Source: Terriglobia bacterium (GTDB lineage: Bacteria > Acidobacteriota > Vicinamibacteria > Vicinamibacterales > CAVVIG01). From it: a DNA stretch of 64,000 nt. A program made the translations under genes and the position numbers. This document shows, piece after piece, positions 1 to 64,000 of this stretch. A model generated the notes under the pieces. It was not told where the DNA came from, did not search any database, and saw only the letters and a program-made list of their open reading frames with translations. Numbering within the stretch: the stretch's first letter is position 1; every line of letters begins with the position of its first letter. The DNA lies in NCBI GenBank assembly GCA_020073005.1, contig JAIQFX010000003.1, positions 1 through 64,000 of the forward strand, in the 5' to 3' direction.

Positions 1-2222
1 CTCCGGTACGGCAACGGTCCGGTCTCGCCCGCGAATTTCGTGGACTATCGCGCGCAGGCGAAGTCGTTCGCCGCGATGGGCGCGGCCGAGTACTGGACAC
101 CGAACCTGACGGACGTCGATCAACCTGAGCACCTGACCGCGCTGCGGCTGACGGCGGACGTCCTGCCGCTGCTCGGCGTGCCGCCGGCGCTCGGGCGCGT
201 CTTCACCACCGACGAAGATCAGCCGGGCCGCCAGCGCGTCGCCGTCATCAGCGACGGGGTGTGGCGCCGGCGCTTCGGCGCCGACGCCGGGATCGTCGGC
301 AGGTCCATCCGGCTCGACGGTGAGCCGTTCGTGGTCATCGGCGTCATGCCGCGATCGTTCCAGTTCGCGCCGTTCTGGGCGACGAAGGCCGAGTTGTGGG
401 CGCCGCTCGCCCTCGGTCCGCGCGCATCCAGCCGCGGCGCGCAGAGCTTGCGCGTGTTCGCGCGACGTGCGCCCGGCGTTGGCCTCGAGCGGGCGCGCGC
501 CGAGATCGGCGCCATCACGGCGCAGCTGGAGCGGCAGTTTCCCGGCACCAACCGCGGCGTCCAGGTCGTCCCGCTGCGCGAGAAGGTCGTCGGACAGATC
601 CGTCCGGCGCTGCTCGTGCTGCTCGGCGCCGTCGGCTTCGTGCTGGTGATGGCGTGCGCCAACGTCGCGCACATGCTGCTCGCGCGCGCGGCGGCACGGC
701 AGAAGGAAATCGCGGTCCGCGCGGCGCTCGGCGCGACGCGCGCGCGCATGATGCGGCAGTTCCTCGCCGAGAGCCTGGCGCCGGTCTGCTGTTCGCGAAC
801 TGGAGCGTTCGCGCGCTCGTCGCCCTCAGCCCCGCCGAGATCCCGCGCGTCAACGCCATCGGTCTCGACGGCCGCGTGCTCGCGTTCCTCCTCGTGACCG
901 CCGTGCTCGCCGGCGTCGTCTTCGGGCTTGCGCCCGCTTTGCAGGGCTCCGTCCGCGACGCCGCTGATGCGCTGAAAGAAAACGGCCGCGGATCCACGGA
1001 CGGCCGCCGCCGCAGCCGGCTGCGCGATCTGCTGGTCGCCTCCGAATTCGCGCTCGCGGTCGTGCTGCTGGTCGGCGCCGGTCTGATGATCCGCAGCTTC
1101 GCGGGCCTTCAGGCGATCGATGCGGGATTCGATCCGCGCGGTGTGCTGACGATGATCGTCTCCGTCGCGGGATCGGGCCAGGCCGAGCCGGGCCGCCGTC
1201 GCGTGTTCTACGACGAGCTCGTCCAGCGCGTGCAGGCGCTGCCCGGTGTCACCGCTGCGAGCATGATCAATCACCTCCCGCTCGCGGGCGACATCTGGGT
1301 CTGGCCGTTCGCGGTTCAGGGCCGGCCGCCGGCGCGCCCGGGCGAGTCGCCCAACGCCGTCTATCGCGCCGTGATGCCCGGCTACTTCCGCACGATGGGC
1401 ATCGCGCTCGAGCGCGGGCGCGACATCGCCGCGAGCGACACGCTCGAGGCGCCGGGCGTCGTGATCGTCAACGACGCGCTGGCCGCGCGCACGTGGCCCG
1501 GCGAGGACGCGATCGGCAAACAGATCTCGTTCGACAACGCCGCCGGAGCGCGCCGCTGGCTCACCGTCGTCGGGGTCGCGCGTAACGCGCGGCAGGAGGA
1601 GTGGACGCGCCCGCCGGATCCCGAGGCGTATCTCGCGGTCATGCAGACGCGTGACTATCTGGAGAGCGCGCAGCCGCACTCGTCGTACCTGACGCTGGTC
1701 GTGCGCACCGGCGGCGACCCGGCGGGCCTGGTGCCGGAGATCCGCGGCGTCGTGCGATCGCTGGATGCCGGTGTCGTGCTCGCCGAGACGCAAACGATGG
1801 AGGACGCCGTCGCCGGCGCGACGGCGCAACCGCGGTTCTACCTGCTGCTGCTCGGCACGTTCGGCGCCGTTGCGCTGTTCCTGGCGGCGGCTGGCATCTA
1901 CGGCGTCATGAGCTACGCAGTGTCGCGGCGCGCGCACGAGATCGGCGTGCGCCTGTCGCTCGGCGCGCAGCGCGGAGACGTCGTCCGTATGATCGTCGGA
2001 CAGGGGATGCGCGTCGCCGGCGCGGGAGCGGCAGTGGGCGTGATTGGCGCGCTGGCGACGTCGCGCGCGATGTCGACGATCTTGTACGGCGTCGGGCCGG
2101 CGGATCCGGCGACCTTTGCCGTCGCGTTGATCGTGCTGGGCGGCGTGGCGCTGGCCGCGTGCTTCGTCCCTGCGCAACGCGCGACGCAAATCAATCCGAT
2201 CGACACGCTGCGGAGTGAGTGA
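1..2222 (+). pseudogene. ADOP-type MacB/FtsX permease, 5' partial and frameshifted
   Basis: Large inner-membrane permease with a periplasmic MacB core domain and FtsX membrane segments, related to macrolide and lipoprotein exporters but without an adjacent ATPase. The frame is open from base 1, so the N-terminus lies outside the window. The core motifs are present (GDPSVVGR-like segment near 280-310, VMACANVAHMLLAR near 645-690). At about position 780 the reading frame moves from frame 1 to frame 3: ...RQFLAESLA stops matching and GLLFANWSVRALVAL resumes in the other frame. Compared with the sister permeases, about 8 codons are missing at this point, so a deletion of 3n+1 nt (about 25 nt) explains both the gap and the shift. 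The C-terminal FtsX part to the TGA at 2220 is intact. This is either a pseudogene or an assembly error. The next permease starts 22 nt downstream. Confidence 0.8.
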
Positions 2223-2244
2223 AGGTGCGGAACTCTGAAATCTC

Positions 2245-4767
2245 ATGACACCCATCTGGAAACGCGCGATTGAGGATCGCCTGGCGGGCGCGCGCATCGA
2301 TGGCGCGCGGCGGATCGAGATCGTCGACGAGCTGTCGCAGCATCTGCAGGATCGCTACGACGAGCTGCGCGCGGGCGGCGCGACCGACGACGCCGCGTGG
2401 CGGACGGCGCTGAACGAGCTCGACGGGCGGAACCTGGTACGCGAACTCGTGGACGTCGAGCGTCCGCCGCTCGAGCCGCTTCCGCTCGGCGGCGGATCGG
2501 GCGACAGCGTGGTCTCCGGCGTCTGGCAGGACGTCCGCTTCGGGGCGCGGCTGATCGCGAAGGAGCCGGCGACGGCGCTCGTCGTCGTCTTCACGCTGGC
2601 GCTCGCGATCGCGGCCAACACGATCGTGTTCGGCTTTACGGATCTCCTGCTGCTGCGCCCGCTCCCGCTCGGCAACATCAAGCGCTTCGTCGCGGTCTAC
2701 ACGGTGAGCCCGCAGTACGGACAGGACCGGCAGCCCGTGTCCATTCCCGACTTTCTCGACATGCGCGCGCAGAGCGCGTCGTTCGACGGGCTGTCGGCGA
2801 TGTACCGCTCGCAGGTGTCGCTGACCGGATCGGGCGAGCCGCGCGCGATCAACGTCGCGTACGTGACCGCGAATCACTTCAGCGTGTGGGGCGTGGCCGC
2901 GATCCAGGGCCGCGCGTTCATCGACGGCCAGACCGACGTCTGGCTGCCGATCGAGATGCGCCCGTCGGCGCGTCGCGACGACCTGTCGCTGAAGGTGTTC
3001 GGCCTCCTGAAGCCCGGGGCCTCGCTTCCGGGCGCGCAGGCCGAGCTGCGCACGATCGACGAGCGGCTCCAGAAGGCGTATCCCGTGACGAACGCCGGCC
3101 GCCAGTGGCTGGCGCTCTCCGGCCGCGATGCGACCGTCGGATCGGCGACGTGGGTGCTGCTCGCGCTGCTGACGGCCGTCGCCGGCCTCGTGCTGCTCGT
3201 CGCCTGCGCGAACGTCGCGACGGTGATGCTGGCTCGCGCGAGCGCGCGGCGGCGCGAGATCGCCGTGCGCGTCGCGCTCGGTGCGTCGCGCGGACGGCTC
3301 GTCTGCCAGCTCGTGCTCGAGGGATTGCTGCTCGGCCTCGCGAGCGGCGGCCTCGGCCTCCTGCTCGCGTACGCCGGCATCGGGTCGTTCCGCGCGCTCT
3401 CGCTCGAGGGCTACTTCCAGAAGCTCGCCATCAACTTCAACCTTCTGACGTTTGCCTTCTTCCTTTCTCTCCTTGCCCCCGTGCTCTTCGGCGTGATGCC
3501 GGCGCTGCAGTCGTCGCGGCCGAACTTGAACGAGGACCTCAAGGACGGCGGCCGCGATGCCGCCTCGTCGGTGCGCGGCGGGCGCAGCCGCAGCGTGCTC
3601 GTCGTCGTCCAGGTCGGATTCGCGTTCGCCGTGCTCATCGTCTCCGGCCTCATCGTGCGCACGGTGATCGCGATGGAGCACGTGCCGGTCGGCGTGAACG
3701 CCGGCGGTCTGCTGACGCTGCGCGTGCGGTTCGATCCGCCGAAGTACAACGACGACGACGCGCGCTTCCGCACGGTCGAGGCGATCCTTGATCGGCTGGA
3801 TGCCGTTCCCGGCGTCGTCGCCGCGGGCGCCAGCAGCGGATTGCCCGTCGTGGACGGCGAGCCGGCGCGGCGCTTCGCGATCGTCGGGACGCCGACGCCG
3901 CCGGCGAAGGATCTGCCGTGGATGTTCGAGGCCGCGACCGCCGGCGAGTACACGCGGGCGCTCGACCTGCGCATGATCGATGGACGGATGTGGCGGCCAG
4001 ACGATCGCGCCACCGGATGGAATGTCGCGGTCGTCAATCGCGAAGCCGCGCGCCGTTACTGGCCCGGCGCGTCGCCGCTTGGCGCGCACGTGACGATGGC
4101 GGATCCCGACGGCCGGCTGACCGGCGACTCGATCGAGATTGTCGGCGTCGTCGAAAACGTGCTCGGTTCCTCGGTCAACGAGCCTGCGCCGCCGCGGATC
4201 TACAGGCCGCTCGCGCGGCGGCCGATGACGAGCGTCGCGTTCGAAGTCCGCACGGCCGGAGAATTCAGCGCTGTCGCCGCGGCGATGCGCGAGGCGCTGC
4301 GGGCGGCCGATCGCGATCTCGCTGTCTCGGACATCCGCACGTTCGGCGACGAGATGGAGGCCGAGCTGCGCTCGCAGGACTTGATCATGGCGGTGTTCGC
4401 CGGCTTCGCGGCGATCGGCCTCATCGTGGCGGTCACCGGCATTTACGGCGTCACGGCGTTTTCGGTGGGCCAGCGGCGCCACGAGATCGGCGTGCGCCTC
4501 GCGCTCGGCGCCAGCGCGCCTGGCGTCGTGCGGCTGATCATGGGCGGCAGCTTCCGGCTGATCGGCCTTGGCGTCGCGTGCGGCATGCTCGGCGGCTGGG
4601 CGATCGGCCTGACGATGCGCAACATTCTGTTCGGTGTTGGCGCGATCGATCCGCTGACGTCGCTCGCCGTCCTTGCCCTCGTCGGACTCGGCGGATTCGT
4701 GGCCACGTATCTTCCCGCGCATCGCGTCGTGTCCATCGATCCGGCCGTCGTCCTGAAACGAGACTGA
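2245..4767 (+). CDS. ADOP-type permease with N-terminal prefix domain and shortened core
   Basis: An 840-residue inner-membrane permease. Residues 1-80 form a soluble prefix rich in charged helices (DELSQHLQDRYDEL), the 'permease prefix domain' often seen in this family. The first membrane segment is at about 108-135. The periplasmic MacB core follows, then FtsX segments around 305-420 and at the C-terminus (GIYGVTAFSVGQRRHEIGVRLALG). The core is abnormal: residue 226 (GRAF) is followed almost directly by DVWLP. The sister protein at 20409 has about 60 residues between these motifs, including the LW..FGGDP..VG....LDG...VIGVMP block. The frame is kept, so the product may be stable but lacks much of the subdomain. 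The start ATG is preceded by a degenerate AT-rich phrase (ctgaaatctc), not a clear ribosome site. Substrate unknown. Confidence 0.9.
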   Translation: MTPIWKRAIEDRLAGARIDGARRIEIVDELSQHLQDRYDELRAGGATDDAAWRTALNELDGRNLVRELVDVERPPLEPLPLGGGSGDSVVSGVWQDVRFGARLIAKEPATALVVVFTLALAIAANTIVFGFTDLLLLRPLPLGNIKRFVAVYTVSPQYGQDRQPVSIPDFLDMRAQSASFDGLSAMYRSQVSLTGSGEPRAINVAYVTANHFSVWGVAAIQGRAFIDGQTDVWLPIEMRPSARRDDLSLKVFGLLKPGASLPGAQAELRTIDERLQKAYPVTNAGRQWLALSGRDATVGSATWVLLALLTAVAGLVLLVACANVATVMLARASARRREIAVRVALGASRGRLVCQLVLEGLLLGLASGGLGLLLAYAGIGSFRALSLEGYFQKLAINFNLLTFAFFLSLLAPVLFGVMPALQSSRPNLNEDLKDGGRDAASSVRGGRSRSVLVVVQVGFAFAVLIVSGLIVRTVIAMEHVPVGVNAGGLLTLRVRFDPPKYNDDDARFRTVEAILDRLDAVPGVVAAGASSGLPVVDGEPARRFAIVGTPTPPAKDLPWMFEAATAGEYTRALDLRMIDGRMWRPDDRATGWNVAVVNREAARRYWPGASPLGAHVTMADPDGRLTGDSIEIVGVVENVLGSSVNEPAPPRIYRPLARRPMTSVAFEVRTAGEFSAVAAAMREALRAADRDLAVSDIRTFGDEMEAELRSQDLIMAVFAGFAAIGLIVAVTGIYGVTAFSVGQRRHEIGVRLALGASAPGVVRLIMGGSFRLIGLGVACGMLGGWAIGLTMRNILFGVGAIDPLTSLAVLALVGLGGFVATYLPAHRVVSIDPAVVLKRD

Positions 4768-4774
4768 CGTTCGC

Positions 4775-4780
4775 TATACT
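4775..4780 (+). promoter_or_regulatory. -10 element TATACT, likely leaderless promoter
   Basis: TATACT ends 6 nt before the ATG at 4787, so transcription would begin at or next to the start codon. No Shine-Dalgarno sequence fits between them, and no clear -35 box is seen. Confidence 0.5.
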
Positions 4781-4786
4781 GGCCGG

Positions 4787-5605
4787 ATGCCAGACAAAGC
4801 CGAGCGCCTGCGCGCGCTGCACAAGACCCCGCCGATTCTCGTCCTTCCCAACGCGTGGGACGCCGTTTCCGCCCGGCTCTTTCAGGCTGAAGGCTTTCCC
4901 GCGATCGCGACGACGAGCGCGGGCGTCGCGGCGACGCTCGGATATCCGGACGGCGGCGCCGTCCCGGCGCACGAGATGATCGACGCGATCGCGCGCATCG
5001 CGCGCGCCGTCCGCGTCCCGGTGACCGCGGACATCGAGCACGCCTACGCGACGACGCCGGACGCGGTCGCCGACGTGGTCGTGCGTGTCGTGGCCGCCGG
5101 CGCGGTGGGCATCAATCTCGAGGACCTGCTGCCGGGCTCGTCCGATCTCGAATCGCTCGGCACGCAGACGTCGAAGATCACGGCGGTCGCGAAGGCGACG
5201 CGGACGGCCGGCGTGCCGGTTGTCATCAACGCGAGGACCGACGTCTTCCTGCACGCGATCGGCGCGCCGGACACGCGGCTCGCCATGACGATCGAACGCG
5301 GCCGCGCGTATCTCGCCGCCGGCGCCGACTGCGTGTTCGTCCCGGGTGTTCGTGACCGAGAGACGATCGGCGCGCTGGTGAAAGGCATCGGCGGGCCGAT
5401 CAACATCCTGGCGATTGCCGGCACGCCGTCGATTGCCGACCTCGAGGGTCTCGGCGTCGCGCGCGTCAGCGTGGGATCGGGTCCGCATCGCGCGACGATG
5501 GCGCTCGTGAGGGATATCGCGAAGGAACTGAAGACGCGCGGCACCTACGACGCGTTCACGAAGCACGCGATCCCGTACGCGGAAGCCAACGAACTGATGA
5601 AGTAG
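4787..5605 (+). CDS. Isocitrate lyase/PEP mutase family enzyme
   Basis: A 272-residue cytoplasmic TIM-barrel protein of the phosphoenolpyruvate mutase/isocitrate lyase superfamily, whose members cleave or rearrange C-C or P-C bonds in 2-oxo-acid derivatives with Mg2+. Diagnostic features are the N-terminal LVLPNAWDAVSARLF segment (residues 18-32), TTSAG (42-46), the metal-ligand region TADIE (80-84), NLED (110-113) and the basic NARTD (148-152). The usual DGG/DAGYG pattern is replaced by DIEHAY, so substrate specificity cannot be set; it belongs with the uncharacterised oxaloacetate-decarboxylase/phosphonomutase-like branch. The gene appears to be monocistronic from its own TATACT box and ends just before a G-rich repeat. 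Confidence 0.9.
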   Translation: MPDKAERLRALHKTPPILVLPNAWDAVSARLFQAEGFPAIATTSAGVAATLGYPDGGAVPAHEMIDAIARIARAVRVPVTADIEHAYATTPDAVADVVVRVVAAGAVGINLEDLLPGSSDLESLGTQTSKITAVAKATRTAGVPVVINARTDVFLHAIGAPDTRLAMTIERGRAYLAAGADCVFVPGVRDRETIGALVKGIGGPINILAIAGTPSIADLEGLGVARVSVGSGPHRATMALVRDIAKELKTRGTYDAFTKHAIPYAEANELMK

Positions 5606-5670
5606 GTGCGGGGTGCCGCGTGCGGGGTGCGGGGTGCGGGAGCGAGGTGCGGGGTGCGAGGTGCGGGGTG
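5602..5670. repeat. G-rich phrase repeat (GTGCGGG)n
   Basis: About ten imperfect iterations of gtgcggg/gtgcgag/gtgccgc fill the gap between two genes and run into the likely GTG start at 5668. It is one of several loci in this window with short, locus-specific iterated phrases. Confidence 0.8.
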
Positions 5671-6270
5671 CTGACAATCGGTTTCAAAGTGAAGTCAGGA
5701 TTCGCGATCGCCATCGTCGTCGCCGGACCGGCGAAGTCGCCGCGCGCGATCGCGCGCCACATCGTCGAGATGAGCGATCCTGAAGAGCGCTGGACGCGCC
5801 AGCCGTACCACAATCGCATGTTCAAGACCGAAGAGGACGAAGGCGAGATCGCCCGCCGCGTGAAGATCGTGAAGCGCTGCGCGAAGAAGTCCGTCGAGGC
5901 ATTGATCGATCAGGTGTGTAGCGCGAGCCTTGCAGGCGAGCGTGCACCCCTGCGAGCCGCGCTCGTCGTCGGCAGCGTCGTCGATCCGGCGACGATCGGC
6001 AGCCCGCACATGCGCGCGCACGCGAACGAGGGCCGGCTCTTTCGCACGGTGCTCGAGAACGCGCTGCAGTCCCACGGAGTGGCGGTCGACGTCATCGTCG
6101 AGAAGACGCTGCCGAAGAAGGCGATTGCCGCTCTCGATCGATCCGCTGGCGATGTAAAGAAGGTTATCGACGGATTCGGCGAGGCGCTCGGCACGCCCTG
6201 GCGCGCCGAAGAGAAAGCCGCCGCGACCGCCGCCTGGATCGCGATCTCGAAAGAATCATCCCACCGCTGA
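5668..6270 (+). CDS. Conserved-looking hypothetical protein carrying an in-frame repeat element
   Basis: A protein of about 200 residues that I do not recognise. The GTG at 5668 (LTIGFKVKSGFAIAIVVAGP) is preferred because everything upstream in the frame is the G-rich repeat. The N-terminal beta-strand FAIAIVVAGP is followed by conserved-looking RWTRQPYHNRMF. The C-terminal half (RAALVVGSVVDPATIGSPHMRAHANEGRLF) has an alpha/beta pattern. There is no signal peptide or membrane segment. Residues around 84-92 (CSASLAGER) are encoded by a copy of the TAG-headed palindromic element at 5919-5941, read through in a frame where its TAG is not a stop, so the protein has probably been lengthened by a repeat insertion. 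It lies between a PEP-mutase-like gene and a permease, with no functional hint. Confidence 0.7.
   Translation: MLTIGFKVKSGFAIAIVVAGPAKSPRAIARHIVEMSDPEERWTRQPYHNRMFKTEEDEGEIARRVKIVKRCAKKSVEALIDQVCSASLAGERAPLRAALVVGSVVDPATIGSPHMRAHANEGRLFRTVLENALQSHGVAVDVIVEKTLPKKAIAALDRSAGDVKKVIDGFGEALGTPWRAEEKAAATAAWIAISKESSHR
5919..5941 (+). repeat. TAG-headed palindromic element, copy a (inside CDS)
   Basis: TAGCGCGAGCCTTGCAGGCG followed by AGC; core GCCTTGCAGGC. It is read in frame within the hypothetical gene 5668-6270. Confidence 0.75.
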
Positions 6271-6302
6271 ACGATCGGCGCGCCTTCTCCGTCTGTAAAG
6301 CG

Positions 6303-8775
<2,473 letters not shown>

Positions 8776-8798
<23 letters not shown>

Positions 8799-10407
8799 CG
8801 GCCTTGCGCGCGTCGACGAGCTCCGGCCGGCCCGGCGTGTCGGCGCGCGCGCAGACCTTCAACAGCTGGTCGTAATACTTCCGCGCTGACGTCCGATCGC
8901 CGATCGCCGTCGCGGCTTTCGCGGCGCCGGCGAGCGCTCGAAACCGGTTCGGCTCCTTCTTCAACGTCGCCTCGAATTCGGTCATCGCCGCCGCGGGCTG
9001 CGTGACCTCGAGCAGCATCTCGCCAAGCAGCTCACGCGCCGGCGCGAGGGGACCCGGCGTGACGGCGTTTTTCTCCGTCGCGTCCTCGCGCAGCGCCACC
9101 GCGCGCATGGCCGCGACCGCATCGTCCTTCCGGCCCTCGACCAGCGTCAGCCACGCGGACGCCGCGTGACGCTGGATCTCGACCTGTTCGGCCCAATAAG
9201 TTTCGCCGCTCTTCGCCAGCCGATCGTGAATCTGCGCCAGCGCGTCGATCGCCTCGCGCATCGTCGCGGGCTGACGCAGGCGCGCGGCGCCCAGCGCGCG
9301 CGCGAAGTACGTCATCGCCTCGGTGTAGGGAAACGGCGTGGTGCGCGGCACGAGCTTCACCGCATCGGCCCAGGCGCCGCGCTCGAGCGCATAGCGCGCG
9401 GGAATCGCCGCGAGCGCGAAGTAGGCGGCCGAAGGCGGAGCGGCGCCGCCGCCAGCGGTCGGATTGAAGCGGCTCGCAATTTCCGGCAGCGCCGCGATCA
9501 GCTTGCCGGCGGCGCGATCCTGTCCGGTCTGCAGGTACGCGTACATCTGGTAGTCCGTCGCGTGCAGCTCTTCGCCCGTCGCGCCTTCGCGTTTCGCCGA
9601 CGCGGCGGACGCGATGTTGGTGTCGATCGACTCCTGCCAGTAGCCGACGCGCGTGAACGTGTGCGAGGGCATGTGCAGCGCGTGCGGCGCCGACGGCGCG
9701 ATCGTCGCGTAGCGGCGCGCCGCTTCGAGCGCGCGGTCGGCGAGCGGCGGCACGTCGTAGGTGTGGATGATGTAGTGCGCCAGGCCGGGGTGATCCGGAT
9801 GCGCCGCGAACAGCTTCTCGAGCAGAGCGCCGGCTCTGAGCTGGCTCGCGTACGTCTTGTCCGCCGGATCGGCGGCGACGGCGAGCGACAGCGCGAAGAA
9901 GATCGTGGCCTCGTCGTCCAGCGAATAGACCGTGGCCAGCGCGGCCATCGAGTCGCGATACGCGCGCAGGCGCGCGTCCTGGGCGACGCGCTCGAAGTTT
10001 CCGTAGAGGACGCCGACGGCGTCGATGTACTTGCGCTCGCGCTCGGTGGGCGGGAGCGGCGACGTGGCGCGCTCTATCGCCTCGCGGCCGAGCTGCAGCT
10101 GCGCGGGCGGCCTCAGGCCCGCCGCGAACGGGTTGCCCCAGCGGCTCAGGGCGATGCCCCAGTTCGCCATCGAGCAGGAAGGGTCGGCCTTCAGCACCGC
10201 GGTGAATCCGTCGATCGCGCGCTGGAATTCGAAGGAGTGGAGGAGAGCGACCGCGCGATCGAAGAGGGGCTGCGCGGCCGCGCTGCAGGAGGTCTCGAAA
10301 TGCACGGTGCCGAGTTTTTCGACCGGCGCCTGGCCGTGATCGTGGTCCTGCGCCACGGCAGGGCACGTCAGGATCGCGAGAATGCTGACAAACGGTACAA
10401 GCCGCAT
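8776..10407 (-). CDS. Exported TPR-repeat protein
   Basis: A 543-residue protein with a signal peptide at 1-19 (MRLVPFVSILAILTCPAVA, cleaved before QDHDHG). The mature part consists of tetratricopeptide-like helical pairs: FDRAVALLHSFEFQRAIDGF near 50-70, WQESIDTNIASA in the middle and LLGEMLLEVTQPAAAMTEFEATLKKEPNRFRALAGAAKA near the C-terminus. Conserved-looking HYIIHTYD and HALHMPSHTF motifs in the middle belong to a recurrent periplasmic TPR family of unknown function. A likely scaffold or enzyme-associated periplasmic protein; no catalytic activity can be claimed. The start is supported by an AAGGAGGGG ribosome site about 4 nt upstream and by a TATAAT box at 10437-10442. The gene converges on and overlaps the permease end by 23 nt. 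Confidence 0.88.
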
Positions 10408-10436
10408 CGGCCCCCTCCTTCTAGTCGAGGGAGCCG

Positions 10437-10442
10437 ATTATA
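10437..10442 (-). promoter_or_regulatory. -10 element TATAAT of the TPR gene
   Basis: On the minus strand a perfect TATAAT lies about 30 nt upstream of the TPR start, followed by an AAGGAGGGG ribosome site; a conventional leadered promoter, unlike many others in this window. Confidence 0.55.
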
Positions 10443-10462
10443 CGGGGACCGCCGCGCGGCCG

Positions 10463-10927
10463 CTACGCGCTGGCCGTTGCGGCGACTGGATCGCCGGCGA
10501 TGTTGAGCTGCGCGCGCTTGCGCGTCGCGGTACTGGCGAGCCGCTCGAGCGTTTCGGCGCCGAGGACGGCGGCGAGCGCTTCCTGCGCGCGGCGCCAGAC
10601 GTCATGCGCGCCGCACCACGTGCTGCGTCCGCAGCCCGGTCCGCCCGGCATGCATTCGTTGAGGCACAGCGGCCCTTCGAGGGCGGTGACGATCTCGAGC
10701 AGCGAGATCTTGTCCGAGGGCCGCCCCAGCTCGAAGCCGCCTTCGTAGCCGCGGTGCGACACGACCAGGCGCGCGCCCACGAGACGCTGGAGGATCTTGC
10801 CGGTGAACGCGACGGAAGCATCGCCGGCCTTGGCGAGCTCGGCGACCGTCATTCGGGTGCCCATCGGCTGCATCGCCAGGTGCGTCATGACGCGAACGCC
10901 GTAGTCAGTCGTACGTGTGATCTGCAT
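10463..10927 (-). CDS. Rrf2-family transcriptional regulator with Fe-S cysteines
   Basis: A 154-residue winged-helix repressor of the Rrf2 family (IscR, NsrR and RsrR type), which senses Fe-S status, NO or redox state. The N-terminus MQITRTTDYGVRVMTHLA is the family signature. The recognition helix lies at 27-55 and the wing contains GYEGGFELGRP (60-70). Four cysteines at 88, 92, 99 and 105 (CLNEC, GPGC, STWC) supply plausible cluster ligands. A perfect 12-bp palindrome 29 nt upstream could be its operator. No Fe-S assembly genes are adjacent; the divergent side holds a small membrane protein. The effector (NO versus Fe-S) cannot be decided from sequence alone. Confidence 0.93.
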   Translation of the reverse strand: MQITRTTDYGVRVMTHLAMQPMGTRMTVAELAKAGDASVAFTGKILQRLVGARLVVSHRGYEGGFELGRPSDKISLLEIVTALEGPLCLNECMPGGPGCGRSTWCGAHDVWRRAQEALAAVLGAETLERLASTATRKRAQLNIAGDPVAATASA

Positions 10928-10955
10928 TCAACACCCCCAACAGGAGGAACAACTT

Positions 10956-10967
10956 CCGAGATCTCGG
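10956..10967. promoter_or_regulatory. Perfect palindrome CCGAGATCTCGG upstream of the Rrf2 gene
   Basis: A 12-bp perfect dyad lies 29 nt upstream of the Rrf2 start, where an autoregulatory operator would be expected. The surrounding gap 10928-11070 is less GC-rich and also has CCCCAACA near 10934 matched by TGTTGGGG near 11020. Confidence 0.4.
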
Positions 10968-11070
10968 CAACGAAGTCGTACGTACCGCAACTCGAATGCC
11001 AGAGAAAAAAGGACTGAATTGTTGGGGTTTTCGAAAACTTATGCGAGTGCTGCCGGTTTATCGGCGGTCA

Positions 11071-11289
11071 TCACCAGCCCAGCCGGATTGCCGTCCATAA
11101 CGCCGCCCCGATGAGCACGCCGACGCCGGCGAGCGCGAGCAGGCCCGGCGTGAAGTACGGATACGCCATGAATGCGAGGCCCGCGACCAGCTGCGGCCAG
11201 CGCTCCTGTTTCTTGCCGTAGACGAACAGGACGAAGCCGATGCCGCCCGGGATCAGCGACAGGAACAGCCAGGTCGGGTCCAGTGACAT
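11071..11289 (-). CDS. Small two-helix membrane protein
   Basis: A 72-residue protein with two hydrophobic stretches, residues 5-25 (PTWLFLSLIPGGIGFVLFVY) and 34-68 (QLVAGLAFMAYPYFTPGLLALAGVGVLIGAAL), separated by a basic loop GKKQERW. The overall look matches small conserved 'hypothetical membrane protein' families with an amphipathic PYF/TPG turn. The ATG abuts the left arm of a palindromic element (11289-11335), which occupies the space where its ribosome site would be. Divergent from the amidase gene. Function unknown. Confidence 0.75.
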   Translation of the reverse strand: MSLDPTWLFLSLIPGGIGFVLFVYGKKQERWPQLVAGLAFMAYPYFTPGLLALAGVGVLIGAALWTAIRLGW

Positions 11290-11335
11290 AGGGGACGGGA
11301 GTCGGGATCCATTTCGGGCGGACTCCCGTCCCCTA
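11289..11335. repeat. GGGACGGG hairpin element, copy 1 (intergenic)
   Basis: Arms of 15 bp (11289-11303 and 11321-11335), core GGGGACGGGAGTC/GACTCCCGTCCCC, loop 17 nt. It lies between two divergent genes. It differs from the other five copies in having GAGTC instead of GTCTC, with the compensating change in the other arm. Confidence 0.9.
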
Positions 11336-11336
11336 A

Positions 11337-11342
11337 TATAAT
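11337..11342 (+). promoter_or_regulatory. -10 element TATAAT, likely leaderless promoter of the amidase gene
   Basis: Perfect TATAAT ending 6 nt before the ATG at 11349 and starting right after the hairpin element. Confidence 0.55.
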
Positions 11343-11348
11343 CCGTCC

Positions 11349-13178
11349 ATGAAACGCGTATTCCTCGCCACCACTGTTTTGTTCGCGCTCGCGGCCCTGG
11401 GCACCCTGGCGCAGACCCGGCCGCCGACCCGGACGAAGCGGATGCCGGTGCCCACCCGCGTCGCCGCCAACAAGCCCTTCACCGTCGTCGAAGCGACGAT
11501 TCCCGAGATGCAGGCGGCGATGGCGCAGCACCGCGTCACGTCGCGCCAGATCGTGCAGCAGTACCTGATTCGCATCGCGACGTACGAGAACAAGCTGCAC
11601 GCGGCGATTACGGTCAATCCGAAGGCGCTCGAGCTGGCCGACGAGCGGGATCGCGAGCGGGCGCAGGGCAGGATGCGCGGCCCGCTGCACGGGATCCCGA
11701 TCGCGCTGAAGGACAACGTCCAGACGACGTTCATGCGGACGACGGGCGGCGCGCTCGCGTTCGAGAATCTCGTCCCGCCGTACGACGCGACGCTGACGAA
11801 GAACCTGATCGACTCGGGCGCGATCATCATCGCGAAGACGGGGATGAGCGAGCTGGCGAACTGGGTCGCCGGCGCGCCGACGCCGATGCCGGCGGACTAC
11901 AACGCGGTCGGCGGCCAGGGCTACAACCCGTACGATCCGAGAAAAGATCCGCGAGAGGCGACCTTCGACGGCCGGCCCGCGCTGCAGACCGGCGGATCGA
12001 GCTCGGGCATCGGCACCGCGGCGAATTTCTGGGCGGGCAACGTCGGCAGCGAGACGTCCGGATCGATCCTCAGTCCGTCGAACCAGAGCATGCTCGCCGC
12101 CATCAAGCCGACGGTGGGCCGCATCAGCCGCTACGGCGTGATTCCGATCACGGCCGATCAGGACACGGCCGGGCCGATGGCAAAGACCGTGGCGGACGTC
12201 GCGATCATGTTCGGCGCGATGGAAAGCCCGTCGCCCGATCCGAACGACGCGGCGACGCGGCTGTGCACGCCGGCGCCAGGACGCGACTACACGAAGTTCC
12301 TCAACAAGGATGGATTGAAGGGCGCGCGCATCGGCATCCCGCGCGCGTCGTTCTACGACGCCTTCACGCCGCCGGGTCCGCCGCCGGAGCCTCCGCCTGA
12401 TGCGGCGGGTCGCGGGCGTGGCGGTCGAGGTGGGCGCGGTGGCGGCGCCCCTGGAGGCAACGGTCGCGGCGGGCTGAACGCCGAGCAGCGGAAAGCGATG
12501 GACGATGCCATCGCCGTGCTGAAGGCGCAGGGCGCGATCATCGTCGATCCGGCGAACATCCCGAGCATCGTCGATCCGGATCCGAAGAACAATTTCCTGC
12601 GCTGGGGCCAGTGCTCGGGCGTCAACAACGCGAAGGGCAAGGACGAGGACTGCTCGGTCGTCTTGAAGTACGGCATGAAACGCGACTTCAACAAGTGGCT
12701 CGCGATGCTCGGACCGCTGGCGCCGGTGAAGTCGCTGACCGAACTGCGCGAGTGGAACAAGACGCACGAGAAGGCGGGATCGATCAAGTACGGGCAGTCG
12801 CAGCTCGACATCTCGGATGAAATGGACGTCGAGAAGGATCGCGCGCGCTACGAAGCGGACCGCGCGAAGGACATCAAGCTCGGCGGCACGCACGGCCTCG
12901 ACGAAATCATGAAGGCCGAGCGGCTCGACGCGATTCTGTTTCCCGGTCCGAGCGGCGCGGCGATCGCGGCCAAGCCCGGCTATCCGACGGTCATCGTCCC
13001 GTTCGCGATGGTGCCGAACAATCCGACGCCGCCGTTTCCCGACGGCTTCAACGCGAAGCCGGCGCCGTTCGGCGTCAGCTTCACCGGGATGGCGTGCAGC
13101 GAGCCAAAATTGATCGAGCTTGCGTACGCGTTCGAGCAGGCGACGAAGAAGCGCGTTCCGCCGCCGAACTTGCCGTGA
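11349..13178 (+). CDS. Exported amidase (amidase-signature family)
   Basis: A 609-residue hydrolase of the amidase-signature family, which cleaves C-N bonds with a Ser-cisSer-Lys triad. Signal peptide 1-21 (ends TLAQ). Catalytic Lys121 lies in ALKDNVQTT; the glycine/serine signature GGSSSGIG (215-222) supplies the cis-Ser, and GSETSGSI (233-240) supplies the nucleophile, probably Ser239. Residues about 342-376 are an inserted low-complexity linker of Pro followed by GRGG repeats, which the core fold does not need. The family includes peptide amidases and GatA; export and the linker argue against a tRNA amidotransferase subunit. Transcribed from a TATAAT box only 6 nt upstream, so probably leaderless. 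A TAG-headed repeat starts right after the stop codon. Confidence 0.92.
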   Translation: MKRVFLATTVLFALAALGTLAQTRPPTRTKRMPVPTRVAANKPFTVVEATIPEMQAAMAQHRVTSRQIVQQYLIRIATYENKLHAAITVNPKALELADERDRERAQGRMRGPLHGIPIALKDNVQTTFMRTTGGALAFENLVPPYDATLTKNLIDSGAIIIAKTGMSELANWVAGAPTPMPADYNAVGGQGYNPYDPRKDPREATFDGRPALQTGGSSSGIGTAANFWAGNVGSETSGSILSPSNQSMLAAIKPTVGRISRYGVIPITADQDTAGPMAKTVADVAIMFGAMESPSPDPNDAATRLCTPAPGRDYTKFLNKDGLKGARIGIPRASFYDAFTPPGPPPEPPPDAAGRGRGGRGGRGGGAPGGNGRGGLNAEQRKAMDDAIAVLKAQGAIIVDPANIPSIVDPDPKNNFLRWGQCSGVNNAKGKDEDCSVVLKYGMKRDFNKWLAMLGPLAPVKSLTELREWNKTHEKAGSIKYGQSQLDISDEMDVEKDRARYEADRAKDIKLGGTHGLDEIMKAERLDAILFPGPSGAAIAAKPGYPTVIVPFAMVPNNPTPPFPDGFNAKPAPFGVSFTGMACSEPKLIELAYAFEQATKKRVPPPNLP

Positions 13179-13179
13179 C

Positions 13180-13202
13180 GCTCGCCTGAAAGGCTCGCGC
13201 TA
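13180..13202 (-). repeat. TAG-headed palindromic element, copy b
   Basis: Minus-strand copy, TAGCGCGAGCCTTTCAGGCG then AGC, immediately after the amidase stop codon. Identical to copies c and f. Confidence 0.85.
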
Positions 13203-13253
13203 CAACTCAGCCGGGTCCGAACCGCCTACGCCAAGGCGTCGGCGGGCAAGCAG

Positions 13254-13352
13254 TCACTTCTGTCTGGCCAGCCACTCGTTCTGCTTGCGCTCGACCAGGA
13301 TGTCGTGCGCGAGCGACTGATCGACGAGCGGCTTGAAGCCCGGCGCGCTCAT
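13254..13352 (-). pseudogene. 32-residue ORF, possible gene remnant
   Basis: Between the amidase and the Uma2 gene a short minus-strand frame opens with ATG at 13352 and ends with TGA. It encodes MSAPGFKPLVDQSLAHDILV followed by ERKQNEWLARQK. The composition is protein-like rather than Arg/Ala-rich shadow sequence, and it looks like the C-terminal tail of a larger lost gene. I cannot name the family. The rest of 13179-13457 holds copy b of the TAG-headed element and nothing else I can support. Confidence 0.3.
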
Positions 13353-13447
13353 GCCAGCGCATGCGGATTCGGACCTCCCTTGTCCGAATATAGCGTCTGC
13401 GCGCCGCTGCGCCTTTCACGACATTTCCGCGCTGGACTTGTTCTTTC

Positions 13448-13474
13448 GCCTCCGACGATGACATCGTCGGAGGC
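13448..13474 (+). promoter_or_regulatory. Hairpin enclosing the Uma2 start codon
   Basis: GCCTCCGACGAT (13448-13459) and ATCGTCGGAGGC (13463-13474) form a perfect 12-bp stem with a 3-nt loop. The ATG at 13458 is inside the stem, so an mRNA that includes it could hide its own start. Whether this is regulatory or a chance palindrome is unknown. Confidence 0.45.
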
Positions 13475-14036
13475 TGTGTCGAAGGATCCGACGCGGATGA
13501 CGGTCGACGAGTACCTCACTCGCACGCCGGGCACGGCGCGGCCGGCGGAGCTCATCTACGGCGAGCTCCGCGTCGCCGAGTCGCCGTCGGCCCGGCATCA
13601 GGCGGCGGTGGCGGATCTGTTTCGCGCGCTGGATCATCACGCCCGCGAGCGCGGGCTCGGCGAGGTCCGCGCCGCGCCGATCGACGTCGTTCTCGACGGA
13701 GATCACGCGCTCGTGCTCCAGCCGGATCTCGTCTTCATTTCGAACGCGCGCGCGTCGATTCTGCAGGAGCGCGTCAATGGCGCGCCGGACCTGATGGTCG
13801 ACGTCCTGTCGCCCGAGCCACGGATCGGACGCACCGAGGAGCGCGTGCAATGGTGCGCCGAAAGCGGCGTGCGCGAATGCTGGTTCGTGCACCAGGACCT
13901 GCGATCGATCGCCATCTTCCGGTTCGCGTACCGGCGGATCGCCGCGCGCGTCGTGCACGGCCGGCAGGATCCGATCGCATCGGCCGTCCTGCCGGACCTG
14001 GGTGCCTGTCTCGACGATATTCTGCTGGCCGAGTGA
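13458..14036 (+). CDS. Uma2-family (PD-(D/E)XK-like) protein
   Basis: A 192-residue protein of the Uma2/DUF820 family, which has a restriction-endonuclease-like fold and is abundant in cyanobacteria and Acidobacteriota; its role is unproven. It begins TRMTVDEYLTRTPGTARPAELIYGELRVAESPSARHQ, with the conserved HQ. The acidic nuclease-type residues are in LVLQPDLVFIS (about residue 90) and DLMVDVLSPEP (about 113); the EXK-like part is weak (RTEERVQWCAESGVRECW instead of the usual K-x5-Y). ATG 13458 is preferred over the earlier in-frame start at 13305 because the intervening sequence is not conserved-looking. The gene is followed by a TAG-headed element. Confidence 0.88.
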   Translation: MTSSEAVSKDPTRMTVDEYLTRTPGTARPAELIYGELRVAESPSARHQAAVADLFRALDHHARERGLGEVRAAPIDVVLDGDHALVLQPDLVFISNARASILQERVNGAPDLMVDVLSPEPRIGRTEERVQWCAESGVRECWFVHQDLRSIAIFRFAYRRIAARVVHGRQDPIASAVLPDLGACLDDILLAE

Positions 14037-14049
14037 CACCCAGGACATC

Positions 14050-14072
14050 GCTCGCCTGAAAGGCTCGCGCTA
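14050..14072 (-). repeat. TAG-headed palindromic element, copy c
   Basis: Identical to copies b and f; sits between the converging Uma2 and WYL-regulator genes. Confidence 0.85.
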
Positions 14073-14087
14073 CATTCCGGACCGCGA

Positions 14088-14792
14088 TCAGCTGTCCAGC
14101 AGGCGTACGGCGTCGGGACCGTACTTCGTTAGCAGATCCTTCAGCGTCTTTCCCGCTTCATCCTCGAACGTCGTGTCGAGCATCGACGAACGGCTGACGC
14201 GATCGAGCCGGAAGTTGCGGAAATCGTTGCGCAGCTCGCACCACGCGGCGAGCGTCCACGTCCGGCCCCAGAAAAAGATCCCGAGCGGACGGACCGTCCG
14301 CTCGGTGCCGTCGCCCTTCGCGCTCGCGTACGTCAGGCGCAGTTTTCGTCGCTCGATGAGCGCTTCACGCGCGAGGCTGAGCGCATCCGCCGACTTGCCG
14401 CCGCTCAGCATCGACGGCACGAACAGGCGCGTGTCGGACAGCAGCGGCGCCAGGTTTTTCGGAATCACCGCCGCCACCTTATTGAGAATCGTCTCGCTGG
14501 CCCGCGCCAGCGCGGGATCGCCGAACTGGCGGACGATGCGCGCGCCGAGGACGAGCGCCTGGATTTCGTCGCGGTCAAACATGAGCGGCGGCAGGTCGTA
14601 GCCCGGACGGATGCGGTAGCCGACGCCGGCCTCGCCGTCGATCGGCGTGCCGGCCAGCACGAGATCGCGGATGTCGCGATACACGGTGCGTTCCGACACG
14701 CCGAGCCTGCCGGCGATGTGCGTGGCGGTCGTCGCCGTGCGGCGCCGCCGGAGCAGCTGGATGATCTGGAACAGGCGGTCGGCGCGGCGCAT
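14088..14792 (-). CDS. YafY-type HTH/WYL-domain transcriptional regulator
   Basis: A 234-residue DNA-binding regulator. Residues 1-55 are a DeoR-like winged helix (MRRADRLFQIIQLLRRRR, then LGVSERTVYRDIRDLVLAGTPI with the TVYRDI recognition helix). The effector region after residue 130 is a WYL domain (IERRKLRLTYAS, RPLGIFFWGRTWTLAAWCELR, FRNFRLDRVS), with the usual aromatic patch represented by FWGRTW. This YafY-like architecture is common next to small enzymes it controls. It sits 13 nt after the VOC gene on the same strand, so the pair is probably co-transcribed and the VOC protein is its likely target or partner. Confidence 0.92.
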   Translation of the reverse strand: MRRADRLFQIIQLLRRRRTATTATHIAGRLGVSERTVYRDIRDLVLAGTPIDGEAGVGYRIRPGYDLPPLMFDRDEIQALVLGARIVRQFGDPALARASETILNKVAAVIPKNLAPLLSDTRLFVPSMLSGGKSADALSLAREALIERRKLRLTYASAKGDGTERTVRPLGIFFWGRTWTLAAWCELRNDFRNFRLDRVSRSSMLDTTFEDEAGKTLKDLLTKYGPDAVRLLDS

Positions 14793-14805
14793 CGCCGGAA
14801 TTAAA

Positions 14806-15162
14806 TCACGCCGCCGTGGCTTCGACGAGCCCGACGACGTGGCCCTCGGGATCCTCGAACACGCCGAGTGTCACGTCCGGCATCTGCGTCCGCGGGACGA
14901 CGACCTTCCCGCCCAGCTGCTCGGCCTGCGAGAGCGACGCGGCGACGTCCTTCGTCTCGACGTAGAACGTGACCCACGGCCGCGTGCCGGGATACGCGAT
15001 GCCGATCCCGCCCGGGATGCCACGTGGCTCGCCGGTGTCGACGAGGCCGTACTGGATCGGATCGTTCTTGCCGAACGACCAGCCGAACATCCCGGCGTAG
15101 AACTGCCGCAGCCGCGCCGCATCGGTCCCGAGCACTTCGAACCACATCACTGGATGAGCCAT
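14806..15162 (-). CDS. VOC-family (glyoxalase/bleomycin-resistance fold) protein
   Basis: A 118-residue cytoplasmic protein with paired beta-alpha-beta-beta-beta modules: VMWFEVLGTDAARLRQFYAGMFGW (5-28) and RPWVTFYVETKDVAASLSQAEQLGGKVV (61-88), ending DPEGHVVGLVEA. The second-module Glu (GLVEA) is a typical metal ligand of the fold. It belongs to the type often paired with WYL/YafY regulators, possibly acting on small electrophiles; the substrate cannot be assigned. ATG 15162 is chosen because GGAGAGAG stands right before it and homologues start with this MAHPVMWFE pattern. Confidence 0.88.
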   Translation of the reverse strand: MAHPVMWFEVLGTDAARLRQFYAGMFGWSFGKNDPIQYGLVDTGEPRGIPGGIGIAYPGTRPWVTFYVETKDVAASLSQAEQLGGKVVVPRTQMPDVTLGVFEDPEGHVVGLVEATAA

Positions 15163-15251
15163 CTCTCTCTCCGTTTCCGCTGACCTCGTCAGCAGGGCAA
15201 CGGTAGCAATGCGCTCCTGACAGCGTGCTGTCAGCAGTGCCGGGCCGCGGG

Positions 15252-15257
15252 TATAAT
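15252..15257 (+). promoter_or_regulatory. -10 element TATAAT for the decarboxylase/cyclase operon
   Basis: Perfect TATAAT, 13 nt before the ATG at 15271; the leader would be only about 6-7 nt long. Confidence 0.5.
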
Positions 15258-15270
15258 CGCCGCTCTTTCC

Positions 15271-15786
15271 ATGTCTCCGGTCTCCACGGCCAGCTCGCGC
15301 GTGATCTACGACGCCCTGAAAGCGTGCGGCATCCGTCTCATGTCCGCGCTGCCGGAGACGTGGCTGGTGCATCTGATTCGCCTGGCTGAAGAGGATCCCG
15401 AGATGATCCTCGTCCGCCTTGCGAAGGAGGAAGAAGGCGTCGGCATCTCCGCCGGTGCGCATCTCGCCGGCGTGAAGTCGGCGATGCTGATGCAGAACCA
15501 CGGGCTGCTCGCGTCGATCAACGGGATCGTCTCGTGCGCGCAGCTGTACCGGATTCCGCTGCTGATGCTCGTCAGCTATCGCGGCGAGTTCGGCGAGCGC
15601 GATCCGTGGCAGACCGAAGGCGGCGGCGTGACCGAAGATATTCTGCGCGCGCTGCGGATTCCGTTCGTGATGCTCGAGCAGCCGGATCACGTCGCGCAGC
15701 GGATCGCCGATGCGCAGACGCTGGCGCTGGCGTCGAACAAGCCGGCGGCGCTACTGCTGCGACGATCACTGATGGTGGAAGAATAG
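15271..15786 (+). CDS. ThDP-dependent decarboxylase, N-terminal (PYR) subunit, sulfopyruvate/phosphonopyruvate decarboxylase type
   Basis: A 171-residue subunit with the pyrimidine-binding fold of thiamine-diphosphate enzymes. Like archaeal ComD it is a separate alpha chain. The catalytic-type Glu is in VRLAKEEEGVGISAGAHLAG (about 48-67), followed by KSAMLMQNHGLLASINGI (69-86), which matches the MQNSG...N pattern of sulfopyruvate and phosphonopyruvate decarboxylases. No signal peptide. It is first in a three-gene operon with the matching beta chain. The 2-oxo acid substrate is not known; methanogen-type coenzyme M synthesis is unlikely here. Confidence 0.88.
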   Translation: MSPVSTASSRVIYDALKACGIRLMSALPETWLVHLIRLAEEDPEMILVRLAKEEEGVGISAGAHLAGVKSAMLMQNHGLLASINGIVSCAQLYRIPLLMLVSYRGEFGERDPWQTEGGGVTEDILRALRIPFVMLEQPDHVAQRIADAQTLALASNKPAALLLRRSLMVEE

Positions 15787-15824
15787 AAAGTGAAAACTGA
15801 GAAGTGAAAAGAGAAAAGTGAAGA
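15787..15824. repeat. A-rich phrase repeat (gaaaagtgaa-type)
   Basis: Iterated gtgaaaa/ctgagaa/gtgaaaa/gagaaaa/gtgaaga fills the gap between the alpha and beta genes and provides the GTG start of the beta chain. Base composition is very unlike the flanks. Confidence 0.7.
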
Positions 15825-16378
15825 GGCTGGACGCTCTCAACGCCGTCTACCCGCGCCTGCAGGATCGCATCGTCGTCACGATCATGGGCGCCGTCGCGGC
15901 GGAGCTGCAGTCGATCGGCCACAAGCCGAACTTCTTCTACCTGCAGCACGCGATGGGGCTCGCGTCCTCGATGGGCCTCGGCATCGCGCTCTCGCGGCCG
16001 GACCGCGAAGTCATCGTCCTCGACGGCGACGGATCCGTCCTGATGAACCTCGGCGGCCTGACGACGCTCGCGCGGTACCGGCCGAAGAATCTCGTGCACG
16101 TCGTGTTCGACAACGAGAGCCTGCTGTCGGTCGGCGGCTTTCCGACGGCGACATCGACGGGCAGCGACATTGCCGGCATTGCCGCCGCCGCCGGCGTGCC
16201 GCGAACGATAACCGTTCGGACCATCGAGACTTTCACCAGGGCGCTGGACGAAGCAATCGCCGCGCGCGATCTTTCGCTGATCGTCGCCAAGGTCGAGGCC
16301 GTCGGGCCATCGGCGTTCGTGACCGATCTCGGACTGCTCGAGAATCGCTTCCAGTTTCAGAGGTATCTCGCCCCATGA
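15818..16378 (+). CDS. ThDP-dependent decarboxylase, C-terminal (PP) subunit
   Basis: A 186-residue beta chain carrying the diphosphate-binding motif GDGS (about 68-71) followed about 25 residues later by FDNES, the Mg2+/ThDP signature. It is the ComE-like partner of the preceding subunit; together they rebuild a full phosphonopyruvate-decarboxylase-type active site. HAMGLASSMGLGIALSRPDREVIVLDGDGSVLMNLGGLTTLA is split around that motif and is typical. The GTG start lies in the phrase repeat, so the first few residues (KRLDALNA) are less certain. The stop overlaps the ATG of the cyclase gene (ATGA), indicating translational coupling. Confidence 0.9.
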   Translation: MKRLDALNAVYPRLQDRIVVTIMGAVAAELQSIGHKPNFFYLQHAMGLASSMGLGIALSRPDREVIVLDGDGSVLMNLGGLTTLARYRPKNLVHVVFDNESLLSVGGFPTATSTGSDIAGIAAAAGVPRTITVRTIETFTRALDEAIAARDLSLIVAKVEAVGPSAFVTDLGLLENRFQFQRYLAP

Positions 16379-17157
16379 CAGCGATGTCCGCGACGCTCAC
16401 GCACCTCGTTGACGATCTGAACGCGGGCCGGCTCCGCATCGTCGATTTGACGCAGCCGCTCGAGCCGTCGACGCCCGTGATCGATCTGCCGCCCATCTTC
16501 GCCGCGTCGCCCGGCGTCACGATCGACGCGATCTCGCGCTACGACGACAAAGGGCCCGCGTGGTACTGGAACACGCTGCGGTTTGGCGAACATACCGGGA
16601 CGCACTTCGACGCGCCGATTCACTGGATCACCGGCAAGGATCTGCCCGACAACGCGTGCGACACGATTCCGGCGCGACGCTTCGTCGGCCCCGCGTGCGT
16701 GATAGACGTCACGCGCGACGTCGACGCGAATCCGGATTTCCTGCTGACGCTCGATCGCCTCGAGCAGTGGGAGAGGCAGCACGGACGCATTCAGCGCGGC
16801 TCATGGGTGCTGTTGCGGACGGGCTGGAGCCGGCGCACCGATCGCGCGGCCTTCCTGAATGTCGGCGCGGACGGCCCGCACAGTCCGGGTTTCGACGCGG
16901 CGGTGTCGACGCTGCTCGCGAAGGACCGCGACGTCCTCGGCGTTGGCGTGGAGACGATCGGCACGGATGCCGGTCAAGCCGGCACGTTCAACCCGCCGTT
17001 CCCGAATCACACCGTCATGCACGGCGCGGGGAAGTTCGGCCTCGCCAGCCTGTGCAATCTCGATCAGCTGCCGCCGACTGGCGCCGTGGTGATCGCCGCG
17101 CCGCTGAAGATCGTCAACGGCAGTGGCAGCCCGGTGCGGGTGATCGCGATCGTATAA
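16375..17157 (+). CDS. Cyclase/kynurenine-formamidase-like metal hydrolase
   Basis: A 260-residue cytoplasmic protein of the cyclase (KynB-like) family, Zn- or Mn-dependent hydrolases of amide or lactone-like bonds. The signature HTGTHFDAPIHW (73-84) provides the metal ligands His/Asp/His, and a second His region is near PNHTVMHGAGKFGLASLCNLDQLP. It begins by overlapping the beta decarboxylase gene by 4 nt. A metal hydrolase plus a split 2-oxo-acid decarboxylase suggests a short catabolic route that opens a ring or amide and decarboxylates a 2-oxo acid; that is inference. No kynurenine genes are nearby. Confidence 0.9.
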   Translation: MTAMSATLTHLVDDLNAGRLRIVDLTQPLEPSTPVIDLPPIFAASPGVTIDAISRYDDKGPAWYWNTLRFGEHTGTHFDAPIHWITGKDLPDNACDTIPARRFVGPACVIDVTRDVDANPDFLLTLDRLEQWERQHGRIQRGSWVLLRTGWSRRTDRAAFLNVGADGPHSPGFDAAVSTLLAKDRDVLGVGVETIGTDAGQAGTFNPPFPNHTVMHGAGKFGLASLCNLDQLPPTGAVVIAAPLKIVNGSGSPVRVIAIV

Positions 17158-17158
17158 T
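17153..17158 (+). promoter_or_regulatory. -10 element TATAAT overlapping the cyclase stop codon
   Basis: Perfect TATAAT, with the cyclase TAA inside it, 34 nt before the ATG at 17193; the probable promoter of the small outer-membrane-like gene. Confidence 0.45.
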
Positions 17159-17192
17159 CGCGGTGCCTGCCTGCCGAGCGGAGTCGAGAACC

Positions 17193-17660
17193 ATGAACGT
17201 GACGCGAGGGGCGATCCGCGCGGTCGCCGCGGTCTGCGTGCTGATTGGTGGCGCGTCCGCGGCGCGCGCGCAGGGCGTCGGCTTTCAAGCCGGCGCCGGT
17301 CTCGATCCGTCGCAGGTGTACGTCGGCACGCACGCCGACGTCCCGCTGGCGCCCAACATCTTTCTCCGGCCGAGCATCGAGGGCGCGACGGGCGGCGGCG
17401 TGTCCGAAGCGCTGATCGACGTCTCGTTCATCTACAGTTTTCAGCTCGGCACGCTTTCACCGTGGTCGATCTATCAGGGCACCGGTCCGGTCATCGTCAT
17501 CGAACGTCTCGACAATCAACTGCATCCGCACGGCGGATTCTCCGGCGTGTTCGGCGTCGAGCATCAGAGCGGGTTCTTTTTCGAGTTCAAGTTGAGCGGC
17601 GGCGGCGGACCGAATCTGCGGATGGGTGTCGGCTACACACTTCGGCACAAAACCCCATGA
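17193..17660 (+). CDS. Small exported beta-barrel-like protein
   Basis: A 155-residue protein with a signal peptide at 1-27 (MNVTRGAIRAVAAVCVLIGG...ARAQ). The mature part alternates polar and hydrophobic residues and is glycine-rich, with strands such as VGFQAGAGLD, NIFLRPSIEGATGGG, LIDVSFIYSFQLG, GFFFEFKLSGGGGPNLRMGVGYTLRHK, consistent with an eight-stranded outer-membrane barrel. The C-terminus (HKTP) lacks the usual terminal aromatic. No close family recognised. Confidence 0.75.
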   Translation: MNVTRGAIRAVAAVCVLIGGASAARAQGVGFQAGAGLDPSQVYVGTHADVPLAPNIFLRPSIEGATGGGVSEALIDVSFIYSFQLGTLSPWSIYQGTGPVIVIERLDNQLHPHGGFSGVFGVEHQSGFFFEFKLSGGGGPNLRMGVGYTLRHKTP

Positions 17661-17805
17661 ATGGAAGCAGGTTCGACAGGTTCTAAGAGGTGCTAAACGG
17701 TTCTAAGAGGTTCTAGAGGTTCCATGAGTTCGTTGTGATTGCACGTTCCTCGTCGAACCGCTCGAACCGCTGAACCCACTCGAACATTTCGCACCTCTGG
17801 AACCT
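17661..17805. repeat. Phrase palindrome: ggttctaagag arm and cgaaccgct arm
   Basis: Four to five copies of aggttctaagag-like words (17668-17722) are followed by ctcgaaccgctgaaccc-like words (17752-17803), roughly the reverse complement. It separates the barrel gene from the next permease and includes that gene's spurious upstream frame. Confidence 0.65.
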
Positions 17806-17807
17806 TC

Positions 17808-17813
17808 TATAAT
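17808..17813 (+). promoter_or_regulatory. -10 element TATAAT before the permease at 17823
   Basis: Perfect TATAAT ending 9 nt before the proposed TTG start at 17823; supports a start there rather than at 17739. Confidence 0.45.
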
Positions 17814-17822
17814 TCGATCGTC

Positions 17823-20324
17823 TTGTTCGAATCCCTTCTTGCTGACATCCGGTTCGCGCTTCGGTGGCTGCGCAAGAGCCCCGGCTTCACGCTCGTGGCG
17901 ATCGCGTCGCTCGCCGCCGGAATCGGTTTCAACACCGCGCTCTTCACCGTCGTCGACGCACTGCTGTTCAAGCCGCTGCCGGTGTCGCGGCCCGATCGGC
18001 TCGTCGACATCTTCACGAGCGCGTCGGGCGGGCGCGGCGCGCTGTTCAGCACGACCTCCTATCCCGACTATCTCGATCTCCGATCGCAGAACGACGTCTT
18101 CGAGGACGTGATCGGCTACACGCCGATGTTCGGCGCGCTCGGCATCGAGACCGGATCGCGCCTGGCGATGGGCGAGATCGTCACGGGCAATTACTTCCGC
18201 GTGCTCGGCGTCAACGCGCTGATCGGCCGGACGCTGTCGCCGGAAGACGATGCGCCGGGCGCGTCGCGGGTCGCGGTCGTGTCGTACCGCTACTGGACCC
18301 GCGAGCTGGGATCCGCGCCGGACGTCGTCGGACGCACGATGCGGATTCGCGGCAATCCGCTGACGATCGTCGGCGTCCTGCCGCGCACCTTCACGGGCAT
18401 GGTTCCGGTGCTCGCGCCCGAGCTGTGGATTCCCGCGTCCGCGTCGCTCGACGTCGAGTCCGTCGGCCTGCGCGACGTCGTGCCGTCGCCGTCGGGCGCG
18501 AACCGTCTCGAGCGGCGGGGGGAGCGCTGGCTCTTTCTGCGCGGCCGGCTGAAAGACGGACGCACGATCGATCAGGCGCGCGCCAACCTCACGCTCCTGA
18601 TGTCGCGCCTCGCCGCGGCGTATCCGGCGACGAACAAGAATCGTGAGATCACGCTGAAAGCGACGAGCGACGTGCACTTCCACCCGATGGCGGATCCGCA
18701 GATTCTGCCGATCGCCGGCCTGCTGATGGGGATCGTCGGCCTCGTGCTGCTCATCGCGTGCGCCAACGTCGCGAGCATGCTGCTCGCGCGCGCGTCCGGC
18801 CGTCAGCGCGAGATCGGCGTCCGCCTCGCCATCGGCGCGAGCCGCGGCCGGCTCGTGCAGCAGCTCGTCACCGAATCGCTCGTGCTCTCCCTGCTCGGCG
18901 CCGTCGCGGGCGGGCTGCTCGCGTGGTGGATCACGTCGATCGTGGCCGCCGTGCACCTGCCGACGCCGATCCCGTTGACGTTCGATCTGCGAATGGACGG
19001 CCGCGTGCTCGCGTTCACGCTCGCGGCGATGGCGTTTGCCGGGTTGTTCGCCGGACTCGCGCCGGCCTGGCAGGCCACGAAACCGAATCTCGCGGCCGAG
19101 CTGCGCGGCGAGCAGACGGCGGGGCGGGCGGCGGGCCGCATGTGGACGCTGCGCGACGGCCTCGTCGCGGTGCAGATGGCGGTGACGATCGTCCTGCTCG
19201 TCGTCGCGGCGCTGCTGACGCGCAGTCTCATCGCGGCGCAGCGCACGAGCCTCGGCTTCCCCGTGAATCGGCTCGCGCTCGTCTCGTTCGATGCGAGCCA
19301 GCTGCGCTACGACCGGCCGCGCACGCAGCTCGTCTTCGATCGCGTCCTCGAGCGCATCCGCACGATCCCCGGCGTCGAAGCCGCCGGCGTGACGACGCGG
19401 CCGCCGTTCACGATCAATCAGAACCGCTGGGACATCTGGTTCCCGGGCCGTCAGCCGGTGGGACAGCCGGGGCCGACGGTCGAAGTGACGAGCGTGTCGG
19501 CGGGATATTTCGAGACGATGAACGTGCCGATCGTCGCGGGACGCGCGTTCACGGACGATGATGGTCCCGACGCGCCCCGCGTCGCGATCGTGAACGAAAC
19601 GATGGCGCGGCGGTACTGGCCCGGCGAGAACGCGCTCGGGCAGACGTTCCGCACGCGCGCCGGCGAAGGCCCGCTGTTCGAGATCGTCGGCGTGGCCGCG
19701 GATCACAAAGTGTCGACGGTGGGGGAGGCGCCGACGCCGTTCCTGCACGTCGCGCGCCGCCAGCAGTTCAGTCCGTACGCCGCCGTGATCGCCCGCACGC
19801 GCGGCGACGCGGACGCGCTGCTGCGGGACATGCGCCGGGAGATTCACGCGGTCGAACCGGACCTCGCGTTCATCGAAAATCAGACGATGGAGTCCGAGGT
19901 GTCGACGACGCTGTTTCCGGTGCGCGCGAGCGCGTGGCTGGTCAGCGCGGTCGGATTGATCGCGATGCTGCTCGCGGCCGTCGGGCTCTACGGCGTCGTC
20001 GCGTACTCGGTGGCGCGCCGGACGCGCGAGATCGGCATCCGCGTCGCGCTGGGCGCCGACGCGGGCAGCGTCGTCGGGCTGGTGATGCGGCAGGGCCTGC
20101 TCGTCTGCGGCGTCGGCCTCGTGTCCGGCGGCCTGCTCGCCGCGGTGCTCGCGCTCGTCGCGCGGCAGCAGCTGGCGGCGCTCCTGTACGGCATCGGGTT
20201 TCTGGACGCCGTGTCGTGGATCGGCGCGGCGGTCACGCTGATCGTCGTCTCCGCGCTCGCGAACCTCGTCCCCGCCTGGCGCGCGGCGAGGGTCGATCCC
20301 TCGGTCGCTCTGCGGATCGAATAG
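17823..20324 (+). CDS. ADOP-type MacB/FtsX permease, paralogue of the one at 6303
   Basis: An 833-residue permease starting LFESLLADIRFALRWLRKSP after a TTG codon. The open frame extends upstream to 17739 but that stretch is phrase repeat. The membrane helix GFTLVAIASLAAGIGFNTALF, the core blocks (MAMGEIVTGNYFRVLGV-like, VSYRYWTRELGSAPDVVGR) and FtsX hallmarks (LLIACANVASMLLARASGRQREIGVRLAIG over two lines; GLYGVVAYSVARRTREIGIR) match the 6303 permease nearly block for block. The full core is present, unlike the permease at 2245. 84 nt of phrase repeat separate it from another permease on the same strand. Substrate unknown. Confidence 0.92.
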   Translation: MFESLLADIRFALRWLRKSPGFTLVAIASLAAGIGFNTALFTVVDALLFKPLPVSRPDRLVDIFTSASGGRGALFSTTSYPDYLDLRSQNDVFEDVIGYTPMFGALGIETGSRLAMGEIVTGNYFRVLGVNALIGRTLSPEDDAPGASRVAVVSYRYWTRELGSAPDVVGRTMRIRGNPLTIVGVLPRTFTGMVPVLAPELWIPASASLDVESVGLRDVVPSPSGANRLERRGERWLFLRGRLKDGRTIDQARANLTLLMSRLAAAYPATNKNREITLKATSDVHFHPMADPQILPIAGLLMGIVGLVLLIACANVASMLLARASGRQREIGVRLAIGASRGRLVQQLVTESLVLSLLGAVAGGLLAWWITSIVAAVHLPTPIPLTFDLRMDGRVLAFTLAAMAFAGLFAGLAPAWQATKPNLAAELRGEQTAGRAAGRMWTLRDGLVAVQMAVTIVLLVVAALLTRSLIAAQRTSLGFPVNRLALVSFDASQLRYDRPRTQLVFDRVLERIRTIPGVEAAGVTTRPPFTINQNRWDIWFPGRQPVGQPGPTVEVTSVSAGYFETMNVPIVAGRAFTDDDGPDAPRVAIVNETMARRYWPGENALGQTFRTRAGEGPLFEIVGVAADHKVSTVGEAPTPFLHVARRQQFSPYAAVIARTRGDADALLRDMRREIHAVEPDLAFIENQTMESEVSTTLFPVRASAWLVSAVGLIAMLLAAVGLYGVVAYSVARRTREIGIRVALGADAGSVVGLVMRQGLLVCGVGLVSGGLLAAVLALVARQQLAALLYGIGFLDAVSWIGAAVTLIVVSALANLVPAWRAARVDPSVALRIE

Positions 20325-20327
20325 AGA

Positions 20328-20402
20328 CTTCAGAACTGAGAACTCGGAACCGAGAACTCTGAACCCTGAACCCTGAACCCGGCACCCTGAACCCGCGTCT
20401 AC
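20328..20402. repeat. Phrase repeat (gaactctgaaccctgaaccc)
   Basis: Iterated cagaactgagaactcgg / ctgaaccctgaaccc words fill the gap between two permease genes; no promoter or terminator is recognisable in it. Confidence 0.75.
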
Positions 20403-20408
20403 GTCCAC

Positions 20409-22913
20409 ATGCTTTCTGATATCCGCGTCGGCCTGCGGCTTCTCTGGAAGGACAAGGCGTTCACGCTTGCGACGGCGTTGACGCTGGCGCTGTGCATCGG
20501 CGCCAACACGGCGCTGTTTTCCGTCGTCCACAACGTCCTGCTGAAGCCGCTCCCCGTGCCCGAGTCCGATCGCATCGTGCTGATGGGCAATGCCTATCCC
20601 AAGGCCGGCGAGGCCGCGGCCATCGGATCGAACTCCAGCGTGCCCGATTACTACGACCGGCTGCGCGACATGGACGTCTTCGAGGAACAGGCGTTCTTCA
20701 ACGGGGGTAACCAGAGCATCGACCAGAACGGGACGCCGGTCCGCGTCCGGATGAACCGCGTCACGCCGTCGTTCTTCCGCCTGCTGCGCATCGCGCCCGC
20801 GCTGGGGCGCGCGTTCAGCGAGGAGGACGGCACGGTCGGCAACGACAAGAAAGTCGTGCTCAGCTACGCGCTGTGGCAATCGGCGTTCGGCGGCGATCCG
20901 TCGGCCGTCGGGAAGGACCTGCGCCTCGACGGCCAGCCGTTCACCGTAATCGGCGTCATGCCGAAGGGGTTCTACTTCGTGAACCCGACCGTGATGCTGT
21001 GGCGCCCGCTGGCGTTCACCGATCAGCAGAAGAGCGACGAGCAGCGGCACAGCAACAACTATCAGAACATCGCGCGCCTGAAGCCCGGCGCCACCATCCA
21101 GCGGGCGCAGCAGCAGGTCGACGCCATCAACGCGCGCAATCTGGACAAGTTTCCGCAGCTCAAGCCGCTGCTCATCAACGCCGGCTTCCACACGACGGTC
21201 GATCCGCTCCAGGAAACACTCGTGCGAAACATCAAGCCGACGCTGTACCTGATGTGGGGCGGCGCGCTCTTCGTGCTGCTGATCGGCTGCGTCAACGTCG
21301 CCAATCTCGCGCTCGTCCGGTCGCGCGCGCGGATGAAGGAGCTCGCCACGCGCCTCGCGCTTGGCGGGGGCCGCTGGCGCGTCGGCCGTCAGCTCGTGAC
21401 CGAGAGCCTGCTGCTCACGCTCGTGTCGGCCGGGGCCGGTCTGCTCGTCGGCGCCGCGGCGCTGCGCCTGCTGGGCACGCTGAACATTCAGGACCTGCCG
21501 CGCGGCGAGGAGATTCGCCTCGATGGCGTCGTCGTCGCGTACACGGTCGCGGTCGCGGCGGCGATCGGGTTCGTGCTCGGATTGATACCCGTCACGAACG
21601 CGCTGCCCGTCAGCCTGACGTCGGTGCTCCGCGAGGAGGGCCGCTCGGGCACCGCCGGCCGCGGCGCGCGCACGCTGCGGCGGGCGCTTGTGGTCGCGCA
21701 GGTCGCGTTCGCGTTCGTGCTGCTCGTCGGCGCCGGGCTCCTGTTCGCCAGCTTCCGCCAGGTGCTGTCGATTCAACCCGGGTTCAACCCCGACGGCGTG
21801 CTGACGGCGTCGGTCAGCCTGCCGCGCGCGCGGTACGGCGACGACACCAAGCTGATTGGGTTCACGCACGAAGCGCTGGCGCGCATTCGCGCCCTGCCGG
21901 GCGTCATCGGCGTCGGCGCCACCGACACGATTCCCTTCGGCGGCAATCACAGCGACAGCGTGATTTTCGCCGAGGGTTATCAGATGAAGCCGGGCGAGTC
22001 GGTGATCTCGCCGAGCCAGGTGGATGTGACTCCCGGCTACTTCGAGACGATGGGCGTGCGCCTCGCGCGCGGCCGGTTCTTCGACGCGCGCGACGCCGCC
22101 GTCGGCAAGGTGCCCGCCGGCGGCGGCCGGCCGATCGGCGCGTTCTCGATCATGGTGGACGAGACGCTCGCGAAGCGGTTCTGGCCGAATCAGGATCCGA
22201 TCGGGCGCCGCATGTTCAAGCCGAACGACATCGCCGCCGGCGACATCACGGCGGTCAACGAGAAGACGGTGTTTTTCACCGTCGTCGGCGTCATCGCCGA
22301 CATGAGGCTGCACGATCTGACCGAAGGGGCGAAGTCGGTTGGCGCGTACTACTTTCCCATGGACCAGGACACGTCGTCGGGCATGACGTTCGCCGTCAGG
22401 ACCGCGGGCGATCCGCTGTCGCTGACGAGCGCCGTCCGCGGCGCGCTCAACGGACTGGACCGCGAGCTGCCGGTGTACGACATCCAGACGATGGATCAGC
22501 GGATGGAGAAGTCGCTGGTGAGCCGGCGCTCGCCGGTCGTGCTGTCGCTCAGCTTCGGCGCGGTGGCGCTCTTCCTCTCCGCGATCGGCATCTACGGCGT
22601 GCTGGCGTACCTGGTCACGCAGCGGCGGCGGGAGATTGGGATCCGCATCGCGCTCGGCAGCAGCACGGGCGCCATCTTCGAGCTCATCCTGCGCGAGGGG
22701 CTCTGGCTCGTCGCCGCCGGGTTCGTGCTGGGCGGCGTCGGCGCGTTCGCGCTGCGCAAGAGCCTCGAGAGCCAGCTGTACGGCGTCAGCGCCACGGATC
22801 CGGTCGTGCTCGTCGCGGTCACGGCGACGCTTGCGCTCGTCGCGCTGACCGCGTGCGCGCTGCCCGCCCGCCGCGCGACGAGAATCGACCCGATCGTGGC
22901 GCTGGCGGAATAG
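20409..22913 (+). CDS. ADOP-type MacB/FtsX permease (different subfamily)
   Basis: An 834-residue permease starting MLSDIRVGLRLLWKDKAFTL. It differs from the 6303/17823 pair: CIGANTALFSVVHNVLLKPLP, a core with NGGNQSIDQNGTPVRVRMNRVTPSFFRLL, and the block YALWQSAFGGDPSAVGKDLRLDG...VIGVMP complete between residues about 150 and 190. The membrane hallmark is LLIGCVNVANLALVRSRARMKELATRLALGGGRWR. A longer insert around 555-620 (FFDARDAAVGKVPAGGGRPIGAF, FKPNDIAAGDITAVNEKTVFF) decorates the second periplasmic domain. It makes a useful reference for the missing block in the 2245 permease. The MFS gene begins 10 nt downstream. Confidence 0.93.
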   Translation: MLSDIRVGLRLLWKDKAFTLATALTLALCIGANTALFSVVHNVLLKPLPVPESDRIVLMGNAYPKAGEAAAIGSNSSVPDYYDRLRDMDVFEEQAFFNGGNQSIDQNGTPVRVRMNRVTPSFFRLLRIAPALGRAFSEEDGTVGNDKKVVLSYALWQSAFGGDPSAVGKDLRLDGQPFTVIGVMPKGFYFVNPTVMLWRPLAFTDQQKSDEQRHSNNYQNIARLKPGATIQRAQQQVDAINARNLDKFPQLKPLLINAGFHTTVDPLQETLVRNIKPTLYLMWGGALFVLLIGCVNVANLALVRSRARMKELATRLALGGGRWRVGRQLVTESLLLTLVSAGAGLLVGAAALRLLGTLNIQDLPRGEEIRLDGVVVAYTVAVAAAIGFVLGLIPVTNALPVSLTSVLREEGRSGTAGRGARTLRRALVVAQVAFAFVLLVGAGLLFASFRQVLSIQPGFNPDGVLTASVSLPRARYGDDTKLIGFTHEALARIRALPGVIGVGATDTIPFGGNHSDSVIFAEGYQMKPGESVISPSQVDVTPGYFETMGVRLARGRFFDARDAAVGKVPAGGGRPIGAFSIMVDETLAKRFWPNQDPIGRRMFKPNDIAAGDITAVNEKTVFFTVVGVIADMRLHDLTEGAKSVGAYYFPMDQDTSSGMTFAVRTAGDPLSLTSAVRGALNGLDRELPVYDIQTMDQRMEKSLVSRRSPVVLSLSFGAVALFLSAIGIYGVLAYLVTQRRREIGIRIALGSSTGAIFELILREGLWLVAAGFVLGGVGAFALRKSLESQLYGVSATDPVVLVAVTATLALVALTACALPARRATRIDPIVALAE

Positions 22914-22916
22914 AAT
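22911..22916 (+). promoter_or_regulatory. -10-like TAGAAT before the MFS gene
   Basis: TAGAAT, which includes the permease stop codon TAG, ends 7 nt before the GTG start; fits the leaderless pattern. Confidence 0.35.
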
Positions 22917-22923
22917 CCTCCGC

Positions 22924-24249
22924 GTGCCCACCGCCGACGCCGCGCCAGTTCTCGCCAAAGCGCGCCGCCGGCTGATTCCCTTTCTCTTCCTCCTCTACAT
23001 CGTCGCCTACCTCGATCGCATCAACGTCGGGTTCGCCGCGCTGCAGATGAACCGGGCGCTCGGCTTCTCGGCGTCGACGTACGGGTTCGGCGCCGGCATC
23101 TTCTTTCTCAGCTACGTTCTGTTCGAGATTCCGAGCAACGTGATCCTCGCGCGCGTCGGCGCGCGGCTGTGGATCGCGCGGATCATGATCACGTGGGGAC
23201 TCGTCTCGTCGGGGATGATGTTCGTCCACGGCGTGACGGGCTTCTACACGCTGCGATTCCTGCTCGGCCTCGCCGAGGCCGGATTCTTTCCGGGCATCAT
23301 CTTCTATTTCACGCGCTGGTTCCCGCCGCGCGAGCGCGCGCGGACGATCGCGACGTTCATGACGGCGACGCTGACCGCGGGCGTGATCGGCGCGCCGATC
23401 TCCGGCGCGCTGCTGTCGATTCACGGCCTCGGGCTGGCCGGATGGCAATGGCTGTTCGTTCTCGAGGGCCTGCCGGCGATCGTCCTGGGCTTCGTCGTGC
23501 TGTTCGTGCTGCCCGACGGACCCGACACCGCGCGCTGGTTGAGCGACGCGGAACGCGCGGCGGTGCGCGATGCGCTGAGCGGGGGACGGGTCTCCGGTCA
23601 CGCCGACGGCGGAGACCCGTCCCCTTTGTCCGACCCGTCCCCGTCCACCCGCGAGGCGCTCTCGAGCGGCCGCGTGTGGCTCGTCTCGGTCAGCCACTTC
23701 CTGCTGATTCCGGTCGCGCTGTACGGGATCGGCTTCTGGATGCCGCAGATTCTGAAGAGCGCGTCGGGCGCGAGCGACTTCATCGTCGGCGTGCTGACGG
23801 CGATCCCGTACGCCTGCGGCGCAGTGGCGATGGTAATCGCCGGACGGCATTCGGATCGCACGGGCGAGCGGCGATGGCATGTCGCGATCGCCGCGGCGGT
23901 CTGCGCATCGGGTCTCGTGCTCAGCACGATGGCCGCCGGCCCCGTGTGGTCAGTCGTGACGCTGTCGCTCGCGATGATCGGACTCGCCGGCGTGTTCGGT
24001 CCGTTCTGGGCGCTCGCGTCGGTCACGATTCGCGGCACCGGCGCCGCGGCCGCGATCGCGCTCATCAACTCGGTGGGGAATACGGGCGGCTTCGTCGGTC
24101 CGTATCTGCTCGGCGCGATCAACGACGCGATGCACAGTTTCGCGATGGGGCTGTACGCGATCGCCGCGATGCTGCTGCTCGGCGGCGCGCTGGTGCTCGG
24201 CGTGCGCGACGGCGGTCTGGCTGACGCCGGACGCCACTCGTCCTCCTAA
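22924..24249 (+). CDS. MFS anion:cation symporter-type transporter with repeat in its central loop
   Basis: A 441-residue, 12-helix secondary carrier of the ACS/phthalate-permease type that takes up organic anions. Family marks: LFLLYIVAYLDRINVGFAAL (22-41), FFLSYVLFEIPSNVILARVGARLWIARIMITWG and FTRWFPPRERARTIATFMTA. Helices 1-6 lie before about residue 200 and helices 7-12 after 250. The cytoplasmic loop between them (219-245) is encoded partly by hairpin element copy 2 and an extra half arm (GGRVSG...GGDPSPLSDPSPS), so the loop has been extended by a DNA repeat in frame. GTG start at 22924. No catabolic enzyme adjacent identifies the substrate. Confidence 0.92.
   Translation: MPTADAAPVLAKARRRLIPFLFLLYIVAYLDRINVGFAALQMNRALGFSASTYGFGAGIFFLSYVLFEIPSNVILARVGARLWIARIMITWGLVSSGMMFVHGVTGFYTLRFLLGLAEAGFFPGIIFYFTRWFPPRERARTIATFMTATLTAGVIGAPISGALLSIHGLGLAGWQWLFVLEGLPAIVLGFVVLFVLPDGPDTARWLSDAERAAVRDALSGGRVSGHADGGDPSPLSDPSPSTREALSSGRVWLVSVSHFLLIPVALYGIGFWMPQILKSASGASDFIVGVLTAIPYACGAVAMVIAGRHSDRTGERRWHVAIAAAVCASGLVLSTMAAGPVWSVVTLSLAMIGLAGVFGPFWALASVTIRGTGAAAAIALINSVGNTGGFVGPYLLGAINDAMHSFAMGLYAIAAMLLLGGALVLGVRDGGLADAGRHSSS
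23582..23624. repeat. GGGACGGG hairpin element, copy 2 (in the MFS gene)
   Basis: Perfect 14-bp arms GGGGACGGGTCTCC/GGAGACCCGTCCCC, loop 15 nt, in frame in the inter-domain loop; a further half arm GACCCGTCCCCG follows at 23633. Confidence 0.92.
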
Positions 24250-24263
24250 TTCGACCCTTCGTC
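24250..24263 (+). repeat. Fragment TTCGACCCTTCGTC shared with 48790-48819
   Basis: 14 nt identical to the start of the in-frame repeat in the LmbE-type gene; here it lies in the gap after the MFS gene. Confidence 0.4.
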
Positions 24264-24273
24264 GACATTTCCG

Positions 24274-24335
24274 GCTCGCCTGAAAGGCTCGCCCTACAAT
24301 TGCTGGCAGATGTAGCGCGAGGCTTTCAGCCGAGC
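24274..24335. repeat. Two TAG-headed elements in inverted orientation, copies d and e
   Basis: Copy d (24274-24296, minus) and copy e (24313-24335, plus) face each other across 16 nt, making a larger 62-nt palindrome just upstream of the ABC ATPase gene. Confidence 0.85.
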
Positions 24336-24342
24336 GATCACC

Positions 24343-25101
24343 ATGCTGACCATCAACCATCTGCGAAAGTCCTACGGGCCGCTCGTCGCGGTCGACGACG
24401 TTTCGTTTTCGGTCGAGCGCGGCCAGCTCGTCGGCCTGCTCGGCCCCAACGGCGCCGGCAAGACGACGACCGTGTCGATGGTCGCCGGTCTGGTGACGCC
24501 AGACACAGGCGACGTCCTCGTCGGCGGCGCCGCGCTCAGGGGCGACACCGATCCGAAGAAGCGGCAGATCGGACTCGTCCCGCAGGATCTCGCGCTGTAC
24601 GACGAGCTGTCGGCGCGCGCCAACCTGCGCTTCTTCGGCGCGCTCTACGATCTCTCCGGCGCCGCGCTCGACAAGGCGATCGCCGCCGCGCTCGAGCTGG
24701 TCGGCCTCGCCGATCGCGAGCGCGATCTCGTGAAGACGTTCAGCGGCGGCATGAAACGCCGGCTGAATCTCGCCGCCGGCCTGCTGCACGATCCGGACAT
24801 CCTGCTGCTCGACGAACCCACGGTCGGCGTCGATCCGCAGAGCCGCAACGCGATCTTCGACAACCTCGAAGAGCTGAAGCGCCGCGGCAAGGCGCTGCTC
24901 TACACCACGCACTACATGGAAGAAGTCGAGCGCCTCGCGGATCGCATCGTCGTGATCGATCACGGTGGGGTGATCGCGGACGACACGCTGTCCGGCCTGT
25001 TGAACGGGGACGGGTCTCGGAGCGCGCTGGAGGCCGAGACCCGTCCCCGTACTCTCGAGGCGGTCTTCCTCACGCTGACGGGAAGGAGCCTGCGCGACTG
25101 A
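24343..25101 (+). CDS. ABC transporter ATP-binding protein (ABC-2 exporter type)
   Basis: A 252-residue cytoplasmic ATPase that powers the membrane protein encoded directly downstream. Walker A GPNGAGKT (34-41), Q-loop PQDLALYDE (80-88), signature FSGGMKRRL (133-141), Walker B ILLLDEP (153-159), D-loop and switch-His in LYTTHYMEEVERL (about 182-194). It belongs to the NodI/DrrA/CcmA-like exporters. The C-terminal tail is altered: residues about 221-236 (NGDGSRSALEAETRPR) are encoded by hairpin element copy 3, in frame, ten or so residues before the end of the protein. The stop overlaps the permease start (TGATG), so the two are translationally coupled. Confidence 0.95.
   Translation: MLTINHLRKSYGPLVAVDDVSFSVERGQLVGLLGPNGAGKTTTVSMVAGLVTPDTGDVLVGGAALRGDTDPKKRQIGLVPQDLALYDELSARANLRFFGALYDLSGAALDKAIAAALELVGLADRERDLVKTFSGGMKRRLNLAAGLLHDPDILLLDEPTVGVDPQSRNAIFDNLEELKRRGKALLYTTHYMEEVERLADRIVVIDHGGVIADDTLSGLLNGDGSRSALEAETRPRTLEAVFLTLTGRSLRD
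25004..25050. repeat. GGGACGGG hairpin element, copy 3 (in the ABC ATPase gene)
   Basis: 17-bp perfect arms (25004-25020, 25034-25050), core GGGGACGGGTCTCGG/CCGAGACCCGTCCCC, loop 13 nt; translated in frame near the C-terminus. Confidence 0.93.
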
Positions 25102-26396
25102 TGGCGAACATTCCAGTCACACCGCTTCTCGCGATGATCCGCAAGGATCTGCAGCTCTTCTTCAGCGACCGGCGATCCGTGATCGTGAGCTTCGTCGTGC
25201 CGATCGCGATCGGCGCGTTCTTCGGGTCGATCTTCTCCGGCCCGGGCGACAACGCCGAGCCCGCCCGCATCGCCATCGCCGTCATCGATCAGGACGGGAG
25301 CGCGATCTCGAAGGCGATCGTCACCGGATTGCAGAGCGATCGGAACCTGAAGGTGGCGACGCCGGCCGAAGCCGAGGCGCGCGACGCCGTCAAGCGCGGC
25401 CGGACCGCGGTCGGCGTGATCATCCCGAAGAATTTCGGCGACGCGGCGGGCAAGGCGTTCTTCGGCGGCGGCGCCAAGCCGGACGTGAATCTCGTCTACG
25501 ACCCGTCACGCAACACCGAGCTCGCGATGGTGCGCGGGATCATGACGCAGCACATCATGGACGCCGTGAGCCGCGAGATGTTCGGCGGCGCGATGGGGAA
25601 GCAGTACGTCGAGAAGTCGCTGCCCGAGATCGAATCGTCGAAGATGCCGGCCGAGCAGAAGGCGGTGCTGCTGCAGCTGCTGCGATCCGTTCAGGGCGTC
25701 TACAACCAGCCCGCCGGCGCGGGCGGCCGGCCGCAGGGCGTGACGATGCCGTACGCCGTGCACGAAGAGGCGATGACGGCAGGATCGAACGTCGCGTACA
25801 ACGGCTACGCGCACTCGTTCGCCGGGATGGGGATTCAGTTCCTGCTCTTCGCGATGGCGAATCTCGGCGTGGAGATGCTGCTCGAGCGGCAGCGCGGCCT
25901 GTGGAGGCGGCTGCGCAGCGCGCCGGTGTCGCGCTTCACGCTGCTGACGGGAAAAGCGGCGAGCGGATCGATCATCTCGTTTCTGATCCTCACGGTCTGC
26001 TTCGCGTTCGCGATGATCGTCTTCAAGGTCCGCATCCAGGGCAGCGTCGTCGGATTCCTTGGCGTCGCGATCGCGTGCTCGATCATGGCGTCGAGTTTCG
26101 GGCTGTTGGTGGCCGCGCTCGGCAACTCGCCGGCGACCGCGCGCGGCATCACGACGCTCGCGGTGCTGATGATGGTGATGCTGGGCGGCGCCTGGGTGCC
26201 GACGTTCGTCTTCCCGGCGTGGCTGCAGCAGTTCACGCTGATCGTGCCGGTGCGATGGGCGGTCGACGGGCTCGACGCGACGACGTGGCGCGGCGTCGGC
26301 CTCGCGGGCGCGCTCGCGCCGATCGGCGTGTTGCTCGCGTTCGCCGCGGCGTTCGGCGCGCTGGCCGCGAGCCGCTTCAAGTGGGAAGAGGCGTGA
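25101..26396 (+). CDS. ABC-2 type exporter membrane subunit
   Basis: A 431-residue integral membrane protein. One N-terminal membrane helix (SVIVSFVVPIAIGAFFGSIF, about 27-46) is followed by a large extracytoplasmic domain (to about 240), then five hydrophobic segments in the C-terminal half (FAGMGIQFLLFAMANLGVEML, GSIISFLILTVCFAFAMIVF, FLGVAIACSIMASSFGLLVAAL, GITTLAVLMMVMLGGAWVP, LAPIGVLLAFAAAFGALAA). This is the YhhJ/YbhR-like plan of drug or ion exporters. With the upstream ATPase it forms a two-gene exporter; no membrane-fusion protein or TolC-like gene is adjacent. Substrate unknown. Confidence 0.92.
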   Translation: MANIPVTPLLAMIRKDLQLFFSDRRSVIVSFVVPIAIGAFFGSIFSGPGDNAEPARIAIAVIDQDGSAISKAIVTGLQSDRNLKVATPAEAEARDAVKRGRTAVGVIIPKNFGDAAGKAFFGGGAKPDVNLVYDPSRNTELAMVRGIMTQHIMDAVSREMFGGAMGKQYVEKSLPEIESSKMPAEQKAVLLQLLRSVQGVYNQPAGAGGRPQGVTMPYAVHEEAMTAGSNVAYNGYAHSFAGMGIQFLLFAMANLGVEMLLERQRGLWRRLRSAPVSRFTLLTGKAASGSIISFLILTVCFAFAMIVFKVRIQGSVVGFLGVAIACSIMASSFGLLVAALGNSPATARGITTLAVLMMVMLGGAWVPTFVFPAWLQQFTLIVPVRWAVDGLDATTWRGVGLAGALAPIGVLLAFAAAFGALAASRFKWEEA

Positions 26397-26429
26397 GGGC
26401 GGACACGCGGGTCCGCCCCCACGCCGTAG

Positions 26430-27620
26430 CTACCGGATTCCGCCCGGCTTGAACAAATCGGACAGGTCGTTCGCGGTCGCCGCGCCGCCCAGCCACGGGA
26501 AGCCCGCCGCCGGATCGACGTTGAACATCTCCTGCATCGTCCGCAGCGTGGACGAGTGCGAGAGCTCGGTCGCGCTCGCGAACGGCAGACCGTGCACGTT
26601 CTCGTGCGCGTCCTTCGAGATGATCATGAACGGCAGCGTGAAGTCGGGCGTGTCGCCGTCTTCGCTCTCGTCCCACCACAGCACGATCACGCCGTGCTCC
26701 TTGTACGCCCGCGACGCCATGATCAGCGGCACGGCCCGCGCGAGGAAGTTGTCGCCCTGCGCGACGTCCGCGCGATCGCCCTTGTTGACGGCGCCCACCG
26801 GACCGCCGTACCCGTTGGTCAGGCCGGTGTGCTGATCGTTGTACTGATTCGGCGTAATCCAGTTGTAGTCGGCGACGCTGTCGCTCTGCAGGTCGAGCGC
26901 CAGCTGCTGCAGCGGCGCGTACTGCGTCCGCAGCGGATTGGTCGTCGTCGTGTTGCAGCCGCCGTTCGTGTCGGTGAAATACACCATCGGGTTGTGCTTG
27001 GCCGCGTAGTTGTACTGCGTGGCGTAGTTGTACGCGTTCAGACCGCCGGCGGTGAACTGGCCGCTGAGGTTGAACAGCGGAACCGTCCACGACGCGCGCG
27101 GCAGCGGGACGTTGGTCGTGAGGTCCACGTCGGTGTCCTCCTGATACGACCGCCACGTTCTCCGGGCCTTCGTCAGGAACGCGCTCAGGTGCTGATCGGT
27201 CGTCTGGACCGTGTCCGGCGTGCAGTCGACGTGGTACGGCTGGTCATCGTTGAACACGCCGAGGTTCGTGCCCGCTTCGGCCCAGATGTAATTCGGCTCC
27301 GACGGATGCACGCCGACGCCGGCGTTGATGTAGTGCGTCGCGTACGCGACCTGTCCGCTGATGCCGGACGTGCCGTTCACGAGGCTGTTGATGAACGGCG
27401 CCTGCGGACTCATGAAGATCTGCTGCGGCGACACCGTCGTGGACGGCTGCGTCCAGTTGTGGTTCTCCATCGCGATCACGAACACCTTCCGCGGCCGCCG
27501 ATCGCCGCGATCGTCCCGATCGTCGTGCCGGTGGTCGGCCTGCGCGGTGAAGCCGCCCAGCATCACGGCGGATGCGAGCGCCAGCACACTTGCGGACAAT
27601 TGACGTTTCATCTGAAACAT
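26430..27620 (-). CDS. Exported phosphoesterase (PLC/acid-phosphatase-like, alkaline-phosphatase fold)
   Basis: A 396-residue exported hydrolase of the phosphoesterase family that includes phospholipase C and AcpA-type acid phosphatases. The signal peptide ends near FTAQA, followed by a short His/Asp/Arg-rich stretch (DHRHDDRDDRGDRRPRK). Catalytic-domain marks: VFVIAMENHNWTQ (the E-N-H metal region), APFINSLV, HPSEPNYIWAEAG and, near the C-terminus, VIVLWWDESEDGD (second metal site) and HSSTLRTMQEMF. The start MFQMKRQ at 27620 is supported by an AAGGGGGGG site; an in-frame start exists 24 nt upstream. The gene diverges from the dipeptidase gene. Confidence 0.9.
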   Translation of the reverse strand: MFQMKRQLSASVLALASAVMLGGFTAQADHRHDDRDDRGDRRPRKVFVIAMENHNWTQPSTTVSPQQIFMSPQAPFINSLVNGTSGISGQVAYATHYINAGVGVHPSEPNYIWAEAGTNLGVFNDDQPYHVDCTPDTVQTTDQHLSAFLTKARRTWRSYQEDTDVDLTTNVPLPRASWTVPLFNLSGQFTAGGLNAYNYATQYNYAAKHNPMVYFTDTNGGCNTTTTNPLRTQYAPLQQLALDLQSDSVADYNWITPNQYNDQHTGLTNGYGGPVGAVNKGDRADVAQGDNFLARAVPLIMASRAYKEHGVIVLWWDESEDGDTPDFTLPFMIISKDAHENVHGLPFASATELSHSSTLRTMQEMFNVDPAAGFPWLGGAATANDLSDLFKPGGIR

Positions 27621-27759
27621 GAGCCCCCCCTTTGATATCGTCATCGTTCGATATCCGTTGCGCGGCGTTCATCGGTGCCGCTCTGTCAACGTAGGCGGTC
27701 GGCTTGACGGATCGGTCTCGGAGGTGTGACCGATGCAATAACTTCTGATGAGGTGGAAG

Positions 27760-27765
27760 TAAAAT
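27760..27765 (+). promoter_or_regulatory. -10-like TAAAAT, likely leaderless promoter of the dipeptidase gene
   Basis: TAAAAT ends 6 nt before the ATG at 27772. Confidence 0.4.
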
Positions 27766-27771
27766 GCGCGC

Positions 27772-28977
27772 ATGAGACTGCTTACGTCAGTCGTTGTCGC
27801 AGCCGCCGCTGTCGTCCTTGCCGATGCCGTCGTCGCTCAGCCGCAGGACGCGGTCTCCGCGCGCGCGAAGGCGCTGCACGATCGCGCGATCGTCGTCGAC
27901 ACGCACGACGACACGACGCAGCGCTTCATCTGGGAGAAGAACTTCAACATCGCCGTCCGCAACAAGGACGGGAACATCGACATCCCGCGCATGCGCGACG
28001 GTGGCATGGACGCCATCTTCTTTTCGATCTGGATGTCCGGTGACGTCACCGGCCCGACGGCCGTCAAGCAGGCGCTCGACCAGATCGACGCCGTCCGCGA
28101 AGTCGTTCGAACGCATCCGAACGATTTCATGCTGGCGACGTCCGCCGCGGACATCCGCAAAGCCGCCGCCGCCCACAAGATCGCCGCGCTCATGGGCATG
28201 GAAGGCGGCCACATGATCGACGACGATCTCGGAATGCTGCGTGTCTACGCGGCGCTCGGCGTGCGGTACCTGACGCTGACGCACTCGCTCAACACGCACT
28301 GGGCCGATTCGTCCGGCGAGAAAGGCGTCCACGACGGCCTGACGCCGTTCGGCAAGGACGTCGTCCGCGAGCTCAACCGGCTCGGGATGATGGTCGACAT
28401 CTCGCACGTCTCGGACAAGACGTTCTTCGACGCGCTCGAGACGACGAAGGCGCCGATGATCGCGTCGCACTCGTCCGCGCGGGCGATATCCAATGCGCCG
28501 CGCAACATGACCGACGACATGCTGCGCGCGATGACGAAGAACGGCGGCGTCGTGATGATCAACTACAACGCCGGATTCCTCAGCGAGGAATTCCGCGCGG
28601 CGCCGCGCAGCGCCGAGTTCAGAGCCCAGGAGGACGCGATCGCGAAGCGCTGCGGCAAAGACGAGGCGTGCGACATCAAGGCGACCGAGCAGTTGAACCA
28701 GGCCGCGATGCGCAACGGCCAGCTGCCGACGGTCAGCTGGGAGAAGATCGTCGAGCACATCGATCACGTCGTGAAGATCGCCGGTGTCGATCACGTCGGC
28801 CTCGGCTCCGACTTCGACGGCGCGACGATGCCGATCGGGATGGAGGACGTGTCGAAGCTGCCGAAGATCACCGACGCGCTGCTCAAGAAAGGCTACTCGG
28901 AGGCGGACATCGAGAAAATCCTTGGCGGCAACATCCTTCGCGTCATGGAACAGGTGGAACGAGCTGCTTCGAGATGA
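27772..28977 (+). CDS. Exported membrane dipeptidase (M19, renal-dipeptidase family)
   Basis: A 401-residue zinc dipeptidase with a signal peptide (1-22, ends VVAQ). All dinuclear metal ligands can be placed: His45 and Asp47 (DTHDD), bridging Glu144 (MGMEGGH), His212 (DISHVSD), His233 (ASHSSARA), and the Asp in GLGSDFDG near 346. Family members cleave dipeptides, including D-residues and some beta-lactams. A Cys pair in KRCGKDEACDIK (about 297-306) is an insert. Followed 45 nt later by an amino-acid-oxidase-like gene, so release and oxidation of amino acids may be linked; that is inference. Confidence 0.94.
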   Translation: MRLLTSVVVAAAAVVLADAVVAQPQDAVSARAKALHDRAIVVDTHDDTTQRFIWEKNFNIAVRNKDGNIDIPRMRDGGMDAIFFSIWMSGDVTGPTAVKQALDQIDAVREVVRTHPNDFMLATSAADIRKAAAAHKIAALMGMEGGHMIDDDLGMLRVYAALGVRYLTLTHSLNTHWADSSGEKGVHDGLTPFGKDVVRELNRLGMMVDISHVSDKTFFDALETTKAPMIASHSSARAISNAPRNMTDDMLRAMTKNGGVVMINYNAGFLSEEFRAAPRSAEFRAQEDAIAKRCGKDEACDIKATEQLNQAAMRNGQLPTVSWEKIVEHIDHVVKIAGVDHVGLGSDFDGATMPIGMEDVSKLPKITDALLKKGYSEADIEKILGGNILRVMEQVERAASR

Positions 28978-29022
28978 GTCCGTGGTAGATCGCGAGGCTT
29001 GCCACCCGTCAGCCCTTCAGTC

Positions 29023-30189
29023 ATGAAACGCTCCGCGGATGTGGTGATCGTCGGCGGTGGTTGCATGGGCGCGAGCGTCGCCTATCACCTGACGCGCCGC
29101 GGCGTGACCGACGTCGTCCTGCTCGAGCGGGAGAAGTTGCTCGCCACGGGATCGACCGGCCGCAACGCGGGCGGCGTCCGGCATCAGTTCTCCAACGCCG
29201 CCAACATCCGCCTGTCGATCGAATCGATCAATCTCCTCGAGCGGTTCGCGGACGACGTCGGCCAGACGATCGACTTCCATCAGGACGGCTATCTCTTTCT
29301 TCTTTCCACCGACGCCAGCGTCGACACGTTCCGCCGCAACGTCGCGCTGCAGCGCAGCCTCGGCGTCGACGTCGACTGGCTCGATGCGACGGCGGCGGCG
29401 CAGGCCGCACCGGGATTGCAGACCGACGGCGTGCTCGGCGCGACGTTCTGCCGGCGCGACGGCGTCGCCGATCCGAACGGCGTCACGATGGGATTCGCGA
29501 AAGCCGCGCAGGCCGCCGGCGCGACGATCGAGCGGGACGTTGAAGTCACCGGGATCCGCGTGAGCGGCGGCCGTATCACCGGCGTCGAGACCTCAAAGGG
29601 CGCGATCGACACGCCCGTCGTCGTGAACGCCGCTGGGCCGCACGCGCGGCAGATCGGACGCATGGCTGGCGTCGACGTCCCGGTCGATCCGTACCGCCGT
29701 CACATCTTCATTGCCCAGGCGCCGCCCGGCTCGGCGCACTGGCGCGTGCCGGCGTCACGAGTCCTGGTGATCGATTTCGAATCGACGTTCTACTTTCACC
29801 GCGAGGGCGCGGGCCTGCTGTTCGGCATGGGCGACAAGAACGAGACGCCGACGTTCGACACGACGGTGCAGTGGGATTTTCTGCCGCAGGTGATCGACGT
29901 CGCCGTGAAACGGCTGCCGGCGCTCGCCGACGCGTCGATCTCCCACGCGTGGGCCGGGCTCTACGAGGTGACGCCGGACGCGAACCCGATCATCGGCGCC
30001 GCCGCTGGCGTCGACGGATTCTTTCTGATCAACGGCTTCAGCGGCCACGGCTTCCAGCATTCACCGGCGGCCGGCCGCATTCTCGCCGACGTGATCGCCG
30101 GCCGGGATCCGCAGTTCGACCTGACGCCCTTCGCGCCCGCGCGCTTTGCAGGCGCCGGCGCGGCAACGGGCGAGAAGTACATGGTGTAA
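29023..30189 (+). CDS. FAD-dependent oxidoreductase (DAO / sarcosine oxidase beta-like)
   Basis: A 388-residue flavoprotein of the D-amino-acid-oxidase superfamily. The Rossmann FAD motif VVIVGGGCMGASVAYHLTRRG is split over residues 6-27; GSTGRNAGGVRHQFSNAANIRLS (about 43-65) is the flavin-contact region typical of sarcosine and proline dehydrogenases; the C-terminal GVDGFFLINGFSGHGFQHSPAAGRILAD contains the second FAD loop. No signal peptide. ATG 29023 is chosen over the TTG at 28999 since MKRSADVVIVGGG fits homologues. It oxidises a secondary or D-amine; the exact substrate is open. Confidence 0.92.
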   Translation: MKRSADVVIVGGGCMGASVAYHLTRRGVTDVVLLEREKLLATGSTGRNAGGVRHQFSNAANIRLSIESINLLERFADDVGQTIDFHQDGYLFLLSTDASVDTFRRNVALQRSLGVDVDWLDATAAAQAAPGLQTDGVLGATFCRRDGVADPNGVTMGFAKAAQAAGATIERDVEVTGIRVSGGRITGVETSKGAIDTPVVVNAAGPHARQIGRMAGVDVPVDPYRRHIFIAQAPPGSAHWRVPASRVLVIDFESTFYFHREGAGLLFGMGDKNETPTFDTTVQWDFLPQVIDVAVKRLPALADASISHAWAGLYEVTPDANPIIGAAAGVDGFFLINGFSGHGFQHSPAAGRILADVIAGRDPQFDLTPFAPARFAGAGAATGEKYMV

Positions 30190-30253
30190 TGGGCGGGTGG
30201 GGCAGGTAGGGCTGGTGGGGAAAAAGGGCAAAGGGCTGAGGGCTGAGGGCAGG
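30190..30253. repeat. G-rich phrase repeat (ggcaggtaggg / agggctg)
   Basis: Iterated gggcgggtgggg, ggcaggtaggg and agggctgagg words fill the gap before the DUF1992 gene. The same gggcgggt-aaggcaggta words recur at 47378. Confidence 0.7.
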
Positions 30254-30254
30254 A

Positions 30255-30593
30255 ATGGTATTCGATAAGGTTGCCGATCGGAAGATCCGCGAAGCGCTCG
30301 CACAAGGAGAGTTCGACAATCTGCCTGGCGCCGGCAAGCCGATCGATCTCGAGGAGTATTTCAAGACGCCCGAGCATCTGCGCATGGTGCATTCGATCCT
30401 GAAGAGCGCGAACTGCCTGCCGCAGGAAGTCGAGCTCATCAACGAAATCGCGCGCCTCGATCGCGCGCTTGCCGACGCGACCGACGAGACCGAGCGGGCC
30501 ACGCTGCGCCGCACGCTCGCGGATCGACGGACAGAACTCTCGCTCGCGCTCGAACGCGCCCGCCACCCGCCCTTCCCGCCCCTCCTGCCCTAA
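30255..30593 (+). CDS. DUF1992 (DnaJ-C28-conserved-domain) protein
   Basis: A 112-residue protein made almost entirely of the DUF1992 domain found in bacterial YhdN-like proteins and eukaryotic DNAJC28. The signature ADRKIREALAQGEFDNLPGAGKPIDLEEYF is split over residues 7-36, and the helical tail MVHSILKSANCLPQEVELINEI is conserved. The role is unknown. The GNAT gene starts 2 nt after the stop codon, so they may be co-transcribed. Confidence 0.93.
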   Translation: MVFDKVADRKIREALAQGEFDNLPGAGKPIDLEEYFKTPEHLRMVHSILKSANCLPQEVELINEIARLDRALADATDETERATLRRTLADRRTELSLALERARHPPFPPLLP

Positions 30594-30595
30594 CC

Positions 30596-31111
30596 ATGCA
30601 CTTGAAGCTCTCTTCCTGCGACGTCCGCTCCTGGCGAACGACCGACGTCGATTCGCTCGTGAAGCACGCCAACAACTACAACATCTGGATCAACCTGCGC
30701 GACGCGTTCCCGCATCCGTACGCGAAGCGCGACGGGCGCGCGTTCATCAAAGGCGCGCTCAGCCGCGAGCCCGAGACGATGTTCGCGATCGCCGTCGAGG
30801 ATGAGGCGGTGGGCGGCATCGGATTCGTCCTGCATCCGGATGTCGAGCGCGTGTCGGCCGAGATCGGGTACTGGCTGGCGGAGCCGTTCTGGAAGCGCGG
30901 GATCACGAGCGAGGCGCTGGCGGCCGTCACGAAGCACGCGATCGCGACGCATCACCTGACGCGCATTTATGCCGTGCCGTACGCGTGGAACGCGGCGTCC
31001 TGCCGCGTGCTGGAAAAGGCGGGCTACGTGCTGGAAGCGCGGCTGCGCCGCAGCGCGATCAAGAACGGCCGGATCATCGATCAGATGCAGTACGCGTATG
31101 TTGCCGAATAG
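30596..31111 (+). CDS. GNAT acetyltransferase (RimJ/RimL type)
   Basis: A 171-residue N-acetyltransferase transferring acetyl from acetyl-CoA to an amine, often a protein N-terminus. It shows the GNAT core: MFAIAVEDEAVGGIGFVLHPDVERVSAEIGYWLAEPFWKRGITSEALAAV over several strands, with the acetyl-CoA loop in the WKRGIT segment (Q/RxxGxG replaced by KRGITS, as in many RimJ homologues), and NAASCRVLEKAGYVLEARLRRSAIKNG at the C-terminus. Cytoplasmic. Target not known. Confidence 0.92.
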   Translation: MHLKLSSCDVRSWRTTDVDSLVKHANNYNIWINLRDAFPHPYAKRDGRAFIKGALSREPETMFAIAVEDEAVGGIGFVLHPDVERVSAEIGYWLAEPFWKRGITSEALAAVTKHAIATHHLTRIYAVPYAWNAASCRVLEKAGYVLEARLRRSAIKNGRIIDQMQYAYVAE

Positions 31112-31190
31112 GTGGCTGGGGGCTGGTGACTGGTGACGGGAAACGGAATGTCAATTGAGCGTGTAGCGGGTGTGCCAGCCACCAGTCACC
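31111..31190. repeat. Phrase palindrome (ggctggtgactggtgac / gccagccaccagtcacc)
   Basis: The left arm 31111-31137 and right arm 31174-31190 are imperfect reverse complements. It sits between the convergent GNAT and SUMF1-like genes, where it could also act as a bidirectional terminator. Confidence 0.7.
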
Positions 31191-32856
31191 GACGATCAGC
31201 CGCAACTCTAAACCCCAGGCTTGGTCCTTTGTCCTGCGGGGCGTGCGTGTAGCGCAGGCCGCAGCGCGCGCTGTTGGCGTCGAACAGGTAGCTCCCGCCG
31301 CGGATGACGCGCGTGTCGCCGGCCGCCGCGCCGGTCGCGTCGATGTTGACGGCGGCGATCTCCGAATACGGCCCGTACCAGTCCGCCGTCCATTCCCACA
31401 CGTTGCCGTGCATGTCGGCGAGCCCCCACGGATTGAGCGGAAACGATCCGACGGGCACTGTCCGGCCGCGCGAGTCGCCGGCGGAGAACGACGCGTACGG
31501 GAACTTGCCGTTGTAGTTCGCCTGCGCCGTCGTGACGTTCTCGCCGGTCGAGAACGGACCGGTGGTCCGCGCGCGGCACGCGTACTCCCATTGCGCCTCG
31601 GTCGGCAGCCGGTAACGCAGCGTCGCCGACGGATTCGCGTTCAGCTTCGCGAGAAACTGCTGGACGTCGACGAACGACACGTTCTCCACGGGACATCGCG
31701 CGCAGTTCGAGTTCTGGCTGGGAGACGAGCCCATGACCGCGCGCCATTCCTGCTGCGTCACTTCGAACTGTCCGAGCAGGAACGGATGCGTGATCTCGAC
31801 GTCGTGCAGCGTCTCGTCCGCGTTGCGGCCGATCTCGCCCGCCGCGCTGCCCATCGTGAACCGGCCCGCGGGCAGCTCGACGAACGTCAGGCCGCTGGCG
31901 GTGTCGGTGACGGTCGGCGTCGGCGTGCGGACTTCTTCGCCCGCGCTGACTTCGAACCGGCGGAAGCGGCCGTAGGTCGCGACGGTCGTCACCTTGTAGC
32001 CGTTGGCGATCGTGTATTGCTCGCGCATCTCGAGCGGCACCGCGATCGCCGACTTCTCCTCGACGCGGAACGTCGTCGTGATGACGGCGCGCACCGACGG
32101 CTGCTCGACGCCGAGCTCGGTCTTGAGGACGGCGCCGGTCGACGCGTCGATCCACAGGCGGCCGTGCGCGAACAGATCGCGGCCGGCTTCTCCCTGAATC
32201 ATCGCGGGCGACTGCACTTCCTTGTATTCCACGATCCGGACATTGGCGCCGGTGCTCCGATCTTCCTTGCCGAGGGAAAACCGGAAGCGCGGCTGATAGC
32301 TGCGCTGCAGCACGGACAGCCCGAGCACCGGATTGCCGAGCGTGGTGTGCAGGTTGCCGAGGTTGTAGCGCGCGCCCTCCTCGCGAATCTGCTCGGCCTG
32401 GGCCATCGCGTCCTTGGCGCCGCTGAGGAACAGCCGCGCCAGCCGCTCCTGGCGATCGCGGACCGGAACGCCGTCGACCATGATCACGTCGCGGAACGGC
32501 AGGAGCGCCGACGTGTCGGGCGACTTCACGAACAGGAAATCGGATCGCAAATCGCGGTGACGGGCCCGGGTCATCTCCGTCGGTACGACCGGCGTCGGCG
32601 CGCTGCCGCGTCCGCCGCCGACGGCGACGAACGTGGGCAGCGAGGCGTTCGAGTCCTGCACGTAGTTCTCTTCGGCGACGACGTTCTCGAATTCGTCGAT
32701 GAAATAGTCGAGGTACCAGGCCGCGCGGTCGAGCAGCGACTCAAGCGGGGGACGGGTCTCGGAACGGTCTTGCGCCGAGACCCGTCCCCCGAGTCCCGCG
32801 ACCAGGCCGAGGCTCATGCACAGCGCCGACCGCGCGAGCCGAAACCGGGTGCCCAT
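31186..32856 (-). CDS. Exported protein with C-terminal formylglycine-generating-enzyme-like (SUMF1) domain, catalytic Cys pair absent
   Basis: A 556-residue exported protein. The signal peptide runs to VSA at residue 28; the sequence after the hydrophobic core (GGRVSAQDRSETRPPLES) is encoded by hairpin element copy 4. Residues about 40-300 form an uncharacterised N-terminal region (AAWYLDYFIDEFENVVAEENYVQD...). Residues about 315-556 are a SUMF1 domain: FVELPAGRFTMGS, ITHPFLLGQFEVTQQEWRAVMG, RLPTEAQWEYACRA, GNVWEWTADWYG, RVIRGGSYLFD. In true formylglycine-generating enzymes two Cys follow GGS-Y; here the positions are Phe525 and a non-Cys residue, so copper-dependent sulfatase activation is not expected. 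Probably a binding or non-canonical domain. Confidence 0.88.
   Translation of the reverse strand: MGTRFRLARSALCMSLGLVAGLGGRVSAQDRSETRPPLESLLDRAAWYLDYFIDEFENVVAEENYVQDSNASLPTFVAVGGGRGSAPTPVVPTEMTRARHRDLRSDFLFVKSPDTSALLPFRDVIMVDGVPVRDRQERLARLFLSGAKDAMAQAEQIREEGARYNLGNLHTTLGNPVLGLSVLQRSYQPRFRFSLGKEDRSTGANVRIVEYKEVQSPAMIQGEAGRDLFAHGRLWIDASTGAVLKTELGVEQPSVRAVITTTFRVEEKSAIAVPLEMREQYTIANGYKVTTVATYGRFRRFEVSAGEEVRTPTPTVTDTASGLTFVELPAGRFTMGSAAGEIGRNADETLHDVEITHPFLLGQFEVTQQEWRAVMGSSPSQNSNCARCPVENVSFVDVQQFLAKLNANPSATLRYRLPTEAQWEYACRARTTGPFSTGENVTTAQANYNGKFPYASFSAGDSRGRTVPVGSFPLNPWGLADMHGNVWEWTADWYGPYSEIAAVNIDATGAAAGDTRVIRGGSYLFDANSARCGLRYTHAPQDKGPSLGFRVAADRR
32746..32791. repeat. GGGACGGG hairpin element, copy 4 (in the SUMF1-like gene)
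   Basis: 17-bp perfect arms (32746-32762, 32775-32791), loop 12 nt; translated in frame at the signal-peptide cleavage region. Confidence 0.93.
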
Positions 32857-32872
32857 GGGGTGTGGCGTCTAC

Positions 32873-32878
32873 TATACT
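32873..32878 (+). promoter_or_regulatory. -10 element TATACT of the beta-lactamase-fold gene
   Basis: TATACT followed by an ACAGGAG ribosome site and ATG at 32899; the short divergent gap (32857-32898) serves both genes. Confidence 0.45.
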
Positions 32879-32898
32879 GCCCTCCAACAGGAGCCTCT

Positions 32899-34188
32899 AT
32901 GAGACGTGCACTGTTCGCAGTCTTCGGCGTCGCGGCCGTCGCCCTCGTCGCTGGACAACGGGGACGGGTCTCGGCGCTCGATCGTCCCGAGACCCGTCCC
33001 TTTGCTGTCGCCGCGCAGCGGCCCGTGCCGCCCGCGGCGCGGTCCCAGGCCGTCGCCGCGTACTTCCCGGATCGCTTCGACTGGCAGCACAAGAAGCCGG
33101 AAGAAGTCGGGATGGACTCGGCGCTGGTGAATCAGGCCGTGCAGGCCGCGATTGCCGCCGACACGCCGGGCACGCACGACATGACGCTGTTCCTGAAGAA
33201 CAGCTTCGGCAAGGAACCGTTCGACACGATCGTCGGCCCCGTGAAGGATCGCGGTCCCGCCAGCGGCCTGATCATGCGGCACGGCTACATCGTCGCCGAG
33301 TGGGGCGAGCCGTCACGCGTCGACATCACCAACAGCGTGACGAAGACGTTCTTGACGACGGTCGTCGGCCTCGCGTGGCAGAAGGGATTGATCCACGACG
33401 TCAACGACTACGTGCGCGACTACATGCCGCCGCACGTCGATCTGTTCGACGCGCCGCACAACCGGAACATCAAGTGGGATCACCTGCTGCGGCAGACGAG
33501 CGACTGGTCGGGCACGCTGTGGGGTAAGCCGGACTGGGCGGATCGTCCGGTCGGCAAGGGTCCCGAGGACTGGCAGAACCGGCCGATGTACGAGCCCGGC
33601 ACGCACTTCAAGTACAACGACGTGCGCGTGAACGTGATGGCGCTCGCGGCGCTGCAGGTCTGGCGCAAGCCGCTGCCGGAAGTCCTGCGCGAAGAGATCA
33701 TGGAGCCGATCGGCGCCTCGTCGACGTGGCGCTGGTACGGCTACGAGAATTCGTGGGTCGAGGTCGACGGCCAGAAGATGCAGTCGGTGAGCGGCGGCGG
33801 CCACTGGGGCGGCGGCATGTTCATCAACGCGTACGACATGGCGCGCTTCGGCTACCTCTTCCTGCGCAACGGCAAGTGGAAGGACAAGACGCTCGTCTCC
33901 GAAAAGTGGATCGAGATGGCGCGGAAGAACGGTCCCGCGGAGAACAACAACAACTACGGCTTCGCGAACTGGTACCTGAACCTCGACAAGAAGCCGCTGC
34001 CGAGCGCGCCGGCGACCGCCGTCCGCTTCGTCGGCAACGGATCGAACATCATCTACGTCGACTGGGAGAACGACATCGTCGCGGTCGTGCGCTGGATCCG
34101 CGGCGACAAAGCGCTCGACGACGTGGTCGGAAAAACGATTGCGTCGCTGAAGTCGACGAATACGGCAGTGGGACACGCGGCGCGATGA
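32899..34188 (+). CDS. Exported serine hydrolase of the beta-lactamase/class C fold
   Basis: A 429-residue exported enzyme related to class C beta-lactamases, esterases and 6-aminohexanoate-dimer hydrolases. Signal peptide about 1-26; as in its divergent neighbour, the cleavage region GRVSALDRPETRP is encoded by a hairpin element (copy 5). The nucleophile motif is S146-V-T-K149 (ITNSVTKTFL). A tyrosine motif is at about 239 (FKYNDVRVN), and the GGG loop SVSGGGHWGGGMFINAYDMARFGYLFL (split around 295-320) is typical of the family. The periplasmic location and context suggest ester or amide hydrolysis; lactamase activity is not implied. RBS ACAGGAG. The TfoX-like gene follows closely. Confidence 0.92.
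   Translation: MRRALFAVFGVAAVALVAGQRGRVSALDRPETRPFAVAAQRPVPPAARSQAVAAYFPDRFDWQHKKPEEVGMDSALVNQAVQAAIAADTPGTHDMTLFLKNSFGKEPFDTIVGPVKDRGPASGLIMRHGYIVAEWGEPSRVDITNSVTKTFLTTVVGLAWQKGLIHDVNDYVRDYMPPHVDLFDAPHNRNIKWDHLLRQTSDWSGTLWGKPDWADRPVGKGPEDWQNRPMYEPGTHFKYNDVRVNVMALAALQVWRKPLPEVLREEIMEPIGASSTWRWYGYENSWVEVDGQKMQSVSGGGHWGGGMFINAYDMARFGYLFLRNGKWKDKTLVSEKWIEMARKNGPAENNNNYGFANWYLNLDKKPLPSAPATAVRFVGNGSNIIYVDWENDIVAVVRWIRGDKALDDVVGKTIASLKSTNTAVGHAAR
32960..33000. repeat. GGGACGGG hairpin element, copy 5 (in the beta-lactamase-fold gene)
   Basis: 14-bp perfect arms (32961-32974, 32987-33000), loop 12 nt; again translated at the signal-peptide cleavage region. Confidence 0.93.
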
Positions 34189-34204
34189 TTTGCCCACTTT
34201 CCAA

Positions 34205-34600
34205 ATGCCCGTCAGCGCTTCCTTCCTCGAATTCGTCCTCGATCAGCTCGACGCCTGCGGCCCGATCACCGCGAAGCGGATGTTCGGCGGCGTCGGCCTG
34301 TACGCCGGTGAATGTTTCTTCGCCGTGATGATGGACGACACGATCTACTTGAAGGTCGACGACACGACGCGCGGGACGTACGAAGCGGCGGGGTCGCGGG
34401 CCTTCAACCCCTACCCGAAGCGTCCGGATGGCGGCGTGTCGACGTCGTACTTCGAGGTGCCGCTCGCTGTACTCGAGGATGCCGAAGAACTGGCGCGGTG
34501 GGCGAAGAAATCGATCGCGGTGTCGGGGCAGGTCAGGCCGAAGTCGAAGAAGGCGCGGCCTGCGCTGCGTTCGACGAACAGAAGAATCCGGCGCCGCTAG
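34205..34600 (+). CDS. TfoX/Sxy N-terminal-domain protein
   Basis: A 131-residue cytoplasmic protein with the TfoX_N fold: FLEFVLDQLDACGPITAKRMFGGVGLYAGECFFAVMMDDTIYLKVDD spans residues 6-52, with the conserved KRMFGG...Y turn. A basic tail (PKSKKARPALRSTNRRIRRR) could bind nucleic acid. In gamma-proteobacteria Sxy acts in competence with CRP, but stand-alone TfoX_N proteins here have no known role. ATG 34205 is preferred over the TTG at 34190. It ends 5 nt before the convergent translocase gene. Confidence 0.9.
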   Translation: MPVSASFLEFVLDQLDACGPITAKRMFGGVGLYAGECFFAVMMDDTIYLKVDDTTRGTYEAAGSRAFNPYPKRPDGGVSTSYFEVPLAVLEDAEELARWAKKSIAVSGQVRPKSKKARPALRSTNRRIRRR

Positions 34601-34605
34601 TTTAG

Positions 34606-37296
34606 TCAGCGCGATCGGCCTTCCAATCGATTTGCCGCGTCGCGCGCGGCGGCGCGCAGCTCTTCGCTGGCGGCGAGCGCAGCCAGCATCTGCTCCGACG
34701 CGCCGACCGTTCCCGCCATCCGCTCCGCGATCGCAATCCGCTCGTCGACGCTCACCTCGTTGTCCAGCAACGGCATCAGCAGCTCGCGCATGCGCGGCGG
34801 CAGCGCGTGCTCGAGATACTCGACCGCGTTCGCGCGGATGTCGGGCGCGCTGGACCGCAGTCCTTCGTACGCGCTGTGCAGATCGGGACCGGGCAGCAGC
34901 AGCTTCATGAGGCGGAAGATCCGCTCGACCTCCTGCGTCATCGTGTCGCGCAGGCGCACGAGGGCCGCCTCATCGGATGCGCCCGACGGATCGAACGTGC
35001 CGAGGATCTGATACGAGCGGTAGTGCCCGAGGATTTCGGCGGCGAGCACGGTCTCGACGAGATCGCCTTCGAGCCGGCGCTCGGGATTGAGCTGCCGGAG
35101 CTTGTTGAGCGCCGAGACGACGCGCAAGCGGACCGCGGGGTCGGCGTCGAGCATGACCTCGACCAGCGCGTGCTCGGCGGCGACCGTCGCGATGCGCAGC
35201 AGCACGTCCGGCGCGTGGCGGCGCACGCCCGCCGGCGCGTGCGCGTCGTGCAGGACCCGCGCGAGATCGGGGACGGCGGCGTCGCCGAATGCGGCAAGCG
35301 CGATCGTGGCCTCGGCGGTCAGTTCCGATTCGCCGAGGCGCGCGACGATCGCCGGGATCATCGAGACATTTCCCGCGGGGCGCGTCACGCCCGCCGCGCG
35401 GATGGCCTGACGCGCAACAGCCGGCACGGGATCGTTCACCAGCGCCAACAGCTGATCGTCGAAGCCGCCTGGAGACGACGTCAGCGTCGCGAGCAACCGC
35501 GCCGCTTCGACGCGCGCGAACTCGCCCTCGGCGCCGTCGCGTGTCAGCGCGCCGTCGATCAGCAGCCGGACCATGTCCAGCTTCTGCGTCGGACCCGGCC
35601 GCGCCAGGAAGATCGCCATCGCGGACGAGATCGACGCGCCGCCGACATCCTCAAGCCGCTCGAGGCGCGCGAGCGGATCGGTCTCGGTCATCCGCGCCAG
35701 GTAGATCAGCGCTTCGGCGCGCACCGACGGATCGGGATCCTTCTCGAGCAGCCGCTCGGCCTGCGGCACGACGGTCGCGTCGTTCGCGGCGGTGAGCAGC
35801 GCGATCGCCTCGCGCCGGATGTCGGCGGACGGATGATCGAGCAGCCGCTGAATCAGCGTCTGCGAGAGCGGCGCCTCGCGATCCTTGAGGAGATTCAGCG
35901 CGTAGAGAATGTCGGACGGATCATCCGATCGGAGCGCGGTCGTCAGCACGTCGGACGTCGATCGATCGATCACCTGCGACAGGCGTTCCGCGTCGACGCG
36001 ATGCTCGAAGAGGCTCGTCCGCAGGCTGTTCACGTACTGCCGGCGCGCCGTCGCGGCCGCGGCGATCCAGCCGCCGAGCAGGACGATCGTCACGATGCTG
36101 ATCTGCGGCGCGCTGAGGCCGAGCAGCACGACGCCGGCGAGCACGCAGATGGCGCCGAGGCAGTCGCCGATGCGCCAGACGACCGTGTCGATGAACGCCT
36201 TGGCGTGCCGCGTCTGATCCTCGGGGACCGGCAGGTAGAGGAGCTCGACCGTCGATCGATCGATGGAGTAGCGCAGCACTTGATCGCTGCCTTTCAACAG
36301 CACGGCCGATCCGATGCTCGCCCAGATCAGCACCGCGAACGATCCCGCCGTCAGCGCGAGCGGCACGACGAGCAGCGCGACGCCGAGGCCGAAGCGCCGC
36401 AGCACGCGCGACGTGAGGAACAGCTGCGTCGCGAGCGACAGCAGGCCCGCGTACACGTTGAACGTTCCGAAGAACGCGGCGAGCGCGTCGGTCTCGGGAA
36501 TGGCGGACTTGGCAATCGCGCGAAACTGCCACGCGGCGACCGTCGTCACGAGCGACGACAGGCAGATGACGCCCGCGATCGCTCGAAGGTGCGGCGATCG
36601 CCAGACGACCGCGAAGCTCTGACGCAGGCCGCCGGGTCCCGGCAGGCGCCGCGCGGCGTCGTCGGCCGTGGAGACGCGATCGCCGCGACGCTCCGCGTCC
36701 CCGCGCTCGCGCCAGATGAAGGTCACGAGGAGCGGACAGAGCGCCAGCGCGATGCCCGTCATCAGCAGCAGATTCGCCGTGCCGAGCCGCGCGGCGACGG
36801 CCTTCGTCATCATGCCGCCGACGATCCAGCCCATGATCGCGCCGCTGCCGATGATCCCGTACAGCCGCTTCGCCTCGCGCGTGGTCAGCACGTGATTCGC
36901 CAGCATCCAGACCTGCGCGGGCAGCAGCACGCCGTACACGCTCGCCCACACGTAGAGCACCGGCAGCATCCAGAAGGGCTCCGCCGATCGGGACGATCCG
37001 GTCAGGCCCCAGAAGACGAAGCTCGTCACCGAGAAGACGACGAGCGAGCCGACCATCAGCGTCCGCGGACCGGCGCGGCGGCCGAGCCGCAAGTACACCG
37101 CCATCACGGCGCCGACGCTCAGCGACGAGGCGATGTCCGCGTAGGGAAGGCTGGCGGCGCTGTACTGCTCGAGGAAGAGCGCGTCCCTCGTCGATTTGGT
37201 CACCACGTAACTCGTGACGACCAGGAAGAGATACGTGAAGAGCAGCAGGGCCCGGGTGGACTCGCCTTCGCGAATCTGGAGCAGCCGGCTGAGCAT
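34606..37296 (-). CDS. Npt1-like nucleotide-translocase (MFS-like) fused to HEAT repeats
   Basis: An 896-residue inner-membrane fusion protein. Residues 1-420 contain about 12 hydrophobic helices with ATP/ADP-translocase-like features (LLLFTYLFLVVTSYVVTKSTRDALFLEQY near 18-46, LYGIIGSGAIMGWIVGG, DRSTVELLYLPVPEDQTRHAKAFIDTVVWRIGD). Residues about 430-890 are HEAT-like helical repeats (IRREAIALLTAANDATVVPQAERLLEKDPDPSVRAEAL..., VARQAIRAAGV..., PAVRLRVVSALNKLRQL). The repeat domain would face the cytoplasm as a docking surface. The Npt1 family is known from nucleotide parasites, but free-living members carry this fusion and their substrate is unproven. Its ATG overlaps the upstream phosphatase stop by 1 nt (TAATG), so they are coupled. 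Confidence 0.88.
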   Translation of the reverse strand: MLSRLLQIREGESTRALLLFTYLFLVVTSYVVTKSTRDALFLEQYSAASLPYADIASSLSVGAVMAVYLRLGRRAGPRTLMVGSLVVFSVTSFVFWGLTGSSRSAEPFWMLPVLYVWASVYGVLLPAQVWMLANHVLTTREAKRLYGIIGSGAIMGWIVGGMMTKAVAARLGTANLLLMTGIALALCPLLVTFIWRERGDAERRGDRVSTADDAARRLPGPGGLRQSFAVVWRSPHLRAIAGVICLSSLVTTVAAWQFRAIAKSAIPETDALAAFFGTFNVYAGLLSLATQLFLTSRVLRRFGLGVALLVVPLALTAGSFAVLIWASIGSAVLLKGSDQVLRYSIDRSTVELLYLPVPEDQTRHAKAFIDTVVWRIGDCLGAICVLAGVVLLGLSAPQISIVTIVLLGGWIAAAATARRQYVNSLRTSLFEHRVDAERLSQVIDRSTSDVLTTALRSDDPSDILYALNLLKDREAPLSQTLIQRLLDHPSADIRREAIALLTAANDATVVPQAERLLEKDPDPSVRAEALIYLARMTETDPLARLERLEDVGGASISSAMAIFLARPGPTQKLDMVRLLIDGALTRDGAEGEFARVEAARLLATLTSSPGGFDDQLLALVNDPVPAVARQAIRAAGVTRPAGNVSMIPAIVARLGESELTAEATIALAAFGDAAVPDLARVLHDAHAPAGVRRHAPDVLLRIATVAAEHALVEVMLDADPAVRLRVVSALNKLRQLNPERRLEGDLVETVLAAEILGHYRSYQILGTFDPSGASDEAALVRLRDTMTQEVERIFRLMKLLLPGPDLHSAYEGLRSSAPDIRANAVEYLEHALPPRMRELLMPLLDNEVSVDERIAIAERMAGTVGASEQMLAALAASEELRAAARDAANRLEGRSR

Positions 37297-38318
37297 TACC
37301 TTTCGAAGAGGACGTCCTTGCGGTCCGTGTAGATGGCGGTGAAGACACCTTTCTGGATTTCGAGCGCGGAGGCGCGGCCCGTCGGGACGTACGCCGGCTG
37401 CATGCCGGTGTCGAGCTGGATGACCTTGCCGCCGAAGCGCACGACGATGCGGCCGTCCTGGCGCACGGTGTGCGCGACGACGATGGTCTGCGCGCGCTGC
37501 GCGGCGAGAATCTTGTCGACCTCCGGCGCGAATGTGTCTTCAGGCTGCTGCGCGAGGCCGCGGTACCACAGCGGGCCGTCCTCGCGCGCCGTCAGGCTGC
37601 CCTGCGGGTTCGCGCGCGTCTTCTCGATGTCGGACGTCAGTTCCTTGCGCACGCCGTCGTTGATCGCGTCGCACGAGCGTGACGCCATCGCCGGGCTGAT
37701 GCCGCCGTGCATGAACTCGACGCCGTCGATCTTGACGATCGCATCCAGCGTGCGCAGCCACTTGCCGTAGCCGCCTTCGCGCCCGTAGGCCAGGCGCATC
37801 TCGGTGAAGCCGAGCGGCATCTTCATCAGCTCGTCGCGCGCGTCGGGCGGACTCGAGCGCAGGAGGCGCTGCTTCATGTCGTCGGAATCGGGCGTGACGA
37901 ACGCCTGGTACTCGCCAGGCACCGTGTAGCGCATGTCGCCGAGCATGCGCATCGCTTCGTGATTGCCGAGGAGCGGATGCACGGCGCCGCCCGCGCGCGC
38001 GGCTTCGTCCTGCAGCCGGCGGAGCAGGTCCAGCGCCTTGCGGGAATCCGGCCCGCGATCGAGGACGTCGCCGAGCTGGATCAGATGCGTGCGTCCGCCC
38101 GACCAGCGCTGGCGGTTGTCGATCACGCCGGTGATCGCGAGAATTTCGACGAAGCGATCGTACGCGCCGTGCACGTCGCCCACGGCGACCACGCGCTCGA
38201 TGCCCGTCAGATTGCACGACGAGGCCGCGAGGATCTCCGGCATCGTCCAGCGCGCGGACGAGGCGAACAGCGCGGCGAGGGCGACGGAGGCGATGAGTGC
38301 GCGGCGGATGACGGACAC
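37296..38318 (-). CDS. Exported PPP-type metallophosphoesterase
   Basis: A calcineurin-like phosphatase of about 340 residues, Shewanella-type (exported PPP). The N-terminal hydrophobic stretch ALIASVALAALFASSA is a signal peptide or anchor. The three PPP motifs are clear: VAVGDVHGAYD, QLGDVLDRGPDS and LLGNHEAM; a downstream MHGGISP matches the fourth motif, and VVAHTVRQDGRI supplies the last His. The GTG at 38318 (SVIRRALIAS...) is chosen with a TACACT -10-like box 8 nt ahead; an in-frame TTG lies at 38336. Coupled to the translocase/HEAT gene downstream, possibly a nucleotide-related pair. Confidence 0.87.
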   Translation of the reverse strand: MSVIRRALIASVALAALFASSARWTMPEILAASSCNLTGIERVVAVGDVHGAYDRFVEILAITGVIDNRQRWSGGRTHLIQLGDVLDRGPDSRKALDLLRRLQDEAARAGGAVHPLLGNHEAMRMLGDMRYTVPGEYQAFVTPDSDDMKQRLLRSSPPDARDELMKMPLGFTEMRLAYGREGGYGKWLRTLDAIVKIDGVEFMHGGISPAMASRSCDAINDGVRKELTSDIEKTRANPQGSLTAREDGPLWYRGLAQQPEDTFAPEVDKILAAQRAQTIVVAHTVRQDGRIVVRFGGKVIQLDTGMQPAYVPTGRASALEIQKGVFTAIYTDRKDVLFER

Positions 38319-38337
38319 GAGAGTGGAGTGTATCAAA

Positions 38338-38368
38338 GGCAGAAGGTAGAAGGCAGAAGGCAGAAGTT
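38338..38368. repeat. Phrase repeat (gcagaaggtagaag)
   Basis: Four imperfect ggcagaa/ggtagaa words between the phosphatase gene and the end of the next permease. Confidence 0.65.
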
Positions 38369-40769
38369 AGCGAAAAGCCACTGCGGCATGACGCGCGGCG
38401 CGGTGTGCGGGAATCGCTGCGGCGGCCACCGAAACGAGCGTCAGGACGATGGTGACGGCGGCGAGCGTCAGCGGATCGTAGGCGCCGACGCCGAAGAGCA
38501 GCCCGCTCGCGAGACGCAGCGCGAGCGGCGCGCAGACGACGCCGATCGCGGCGCCCATCGCCGCGAGGCGGACCGCGTGGCCGACGATGAGCCGCACGAC
38601 ATCGGCATGGGCGGCCCCGAGCGCGATCCGGATGCGGATCTCGCGCGCGCGCGCCGTCGCCAGATACGCCATCACGCCGTAGACGCCGACGGCGGACAGC
38701 ACGAGCGCGAGCGCGGCGAACGCGCCGATCAGCCACGCGATCTCGCGCGGCCGCGCGAACGTCTCGGTCATCACCTCGTCGAGCGTCTTCTCGTCGGAGA
38801 GCGGCTGCTCCGCATCGACTTCGCGCACGGCATCGCGGATCGCGGCAGAGGCCACCGCCCGATCTCCCGCGGCCCGCGCGACGATGGTCAGCTGCGGCGC
38901 CGGCGCCTGGCCGTACGGCAGATACAGCTGCGGCTGGCCCGCGCCCAATGTGCCGTCTTCCCGCACGTCGCGCACGACGCCGACGACGGTCAGCGGCCGG
39001 TTGTCCGCGCGCGGAATCCAGAACGCGCGGCTCGACGGAATCCCCGTCCGCACCTGCCGGCCAACGACGTCCGTGGTCTTCCAGAAGCGGCGCGCGAAAT
39101 TCTCGCTGACGATGGCGACGCCGCCGTGCGAGCCGTCGTCGCCGTCGCTGAAGTCGCGGCCCGCGAGCATCGGAATCCCCACGGTGCGGAAGTAGTCGGG
39201 CGCGACGATGAAGTAGTGCGCGATCCACGGCTGACCCGCCGCCGGCGGCGGAACGCCGTCGACGACGACGGGGAAGCTGGTCCCGATCGTCGACGCCGGC
39301 GCGTAGTTGACGAGCGCGGCGGCGGCCACGCCGGGCGCGGTGCGCAGGCGATCGACGATCGCGCGCGCCGTGCGCACGAGCTGATCGCGGTCCTCATAGC
39401 GCGGATCGTTCAGCGACAGCTGCGCGGTCATCACGCCGGCGGCGTCGACGCCGCGCGGGAGGCGCTGCAGCGCCAGCGCGCTGCGGGCGAGCGCGAGCGC
39501 CGAGGCCAGCAGCACGATCGACAGCGCCAGCTCGCCGACGATCAGCGCGTGACGCAGAAACCGTCGCGACACGCCTGCGGTGACGCCGTGCGTGGACTCT
39601 TTGAGCGCATCGACGACGTCCGCGTCGGTCTCGCGCCCGGCCGAGAGCAGTCCGAAGACGAGCGTGACGGCCAGCGCCAGCGTCGTCGTGAACGCGACGA
39701 CCCAGCCGTCCACGCGAAACGCGACGAGCCGGTTCACGTCGGCGAAACTGACGACCGCGTTGAGGACCGCGACGATCCACGCCGCGAGGAGAATTCCGAT
39801 CGCTGCGCCGGCCGCGGCGATGAGCGTCGCCTCGCCGGACAATTCACGCGCGATTCGCCAGCGGCTCGCGCCCAGCGCCTGGCGGACCGCGAGCTCCTTG
39901 CGCCGGCCCGCGGCCACGGCGAGAAGCAGGTTCGCGACGTTCGCGCACGCGATGAGCAGCACGAGGCCCGCCGCCCACTCGAGGACGATCAACGTCGTCC
40001 GCGACTGCGCGGCGAAGCGCGTTGAAAGCCGCGTGACGTCCGCGGTCCACGCGTGCCCGGGAATCGGCAGCGACGCGTAGACGGTCGCGAGCTGCGCGCG
40101 CGCGGCGTCGACCGACGCGTCGCGCTTGAGCTTCGCGTAGACGTTGATCGATTGCTCGCGATCGGTCGTATCGAGGACGAACGGTCGATACAGGTCCACT
40201 TCGTGATTCAACACGCGGAAGATCTTGAAGCTCGGCGGCAGAATGCCGACGACCACGCACGGCGTGCCGTCGACGTCGATCGCGCGGCCGACGATGGATG
40301 GATCAGCGCCGAATTGCCGATGCCAGAAGCCGTCGCTGAGCAGCACGACGTCGTCGCGCCCCTTCTGCGCGTCGGCATTGCCGAAGCCGCGGCCGAGCGC
40401 GGGTTCGACGCCGAGCAGCGGGAAGAACGCGGGCGCGATCCGGAACGCTTCGACCGAGACCGCGCCGGTCGCGGTCGCGACGTTGAAGCGCTCGCGCCGC
40501 CACGCGGCCGTCAGCTCGAACGCGTCGACGCGCTCGCGCCATGCCACGTAGTTGACGGGCGCGGTCGGCGCGAACGTCACGCCGCGGGACGGACTGGCTT
40601 CGTTCACCATCACGAGGCAGTCCGCGTCGCGATAGGGAAGAGGGCGGAGGAGGACGGTGCGCGTCAGCGAGAAGATCGCCGCGTTGACGCCCAGCCCGAG
40701 CGCGAGCGTCGCGACGGCGACGATCGTGAAGCCGGGTCGCGTGACGAGCGATCGGAACGCTTTCGTCAT
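38367..40769 (-). CDS. ADOP-type MacB/FtsX permease, minus strand
   Basis: An 800-residue permease beginning MTKAFRSLVTRPGFTIVAVA, with a complete core: GRGFGNADAQKGRDDVVLLSDGFWHRQFGADPSIVGRAIDVDG lies at about 129-171. Membrane hallmarks: LLIACANVANLLLAVAAGRRKELAVRQALGASRWR (around 270-305) and GVYGVMAYLATARAREIRIRIALGA near the end. It is the only member on the minus strand and the most divergent of the six. The C-terminus RAARHAAVAFR is shorter than usual. A TAG-headed repeat lies just upstream of its start. Confidence 0.92.
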   Translation of the reverse strand: MTKAFRSLVTRPGFTIVAVATLALGLGVNAAIFSLTRTVLLRPLPYRDADCLVMVNEASPSRGVTFAPTAPVNYVAWRERVDAFELTAAWRRERFNVATATGAVSVEAFRIAPAFFPLLGVEPALGRGFGNADAQKGRDDVVLLSDGFWHRQFGADPSIVGRAIDVDGTPCVVVGILPPSFKIFRVLNHEVDLYRPFVLDTTDREQSINVYAKLKRDASVDAARAQLATVYASLPIPGHAWTADVTRLSTRFAAQSRTTLIVLEWAAGLVLLIACANVANLLLAVAAGRRKELAVRQALGASRWRIARELSGEATLIAAAGAAIGILLAAWIVAVLNAVVSFADVNRLVAFRVDGWVVAFTTTLALAVTLVFGLLSAGRETDADVVDALKESTHGVTAGVSRRFLRHALIVGELALSIVLLASALALARSALALQRLPRGVDAAGVMTAQLSLNDPRYEDRDQLVRTARAIVDRLRTAPGVAAAALVNYAPASTIGTSFPVVVDGVPPPAAGQPWIAHYFIVAPDYFRTVGIPMLAGRDFSDGDDGSHGGVAIVSENFARRFWKTTDVVGRQVRTGIPSSRAFWIPRADNRPLTVVGVVRDVREDGTLGAGQPQLYLPYGQAPAPQLTIVARAAGDRAVASAAIRDAVREVDAEQPLSDEKTLDEVMTETFARPREIAWLIGAFAALALVLSAVGVYGVMAYLATARAREIRIRIALGAAHADVVRLIVGHAVRLAAMGAAIGVVCAPLALRLASGLLFGVGAYDPLTLAAVTIVLTLVSVAAAAIPAHRAARHAAVAFR

Positions 40770-40776
40770 CGGTCAC

Positions 40777-40799
40777 GCTCGCCTGAAAGGCTCGCGCTA
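40777..40799 (-). repeat. TAG-headed palindromic element, copy f (supplies a stop codon)
   Basis: Identical to copies b and c. Its TAG (40799-40797, minus strand) is exactly the stop codon of the ketopantoate reductase gene. Confidence 0.88.
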
Positions 40800-41714
40800 C
40801 ATCTTTCCATCGACGAACGGTTTCAGCACCGTGGCGATGAAACAGTGAATCGGCGTCGGCACGCCAACTTGTTTCCCGATCCGGACGACGGCGCCGCTCA
40901 GCCACGGCAATTCGAGCCGGCGGCCGCGCTCGAGATCCTCGGCCATCGACGCGCGCGCCTGCGGCGGGAGCGCGGAGTACGCGCGCGCGACGTCTTCGGC
41001 GATGTCGGCGGGCACGGCGATGCCTTTCGCATGCGCGACGTCGCGCGCTTCGGTGACCGCGGCCTTGAGCATCGCCATCAGATCGGGATCGTCGACGATG
41101 ACGCCGACGGAGCTGCGCGTCACGGCCGTCATGCCGCTGAAGACGGACAGGCGCGTGAACTTCGTCCAGATGTCGACGGTGATGTTCGTGCTCAGCGTCG
41201 ACTTGAAGCTCGCGGGCCGGCACGCGTCGAGAAACCGTTCGAGGCGCGGCGATCGCGATCCGTCGACTTCACCGAAGAGCAGATGATCCATCGCCGTGTG
41301 CCTGATGACGCCGGGCTCGGCGATCACCGCGGACACGTAGCACGTGCCGCCGGCGGTGTGCGCGGCGCCGATGGCGCGCGTGAGGATGTCGACGCTGTCC
41401 ACGCCGTTCTGGAGCGGGATCACGGCCGTGTCGGGGCCGAGCAGCGGCGGCAACGCGGCGAGCGCGCCCTCGGTGTCGTAGAGCTTCACGGCGAAGAGGA
41501 CAATGTCGGCCGGGCCGATCGCGCGGGGATCGTCCGTGGCGCTGACGCGGGGGAGGCGGAGGTCGCCTTTGGGGCTGAGAATGCGAAGGCCGCGCGTCCG
41601 CAGCGCGTCCAGATGCGCGCCGCGGGCGAGAAACGTCACGTCGGCGCCCGCCTCAGCCAGCCGCCCGCCGAAATACCCGCCCACGCCGCCCGAGCCGACA
41701 ATCGCGATGCGCAC
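40797..41714 (-). CDS. panE: 2-dehydropantoate 2-reductase (ketopantoate reductase family)
   Basis: A 305-residue NADPH-dependent reductase of the ApbA/PanE family; the classical reaction is ketopantoate to pantoate in pantothenate synthesis. The Rossmann start VRIAIVGSGGVGGYFGGRLAEAG (1-23) needs the GTG at 41714. DIVLFAVKLYDTEGAL, IPLQNGVDSVDIL (Asn-Gly-Val) and WTKFTRLSVFSGMTAVTRSSVGVI, with the conserved Lys in WTKF, complete the family pattern; the C-terminal domain ends GVPTPIHCFIATVLKPF. Because paralogues of this family abound, the panE label is the most probable but not proven role. A TATTCT box 6 nt ahead implies a leaderless mRNA; the stop is the TAG of a repeat element. Confidence 0.88.
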   Translation of the reverse strand: MRIAIVGSGGVGGYFGGRLAEAGADVTFLARGAHLDALRTRGLRILSPKGDLRLPRVSATDDPRAIGPADIVLFAVKLYDTEGALAALPPLLGPDTAVIPLQNGVDSVDILTRAIGAAHTAGGTCYVSAVIAEPGVIRHTAMDHLLFGEVDGSRSPRLERFLDACRPASFKSTLSTNITVDIWTKFTRLSVFSGMTAVTRSSVGVIVDDPDLMAMLKAAVTEARDVAHAKGIAVPADIAEDVARAYSALPPQARASMAEDLERGRRLELPWLSGAVVRIGKQVGVPTPIHCFIATVLKPFVDGKM

Positions 41715-41720
41715 GGTGCA

Positions 41721-41726
41721 AGAATA
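41721..41726 (-). promoter_or_regulatory. -10 element TATTCT, likely leaderless promoter of the reductase gene
   Basis: Minus-strand TATTCT ends 6 nt before the GTG at 41714. Confidence 0.42.
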
Positions 41727-41772
41727 CAGTTTGACCGCAAGCGGCGGATAGCGGCATGTCGAGGGCGCGCGC

Positions 41773-41778
41773 GATACT
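41773..41778 (+). promoter_or_regulatory. -10-like GATACT before ada
   Basis: GATACT ends 6 nt before the ATG at 41785. Confidence 0.35.
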
Positions 41779-41784
41779 CGCCGC

Positions 41785-42918
41785 ATGAACAATATGACCC
41801 AGAGGCAAGCGGGTCCGGCTGAAGCCGGACACCACGAGATACTCGAGAAGCTCAACGACGGCGCACGATGGCAGGCCGTTCTCGCGCGCGATCGCGAGGC
41901 CGACGGTCTCTTCGTCTACGCGGTCCGCTCGACCGGCGTCTACTGCCGGCCGTCGTGCCCGAGCCGGCGTCCGCGCCGCGATCGCGTCGCCTTTTTCGAC
42001 GCGCCCGACGCCGCGCGCGAGGCGGGATTCCGCGCGTGCAAACGCTGCCGGCCCGACGCCGCGCTGACCGCCGATCCGTGGGTCGACAAGATCCGCCGCG
42101 CGTGCGTGTATCTCGCCAACGTCGACGGCCATCCGTCGCTCGCGACGCTGGCGGCGCGGCTCGGCGGCAGTCCGTATCATCTGCAGCGCAATTTCAAACG
42201 GATCGTCGGCGTCACGCCGCGCGAGTACGCGGATGCCGTGCGGCTGCGGAGCGTGAAGCGGCGGCTGCGCCAGGGCGGCGACGTCACGGGCGCGATGTTC
42301 GACGCCGGCTACGGATCGAGCAGCCGCTTCTACGAGCGCGCGGCGCCGAAGCTCGGCATGGCGCCGTCGGTCTACCGCCGCGGCGGCGCCGGGATGCGCA
42401 TCCAGTACGCGATTGTCGAGTCGCCGAACCCGGCGCTCGGCCGCCTGCTGGTGGCGGCGACGCCGCGCGGCGTGTGCGCGGTGGCGCTGGGCTCGTCGGA
42501 CGCCGAGCTGACGCGGGGAATCGAGCGCGAATATCCGGCGGCGACGATCGCGAGCGACGCCGATGGGTTGTCCCGCTGGACGAGCGCGATCGTGAAGCAT
42601 CTCGCGGGCCGGCAGCCGCGGCTCGATCTGCCGCTCGACGTCCAGGCCACGGCGTTTCAGTGGCAGGTGTGGCAGGCGCTGGCCGCGATTCCGTACGGAG
42701 AGACGCGGACGTACGCCGAGGTCGCCGCCGCGCTCGGCCGCCCGCGCGCGGTCCGCGCCGTCGCGCGCGCGATTGCGACCAATCCCGTCGCGCTCGCGAT
42801 CCCCTGCCACCGCGTCGTCCCCGCCGCCGGCGGCACGGGCGGCTACCGCTGGGGACCTGCACGAAAGGCGTCACTCCTCAAACGAGAGGAACAGACGAGT
42901 CAGACGAAGAGGAAGTAG
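41785..42918 (+). CDS. ada: Bifunctional Ada: methylphosphotriester/O6-methylguanine-DNA methyltransferase and AraC-type regulator
   Basis: A 377-residue DNA alkylation-repair protein. The zinc/methyl-acceptor domain has Cys54, Cys58 (GVYCRPSC), Cys85 and Cys88 (ACKRC). An AraC-type HTH spans about 98-205 (RRACVYLANVDGHPSLATLAARLGGSPYHLQRNFKRIVGVTPREYADA over two helices). The C-terminal methyltransferase domain has the acceptor Cys341 in IPCHRVVP. Methylation of the N-terminal domain turns Ada into an activator of its own gene in other bacteria. Residues 9-17 (AGPAEAGHH) come from a palindromic repeat (copy k), so the first 20 residues are probably an added extension. It ends in a Lys-rich tail that runs into a phrase palindrome. 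Confidence 0.95.
   Translation: MNNMTQRQAGPAEAGHHEILEKLNDGARWQAVLARDREADGLFVYAVRSTGVYCRPSCPSRRPRRDRVAFFDAPDAAREAGFRACKRCRPDAALTADPWVDKIRRACVYLANVDGHPSLATLAARLGGSPYHLQRNFKRIVGVTPREYADAVRLRSVKRRLRQGGDVTGAMFDAGYGSSSRFYERAAPKLGMAPSVYRRGGAGMRIQYAIVESPNPALGRLLVAATPRGVCAVALGSSDAELTRGIEREYPAATIASDADGLSRWTSAIVKHLAGRQPRLDLPLDVQATAFQWQVWQALAAIPYGETRTYAEVAAALGRPRAVRAVARAIATNPVALAIPCHRVVPAAGGTGGYRWGPARKASLLKREEQTSQTKRK
41812..41836 (-). repeat. TAG-headed element family, diverged copy k (inside ada)
   Basis: GTCCGGCTGAAGCCGGAC is a perfect palindrome with the same CTTCAGC core as copies g and h; the TAG head is lost (GTGGTG). Read in frame in the 5' end of ada. Confidence 0.6.
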
Positions 42919-43090
42919 CCACAGAGACACCGAGACACAGAGGAGTTCGACGCGGGCGGCCTGCCACGCCGGCCGACAGACGCCGCTTCGCCGCGTCGCG
43001 CCGAACACAGTCGACGGCGTTTCGTATCTCCGTGTCTCCGTGGCTTAACTTCTTCTTTTCTCTTCGTGTGCTTCGTGTCTTCGTGGCCCG
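42903..43090. repeat. Phrase palindrome (ccacagagacaccgagacac / gtgtctccgtggctt)
   Basis: Left arm 42905-42940 and right arm 43022-43056 are imperfect reverse complements, about 30 nt each; the right side continues with cttcgtgtgcttcgtgtcttcgtgg words. A similar cttcgtggccttcgtgag word pair recurs at 56777. It occupies most of the 226-nt gap between ada and the next gene; no gene is seen in it. Confidence 0.8.
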
Positions 43091-43128
43091 CCGGCGCCTC
43101 GACTCGGCGTGTTGCCCTCCGCTGAGGA

Positions 43129-43134
43129 TAGAAT
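43129..43134 (+). promoter_or_regulatory. -10-like TAGAAT
   Basis: TAGAAT ends 10 nt before the ATG at 43145; the leader would be 3-4 nt. Confidence 0.35.
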
Positions 43135-43144
43135 CTATGCCCGC

Positions 43145-44362
43145 ATGACCCATTACGGGCGCTCGCCCTGGCTCGATCAATTTCCGGCGTCACGCATGCC
43201 GTCCTACCCGCGCCACCGCGGATCGATGACGGCCGACGCGGTCGTCGTCGGCGGCGGGTTGACCGGCTGCGCGGCCGCGTACGCGCTGGCGGCAGCCGGC
43301 CTGCGCGTCGTGCTCCTCGAGGCGGCGCGCGTGGGGCATGGCAACACCGCGTTCTCGTCGGGCTGGATCTCCGAGGATCCCGGCGTCGCCTTCGGCGAGC
43401 TCGAATCGGCCATCGGACTCCGGGCCGCCCGCCATGCGTTTCACTCGTGGCGGCGCGCGGCGCTCGACTTCATCGCGCTCCTCAAGCGCCTCGACGTCAA
43501 GTGCCATCTCGAGGCGCGTACTGCCGTGACGCTCGCGCGGACGCTCGAACAGGCCGCACGGCTGACGCGAGATCGAAAGGCGCGGCTCGGCGCGGGTCTC
43601 GATGCCCCGATGCTGAACGCGCGCGCGATCTGGAACGACCTCGCGATCGACGCGACCGCCGGCCTGCGAAGCAAGGACGGCGCGACGATCGATCCGTATC
43701 GCGCCTGCCTCGGACTCGCCTCGGCCGCGGCGGAGCGCGGGGCCCTGCTCTTCGAGCGATCGGCGGCGCGGCGCATCCGCTTCAGCCGCAAGTCCGCCGA
43801 CGTCTTAACCGCGAACGGATCGATTCGCACGGCGCACGTCGTCATCGCCACCGCCGTGCCGACGCCGCTCTTCAAGGCGCTGCAGCGGCACTTCTGGTTT
43901 CGCACGAGCTACCTCGTCCTCAGCGAGCGCGTGCCGGCGAAGACGCGCGCGCTTCTCGGCAACCGCGCGACGATCGTCCGCGACACCGCCGTGCCCCCGC
44001 ACATCGTCCGCTGGGTCGGCGACGAACACGTGCTGGTGTGCGGCGCCGACGGCGAGGAAGCGCCGCCGCGGCGGCGCGACAAGATCATCGTCCAGCGGAC
44101 CGGGCAGCTCATGTACGAGCTGTCGACGCTGTATCCGGATGTCTCCGGTCTGCAACCCGCGTACGGCTGGGCCGCCGACTACGCGCGCACCGTCGACGGC
44201 TTGCCGTACATCGGTCCGCACCGCAACTACCCGCACCACCTGTTCGCATTCGGCGACGCCAGTCACAGCGCGACGGGCGCCTACCTCGCGAGCCGCATCC
44301 TTCTGCGACACTGCTCCGAGGAATTGGATTCCGCCGACGAAGCGTACAGTTTCAACCGCTGA
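43145..44362 (+). CDS. FAD-dependent oxidoreductase (DAO superfamily, glutamylputrescine-oxidase-like)
   Basis: A 405-residue flavoprotein. It starts MTHYGRSPWLDQFPASRMPSYPRHRG, a pattern seen in PuuB/GbuB-like oxidases, followed by the FAD motif AVVVGGGLTGCAAAYALAAAGLRVVLLEA (about 31-59) and the flavin-contact HGNTAFSSGWI. The C-terminal GLPYIGPHRNYPHHLFAFGDASHSATGAYLASRIL contains the second FAD loop. The usual GHG before the C-terminal FAD loop is SHSATG. Oxidation of an amine is the likely reaction; substrate open. ATG 43145 is used since it follows the -10-like box and matches the family N-terminus. Confidence 0.87.
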   Translation: MTHYGRSPWLDQFPASRMPSYPRHRGSMTADAVVVGGGLTGCAAAYALAAAGLRVVLLEAARVGHGNTAFSSGWISEDPGVAFGELESAIGLRAARHAFHSWRRAALDFIALLKRLDVKCHLEARTAVTLARTLEQAARLTRDRKARLGAGLDAPMLNARAIWNDLAIDATAGLRSKDGATIDPYRACLGLASAAAERGALLFERSAARRIRFSRKSADVLTANGSIRTAHVVIATAVPTPLFKALQRHFWFRTSYLVLSERVPAKTRALLGNRATIVRDTAVPPHIVRWVGDEHVLVCGADGEEAPPRRRDKIIVQRTGQLMYELSTLYPDVSGLQPAYGWAADYARTVDGLPYIGPHRNYPHHLFAFGDASHSATGAYLASRILLRHCSEELDSADEAYSFNR

Positions 44363-44380
44363 ACCCTGCACCAGCCCGGC

Positions 44381-44407
44381 TTGACGCGTGTAACCGCGTT
44401 GTATACT
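44381..44407 (+). promoter_or_regulatory. Promoter TTGACG-15-TATACT for the TonB receptor gene
   Basis: The best -35/-10 pair in the window; followed by a leader with an AAGGAG ribosome site (44428-44433) 10 nt before the ATG, i.e. a conventional strong promoter. Confidence 0.65.
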
Positions 44408-44443
44408 GCGATTTCCGACCATTAATTAAGGAGCTTTCCAACT

Positions 44444-47362
44444 ATGTTGCGTGCTCTTTCTTCCGCGGTGCTGTCGCTGCTGATGCTGACTGCGCCGGCG
44501 TTCGCGCAGTCACAGGCGGCCAACGGCGCCATCGAAGGCATCGTTTCGGACAGCCAGGGCGGCGTCCTGCCCGGCGTCACCGTCACTGTCACGAGCGTCG
44601 AGACGGGCATCGCCCGGACCGTCGTGACCAACGAGCGGGGTCTGTATCGCGCTCCACTTCTCCCGCTCGGCACCTATCGCGTCGTCGCGGAGTTGCAGGG
44701 CTTCAAGACGTACACGCAGACCGGCATCACCGTGTCGGTCGGCGCGACCGCCGTCGTCAACGTCACGATGGCCGTCGGCGCCGTCAGCGAGACGATCACC
44801 GTCAACGCCGACAGCCCGCTGGTGGACACGTCGCGGATTGACATCGGCCATACGATGAGCGATCTCGAGGTCCACAACCTGCCGCTCGTCGCGCGCAATC
44901 CGTACAACTTCGCGCTCGTGCAGCCGGGCGTCACCGGCTACGAGAACGTCGAGTTCGGCGTGCCGCGCCTGGCGGCCAACGGCGCCGCGATGCGCATCAA
45001 CTATCAGATCGACGGCAACACGAACACCGAGAAGGATCGCGCGGGTCTGCGGCTCCTCCCGATTTCGGAGACCGCGATTGCGGAAGTGAAAGTCGTGACC
45101 ACGGGATTCGCCCCCGAGTTCGGCCAGACGATGGGCATGGTCTACAACGCGATCACGCCGTCGGGCACGAACACGTTCAAGGGCGAAGGCAGCTATCTCT
45201 TCCGCCGCGATCCGTTCAGCGCGTTCCCGTTCTTCTTCGGCTGCGGCAGCACGACGCCGGCCGCGAACTGCCCGCCGCGCGCGGCCACCGCGGTCCTGCC
45301 GTCGACGAAGGTCGACACGGGTACGGCGGATCTTGGCGGACCGCTCGTCAGGAACAAGCTGTTCTTCTACGGCGGCTGGGAACAGACGCGCCGCGACCTG
45401 TCATCGGGCAGTCTCATCACCGTCGATCCCGGGATCGTCGCGCAGGTCGGCGTCAAGCCGCAGCCGTCGGCGGCGCCGAACGTCCAGACGGGGAAGTTCG
45501 CCATCGGCAAGGCTGACTACCAGATCAATGCGGATAACCGGCTGACCGCCCGATGGCTGCGCTTCCACAACGACGCGCCGTACAACAGCGGCGGCGGCAC
45601 GGCGACGCTCGAGCGCGCGACCGACTTCCTCGACGCGATGGACTCGACGGCCGGGCAGTTGGTGTCGTCGTTCGGCTCGAACAAACTGAACGAGCTCCGG
45701 TTCCAGTACGCGCACCGCCACCAGAGCTCCGTCGCCAACGCGGACTCGGGGACGGGTCCCGCGATCTCGATCGCGTCGCCGTCGATTTCGTTCGGCGGGC
45801 CGTGGTCCGGCACCGGCCAGGGCAACGCCGGCTTCGACTTCAAGCAGAACATCACGCAGTTCATCGACAACTTCACCTACATCCGGTCGGCGCACAGCTA
45901 CAAGTTCGGCCTCGACTGGCAGCACATCTACGACGAGCGCACCAACGCGCCGCAGTTCAGCTACACGTTCCCGACGATCGCCGCCTTCCTGGCGGCGAAG
46001 TCCGGCGCCGCGCCGCGCGGCTACACGACGATGTCGCAGATCACGGGCGACCCGACGTTCAACATGACGACGAACATCTACAGCGCGTTCGTCCAGGACG
46101 ACTGGCAGCTCACGTCGACGGTGAAGCTCCTCTACGGCATCCGGTACGACCTGTACGTGTATCCGCAGGGCATCGCGGACGCGCCGCTCGCGCAGACGCA
46201 CGCGTTCAATGTCGACAAGAACAACTTCGGACCGCGCGTGGGCGTGGCCTGGTCGCTCGACGCGCAGACCGTGGTGCGCGCGAGCACGGGGATCATGTAC
46301 GACCAGCCGATCCTCGGTCCGTACGAGCAGGCGCTGCAGCTGAGCGGGTCGCCGAAGTCGCCCGTGTACACGTACAGCGGCACGACCGTGGGCGCGCCCG
46401 CGTTTCCCGCCGGCGTGTCGACCGGCACGCTGGGCATCCAGTCGCCGTGGGCGGTCGATCAGGCGTTCGTGGCCGGGCACACCTGGCAGTCGAACGCGCA
46501 GATCGAGCGCGCGTTCGGCAAGGACATGACGGTGTCCGCGGGCTTCATGTACGCGAAGGGCAGCGACCTGCCTGTCGTCACCAACATCAACCCGATCAAT
46601 CCCATCGGGACGCTGGCCGACGGCCGGCCGATCTACAACACGACCGCCACCGCCGCGACGCGCCTCGACCCGCGCTTCAACCAGATCCAGGAAGTGCAGT
46701 CGATCGGCGACTCGACCTTCAAGTCGCTGACGGTCGGTCTCCAGAAGCGCCTGTCGCAGGGGCTGTCGGCCAACGTGCAGTACTCGCTCGCCAAGGGCGA
46801 GGACAACACGCCGCTGCTCACGCAGCTGACGGTGCAGTCCGAGTCGGGACGGTCCGATCCCAGCAACATCGATCGGGACCTCGGCCCGAATCCGCTCGAC
46901 ATGCGCCACAGCCTCAACGGCAACGTCGTCTACGTGTCGCACAACAGCTCGCCGAACGCCGTCGTGCGCCACCTGCTCGACGGCAACGAGATCGGCTTCC
47001 TGCTGCAGTTCAACAGCGGGTTGCCGCTCAACATTGCGGCGAACCGCGATCTGAACGGCGACGGCGTCAGCAGCGACCGGCCGCTGGGCATCGCCCGCAA
47101 CTCGATCTATCTGCCGGTGCGGAAGAACGTCGACATGCGCTACACGCGGTGGATTCCGATTCGCGGATCGGCGCGCGGAGAATTCATCGTCGAGCTCAAG
47201 AACGTCTTCAACACGGAGCAGCTGGCCGGCATCAACCTGACGACCGCGGTCGACGCCGCGGGCAATCCCGTCGCCGCGATTCCCACTGACCCGTACCAGT
47301 TCCCGAACCCGTCGGGGTACGAGCAGCGCAAGCTGCAGTTGGGCTTCAAGGTGAGGTTCTAA
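44444..47362 (+). CDS. TonB-dependent receptor with carboxypeptidase-regulatory-like domain (Oar-like)
   Basis: A 972-residue outer-membrane protein. Signal peptide 1-22 (ends AFAQ). Residues about 27-115 are a carboxypeptidase-D regulatory-like beta-sandwich (GAIEGIVSDSQGGVLPGVTVTVTSVETG..., GLYRAPLLPLGTYRVVAELQGFK). A plug-like region follows (RIDIGHTMSDLEVHNLPLVARNPYNFALVQPGVTG; PISETAIAEVKVVTTGFAPEFGQTMGMVYNAITPSGTN), then a long barrel ending in the terminal Phe972 (LQLGFKVRF). Such Oar-like proteins are expanded in Acidobacteriota and are thought to import carbohydrates or peptides. No SusD-like partner is adjacent. Strong promoter and ribosome site suggest high expression; a hairpin follows the stop. 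Confidence 0.93.
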   Translation: MLRALSSAVLSLLMLTAPAFAQSQAANGAIEGIVSDSQGGVLPGVTVTVTSVETGIARTVVTNERGLYRAPLLPLGTYRVVAELQGFKTYTQTGITVSVGATAVVNVTMAVGAVSETITVNADSPLVDTSRIDIGHTMSDLEVHNLPLVARNPYNFALVQPGVTGYENVEFGVPRLAANGAAMRINYQIDGNTNTEKDRAGLRLLPISETAIAEVKVVTTGFAPEFGQTMGMVYNAITPSGTNTFKGEGSYLFRRDPFSAFPFFFGCGSTTPAANCPPRAATAVLPSTKVDTGTADLGGPLVRNKLFFYGGWEQTRRDLSSGSLITVDPGIVAQVGVKPQPSAAPNVQTGKFAIGKADYQINADNRLTARWLRFHNDAPYNSGGGTATLERATDFLDAMDSTAGQLVSSFGSNKLNELRFQYAHRHQSSVANADSGTGPAISIASPSISFGGPWSGTGQGNAGFDFKQNITQFIDNFTYIRSAHSYKFGLDWQHIYDERTNAPQFSYTFPTIAAFLAAKSGAAPRGYTTMSQITGDPTFNMTTNIYSAFVQDDWQLTSTVKLLYGIRYDLYVYPQGIADAPLAQTHAFNVDKNNFGPRVGVAWSLDAQTVVRASTGIMYDQPILGPYEQALQLSGSPKSPVYTYSGTTVGAPAFPAGVSTGTLGIQSPWAVDQAFVAGHTWQSNAQIERAFGKDMTVSAGFMYAKGSDLPVVTNINPINPIGTLADGRPIYNTTATAATRLDPRFNQIQEVQSIGDSTFKSLTVGLQKRLSQGLSANVQYSLAKGEDNTPLLTQLTVQSESGRSDPSNIDRDLGPNPLDMRHSLNGNVVYVSHNSSPNAVVRHLLDGNEIGFLLQFNSGLPLNIAANRDLNGDGVSSDRPLGIARNSIYLPVRKNVDMRYTRWIPIRGSARGEFIVELKNVFNTEQLAGINLTTAVDAAGNPVAAIPTDPYQFPNPSGYEQRKLQLGFKVRF

Positions 47363-47377
47363 GAACGACGAAAGAGG

Positions 47378-47452
47378 GCGGGTAAGGCAGGTAGGGCGGG
47401 TAGGGAAGAGCGTTTTCCCCACCTGGCCCACCTGCCCCACCGGCCCCACACG
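47378..47452 (+). terminator. Phrase palindrome, possible terminator of the receptor gene
   Basis: gggcgggtaaggcaggtaggg words (47378-47409) pair with ccccacctggcccacctgcc words (47416-47448) around gagcgtttt; a strong hairpin 15 nt after the stop, without a T tract. The same words occur at 30190. Confidence 0.55.
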
Positions 47453-47479
47453 ACGCGACCCCACGACTGCGCCCGCTTG

Positions 47480-47485
47480 TAAGAT
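47480..47485 (+). promoter_or_regulatory. -10-like TAAGAT, likely leaderless promoter
   Basis: TAAGAT ends 6 nt before the ATG at 47492. Confidence 0.38.
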
Positions 47486-47491
47486 CACCTC

Positions 47492-50362
47492 ATGAGACGC
47501 CTCGCCCTCATCTCTGCCGCGGTCCTCATCACTCTCTCCACGATTCCTTCGGCCCAGATGCGCGTCGTGCCCATCGACGAGGAGCAGGGCCACGTCGCGC
47601 TCGGGCTGGCGCTGCGGCACCTGTCGAACACCGGCATCCTGCTGCACACGACCGCGCATCCCGACGACGAGAACAACGGGCTGCTCGTCTTGCTGAATCG
47701 CGGACAGGGCTATCGCACGGCGCTCGCGACGGCGACGCGCGGCAACGGCGGGCAGAACGAAATCGGTCCGGAGATCTTCGAGGCCCTCGGCGTCCTGCGC
47801 ACGCAGGAGCTCGCCGCGCTGCACCGCTTCGACGGCGCCGAGCAGTACTTCACGCGCGCGGTCGACTTCGGGTTCTCCTTCAGCCTCGACGAGACGTTCG
47901 AGAAGTGGGGCCGCGACGAAATCACGTCGGACTACGTCCGGTTGATCCGCATGATCCGGCCCGACGTCGTCATCGGCCTGCCGCCGGCCGGCGAAGGCGG
48001 CGGCCAGCATCACCAGGCGTCGTCGATCATCACGCGCGACGCGGTGAAGATCGCCGGCGACAAAACGAAGTACCCCGATCAGATCGAGGCCGGACTGCGT
48101 CCGTGGCAGCCGAAGAAGTTCTACTACCTCGCGGCGTTCGGATTCCCCGGCGAGGCGCCGGTGCAGGGACGCGCGCTGCGCATCAACCTCTCGGGCTACG
48201 ACACGCTGCTCGGAAAAACGTACCAGGAGATCGGCACCGAAGCGCGCAGCATGCACAAGTGCCAGGGGATGGCGCAGCTGCTGTCGCTGCCGGGACCCGC
48301 GACGACGATCTACAAGCTCGCCGAGACGACGATTCCCGGCCAGATGGATCGCGACGAGACGTCGCTCTTCGACGGCATCGACACGACGATCGCGGGGCTC
48401 GCGAAGTTCGCGGGCGCGCGGCCGCCGAAGGAGCTCGTCGACGGCCTCGCGCAGATCGCGGCGCAGGTGCAGGCGGCGCAGAAGCGATTCGACACGGAAT
48501 CGGATCAAGCCGCGCTGGCGCCGCTGGTCGCCGGCCTCCACGCCACGCGCGTGACGCGCGCGCAGCTGCGGACGCTGACGCTCGACGATCAGGCGCGCGC
48601 CGAGATCGGCTTCCGGCTGATCCAGAAAGAACGCGAGTTCCAGCAGGCGGCGCTCCTCGCCAACGGCGTGCGCGTCGAAGCGCTGGCCGACGATGGCATT
48701 GTCGTGCCGGGACAGACGGCGAAGGTCGACGTCATCGTCGCGAACCGCGGCGCGGCGGAGGTCAGCGTCAGGCAGGTCAAGTTCGACGGCTTCGACCCTT
48801 CGTCAGGCTCAGGGCAAGCGGGCGCAGTGTGCGAGCTGACGCCGTTCGCCGGCGCGTTTTTCTTCCCGGGCGCGCCGCGTCCGGCGCCGGCGCCGGCCGG
48901 ACCGCCCATGACGTCGGTGAAGAAGGATCAGGTCGCGCACTGCGAGCCGACGCTCGTGATTCCGCAGCACGCGCGCGTGAGCGAGCCGTACTGGCACCGC
49001 GAGGGCGAGGCGGGCCGCTACACGTTCGACGCGGACGCGCCGTTCGGCCGGCCCTTCCGCCCGACGGATTTCTACGTGCAGGCGACGTTCGCGTTCGCGA
49101 TTCCCGGCGGCACGGAGGAAGTGATCGACGGCCTTCCGGTTGAGCACCGCTACGAAGGAAATATCTTCAGCGGCGAGAAGCGTACGGAGTTGCTCGTCGT
49201 CCCGCCGTTCTCGGTGCGCGTGTCGCCGGAAGTCGCGATCGTCCCGGCGGCGTCCATTCGATCGACTCCGCCGCCGCCCGCGCCGGCTGCCGCCGGACGT
49301 GGTGGACGCGGTGCCGCACCCGCACCAGGCGGACGCGGCGGACGTGGCGCCGCGCCGGCTCCGGCCGCGCCCGCGCCGGACGGTCCACCGTCGGCCGACC
49401 GTGAGATCCGCGTGACCGTCGTCAACGACATGCCGGCCGCGGCCGACAGCGTCGTCAGGCTCGAGGCGCCGCAAGGCTGGACCGTGACGCCCGCTCAGCA
49501 GCCCGTGAAGTTCTCGCGGTCCGACGAGTCGCAGACGGTCCGCTTCCAGGTGAAACCTGCGCCGACCGCGATGGTGGGCGAATATCACGTTAAAGCCATT
49601 GTGTCGTCGGGCGGACAGACCTACGACCGCGGCTATCAGGTGATCGAGTACCCGCACATCCGCCGCGCGCACGTCTACGACGCCGCCGACACGAAGCTGA
49701 AGGTGATCGACGTCAGGACGCCGGCGAACATGACGATCGGCTACGTGATGGGCGTCGGCGATCAGGTGCCGCCCGCGATCGCGCAGCTCGGCATGAAAGT
49801 CGAGATGATCACGCCGGACGATCTCGCGTGGGGCAACCTGTCGCGGTTCGACGCGATCGTCACCGGCGTCCGTGCCTACGAGCGGCGCGACGACCTGCGC
49901 GCGAACAACAGCCGGCTGCTCGAGTACGTCTTCAACGGCGGCACGGCGATCGTGCAGTACAACAAGTTCGAGTTCAACGAGGCGCAGTACGGGCCGTACC
50001 CGGCCAAGGTCAGCTCGAACCGCGTCACCGACGAGCACGCGCCGGTGCAAGTGCTCGAGACGCGCGATCCGGTCTTCACGACGCCGAACGAAGTCGGCGA
50101 AGCGGCGTGGAAGAACTGGGTGCAGGAACGCGGGCTGTACTTCCTCGGCGAGAAGGACTCGCGCTACCGCGACCTGGTCGCGCTCGAGGATCCGTTCCCG
50201 TACAACAAGGGCGAGAAGACCGGCGCGCTGGTCGAAGCGATCTACGGCCGGGGCCGCTGGGTCTACGTCGGGCTCAACCTGTGGCGCCAGCTTCCGGTCG
50301 GCACCGACGGCGCGTATCAGTTGCTCGCCAATCTCCTGTCGCTGGGGAAGACGGCGAAATAG
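47492..50362 (+). CDS. Exported PIG-L/LmbE-family deacetylase, multidomain
   Basis: A 956-residue exported enzyme. Signal peptide 1-21. The LmbE-type zinc domain spans about 35-260, with the metal motif AHPDDE (55-60) and the later His pair in EGGGQHHQASS (about 166-176); family members remove N-acetyl groups from sugars. Residues about 400-750 contain beta-sandwich repeats (VPGQTAKVDVIVANRGAAEVSVRQV; REIRVTVVNDMPAAADSVVRLEAPQGW), as in NPCBM-associated or CARDB-like domains. They are joined by a linker of Pro/Ala and GGRGGRG repeats (about 589-633). A C-terminal glutamine-amidotransferase-like segment follows (FDAIVTGVRAYERRDDL..., GGTAIVQYN). Residues about 434-445 (DPSSGSGQA) come from an in-frame interspersed repeat. 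Confidence 0.9.
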   Translation: MRRLALISAAVLITLSTIPSAQMRVVPIDEEQGHVALGLALRHLSNTGILLHTTAHPDDENNGLLVLLNRGQGYRTALATATRGNGGQNEIGPEIFEALGVLRTQELAALHRFDGAEQYFTRAVDFGFSFSLDETFEKWGRDEITSDYVRLIRMIRPDVVIGLPPAGEGGGQHHQASSIITRDAVKIAGDKTKYPDQIEAGLRPWQPKKFYYLAAFGFPGEAPVQGRALRINLSGYDTLLGKTYQEIGTEARSMHKCQGMAQLLSLPGPATTIYKLAETTIPGQMDRDETSLFDGIDTTIAGLAKFAGARPPKELVDGLAQIAAQVQAAQKRFDTESDQAALAPLVAGLHATRVTRAQLRTLTLDDQARAEIGFRLIQKEREFQQAALLANGVRVEALADDGIVVPGQTAKVDVIVANRGAAEVSVRQVKFDGFDPSSGSGQAGAVCELTPFAGAFFFPGAPRPAPAPAGPPMTSVKKDQVAHCEPTLVIPQHARVSEPYWHREGEAGRYTFDADAPFGRPFRPTDFYVQATFAFAIPGGTEEVIDGLPVEHRYEGNIFSGEKRTELLVVPPFSVRVSPEVAIVPAASIRSTPPPPAPAAAGRGGRGAAPAPGGRGGRGAAPAPAAPAPDGPPSADREIRVTVVNDMPAAADSVVRLEAPQGWTVTPAQQPVKFSRSDESQTVRFQVKPAPTAMVGEYHVKAIVSSGGQTYDRGYQVIEYPHIRRAHVYDAADTKLKVIDVRTPANMTIGYVMGVGDQVPPAIAQLGMKVEMITPDDLAWGNLSRFDAIVTGVRAYERRDDLRANNSRLLEYVFNGGTAIVQYNKFEFNEAQYGPYPAKVSSNRVTDEHAPVQVLETRDPVFTTPNEVGEAAWKNWVQERGLYFLGEKDSRYRDLVALEDPFPYNKGEKTGALVEAIYGRGRWVYVGLNLWRQLPVGTDGAYQLLANLLSLGKTAK
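48790..48819 (+). repeat. In-frame interspersed repeat encoding DPSSGSGQA
   Basis: The sequence TTCGACCCTTCGTCAGGCTC continues AGGGCAAGC inside the LmbE-type gene, between two beta-strand segments; its first 14 nt also occur at 24250-24263. I recognise the phrase as an interspersed repeat type, but that is from memory, not a search. Confidence 0.5.
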
Positions 50363-50437
50363 ATTTCAGATTTTAGAGTTCAGATTTCAGATTAGAATCC
50401 CGCAATCAATCTGAACTCTGAATTCTGAAATCTGAAT
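50363..50437. repeat. Phrase palindrome (cagattttagagttcagatt / aatctgaactctgaattctg)
   Basis: Left arm 50367-50394 and right arm 50407-50435 are imperfect reverse complements of iterated ttcagatt-like words around agaatcccgcaatc; it fills the gap before the acyl-CoA ligase gene and is far more AT-rich than its flanks. Confidence 0.8.
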
Positions 50438-50441
50438 TCTC

Positions 50442-52013
50442 ATGGAAGTTCCCCTCACCCCGCTTGAGTTCGCCCGGCGGACGCGCGCGCTCTATCCGGA
50501 CCGCGAGGCGCTCGTCGACGGCGCGCTGCGGCTGACCTACGCGCAATTCTTCGATCGGTGCGATCGGTGGTCCGCCGCGCTGCAGACACTCGGCGTCACG
50601 GCGGGCGACCGCGTCGCCTGCATCGCGCCGAACACGCACGCGCAGCTCGAGTCGTTCTACGGCGTGCCGCAGACGGGCGCCGTGCTCGTCCCGATCAACT
50701 ACCGCCTGAGCCACGACGAGATCGCGTACATCATCGCGCACTCGGGATCGACCGTTGTCTGCGCGCACGAGGATTATCTCGAGACCGTCGATCGCGTGCG
50801 CGATCAGATCCCCGGCGTCCGCCATTTCGTCGCGCTCGAAGGAAAACAGGACCGCTGGCTCGACTACGAGTCGCTGATCGCCGGCGCGGCGGCGGAGTTC
50901 GCGCGGCCGCCGATCGATGAAACCGATCTGCTGACGATCAACTACACGTCGGGCACGACGTCGCGTCCCAAGGGCGTGATGATCACGCACCGCAACGCGT
51001 ACATCAACACCGTCGGCACGCTTCTGCACGTGCCGATGGGCCTGGCCGACCGGTACCTGTGGACGCTGCCGATGTTTCACGCCAACGGCTGGACGTTCAC
51101 GTGGACCGTGACCGCCGTCGGCGCCGCCCACGTCTGCCTGCGGAAAGTCGATCCGGTGAAAGTGTTCGAACTGATCAAGGCCGAGCGCATTTCGCTGCTG
51201 TGCGCGGCGCCGACCGTGCTCATCGGCGTGGCCAACGCGCCGGCCGAGGCGCGCGCGGGCGCGCCGAAGGGCGTGCGCGTGGTGACGGCCGGAGCGCCGC
51301 CGGCCGCCGCGACGATCGAGCGGATCGAGGGCGAGCTCGGCTGGACGATCACGCACGTCTACGGGCTGACGGAAACCGCGCCGTTCATCACGGTCTGCGA
51401 GCCGCGGCCGGAGCACGACGCGCTGACGCCATCGGAACGCGCCGTGATCAAGGCGCGGCAGGGCGTCGAGCTGATCACGTCCGGCGATCTGCGCGTCGTC
51501 GACGAGGCGATGAAAGACGTTCCCCACGACGGTGCGACCGTCGGCGAGATCGTCGTCCGCGGCAACGTCGTCATGAAGGGGTACTACAACGATCCAGACG
51601 CGACGGCGCAGGCGCTGCGCGGCGGCTATTTCCACAGCGGCGACGCCGCGGTCGTGCACCCCGACGGTTACGTCGACATCCGCGATCGGCTGAAGGACGT
51701 CATCATCAGCGGCGGCGAGAACATCTCGTCGGTCGAAGTCGAGGGCCTGCTGTTGCGGAATCCCGCGGTGCAGGAAGCGGCGGTCGTCGGTCTGCCGGAT
51801 GCGAAGTGGGGCGAAGCGCCGCATGCGTTCGTCGTCTTGAAGCCGGGCGCCACCGCGACGCCGGAGGAACTGCGCGCCTTCGTCCGCGAGCACCTCGCGC
51901 ATTTCAAGTGTCCGCACGCGTTCAATTTCGTGACGGAGCTCCCGAAGACCGCGACGGGAAAGATTCAGAAGTTCGTCCTGCGCGGCCGCCGCTCGGCGAT
52001 TTCAGCCCAGTAG
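50442..52013 (+). CDS. AMP-forming acyl-CoA synthetase (long/medium-chain fatty acid ligase)
   Basis: A 523-residue adenylate-forming enzyme that activates a carboxylic acid with ATP and CoA. P-loop-like motif YTSGTTSRPKGVMITHRN (about 167-184), YGLTETAPF (306-314), YFHSGDAAVVHPDGYVDIRDRLKDVIISGGENISSVEVE (hinge and A8 motif), and the C-terminal lysine in PKTATGKIQKFVLR (P-loop lysine of the thioesterifying conformation). It resembles fatty-acyl or aromatic-acyl-CoA ligases of the FadD13/AlkK type. The last codons (LRGRRSAISAQ, then TAG) lie in a segment that is repeated at 53605-53643, and the TAG belongs to TAG-headed element copy g. Confidence 0.94.
   Translation: MEVPLTPLEFARRTRALYPDREALVDGALRLTYAQFFDRCDRWSAALQTLGVTAGDRVACIAPNTHAQLESFYGVPQTGAVLVPINYRLSHDEIAYIIAHSGSTVVCAHEDYLETVDRVRDQIPGVRHFVALEGKQDRWLDYESLIAGAAAEFARPPIDETDLLTINYTSGTTSRPKGVMITHRNAYINTVGTLLHVPMGLADRYLWTLPMFHANGWTFTWTVTAVGAAHVCLRKVDPVKVFELIKAERISLLCAAPTVLIGVANAPAEARAGAPKGVRVVTAGAPPAAATIERIEGELGWTITHVYGLTETAPFITVCEPRPEHDALTPSERAVIKARQGVELITSGDLRVVDEAMKDVPHDGATVGEIVVRGNVVMKGYYNDPDATAQALRGGYFHSGDAAVVHPDGYVDIRDRLKDVIISGGENISSVEVEGLLLRNPAVQEAAVVGLPDAKWGEAPHAFVVLKPGATATPEELRAFVREHLAHFKCPHAFNFVTELPKTATGKIQKFVLRGRRSAISAQ
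51977..52013 (+). repeat. Ligase 3' end, first copy of duplicated junction
   Basis: 37 nt that recur at 53605-53643 with only a few differences (24 consecutive identical bases in GCGCGGCCGCCGCTCGGCGA and on). Confidence 0.85.
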
Positions 52014-52033
52014 AGCCCGCCTTCAGGCGGACC
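52011..52033 (+). repeat. TAG-headed palindromic element, copy g (supplies a stop codon)
   Basis: TAGAGCCCGCCTTCAGGCGG then ACC; its TAG is the stop codon of the acyl-CoA ligase. Confidence 0.82.
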
Positions 52034-52049
52034 TGTCGTCGCAGGAGAC

Positions 52050-52226
52050 TCAGCTTGGCAAGTGCGTCGTCAGCGGGGTCGCGTCCGGCGTCCGGGCGAC
52101 GGCTCGCGTGGTCAACACGTCCTCCAGCGATGGCGCTGTCGATCCAGCCAGCACGTCGATCGCGAACGAACCTGGTGGCTCGAGAACCGAGACCGCAACG
52201 AACTGTTCGCGACCCAACTCGAGCAC
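52050..52226 (-). CDS. Possible small ORF of 58 residues
   Basis: Minus-strand frame with strong third-position GC and protein-like composition (VLELGREQFVAVSVLEPPGS, then FAIDVLAGSTAPSLEDVLTTRAVARTPDATPLTTHLPS). GTG at 52226 follows GGGAGAG at a plausible distance. It lies directly after the RNase-H-like gene on the same strand. It could also be the tail of a frameshifted gene, because the frame stays protein-like upstream of the GTG. Function unknown. Confidence 0.35.
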   Translation of the reverse strand: MLELGREQFVAVSVLEPPGSFAIDVLAGSTAPSLEDVLTTRAVARTPDATPLTTHLPS

Positions 52227-52312
52227 GCCGCTAAAATACTCTCCCTTTTGCCGGGATTCGGCACGATCTACCCTGAGACCGACGTGGCGGATCGTCGGCC
52301 GACAGCGGCATG

Positions 52313-52957
52313 TTATCCGGCGGTTGGCCGCGGCGCGGGGCGCCCAGTGGCCGCAAGCGCCGCAGCTGCCGCAAGCTTGTGTTTGGCCTGCCAGGGTGGC
52401 CCGATCGATCGACCCATCGCGTACAGGAAAGCGTTGACGTCCTGGCGGCCGAGCACCGCTGCCGCGTCGGGAAACACGCGCTCGCGGTCGTACCAATGCA
52501 CGGACCAGCCGCGCGCCTCGGCTGCGGTTGCGAGGGCCTCGCGATACATGACGGAGTCTGCGAGGGTCTGCGCGCGATTGTCGCCGATCCGCTCCTCGAT
52601 CGTCGGCGGAAGACTGGGGCACGCGCGGATCGCGATGGTCGCAATCGGCACGGGCACCGCCGCAGCCAGCGCCTCGAGGCCCTCGCGCGCGCCGCGCCCG
52701 GCGGACGCTCGCACGCGCTCGACGAGCGCCACGGCGTCAGCGAGCGAAAGCGCCCGCGCTCCCGGGATGTTCAGGTAACGGCCCACCGCCCAGGACCCTT
52801 CGTGGTGATGCGGATGCGTCGGCAGACCGCGTTCGGTGAGGTCGATGCGCCGGCGATCGAGGAGCTCGCCGCCAGGCGCGACAGTAACGAGCACCGCTGA
52901 GTTACCGTGCTCGGCGACGCCGACGGTCGCGGCTCGCGGCGTTCGTCCTCTCGCCAC
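52313..52957 (-). CDS. Unknown protein with RNase-H-like start, cargo of the first junction unit
   Basis: A 214-residue cytoplasmic protein that I cannot name. Residues 11-42 (ATVGVAEHGNSAVLVTVAPGGELLDRRRIDLT) have the beta-hairpin-strand pattern that opens RNase-H/RuvC-like folds. A later segment (VPIATIAIRACPSLPPTIEERIGDNRAQTLADSVMYREALATAAEARGWSVHWYDRERVF, about 102-160) gives a second strand, a long helix and another strand, as expected for that fold. The tail DVNAFLYAMGRSIGPPWQAKHKLAAAAALAA is helical. Catalytic acidic residues cannot be assigned with confidence: Glu15 replaces the usual first Asp. It lies alone, pointing away from the dedA-side repeat. Confidence 0.7.
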   Translation of the reverse strand: MARGRTPRAATVGVAEHGNSAVLVTVAPGGELLDRRRIDLTERGLPTHPHHHEGSWAVGRYLNIPGARALSLADAVALVERVRASAGRGAREGLEALAAAVPVPIATIAIRACPSLPPTIEERIGDNRAQTLADSVMYREALATAAEARGWSVHWYDRERVFPDAAAVLGRQDVNAFLYAMGRSIGPPWQAKHKLAAAAALAATGRPAPRPTAG

Positions 52958-53013
52958 GTCTTCCTCCTTCGGGCGCGCGCCCCTGCGGGCCGTCGCTCAC
53001 TCTCGTCCGGATA

Positions 53014-53560
53014 ACTACGTGCAAGGAGACCGCCGAGCGAGCTTCGCAGCTAACCACGTCGTGCGTTTCGCTCGCGCAGTCACTCGAAGTCCTTGAATCG
53101 CAGGATGCTAACACCGTTCATCGCCCTGGAGCTCAAGCGATGGTTGGCTGCGAGGAAGTGGTTGGCTGCGGCGCTGCAGCTAACGGCCGGCTGGTTCAAT
53201 CTGAGAAAGCGCTGGCGATCAGTCGGAGTTGTACCAACGCGACAGCGGTGTCGATCGATCGCCGACGTCCGAGCGCGCCGACTGGAACCGCTGCCGGAAG
53301 TCGGACGCAGCGAGGGTTCCGCGGCGACTTCGTTCCGCGCGATCCGTGGCTTCCAGAGAACCACCGGCGTTGGATCCGCGTGCGCACGCATTTGAAGCAA
53401 GCCGCTAGTCGCCGCGCGTGCGGAAGGGTACCGAGCGGAGGCCGACTTCCCGGCGCGCGAATCGGAGGCGAGCGAGCGACACCGCTGTCGCGAAGATCGT
53501 CCGGTGAAGCCTCGCGTTACGACGGGCCAGCGATTCTTAATTCTGAATTCTCAATTTCCT
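53014..53560. repeat. Long intergenic block, copy A
   Basis: About 530 bp that match 54411-54960 at roughly 85% by eye, with no gap larger than a few tens of bases. It starts at TAACTAC(G/T)TG and includes taaccaacgcgacagcggtgt-like and cggaagggtaccgagcgg segments, a degenerate TAG-headed element (copy i, 53498-53519) and an attctgaattct phrase. No coding frame in it looks real. It is part of the 53014-53706 gap, which holds no gene. Confidence 0.9.
53498..53519 (-). repeat. TAG-headed element family, diverged copy i
   Basis: Minus strand TAACGCGAGGCTTCACCGGA then CG; head changed from TAG to TAA. Corresponds to copy j in block B. Confidence 0.6.
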
Positions 53561-53604
53561 TCGACGGTCTGCCCAGCCAGCGAAGAAACAGGAAGACCAT
53601 AGCT
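53551..53604 (-). pseudogene. Truncated duplicate of the dedA 3' end
   Basis: Minus-strand translation GAMVFLFLRWLGRPSKEIE matches the C-terminus of the intact DedA protein (VMVFAFLRWLGRPPKEIQN). Only about 18 codons remain; the sequence then switches abruptly to the duplicated ligase end. This dates the junction as a recombination product, not mere intergenic similarity. Confidence 0.85.
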
Positions 53605-53643
53605 CCTGTGCGCGGCCGCCGCTCGGCGATTTCTGCCCAGTAG
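53605..53643 (+). pseudogene. Truncated duplicate of the acyl-CoA ligase 3' end
   Basis: CGCGGCCGCCGCTCGGCGAT continues as in the ligase gene to the CAG TAG stop; directly abuts the dedA fragment. Confidence 0.85.
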
Positions 53644-53663
53644 CGTCCGGCTTCAGCCGGACC
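53641..53663 (+). repeat. TAG-headed palindromic element, copy h
   Basis: TAGCGTCCGGCTTCAGCCGG then ACC; same position relative to the ligase end as copy g, but with CCGG arms in place of CCGC. A second hairpin, acggctgcaagccgt, follows at 53680. Confidence 0.8.
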
Positions 53664-53706
53664 AGTCCGCTAGATCAGCCGACGGCTGCAAGCCGTAACC
53701 AGGCGA

Positions 53707-54189
53707 CTATTTGTCGCCGGGCTTTTTGGCTTTAGGCTCCCACAACTCAATGGGATTGCCCTCCGGGTCCTGAAGCCGCGCAAAACGACCGTTAGGATAC
53801 TCTCGAGGATCAATCTTCACCGCAATGCCCGCGGCACGAAGTTGTGCTGCCATGGCATCAAGGTCTCTCACCCTGAAGTTCACCATCCAGACTTTCTTCG
53901 GGTCACCGAAGTAGCCGCTGTTCATCGCGAACGGCGCGAATGCTGTGGGACCGGCTTCCTGCGTCCAGGGTGACGCCTCAGAGTTGTCTGGAATCAAACT
54001 GACACCAAGATTATCCCGGTACCATTTGGCGAGGGCTTTCGGATCCTGCGCGCGGAAAAACAATCCTCCAATCCCAAGTACTTTCTCTATGGGTTTCCCA
54101 TCCTGAGTCGTTCCTGCCTGCGCCGCGAACAGGGGAGCCGTCGTCTGCAGAATCAGGTATCCAAGAACCAAGTACTTTCGCATGATCAT
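53707..54189 (-). CDS. Exported VOC-family protein, cargo of the second junction unit
   Basis: A 160-residue protein with a signal peptide (MIMRKYLVLGYLILQTTAPL, cleaved near FAAQA). The mature part has the glyoxalase/bleomycin-resistance fold: VLGIGGLFFRAQDPKALAKWYRDNLGVSLI and VWMVNFRVRDLDAMAAQLRAAGIAVKIDPREYPNGRFARLQDPEGNPIELWEPK, with the metal-type Glu in PIELWEP. Export is unusual for this family. Base composition is clearly less GC-rich than neighbouring genes and the codons are mixed, which suggests acquisition from elsewhere. ATG at 54189, with AGGAGATGAT upstream, is supported by a GGAG site. Confidence 0.88.
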   Translation of the reverse strand: MIMRKYLVLGYLILQTTAPLFAAQAGTTQDGKPIEKVLGIGGLFFRAQDPKALAKWYRDNLGVSLIPDNSEASPWTQEAGPTAFAPFAMNSGYFGDPKKVWMVNFRVRDLDAMAAQLRAAGIAVKIDPREYPNGRFARLQDPEGNPIELWEPKAKKPGDK

Positions 54190-54388
54190 CTCCTCGTTCG
54201 CCTAACGACATGCGCATCACCAGAGGAATTAGGAACTCCACAACGAAAGCCGTCACGGGCAACGCAAAGACGACACTATCCCATTGGAGAATTTCTGCGC
54301 GATACAACCCGCGTGCCCGATACAACAACACCCCCGTCACGCCGTACACGATTGACACACCGAGCAGTCGGACTAGCGCACGTAACAT
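54190..54388 (-). CDS. Small membrane protein, possibly 3' truncated, cargo of the second junction unit
   Basis: The frame starting at ATG 54388 encodes two hydrophobic segments (LLGVSIVYGVTGVLLYRARG; SVVFALPVTAFVVEFLIPLVM). It stays open to 54011, but from 54189 on it runs out of frame through the VOC gene and loses protein-like character, so the true 3' end was probably lost when the VOC gene was joined. Lower GC than flanks. GTTAGGC occurs 25 nt before its ATG and again 13 nt before the VOC ATG on the minus strand. No family recognised. Confidence 0.45.
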
Positions 54389-54410
54389 TCCTGTCTCGTC
54401 TTGTGTCTGC

Positions 54411-54960
54411 CTAACTACTTGTAAGTAGACCGGCGAGTGAGGTTAGCAGCTAACCCCTCCCTGCCTTGCGCTCGCGCAGTCGCTCGAAGCCCTTGAATCA
54501 GAGGATGCTAACACCGTTCATCGTTCTGGAGCCCCGCAATGGTTGGCTGCCAGACTCGCAGCTAACAGCCGGCTGCTCAATCTGAAGAACGCGCCGGCGA
54601 TCGGTCCGAGCAGTACCAACGCGACAGCGGTGTCGATCGATCGCCGACGTCTGAGCGCGCCGATTGGAGCCGTTGCCGGAAGTCGGGCGCAGCGAGGCTT
54701 CCGCGGCGACTTCGTTCCGCGCGATCCGTGGCTTCGGGAAAACCACCGGCGTTGGATCCGCGGACACATGCATCTGAAGCAAGCCGATAGTCGCCGCGCG
54801 TGCGGAAGGGTACCGAGCGGAGACCGACTTCCCGGCGCGCGAATCGGAGGCGAGCGAGCGACACCGCTGTCGCGCGAAGACGGCTGTCGCCATACGCGCT
54901 CGGCGGAAGCCTCGCGCTACGGCAGCAATCCTGAATTCTGAATTCTTAATTCTGAATTTC
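54411..54960. repeat. Long intergenic block, copy B
   Basis: Homologue of block A. It starts TAACTACTTG, contains a perfect dyad GGTTAGCAGCTAACC near 54441, the shared cggtgtcgatcgatcgccga segment, a degenerate TAG-headed element (copy j, 54898-54919) and an attctgaattcttaattctg phrase that runs into the intact dedA stop. The gap 54389-54945 holds no gene. Confidence 0.9.
54898..54919 (-). repeat. TAG-headed element family, copy j
   Basis: Minus strand TAGCGCGAGGCTTCCGCCGA then GC; same place in block B as copy i in block A. Confidence 0.65.
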
Positions 54961-55500
54961 CTTCGGCGGTCTTCCCAGCCATCGCAGGAACGCGAACACC
55001 ATCACGGCCGGCACCAGCAAGCCCCACCAGCCGGAAAGACCGAAGCGTTCCGCGGTCGCGGGCCCGACATACGCGACGATCAGCATGATCGATCCGGCCC
55101 ACGCGAACGCGCCCAGCAGATTGAGGCCGCTGAACGTGAGCGCCGGCACTTCCGCGTAGGCGCACGCCGCGGGGATCATGAGCCGCAGGCCCGGCATGAA
55201 GCGGCACGTCAGCGCCATCATCTTCGAGTGGCGGCGGACGCGATCGACGACGGTGCCGTGGTATTTTGCGAGACGCTGCGATCGATCGAGCCAGCGATGG
55301 ACGCGGCCGCGCAAACTGTAGAAAACGATCTGATCGCCGGTGGATCCGCCGAGCGCGCCGGCGACGAAGACGCCGAGCGGGTCGAGCTTGCCGAGACTCA
55401 CCAGCACGCTCGCCGTGATGAACACGACTTCGCCTTCGAGCACCGCCGCGACGAACACGGCGACGTAGGCGAGTCCGCCCGGCCAGTCGGCGGGATTCAC
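54946..55500 (-). CDS. DedA-family (SNARE-associated/VTT domain) membrane protein
   Basis: A 184-residue inner-membrane protein, typical DedA size. Features: LAYVAVFVAAVLEGEVVFITASVLVSLGKLD with the conserved acidic E in a re-entrant segment, GGSTGDQIVFYSLRGR, and the family signature FMPGLRLMIPAACAYAEVPALTFSGLNLLGAFAW with the essential Arg in CRFMPGLR. DedA proteins act as lipid (undecaprenyl-phosphate or phospholipid) flippases. The GTG start overlaps the aminotransferase stop (GTGA), so it is the third gene of a coupled operon. Its 3' end and downstream block occur twice in the region. Confidence 0.92.
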   Translation of the reverse strand: MNPADWPGGLAYVAVFVAAVLEGEVVFITASVLVSLGKLDPLGVFVAGALGGSTGDQIVFYSLRGRVHRWLDRSQRLAKYHGTVVDRVRRHSKMMALTCRFMPGLRLMIPAACAYAEVPALTFSGLNLLGAFAWAGSIMLIVAYVGPATAERFGLSGWWGLLVPAVMVFAFLRWLGRPPKEIQN

Positions 55501-56774
55501 GGGGGGGACGACGCCGCGGCCGACGCCTCCGCGAGGACGTCGCGCACGGTCGTCGCGACCCGCTCGAGCTGGTCGCGCCGGAGCCCGCAGTACGCCGGAA
55601 TCTGCAGCGCCTGCGCGCAGCGCCGCGCGCCCGCGGCCTCGGCTTTGACCGTGCCGAACAGCTCCATGTCGGGGGGCACGTCGACGTGCAGCGTTTCGAT
55701 GTCGATGCCGCGGCGGACGCATCGCACGACCAGTTCGTCGCGCTTCGGTCCTTCGGGGCCGATCACGCAGTACTGGTAGTAGACGTGCGTGCGATCGGGC
55801 GGCGCGATGGGGACTTGAATACCAGGGATGCCGCTCAGGGTCTCGGTCACGTACTTCGCGTTGGCCTGCGCCTGCGCCGTCCACTGGTCGAGGTACTTCA
55901 GCGCTTCGAGGCCGATGACGGCCTGCGCGTTCGGAAAGCGCTCGGTGTACTGATCGGGAAGCGGATGCAGCGACCGGATCTTCTCCCACAGAAACACGTC
56001 GGGGTTCGCGTCGATCAGCGCCGAGATCCACAGGACGGGGAAGAGCGAAATCGAGAACACCCACGGCTTGACGAAAATGCGCTGCAGCCGTCCCGTCCAC
56101 AGGCGATCGGTGACGCGCTTCTCGCTGGGCCACGGCAGCGCCTCGATCAACCCCCGCACCTTCGGTGCCAGCGCGCGATCCGCGACGAGCGCCAGCCCGC
56201 CGCCGTAGCAGTTGAGCGGCTTCAGCGTCTGGAAGCTGAAGAGCGCGCCCGAGCCGAACGTGCCGACGGGCTTGCCCTTGTAGAGCGCGCCCAGCGCGTG
56301 CGCGCAGTCCTCGAGGACGATCAGGTTGTGCCGCGCCGCGATCGCGAGCAGCCGGTCCATGTCGCACGGCAGCCCGTACAGGTGCGTGGGGACGATCGCG
56401 CGCGTCTTGTCGGTGATGAGCCGCTCGACCGAATCAGGATCGATCGTGAACGTCTTCGGATCGACATCGGCGAAGACGACCGTGAGCCCGGCGACGCGCG
56501 CCAGCTCGGGCACGACCCAGAACGTCAGCGACGGAAAGATGATCTCGGACCCCGGCGGCAGGTCGAGCGCCTTCAGGATGTAGTAGAACGCCATGCGGCC
56601 GTAGGCCGCCGTGACGGCGCACGACGGGTCGAGGCCGTGGCGCGCGGCGAACGCCGCTTCGAACTCCGCAATCTGGGGACCCTGGATGAACTCGCCGCGG
56701 GCCTTGCATCCCGCGACGAGCTCTTCGGTGTTGGGAAGGACTCGCGCTCCGTAGCGCGAGATGGCAGTCAGCAA
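55497..56774 (-). CDS. DegT/DnrJ/EryC1/StrS-type PLP aminotransferase
   Basis: A 425-residue PLP enzyme of the sugar-aminotransferase family. VTAAYGRMAFYYILKALDLPPGSEIIFPSLTF (about 54-85) is the cofactor-binding helix, VLEDCAHALGALYKGKPVG (153-171) has Asp156 for the pyridine nitrogen, and FSFQTLKPLNCYGGG (179-193) has the Schiff-base Lys185. The family usually aminates nucleotide-activated keto sugars for cell-surface glycans or antibiotics. Flanked by a B12-binding radical SAM gene upstream and a DedA lipid flippase downstream, it may modify a lipid-linked head group instead. No glycosyltransferases are adjacent. Confidence 0.92.
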   Translation of the reverse strand: MLTAISRYGARVLPNTEELVAGCKARGEFIQGPQIAEFEAAFAARHGLDPSCAVTAAYGRMAFYYILKALDLPPGSEIIFPSLTFWVVPELARVAGLTVVFADVDPKTFTIDPDSVERLITDKTRAIVPTHLYGLPCDMDRLLAIAARHNLIVLEDCAHALGALYKGKPVGTFGSGALFSFQTLKPLNCYGGGLALVADRALAPKVRGLIEALPWPSEKRVTDRLWTGRLQRIFVKPWVFSISLFPVLWISALIDANPDVFLWEKIRSLHPLPDQYTERFPNAQAVIGLEALKYLDQWTAQAQANAKYVTETLSGIPGIQVPIAPPDRTHVYYQYCVIGPEGPKRDELVVRCVRRGIDIETLHVDVPPDMELFGTVKAEAAGARRCAQALQIPAYCGLRRDQLERVATTVRDVLAEASAAASSPP

Positions 56775-56802
56775 CCTTCGTGGCCTTCGTGAGCGTTGTG
56801 GT

Positions 56803-58197
56803 TCAGCACGCCACCGGACGTGAAATGTCGGCGATCTCCTCGCGCGAATGCCGATCGTTCACGCGCCGATCCATCCGGCTCACCCATTCACGGATGGCCG
56901 TGTTCTGAATCTTCAGGAAGTTCGCCAGGTACGACGGCCGCATGTAGAAACGCTTGTACGCGGCGCCGAGCAGGAACTGCAGCTCGCGCTGCGTCAGCGT
57001 CGGATGCCTGAAGGTCGGCGTGTAGCCGTCGAACTTCTCCCAGTCCGTCTCGGTCAGCAGCGGTTCGAGCTGCTTGAACATCGGCGTGCCCGGATACGGC
57101 GTCAGGATCTTGAACTGCGCGAACGTCGATCCCAGATCCGTGGCGTAGTCGATCGTCGCGGCGATCGAGTTCCAGTCGTCCTGCAGGAAGCCGAGCACGT
57201 AGAACGCGGCGGTGACGATGCCCTTCGTGCGGCAGTGGTCGATCACCTCGCGCTGATGCGTCTGCGGAATCGGCCGGCGGCCGGATTTCTTCAGCGTCGC
57301 CGGGTCGAGCGATTCGACGCCGAAGCTCATCGCGCGGAAGCCCGCGTCGTAGAGCCGATCGAGCAGCTCCACGTCCAGCCGGTCCAGCCGCGTCTCGGCC
57401 TCGAACGTCAGCGTCAGGTTGCGCGCCTTGATCTCGTCGCACAGCTCGAGGCAGCGGTCGCGCTGCTCGCTGAACAGCGGGTCGCGGAAGATGACGTACG
57501 GCCGCTTGTGCATGTCGCACAGGCGCTCCAGCTCGTCCGCGATGTTCGCGATCGACCGCGCGCGGTAGCCCGCGAGAATCCGGTGCGGGCAGTACGTGCA
57601 GAACTCGGGGCAGCCGCGGCTGGCCAGCAGCGGGTACCCGCCGCCGAAGGGCCGCGTGAACAGCTTGAGGCCGAGGTTCCGCCGGTCCTCGGTGACCAGA
57701 TCCCACCGCGGGAACGGCAGCGAATCGAGATCGTCGATCTGTTCGCTGATCGTCATCCCGCTCGGCACGATGCCCTGCGCCAGGCGCATGACGCCGGCTT
57801 CGGGCTCGCCGTTCATGATGAAGTCGCAGTGATCCTGGTAGAGCTCCGGCATCTTCGACGCCGTGATCCCGAGGAAGCCGACCTTCACGCCGCGGGCGCG
57901 CATCTGATCGGCCCACGCGGCTTCGGCCTTGTGGTCGACGAGCGACGAGAGCACGAGCGCGACGTCGCCGTCCACCAGATCGCCACGCGTCCATTTCACG
58001 TCATGGCCGGCGCGCGCGAGGATCGCGGCGCAGTACGCCATGTGGACGCTCGGGACGTCGTGGAACTGCTTCTTGAGATACGAGATCACGCTCGTCACGC
58101 GCGTGAACGGCTCGAGCCGCGAGCCGTAGCCGCCGACGACCGTGTCCTTGCTGACGAAGCCGCGGGAAGATTTCAAGTCTGCGAGAACAACTCGCAT
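56803..58197 (-). CDS. B12-binding radical SAM protein
   Basis: A 464-residue enzyme. Residues 1-145 have the Rossmann-like arrangement of a cobalamin-binding domain (MRVVLADLKSS, AILARAGHDVKWTRGDLVDGDVALVLSSLV), though the DxHxxG motif is not obvious. The radical SAM core contains Cys196, Cys200 and Cys203 (RGCPEFCTYCPH) for the 4Fe-4S cluster, SFGVESLDPATLKKSGR and the GGE-like region FEAETR. Such proteins perform methylations, ring contractions and lipid modifications (e.g. hopanoid HpnP/HpnR). First gene of the operon with the aminotransferase and DedA; GAGGTGA ribosome site and CATAAT box upstream. Confidence 0.9.
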   Translation of the reverse strand: MRVVLADLKSSRGFVSKDTVVGGYGSRLEPFTRVTSVISYLKKQFHDVPSVHMAYCAAILARAGHDVKWTRGDLVDGDVALVLSSLVDHKAEAAWADQMRARGVKVGFLGITASKMPELYQDHCDFIMNGEPEAGVMRLAQGIVPSGMTISEQIDDLDSLPFPRWDLVTEDRRNLGLKLFTRPFGGGYPLLASRGCPEFCTYCPHRILAGYRARSIANIADELERLCDMHKRPYVIFRDPLFSEQRDRCLELCDEIKARNLTLTFEAETRLDRLDVELLDRLYDAGFRAMSFGVESLDPATLKKSGRRPIPQTHQREVIDHCRTKGIVTAAFYVLGFLQDDWNSIAATIDYATDLGSTFAQFKILTPYPGTPMFKQLEPLLTETDWEKFDGYTPTFRHPTLTQRELQFLLGAAYKRFYMRPSYLANFLKIQNTAIREWVSRMDRRVNDRHSREEIADISRPVAC

Positions 58198-58247
58198 CGG
58201 TCACCTCAAATTATGACGACACCGTGAACAGCCCTGAGAAACGTCGG

Positions 58248-58691
58248 TCAGGCTGCTGCCGGTGGTCCACGAGGGGACCGGGGAGAGGACTCGTGCGTGT
58301 GGGGGCGGCCGTCCACGGATCCGACGAGCTCGCCGAGCGGGCGCAGAGAGGGAATCGGGCGCTCGTCGGCGTCGATGCGCGCCGCGGGCGCGCTCGGAAT
58401 CGCCGCGAACCGGTCGCCGAGCGCGACGCGCGTGCCGCGCCGCATCCGGGCCGTGATGTCCGTCAAGCCGTACAGCGATCGGGCCGGCGGCAGCGCCACC
58501 GGTCCGCCGAACGATTTCGCGTGCCGCGGCAGCCGCCGGAGCGTCGTCGTCTGCGGATCGCAGGCCGGTCCCGCCGCCGCGCGGCCGGGCGCGGGCGCCG
58601 CCTGCGCGGCGGACGCCGACACCAGCCACAGCAGCGCGATGCTGCCAGCCTTCATGGAGATCCGGGCGATCGAGGATGCCGTGTTACGCAT
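58248..58691 (-). CDS. Small exported protein of unknown function
   Basis: About 147 residues from ATG 58691. The signal peptide MKAGSIALLWLVSASAAQA follows a short amino-terminal extension (MRNTASSIARIS); the start could be the internal Met at 58655. The mature part is Ala/Pro/Arg-rich with a conserved-looking stretch LPRHAKSFGGPVALPPARSLYGLTDITARMRRGTRVALGDRFAAIP. The ATG is in the loop of a small dyad GTTAC-GCAT-GTAAC. No family recognised; the C-terminal quarter may be non-native, since it is low-complexity. Confidence 0.55.
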   Translation of the reverse strand: MRNTASSIARISMKAGSIALLWLVSASAAQAAPAPGRAAAGPACDPQTTTLRRLPRHAKSFGGPVALPPARSLYGLTDITARMRRGTRVALGDRFAAIPSAPAARIDADERPIPSLRPLGELVGSVDGRPHTHESSPRSPRGPPAAA

Positions 58692-58783
58692 GTAACGGAA
58701 TGTGTGATGTCTGCCGAGGTGCGGCCACCAATATCCCATAGCGCAGCCGGGGACGCAACCAAGGAAGGTGAAAGGCGGCCCGA

Positions 58784-58789
58784 TATAAT
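58784..58789 (+). promoter_or_regulatory. -10 element TATAAT of the flavoprotein gene
   Basis: Perfect TATAAT 44 nt before the ATG at 58834, in the 142-nt divergent gap; a leadered transcript is expected. Confidence 0.5.
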
Positions 58790-58833
58790 GGCGACTTTCG
58801 CGCAGAATTGGCCGAATCCTCCATGTTCCACGC

Positions 58834-60222
58834 ATGATCGCCCCTTCTTCGCCAGGCGATCCGATCCTTATTGTCGGGGCCGGTCCGGCCGGCGCGACGG
58901 CGGCCCGAGCGCTCGCGTCGGCGGGCGCGCGGGTCCGGCTGCTGGACCGCGCCGCCTTCCCGCGCAACAAGCCCTGCGGCGGCGGCATCAGCGCGCGCGT
59001 GCTCCGGCGGTTCCCCTACCTCGACGCCGCGCTGCCCCGGATCGCCACGCACGCGGTCGCGCGCCTTCACCTGGAAGGTCCCGGCGGCGAGTCGACGCTG
59101 GTCGAATCCGACCGCCCGGCCGCGCTGCTGATTCGCCGCGTGGAATTCGACGCGCTGCTGGTGTCGCTTGCCGTCGAGGCGGGCGCCGAGCTCGTGTCCG
59201 GCGTGGACATCGTGCAGGCGCAGCAGGATGCCGGGCACGTCCTGCTGACCGCGCGCGACGGCCGCCGGTTCCAGGCCCCGGTCGTGATTGCCGCCGACGG
59301 CGTTCACAGCGTCGTCGCACGCCGGCTCGGCCTCAATCGCGGGTGGCCCGCCTCGTCTGTCGCGCTGGACATGATGGAAGAGACGCCGCGCGCGGAGCTG
59401 CGCGATCTCGATCCGTCCGCGCTCTGGGTCTCGTACGGCTACGAGTCGAACATCGCGGAATGCGGAATGCGGAGCGCGGAATGCAGTGCTTCTTCGTTCC
59501 GCACTCCGCAATCCTCAATCCGCGATAGGAAGACTTCCCAAGGTTACGCGTACATCTTCCCGAAGCGCGATCACGTGAACATCGGCGTCGGGTACGTGCT
59601 CTCGCACTACCGCCAGATGCGGGGGACGGGTCTCGCACTCGATGGCGAGACCCGTCCCCTTGCGCCGTACGACATTCAGCGGGGATTCGTCGACCGGCTG
59701 CGCGATCGCGGGATCGTGGCCGGCGCATCGAATCGATCGCATTTCACCCCATTCCTGATTCCCGTCGGCGGGCCGCTGCGAGAGCCGGGCCGCGGCCGCG
59801 TGCTGCTGGCGGGCGACGCGGGCGGGTTCGTCAATTGCGTCACGGCCGAAGGGATTTACTACGCGATGGTGACGGGCGATCTGGCGGCCCGCGCCGTGAT
59901 GGAACGCGCCCCGCTCGCGACGCTGGCGCGCCGCTATCGCCGCGCGTGCGATTACGAAATCGGCCCGGAGCTGCGAGATTCCGTACTGCTGCAGCGGTAT
60001 CTGTTTGCCGATCGCCGCAGAATCGCCCGAATCATCGCTGGCGCGCATCGTGAACTGACCGCGACCCGATGGATTCTGGATTTCATCACGGGACGGACCT
60101 CCTATCGCGCGCTGCGCCGGCGGCTGCTCGCGCGCTCGCCGCTCCTGATCGGGCGGATGCTCTGGGAGTGGTTCGCGCTCAACAAGACGTTGCGATCGGC
60201 CGGAGCGACGACTACCATCTGA
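58834..60222 (+). CDS. Geranylgeranyl-reductase-family FAD oxidoreductase carrying two in-frame repeat insertions
   Basis: A 462-residue flavoprotein. FAD motif ILIVGAGPAGATAARALASAGARVRLLDRA (about 11-40), FPRNKPCGGGIS (the conserved KPCGGG), VVIAADGVHSVVARRLG (the DG motif) and GRVLLAGDAGGFVNCVTAEGIYYAMVTGDLAA (the GD motif). Members reduce isoprenoid chains or halogenate/hydroxylate aromatics. Between the DG and GD regions two repeats are translated: residues about 206-231 (IAECGMRSAECSASSF, then RTPQSSIRDRK) from a phrase palindrome, and about 262-276 (RGTGLALDGETRPLA) from hairpin copy 6. Neither is part of the fold, so the surface has been altered by DNA repeats. Seventeen nt precede the DUF1800 gene. 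Confidence 0.9.
   Translation: MIAPSSPGDPILIVGAGPAGATAARALASAGARVRLLDRAAFPRNKPCGGGISARVLRRFPYLDAALPRIATHAVARLHLEGPGGESTLVESDRPAALLIRRVEFDALLVSLAVEAGAELVSGVDIVQAQQDAGHVLLTARDGRRFQAPVVIAADGVHSVVARRLGLNRGWPASSVALDMMEETPRAELRDLDPSALWVSYGYESNIAECGMRSAECSASSFRTPQSSIRDRKTSQGYAYIFPKRDHVNIGVGYVLSHYRQMRGTGLALDGETRPLAPYDIQRGFVDRLRDRGIVAGASNRSHFTPFLIPVGGPLREPGRGRVLLAGDAGGFVNCVTAEGIYYAMVTGDLAARAVMERAPLATLARRYRRACDYEIGPELRDSVLLQRYLFADRRRIARIIAGAHRELTATRWILDFITGRTSYRALRRRLLARSPLLIGRMLWEWFALNKTLRSAGATTTI
59453..59527. repeat. Phrase palindrome inside a CDS (gcggaatgcgga / tccgcaatcctcaatccgcg)
   Basis: Left arm atcgcggaatgcggaatgcg and right arm tccgcaatcctcaatccgcg(at) are imperfect reverse complements around gcagtgcttcttcgttccg; translated in frame in the flavoprotein gene. 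Confidence 0.85.
59622..59659. repeat. GGGACGGG hairpin element, copy 6 (in the flavoprotein gene)
   Basis: 15-bp perfect arms GGGGACGGGTCTCGC/GCGAGACCCGTCCCC, loop 8 nt, in frame. Confidence 0.93.
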
Positions 60223-60239
60223 CGCCGAGAGGGACCCTG

Positions 60240-61700
60240 ATGGCGCGGAGATCGGATCGCCCAATCGAACATCTGCTGCGACGCGCCGGCTTCGGCGCGC
60301 GTCCGGACGAGCTCGACTTCTACGGCGACCTGTCGATCCCCGACGCCGTCGACGCCCTCGTCGACTACGACCAGATCAACACCAACGTCGACAGCCTGAT
60401 CGGCACGCCGGGCTACGTCGGCTACACCACCAACGGCGCGTTCTCGCCGCGCACGGTCATCACCGACGCGCGCCAGCGCTGGCTGTTCCGCATGGTGCAC
60501 AGCGATCGTCCGCTCCAGGAAAAGATGACGCTGTTCTGGCACAACCATTTCGCGACCGGCTACAACAAGATCGCCGGCGCGCTCGGCTCGTCGGAAGGCG
60601 CCCGCTATCTGGCCGCGAAGGCCTCCGAGGATCCCGGCGGCGTGCGCGGCCAGATCGAGATGCTGCGCGACAACGCGCTCGGCAACTTCCGCGACATCCT
60701 CACCAGCATCGCGAAGGACACCGCGATGCTGTTCTGGCTCGACGGCGTGACGAACACGAAGGCGAAGCCGCAGGAGAACTTCGGCCGCGAAATCATGGAG
60801 CTCTTCACGATGGGCGTCGGCCACTACACCGAGCCCGACGTGTACGCCGCGGCGCGCGTCTTCAGCGGCTGGAACGTGCAGCGGCTCGGCTCCGGCGACG
60901 CGGCGCACTACGAGTTCGTCTACAACGCGGCGCAGCACGAGACGACGGCCAAGACGTTCAGCTTTCCGATCTACGCCGACGGCAATCCGACGATCCCCGC
61001 GCGGGCGGCGGCCGGCGGCGTGCAGGACGGTCTCGATCTGATCAACGCGCTGGCGGGCAATCCGAACACGGCGCGCTATCTCGCGACGAAGATCTACCGT
61101 TTCTTCGTGAACGACGTCGGCGCGCCGGATCCGGACTTCGTCAACAGCATCGCGGCCGTGTACCTGCAGAGCGGCTACGACATGAAAGCCGTGATGCGCG
61201 AGGTGCTGCGGTCGCCGCAGTTCTGGGATCCCGGCACCTACTTCGCGCGCTACTCGTGGCCGGTCGAGTTCGTCGTGCGCGCGCTGAAGGACGTCGGCTG
61301 GACGGGCTTCTCGGTCAACAGCGCGCTGACGCCGCTCGCGAACATGGGCCAGACGCTCTACGAGCCGCCCGACGTCAGCGGCTGGCGGCAGGGCAAGGCG
61401 TGGTTCTCGACGAGCGCCATGCTGTCGCGCATGAACTTCGCGTCGCAGCTGGCGGCGAACCAGAAGTTCAACGTCGCCGCGCGCGCGAAGGCCGCGGCGG
61501 CGGGCCAGTCGCCCGACACGCTGCTGGCGTTCCTGCAGCGCGAGCTGGTGACGGCGCCGCTCGATTCCGGCGTCATCGCCGAGCTGTCGACGTACCTGCG
61601 CGCGACGGGCGCGTGGACCGGCAGCGACGCGCAGCTGCAGGCGAAGGGGTCGGGGCTGGTGCACCTGATCGCCGGCTCCGCGGAGTACCAGTTCGCATGA
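60240..61700 (+). CDS. DUF1800 family protein
   Basis: A 486-residue protein of the DUF1800 family. Features: HLLRRAGFGARPDELDFY at 10-27, EKMTLFWHNHFATGYNK, LLFWLDGVTNTKAKPQENFGREIMELFTMGVGHYTEPDVYAAARVFSGWNV (NENFARElmELhTLG-like) in the middle, and MGQTLYEPPDVSGWRQGKAWFSTSAML near the C-terminus. DUF1800 and DUF1501 genes occur in tandem in many Planctomycetes and Acidobacteriota; their task is unknown, possibly export-related or cell-surface. No signal peptide is evident. The stop overlaps the DUF1501 ATG (ATGA), so the pair is translationally coupled. Confidence 0.93.
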   Translation: MARRSDRPIEHLLRRAGFGARPDELDFYGDLSIPDAVDALVDYDQINTNVDSLIGTPGYVGYTTNGAFSPRTVITDARQRWLFRMVHSDRPLQEKMTLFWHNHFATGYNKIAGALGSSEGARYLAAKASEDPGGVRGQIEMLRDNALGNFRDILTSIAKDTAMLFWLDGVTNTKAKPQENFGREIMELFTMGVGHYTEPDVYAAARVFSGWNVQRLGSGDAAHYEFVYNAAQHETTAKTFSFPIYADGNPTIPARAAAGGVQDGLDLINALAGNPNTARYLATKIYRFFVNDVGAPDPDFVNSIAAVYLQSGYDMKAVMREVLRSPQFWDPGTYFARYSWPVEFVVRALKDVGWTGFSVNSALTPLANMGQTLYEPPDVSGWRQGKAWFSTSAMLSRMNFASQLAANQKFNVAARAKAAAAGQSPDTLLAFLQRELVTAPLDSGVIAELSTYLRATGAWTGSDAQLQAKGSGLVHLIAGSAEYQFA

Positions 61701-62986
61701 AGGTCACCAGACGGCAGTTCGTCACGTTCACCGGGGGCGGCGTCGCGGCGTTCACGATGACGTACGCGGCGCCCGAGTTCCTTTCGCAGCTCGCGCTCGC
61801 GCAGGGCGCGCACGCGCGCAACCTCGTGATCCTGTATCTGAGCGGCGGCAACGACTCGCTCAGCATGGTGATTCCGTACAACGATCCGTTCTATTACAGC
61901 CGCCGGCCGACGCTGGCCGTGCCGGCCGGACAGGTGCTGCAGGTCGGGACGGACTCGTCGCGTGTTCCGCTGGGCCTGCATCCGCGGCTGGCCGGGCTGA
62001 AGCAGATCTTCGATCAGGGCCGCCTCGCGCTGATTCAGCGCACCGGCTATCCGAATCAGAGCCGGTCGCACTTCACCGGCGTCGACATCTGGTCGACGGC
62101 CGACCCGAACAACGCCGCCGGGCTCGGCTGGGTGGGCCGCTATCTGGACTCGCTGCCGTCGCCCGTGGACGCGCTCGTCGGCTGGAATACGACCGCGAGC
62201 TTGCCGCACGTCCTGCAATCGGCGCAGACCGCGGTGCCGGCGATCGCGAGCCCGTCGAGCTACGCGTTCTCGAGTCCGAACTCGGGCGCCGAAGCGACCG
62301 CCGAGCGCGCGACCGCGGTGCGGATCGCGTCGCACGTGCCGGTCGATCGCCCCGAGCTCGCGTTCGTGTACGGCAGCACGCAGGGCGCGCTCGCCACGCT
62401 GGACCGCGTCGCGACGGTCGGCACCTACAACGGATCGCTGACCGGCACGGCGAACTATCCCGCCAACAACGGCTTCGCGCAGGCGCTCAAGGCGGTGGCC
62501 GGCGCGATGGTGCGCGGCATCGGCACGCGCGTGTTCTACGTCACGACCGGCGGCTTCGACACGCACTCGGGCCAGAACGTTGTCCAGACCAACGGCGCCT
62601 ACTACAACCTGATGGGCACGCTCAACGACGGCCTGCTCGCCTTCTACAACGATCTCCGGAACCAGGGGCTGCTCGACGACACGCTGGTCCTCAGCTTCTC
62701 GGAGTTCGGCCGCCGCATCAGCGAGAACGGCAGCAACGGCACCGACCACGGCGCCGCGTCGGTGATGATGGCGATGGGCGGGCGCGTCAACGGCGGCCTC
62801 TACGGGACGGCGCCGAATCTCAACACCGACCCGAAGAATCCGACGCTCGAGAACGCCGCGGGCGACGTGACGTTCGAAACGGATTTCCGATCCGTCTACG
62901 CGCGCGTGGCGGACAACTGGCTGGGGACGGATTCGGTTGGATTGCTCGGCGGAAATTTCAGAAAGACATCGCTGACGCTCGTCTAG
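61697..62986 (+). CDS. DUF1501 family protein with Tat signal
   Basis: A 429-residue protein of the DUF1501 family (alkaline-phosphatase-superfamily-like). The N-terminus KVTRRQFVTFTGGGVAAF is a twin-arginine signal, so it is folded in the cytoplasm and exported by Tat. Family motifs: NLVILYLSGGNDSLSMVIPY (about 42-61), LHPRLAGLKQIFDQGRLALIQRTGYPNQSRSHFTGVDIW, VTTGGFDTHSGQN and LSFSEFGRRISENGSNGTDHGAASVMMAMGG, with the DH pair expected to bind metal. It is coupled to the upstream DUF1800 gene. A small dyad follows the stop. Confidence 0.94.
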   Translation: MKVTRRQFVTFTGGGVAAFTMTYAAPEFLSQLALAQGAHARNLVILYLSGGNDSLSMVIPYNDPFYYSRRPTLAVPAGQVLQVGTDSSRVPLGLHPRLAGLKQIFDQGRLALIQRTGYPNQSRSHFTGVDIWSTADPNNAAGLGWVGRYLDSLPSPVDALVGWNTTASLPHVLQSAQTAVPAIASPSSYAFSSPNSGAEATAERATAVRIASHVPVDRPELAFVYGSTQGALATLDRVATVGTYNGSLTGTANYPANNGFAQALKAVAGAMVRGIGTRVFYVTTGGFDTHSGQNVVQTNGAYYNLMGTLNDGLLAFYNDLRNQGLLDDTLVLSFSEFGRRISENGSNGTDHGAASVMMAMGGRVNGGLYGTAPNLNTDPKNPTLENAAGDVTFETDFRSVYARVADNWLGTDSVGLLGGNFRKTSLTLV

Positions 62987-63008
62987 ATGGCTGACGGCCA
63001 TCAGCCAT
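62987..63008. promoter_or_regulatory. Hairpin ATGGCTGA-6-TCAGCCAT between the DUF1501 stop and HD-GYP start
   Basis: 8-bp perfect arms around CGGCCA; the right arm contains the ATG at 63007. It could be a weak terminator or a start-masking hairpin. Confidence 0.4.
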
Positions 63009-64000
63009 GTCGATCACGACTCTCCGTCTCTCGTCGATCCTTTCCGGACTTTCCTATGCCCTCGACCTGACCGAGGGCCACCCGCGCGGGCACGCGTCGC
63101 GCAGCTGTCTCATCGGCATGCGCCTCGGGCGCGCGCCGGCTCGCCGGGCCCTTGGCCGCGAGCACCGCGAGCCGGCGCACGCTGTTCGAAGTGCGGTGCG
63201 ATCGCGGCGCGCAGATCGCCCGGACGCTCGGCTTCTCCGCGGCCACGGCTCAGGCGATCCGCTGCATGGACGAGCACTGGGACGGCGGCGGCTATCCCGA
63301 CGGGATGCAGCGCGGCGAGATCCCGCTGCTCGCGCGGATCATCGGCCTTGCGCAGGTCGCCGAGATCTTCGCGAGCGAGGAGGGGCCGGCGCGCGCGGCC
63401 GCCGTCGTGCGTCAGCGGACCGGCAGCTGGTTCGATCCGGAACTCGCCGCCGCTTTCCGGAGCGTCGCCGGGGATCGCGAGCTGTGGGACGCGTGCGCGT
63501 CGCCGTCGCTCGACGACACCGTGGCGGCGGTCGAGCCCGAAGGCCGCGAGATCGCGGCCGACGAGAAGCGGCTCGACGACATCGCGGTCGCGTTCGCGTG
63601 GGTGATCGACGCGAAGTCTCCGTTCACGTACCACCACTCGGAGCGCGTCGCGGACTTCGCCGTCGGCATCGCGCGCGCGCTCGGACTCGACGACCGCGAG
63701 ACCGTCCGTCTGCGCCGCGGGGCGCTGCTGCACGACATCGGCAAGCTCAGCGTGCCGAACCGCATCCTCGACAAGCCGGGGAAGCTCACGCCGCGCGAGT
63801 GGGAGATCGTCAAGCTGCACCCGTACTACACGTACCAGATTCTCGAGCGCGTGCCGGTGTTCGGCGAGCTCGCCTTCGACGCCAGCGCGCACCACGAGCG
63901 GCTCGACGGCCGCGGCTACTACCGGAACCTGCCGGCCGCGAGCCTGTCGCCGTCCGCCCGAATCCTCTGCGTCGCCGATCAACTCGATGCGCTCTCCGCC
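63007..64000 (+). pseudogene. HD-GYP-domain (c-di-GMP phosphodiesterase-type) gene, internally deleted and cut by window edge
   Basis: Starts MSITTLRLSSILSGLSYALD, then LTEGHPRGHASRSCLIGMRLG in frame 1; after about 63127 that frame becomes Arg/Ala-rich. From about 63179 another frame continues with LFEVRCDRGAQIARTLGFSAATAQAIRCMDEHWDGGGYPDG, then the HD-GYP domain: SPFTYHHSERVADFAVGIARALG, LLHDIGKLSVPNRILDKPGKL, HHERLDGRGYY. In full-length members of this family I recall roughly 100 residues between GMRLG and the RCDRGA segment; here about 17 codons' worth remain, so there is a large deletion plus a frameshift. GYP is GYY here. The gene runs past the window end. Either a real pseudogene or an assembly collapse. 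Confidence 0.75.

Follow-up and report, generated by a model that had tools for sequence, protein, structure and literature searches.

Palindromic Repeats of Two Unrelated Families Lie in Frame in Two Predicted Loops of an Acidobacterial Reductase

A geranylgeranyl reductase-family flavoprotein gene from a Terriglobia bacterium contains two palindromic repeats, a "phrase" palindrome built of 7-nt units and a short hairpin, which are both read in frame at sites where homologues lack them. Unrelated elements recur in one of the same loops in related genomes, and the hairpin is linked to a transposase gene. With a probability of roughly 0.8, two independent families of non-autonomous palindromic elements entered two tolerant surface loops of this one enzyme, the hairpin being REP-like and linked to an HUH transposase. 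Both inserts would have been kept because they are frame-neutral and free of stop codons.

Host gene and its product

The window, i.e., the whole 64,000-nt stretch of DNA that was analyzed, comes from a 5.86-Mb assembly of 179 contigs (referred to below as G000). Named homologues assign it to the Acidobacteria, the nearest named relatives pointing to the order Vicinamibacterales. The reductase gene and the repeats within it, along with an intergenic phrase palindrome of the same window, are as follows.

58834..60222, plus strand: geranylgeranyl-reductase-family flavoprotein gene, host of both repeats; uninterrupted ORF of 462 aa, TIGR02032 above cutoff, FAD_binding_3, GGR-like fold
59452..59526, plus strand: phrase palindrome, 75 nt, in frame, residues 207-231, beta-hairpin turn
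59622..59659, plus strand: hairpin GGGGACGGGTCTCGC-ACTCGATG-GCGAGACCCGTCCCC, 38 nt, in frame, approximately residues 263-276, helix-helix loop
59637..59644, plus strand: hairpin loop ACTCGATG, residues A-L-D, resembling the orthologues' host residues A-[IV]-D; candidate retained host sequence
50375..50440, no strand assigned: another phrase palindrome, AATTCTGA type, intergenic

The gene product scores 186 bits against TIGR02032 (geranylgeranyl reductase family; cutoff, 159), and its structural model has a predicted GGR-like fold (pTM, 0.83; TM score with 3oz2, 0.78). A previous, sequence-only reading of the window had reported two palindromic repeats in frame within one flavoprotein gene, and its positions proved right to within 1 nt in an open reading frame that is indeed uninterrupted. 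In the model, the phrase palindrome falls into loop 1 (residues 202-236, flanked by strands 196-201 and 237-243; pLDDT of about 36) and the hairpin into loop 2 (residues 265-277, between helices 256-264 and 278-291; pLDDT of 59-68), with the conserved block GYAYIFPKRDHVNIGVGYVLSHYR separating the two. The earlier view that two unrelated families occupy tolerant surface positions in frame is supported, the loops being predicted ones. The accompanying idea of a hot spot in one permissive loop holds for loop 1 across genera (see below), but by the model the two repeats sit in two loops rather than one.

In the congeneric genome G001, the reductase gene is a frameshifted, interrupted relic next to an intact neighbor gene (L027). 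Elsewhere in the window, segments 53005-53475 and 54405-54857, 1.4 kb apart, are 83-90% identical and represent a recent local duplication.

The phrase palindrome and loop 1

The phrase palindrome consists of imperfect inverted arms made of 7-nt units (of the GCGGAAT / ATTCCGC type) around the center TTCTTCG, and it folds far better than expected from its composition (z = -6.8 against dinucleotide shuffles, with 0 of 200 shuffles folding as well). It is one of a loosely defined class of repeats whose inverted arms are composed of 7-nt phrases. The three-unit GCGGAAT phrase has 72 matches in G000 and none in the control; 60 matches were found genome-wide in G002, a member of the same genus. Only 5 of the 31 phrase palindromes are genic, 3 of these 5 being at gene ends.

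Alignment of the orthologues from relatives and of named homologues shows that loop 1 is a turn of 2-3 residues in the order-level outgroups (e.g., YGHGGSAGY), whereas it is enlarged in all members of the same family, with differing content. Loop 1 of G002 carries a GCGGAAT palindrome related to that of the window, the one of G019 an AAGTCTG palindrome, and that of G017 a GGGATTC palindrome plus additional copies in tandem; the respective phrases have 25 matches in G019 and 105 in G017. The G017 loop (L017) reaches approximately 60 residues through tandem repetition of a roughly 45-nt unit based on the GGGATTC phrase. Neither the AAGTCTG nor the GGGATTC phrase has any match in G000, and GCGGAAT has a single match in G017. 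Since the phrase found in loop 1 is abundant in its own genome while GGGATTC and AAGTCTG are absent from G000, the loop has been filled independently, or refilled, by the phrase of each genome. In the G019 array, CAAGTCT (with TCA) replaces GAAGTCT exactly where the standard unit would give an in-frame TGA, a replacement in keeping with translation of the insert. Judged from these alignments, loop 1 is hypervariable within the reductase family and a hot spot across genera.

The hairpin and loop 2

The hairpin has a perfect 15-bp stem and likewise folds better than any of its 200 dinucleotide shuffles (z = -7.4). The insertion itself, proposed in the sequence-only reading along with a comparison with homologues as the means of checking it, is borne out by the alignments: next to the short outgroup turn at the phrase site, the orthologues lack the hairpin residues, and none of the other homologues aligned has the hairpin. 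Its size had been put too high, however, at about 15 residues. The site is longer by 33 nt than in 13 of the 13 aligned hairpin-free orthologues, a net gain of 11 residues; where every other intact homologue has 5 residues (AIDQS, AVDQA, or SVDEA), the gene in the window has 16.

A family of predominantly genic hairpins

Hairpins of the form GGGGACGGG-N18..34-CCCGTCCCC are present in 76 exact copies in G000, mostly of 38-46 nt, with 0 control matches; 10 and 8 copies were found in two congeners, 22 in G025, and 3 in G013. The other copies in the window are listed below.

11291..11333, no strand assigned: hairpin copy of the AGT type, intergenic
23582..23624, plus strand: in-frame hairpin copy within an MFS transporter gene, shared with G001
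25006..25048, plus strand: hairpin copy in frame near the C terminus of an ABC ATPase gene
32748..32789, minus strand: hairpin copy in frame beside the N-terminal signal-like segment of a gene
32961..33000, no strand assigned: hairpin copy with a stem end one nt shorter, intergenic

Of the 50 copies examined, 38 lie in predicted genes, many of them confirmed by orthologues. The hairpin-bearing genes, named by sequence recognition rather than by database search, include those for enolase, MutS2 (twice), ThiC, LeuRS, QueC, glycerate kinase, and LigD, and the sequences flanking the inserts are intact in the orthologues. Certain loops have been struck repeatedly. For enolase, four genomes from three genera are affected: G000 and G001 carry an AGT hairpin, G025 has one of the TCT type, and G013 has half a hairpin, with none in G002. 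The MutS2 loop has been hit in two genera (G000 and G013). In G012, the QueC loop and that of an ATP-grasp-like protein, both holding hairpins in G000, contain tandem heptamer phrases.

In enolase (L131 and L098), G000 and G001 agree at 30 of 30 arm positions but at only about 5 in the loop, and the arms thus seem to be maintained. An alcohol dehydrogenase gene (L056, positions 9145-9210) carries a hairpin with an unusually long loop of AGTACT repeats.

An HUH (Y1_Tnp) transposase gene at C106:14121-14468, located between purN and purM and encoding the motifs PNHWHLIV, YVERN, and WRWSS, has a hairpin on its 5' side and two half-units on its 3' side. It is the only one of four Y1 transposase genes to be flanked by the hairpin, which is of the AGT subtype; the TCT subtype, that of the reductase hairpin, was not seen with any of the four. 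The hairpins form a REP-like family of the terminal-repeat type that flanks the gene for an HUH (Y1, RAYT/TIRYT-type) transposase and is presumably mobilized by it in trans. At the same locus (L060, positions 1330-2050), the N terminus of PurN, the C terminus of PurM, and the C terminus of the transposase are all encoded by hairpin pieces.

Two more families were seen in passing. A third dispersed inverted-repeat family (GTAGCGCGAGCCTTTCAGGC...) is represented in the window at 5907-5942, 14026-14084, and 24310-24359, as well as at L080 7665-7724 and L077 18387-18441; one of its copies was called genic. Members of a fourth hairpin family (GTCCGGCTTCAGCCGGAC pairs; L088 4022-4101, L090 4214-4266, and L094 7333-7391) lie in frame in a helicase-like gene and a sulfatase-like gene.

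Anatomy of the hairpin and its mode of insertion

The hairpin stem measures 15 bp in nearly every copy, the next inner (loop-closing) pair being complementary in 0 of 46. Outside the stem, the two flanking positions are complementary in 35 of 46 (76%) and 38 of 46 (83%) copies, against 26% by chance (p = 2e-12 and 2e-15), even though the flanking sequence itself varies from copy to copy; the third position is at chance. The loops, 8-14 and mostly 12 nt long, differ in practically every copy. They tend to start with A and to end with G, a bias which indicates that they are not purely arbitrary host sequence.

Hairpin lengths divisible by 3 are found in 20 of 38 genic and 6 of 12 non-genic copies. 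The total length is thus not under frame selection, although clean insertion of a block would require multiples of 3 to be enriched in the genic copies. At ten sites, hand-picked for clean hairpin-free orthologues, the mean net gain of 29.4 nt is well below the mean hairpin length of 41.7 nt (p = 7e-5) and indistinguishable from the 30.0 nt of the arms only (p = 0.72); in the full set of 24 testable sites, gains scatter widely around a median of 25.5 nt. Compared with loops swapped in from other copies (Stouffer p = 0.006) or shuffled (p = 0.04), the copies' own loops are the better fit to the residues of the host orthologues, a modest (Fisher p = 0.04) and suggestive result from a test run under two different orthologue filters. 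Among the strongest candidates for a loop of host origin is that of the reductase copy: it outranks swapped (0.033) and shuffled (0.008) loops, and its A-L-D stands against A-[IV]-D.

These features raise the possibility, held at somewhat less than even odds, that the hairpin is not inserted as a block but that its arms bracket approximately 8-13 nt of host sequence, one arm having been copied from the other. In a more specific and slightly less probable version, a 13-nt core and its inverted copy with 2 nt of flank on each side (13 + 17 = 30 nt) would enclose about 12 nt of host codons. The arms would then have been laid around retained host sequence, with a gain of about 30 nt that is frame-neutral at any loop length, and fold-back templating could have produced one arm as a copy of the other that takes in 2 nt of flank. 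Alternatively, an equal stretch of host sequence may have been replaced rather than the loop retained.

A competing account, which we consider a little less plausible still, is that whole hairpins insert at 4-bp palindromic targets, the outer dinucleotides being the halves of a pre-existing NNNN palindrome and the target bases being trimmed. It agrees with the complementarity of precisely two outer positions, with the variety of the dinucleotides found (AA..TT, CG..CG, GC..GC, GA..TC, and others), and with the absence of solitary halves in G000. By itself, however, it would explain neither a net gain equal to the arms without the loop, nor the lack of enrichment of genic lengths divisible by 3, nor the variable but complementary inner dinucleotides. 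A model in which half-elements come first is not favored, as no solitary hairpin cores or half-elements were found in 1.17 Mb of G000, although half-elements are present in G001 and G013.

Independent entry versus other explanations

The sequence-only reading regarded two repeats in one gene as unlikely to be due to chance and took them to point to a shared insertion route, i.e., the same machinery placing both or a local DNA feature of the gene attracting palindromes. Both elements are indeed inverted repeats around a short center and lie within 210 bp of each other, and there is a second gene that holds both families: the linker region of MutS2 (L087, positions 3080-3620) contains two hairpins along with half a phrase of the GCGGATT type. 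Nevertheless, approximately 0.7 genes with both families would be expected from some 58 genic hairpins, 35 genic phrase repeats, and 4,600 genes, a rough figure because part of the G000 sample (stretches totaling about 1.2 Mb, with targeted pieces in addition) was chosen for holding repeat matches; hairpin-phrase pairs within 210 bp would be expected 0.17 times by a rough scaling in which the length weighting is a guess. The count of genes with both families is therefore near expectation, and the coincidence in the reductase, which is not improbable after all, needs no common route, loop tolerance being sufficient. The claim of a common route also runs against the genomic distributions, which differ strongly (38 of 50 hairpins but 5 of 31 phrase palindromes are genic; Fisher p = 1.8e-7) and argue for shared tolerance instead, as well as against the linkage of the HUH transposase gene to the hairpin only and the position of the two sites in separate loops of the model. 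We consider a shared route very unlikely.

Scarcely more likely is selection for function, whereby the peptides or the RNA or DNA hairpins would regulate the host genes and copies would be kept for their use. The identity of the enolase arms between G000 and G001 (30/30, against about 5 loop matches) does exceed the conservation expected of a neutral insert. On the other hand, the inserts lie in unrelated genes, in three frames and on both strands, so that the peptides differ (GDGS, GRVS, GTGL); the genic fraction of the hairpins is near the coding fraction and slightly below it; and the same loops are empty in congeners. As for an artifact of assembly or annotation, which the multicontig nature of the assembly (179 contigs) might suggest, the chance is negligible, given that homologous or parallel insertions with the frame kept are found in the separately assembled G001, G002, G013, G025, G017, and G019. 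Independent entry of two families into tolerant loops is thus the preferred reading.

Relation to known repeats

Rickettsia palindromic elements (RPEs) are palindromes read in frame in unrelated proteins; RPE-1 is longer than the hairpin of the window and comes from a different phylum. By description, not by sequence, the repeats reported here are similar to RPEs as in-frame palindromes in unrelated proteins. RPEs are discussed in the same paper (PMC3733652) that described intragenic REPs, which are thus already known: short in-frame palindromes tagged with GTAG or CGTC that lie within genes, sometimes twice per gene. That work also reported a single instance in which two Xanthomonas species carry different REPs at roughly the same recB site; here, recurrence in the same loop is repeated and involves unrelated families.

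The terminal inverted repeats (TIRs) of HUH transposase (TIRYT) genes are known to form dispersed families, also in Acidobacteria, many of them with GGGGWSAS (PMC3733652). Like the REPs and TIRs of RAYT and TIRYT genes, the hairpin is a short, high-copy-number dispersed palindrome that flanks a Y1/HUH transposase gene, and the family fits the REP/TIR class broadly. It departs from that class in its ends, which lack the terminal GTAG and read GGGGAC/GTCCCC (GGGGACGGG) with variable flanks; in GGGGACGG, which agrees with GGGGWSAS at 7 of 8 positions, one short of the strict motif; in its mostly genic (38/50) rather than mostly extragenic location; and in having a 15+2-bp stem and a loop that varies. 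CGTC REPs have an 8- to 9-bp stem, a 4- to 5-nt loop, and no associated transposase, whereas the hairpin has a 15-bp stem, an 8- to 14-nt loop, and a linked transposase. REPINs are extragenic, RAYT-linked inverted pairs of short units around a less conserved spacer, with 16-mers 71 bp apart and each REP itself palindromic (PMC3116915). The hairpin is likewise an inverted pair of short units with a less conserved spacer and a link to a RAYT-type gene, but it is shorter and mostly genic, its loops differ from copy to copy, and its arms are plain (by inspection, a GAC/GTC self-match of at most 3 bp).

The closest counterparts of the phrase palindromes are the heptameric G-rich GGGNATC repeats of Xanthomonas and Nostoc, which form arrays of few units and are underrepresented in coding DNA (PMC4692102). 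The window's phrase is likewise a 7-nt unit, present in both arms, and phrase palindromes are similarly scarce in genes (5/31). In contrast to GGGNATC, whose GGG runs are fit for quadruplexes, GCGGAAT has GG only, although the GGGATTC of G017 would fit; furthermore, the phrase has inverted arms that yield palindromes, and one genome carries many different phrases. A literature search on intragenic palindromes in surface loops and on heptamer palindromes in Acidobacteria found nothing closer.

Implications

The usual description of short palindromic repeats is that they are extragenic and do harm in genes, yet here a single genome has dozens of them in frame in housekeeping genes, as a source of new coding sequence. 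Because one of the two loops holds different repeats in relatives, tolerant protein loops appear to soak up whatever small repeats a genome has, and the filling of the same loops by different, unrelated repeats across genomes amounts to a natural insertion scan for loop tolerance. If host codons are indeed enclosed by the hairpin arms, a mobile element could reside in genes without disturbing the frame: the frame would be kept at any loop length, which would account for the genic location of three quarters of the copies, housekeeping genes included. Allele comparison would then provide a test of the still unsettled mechanism by which REPs disperse.
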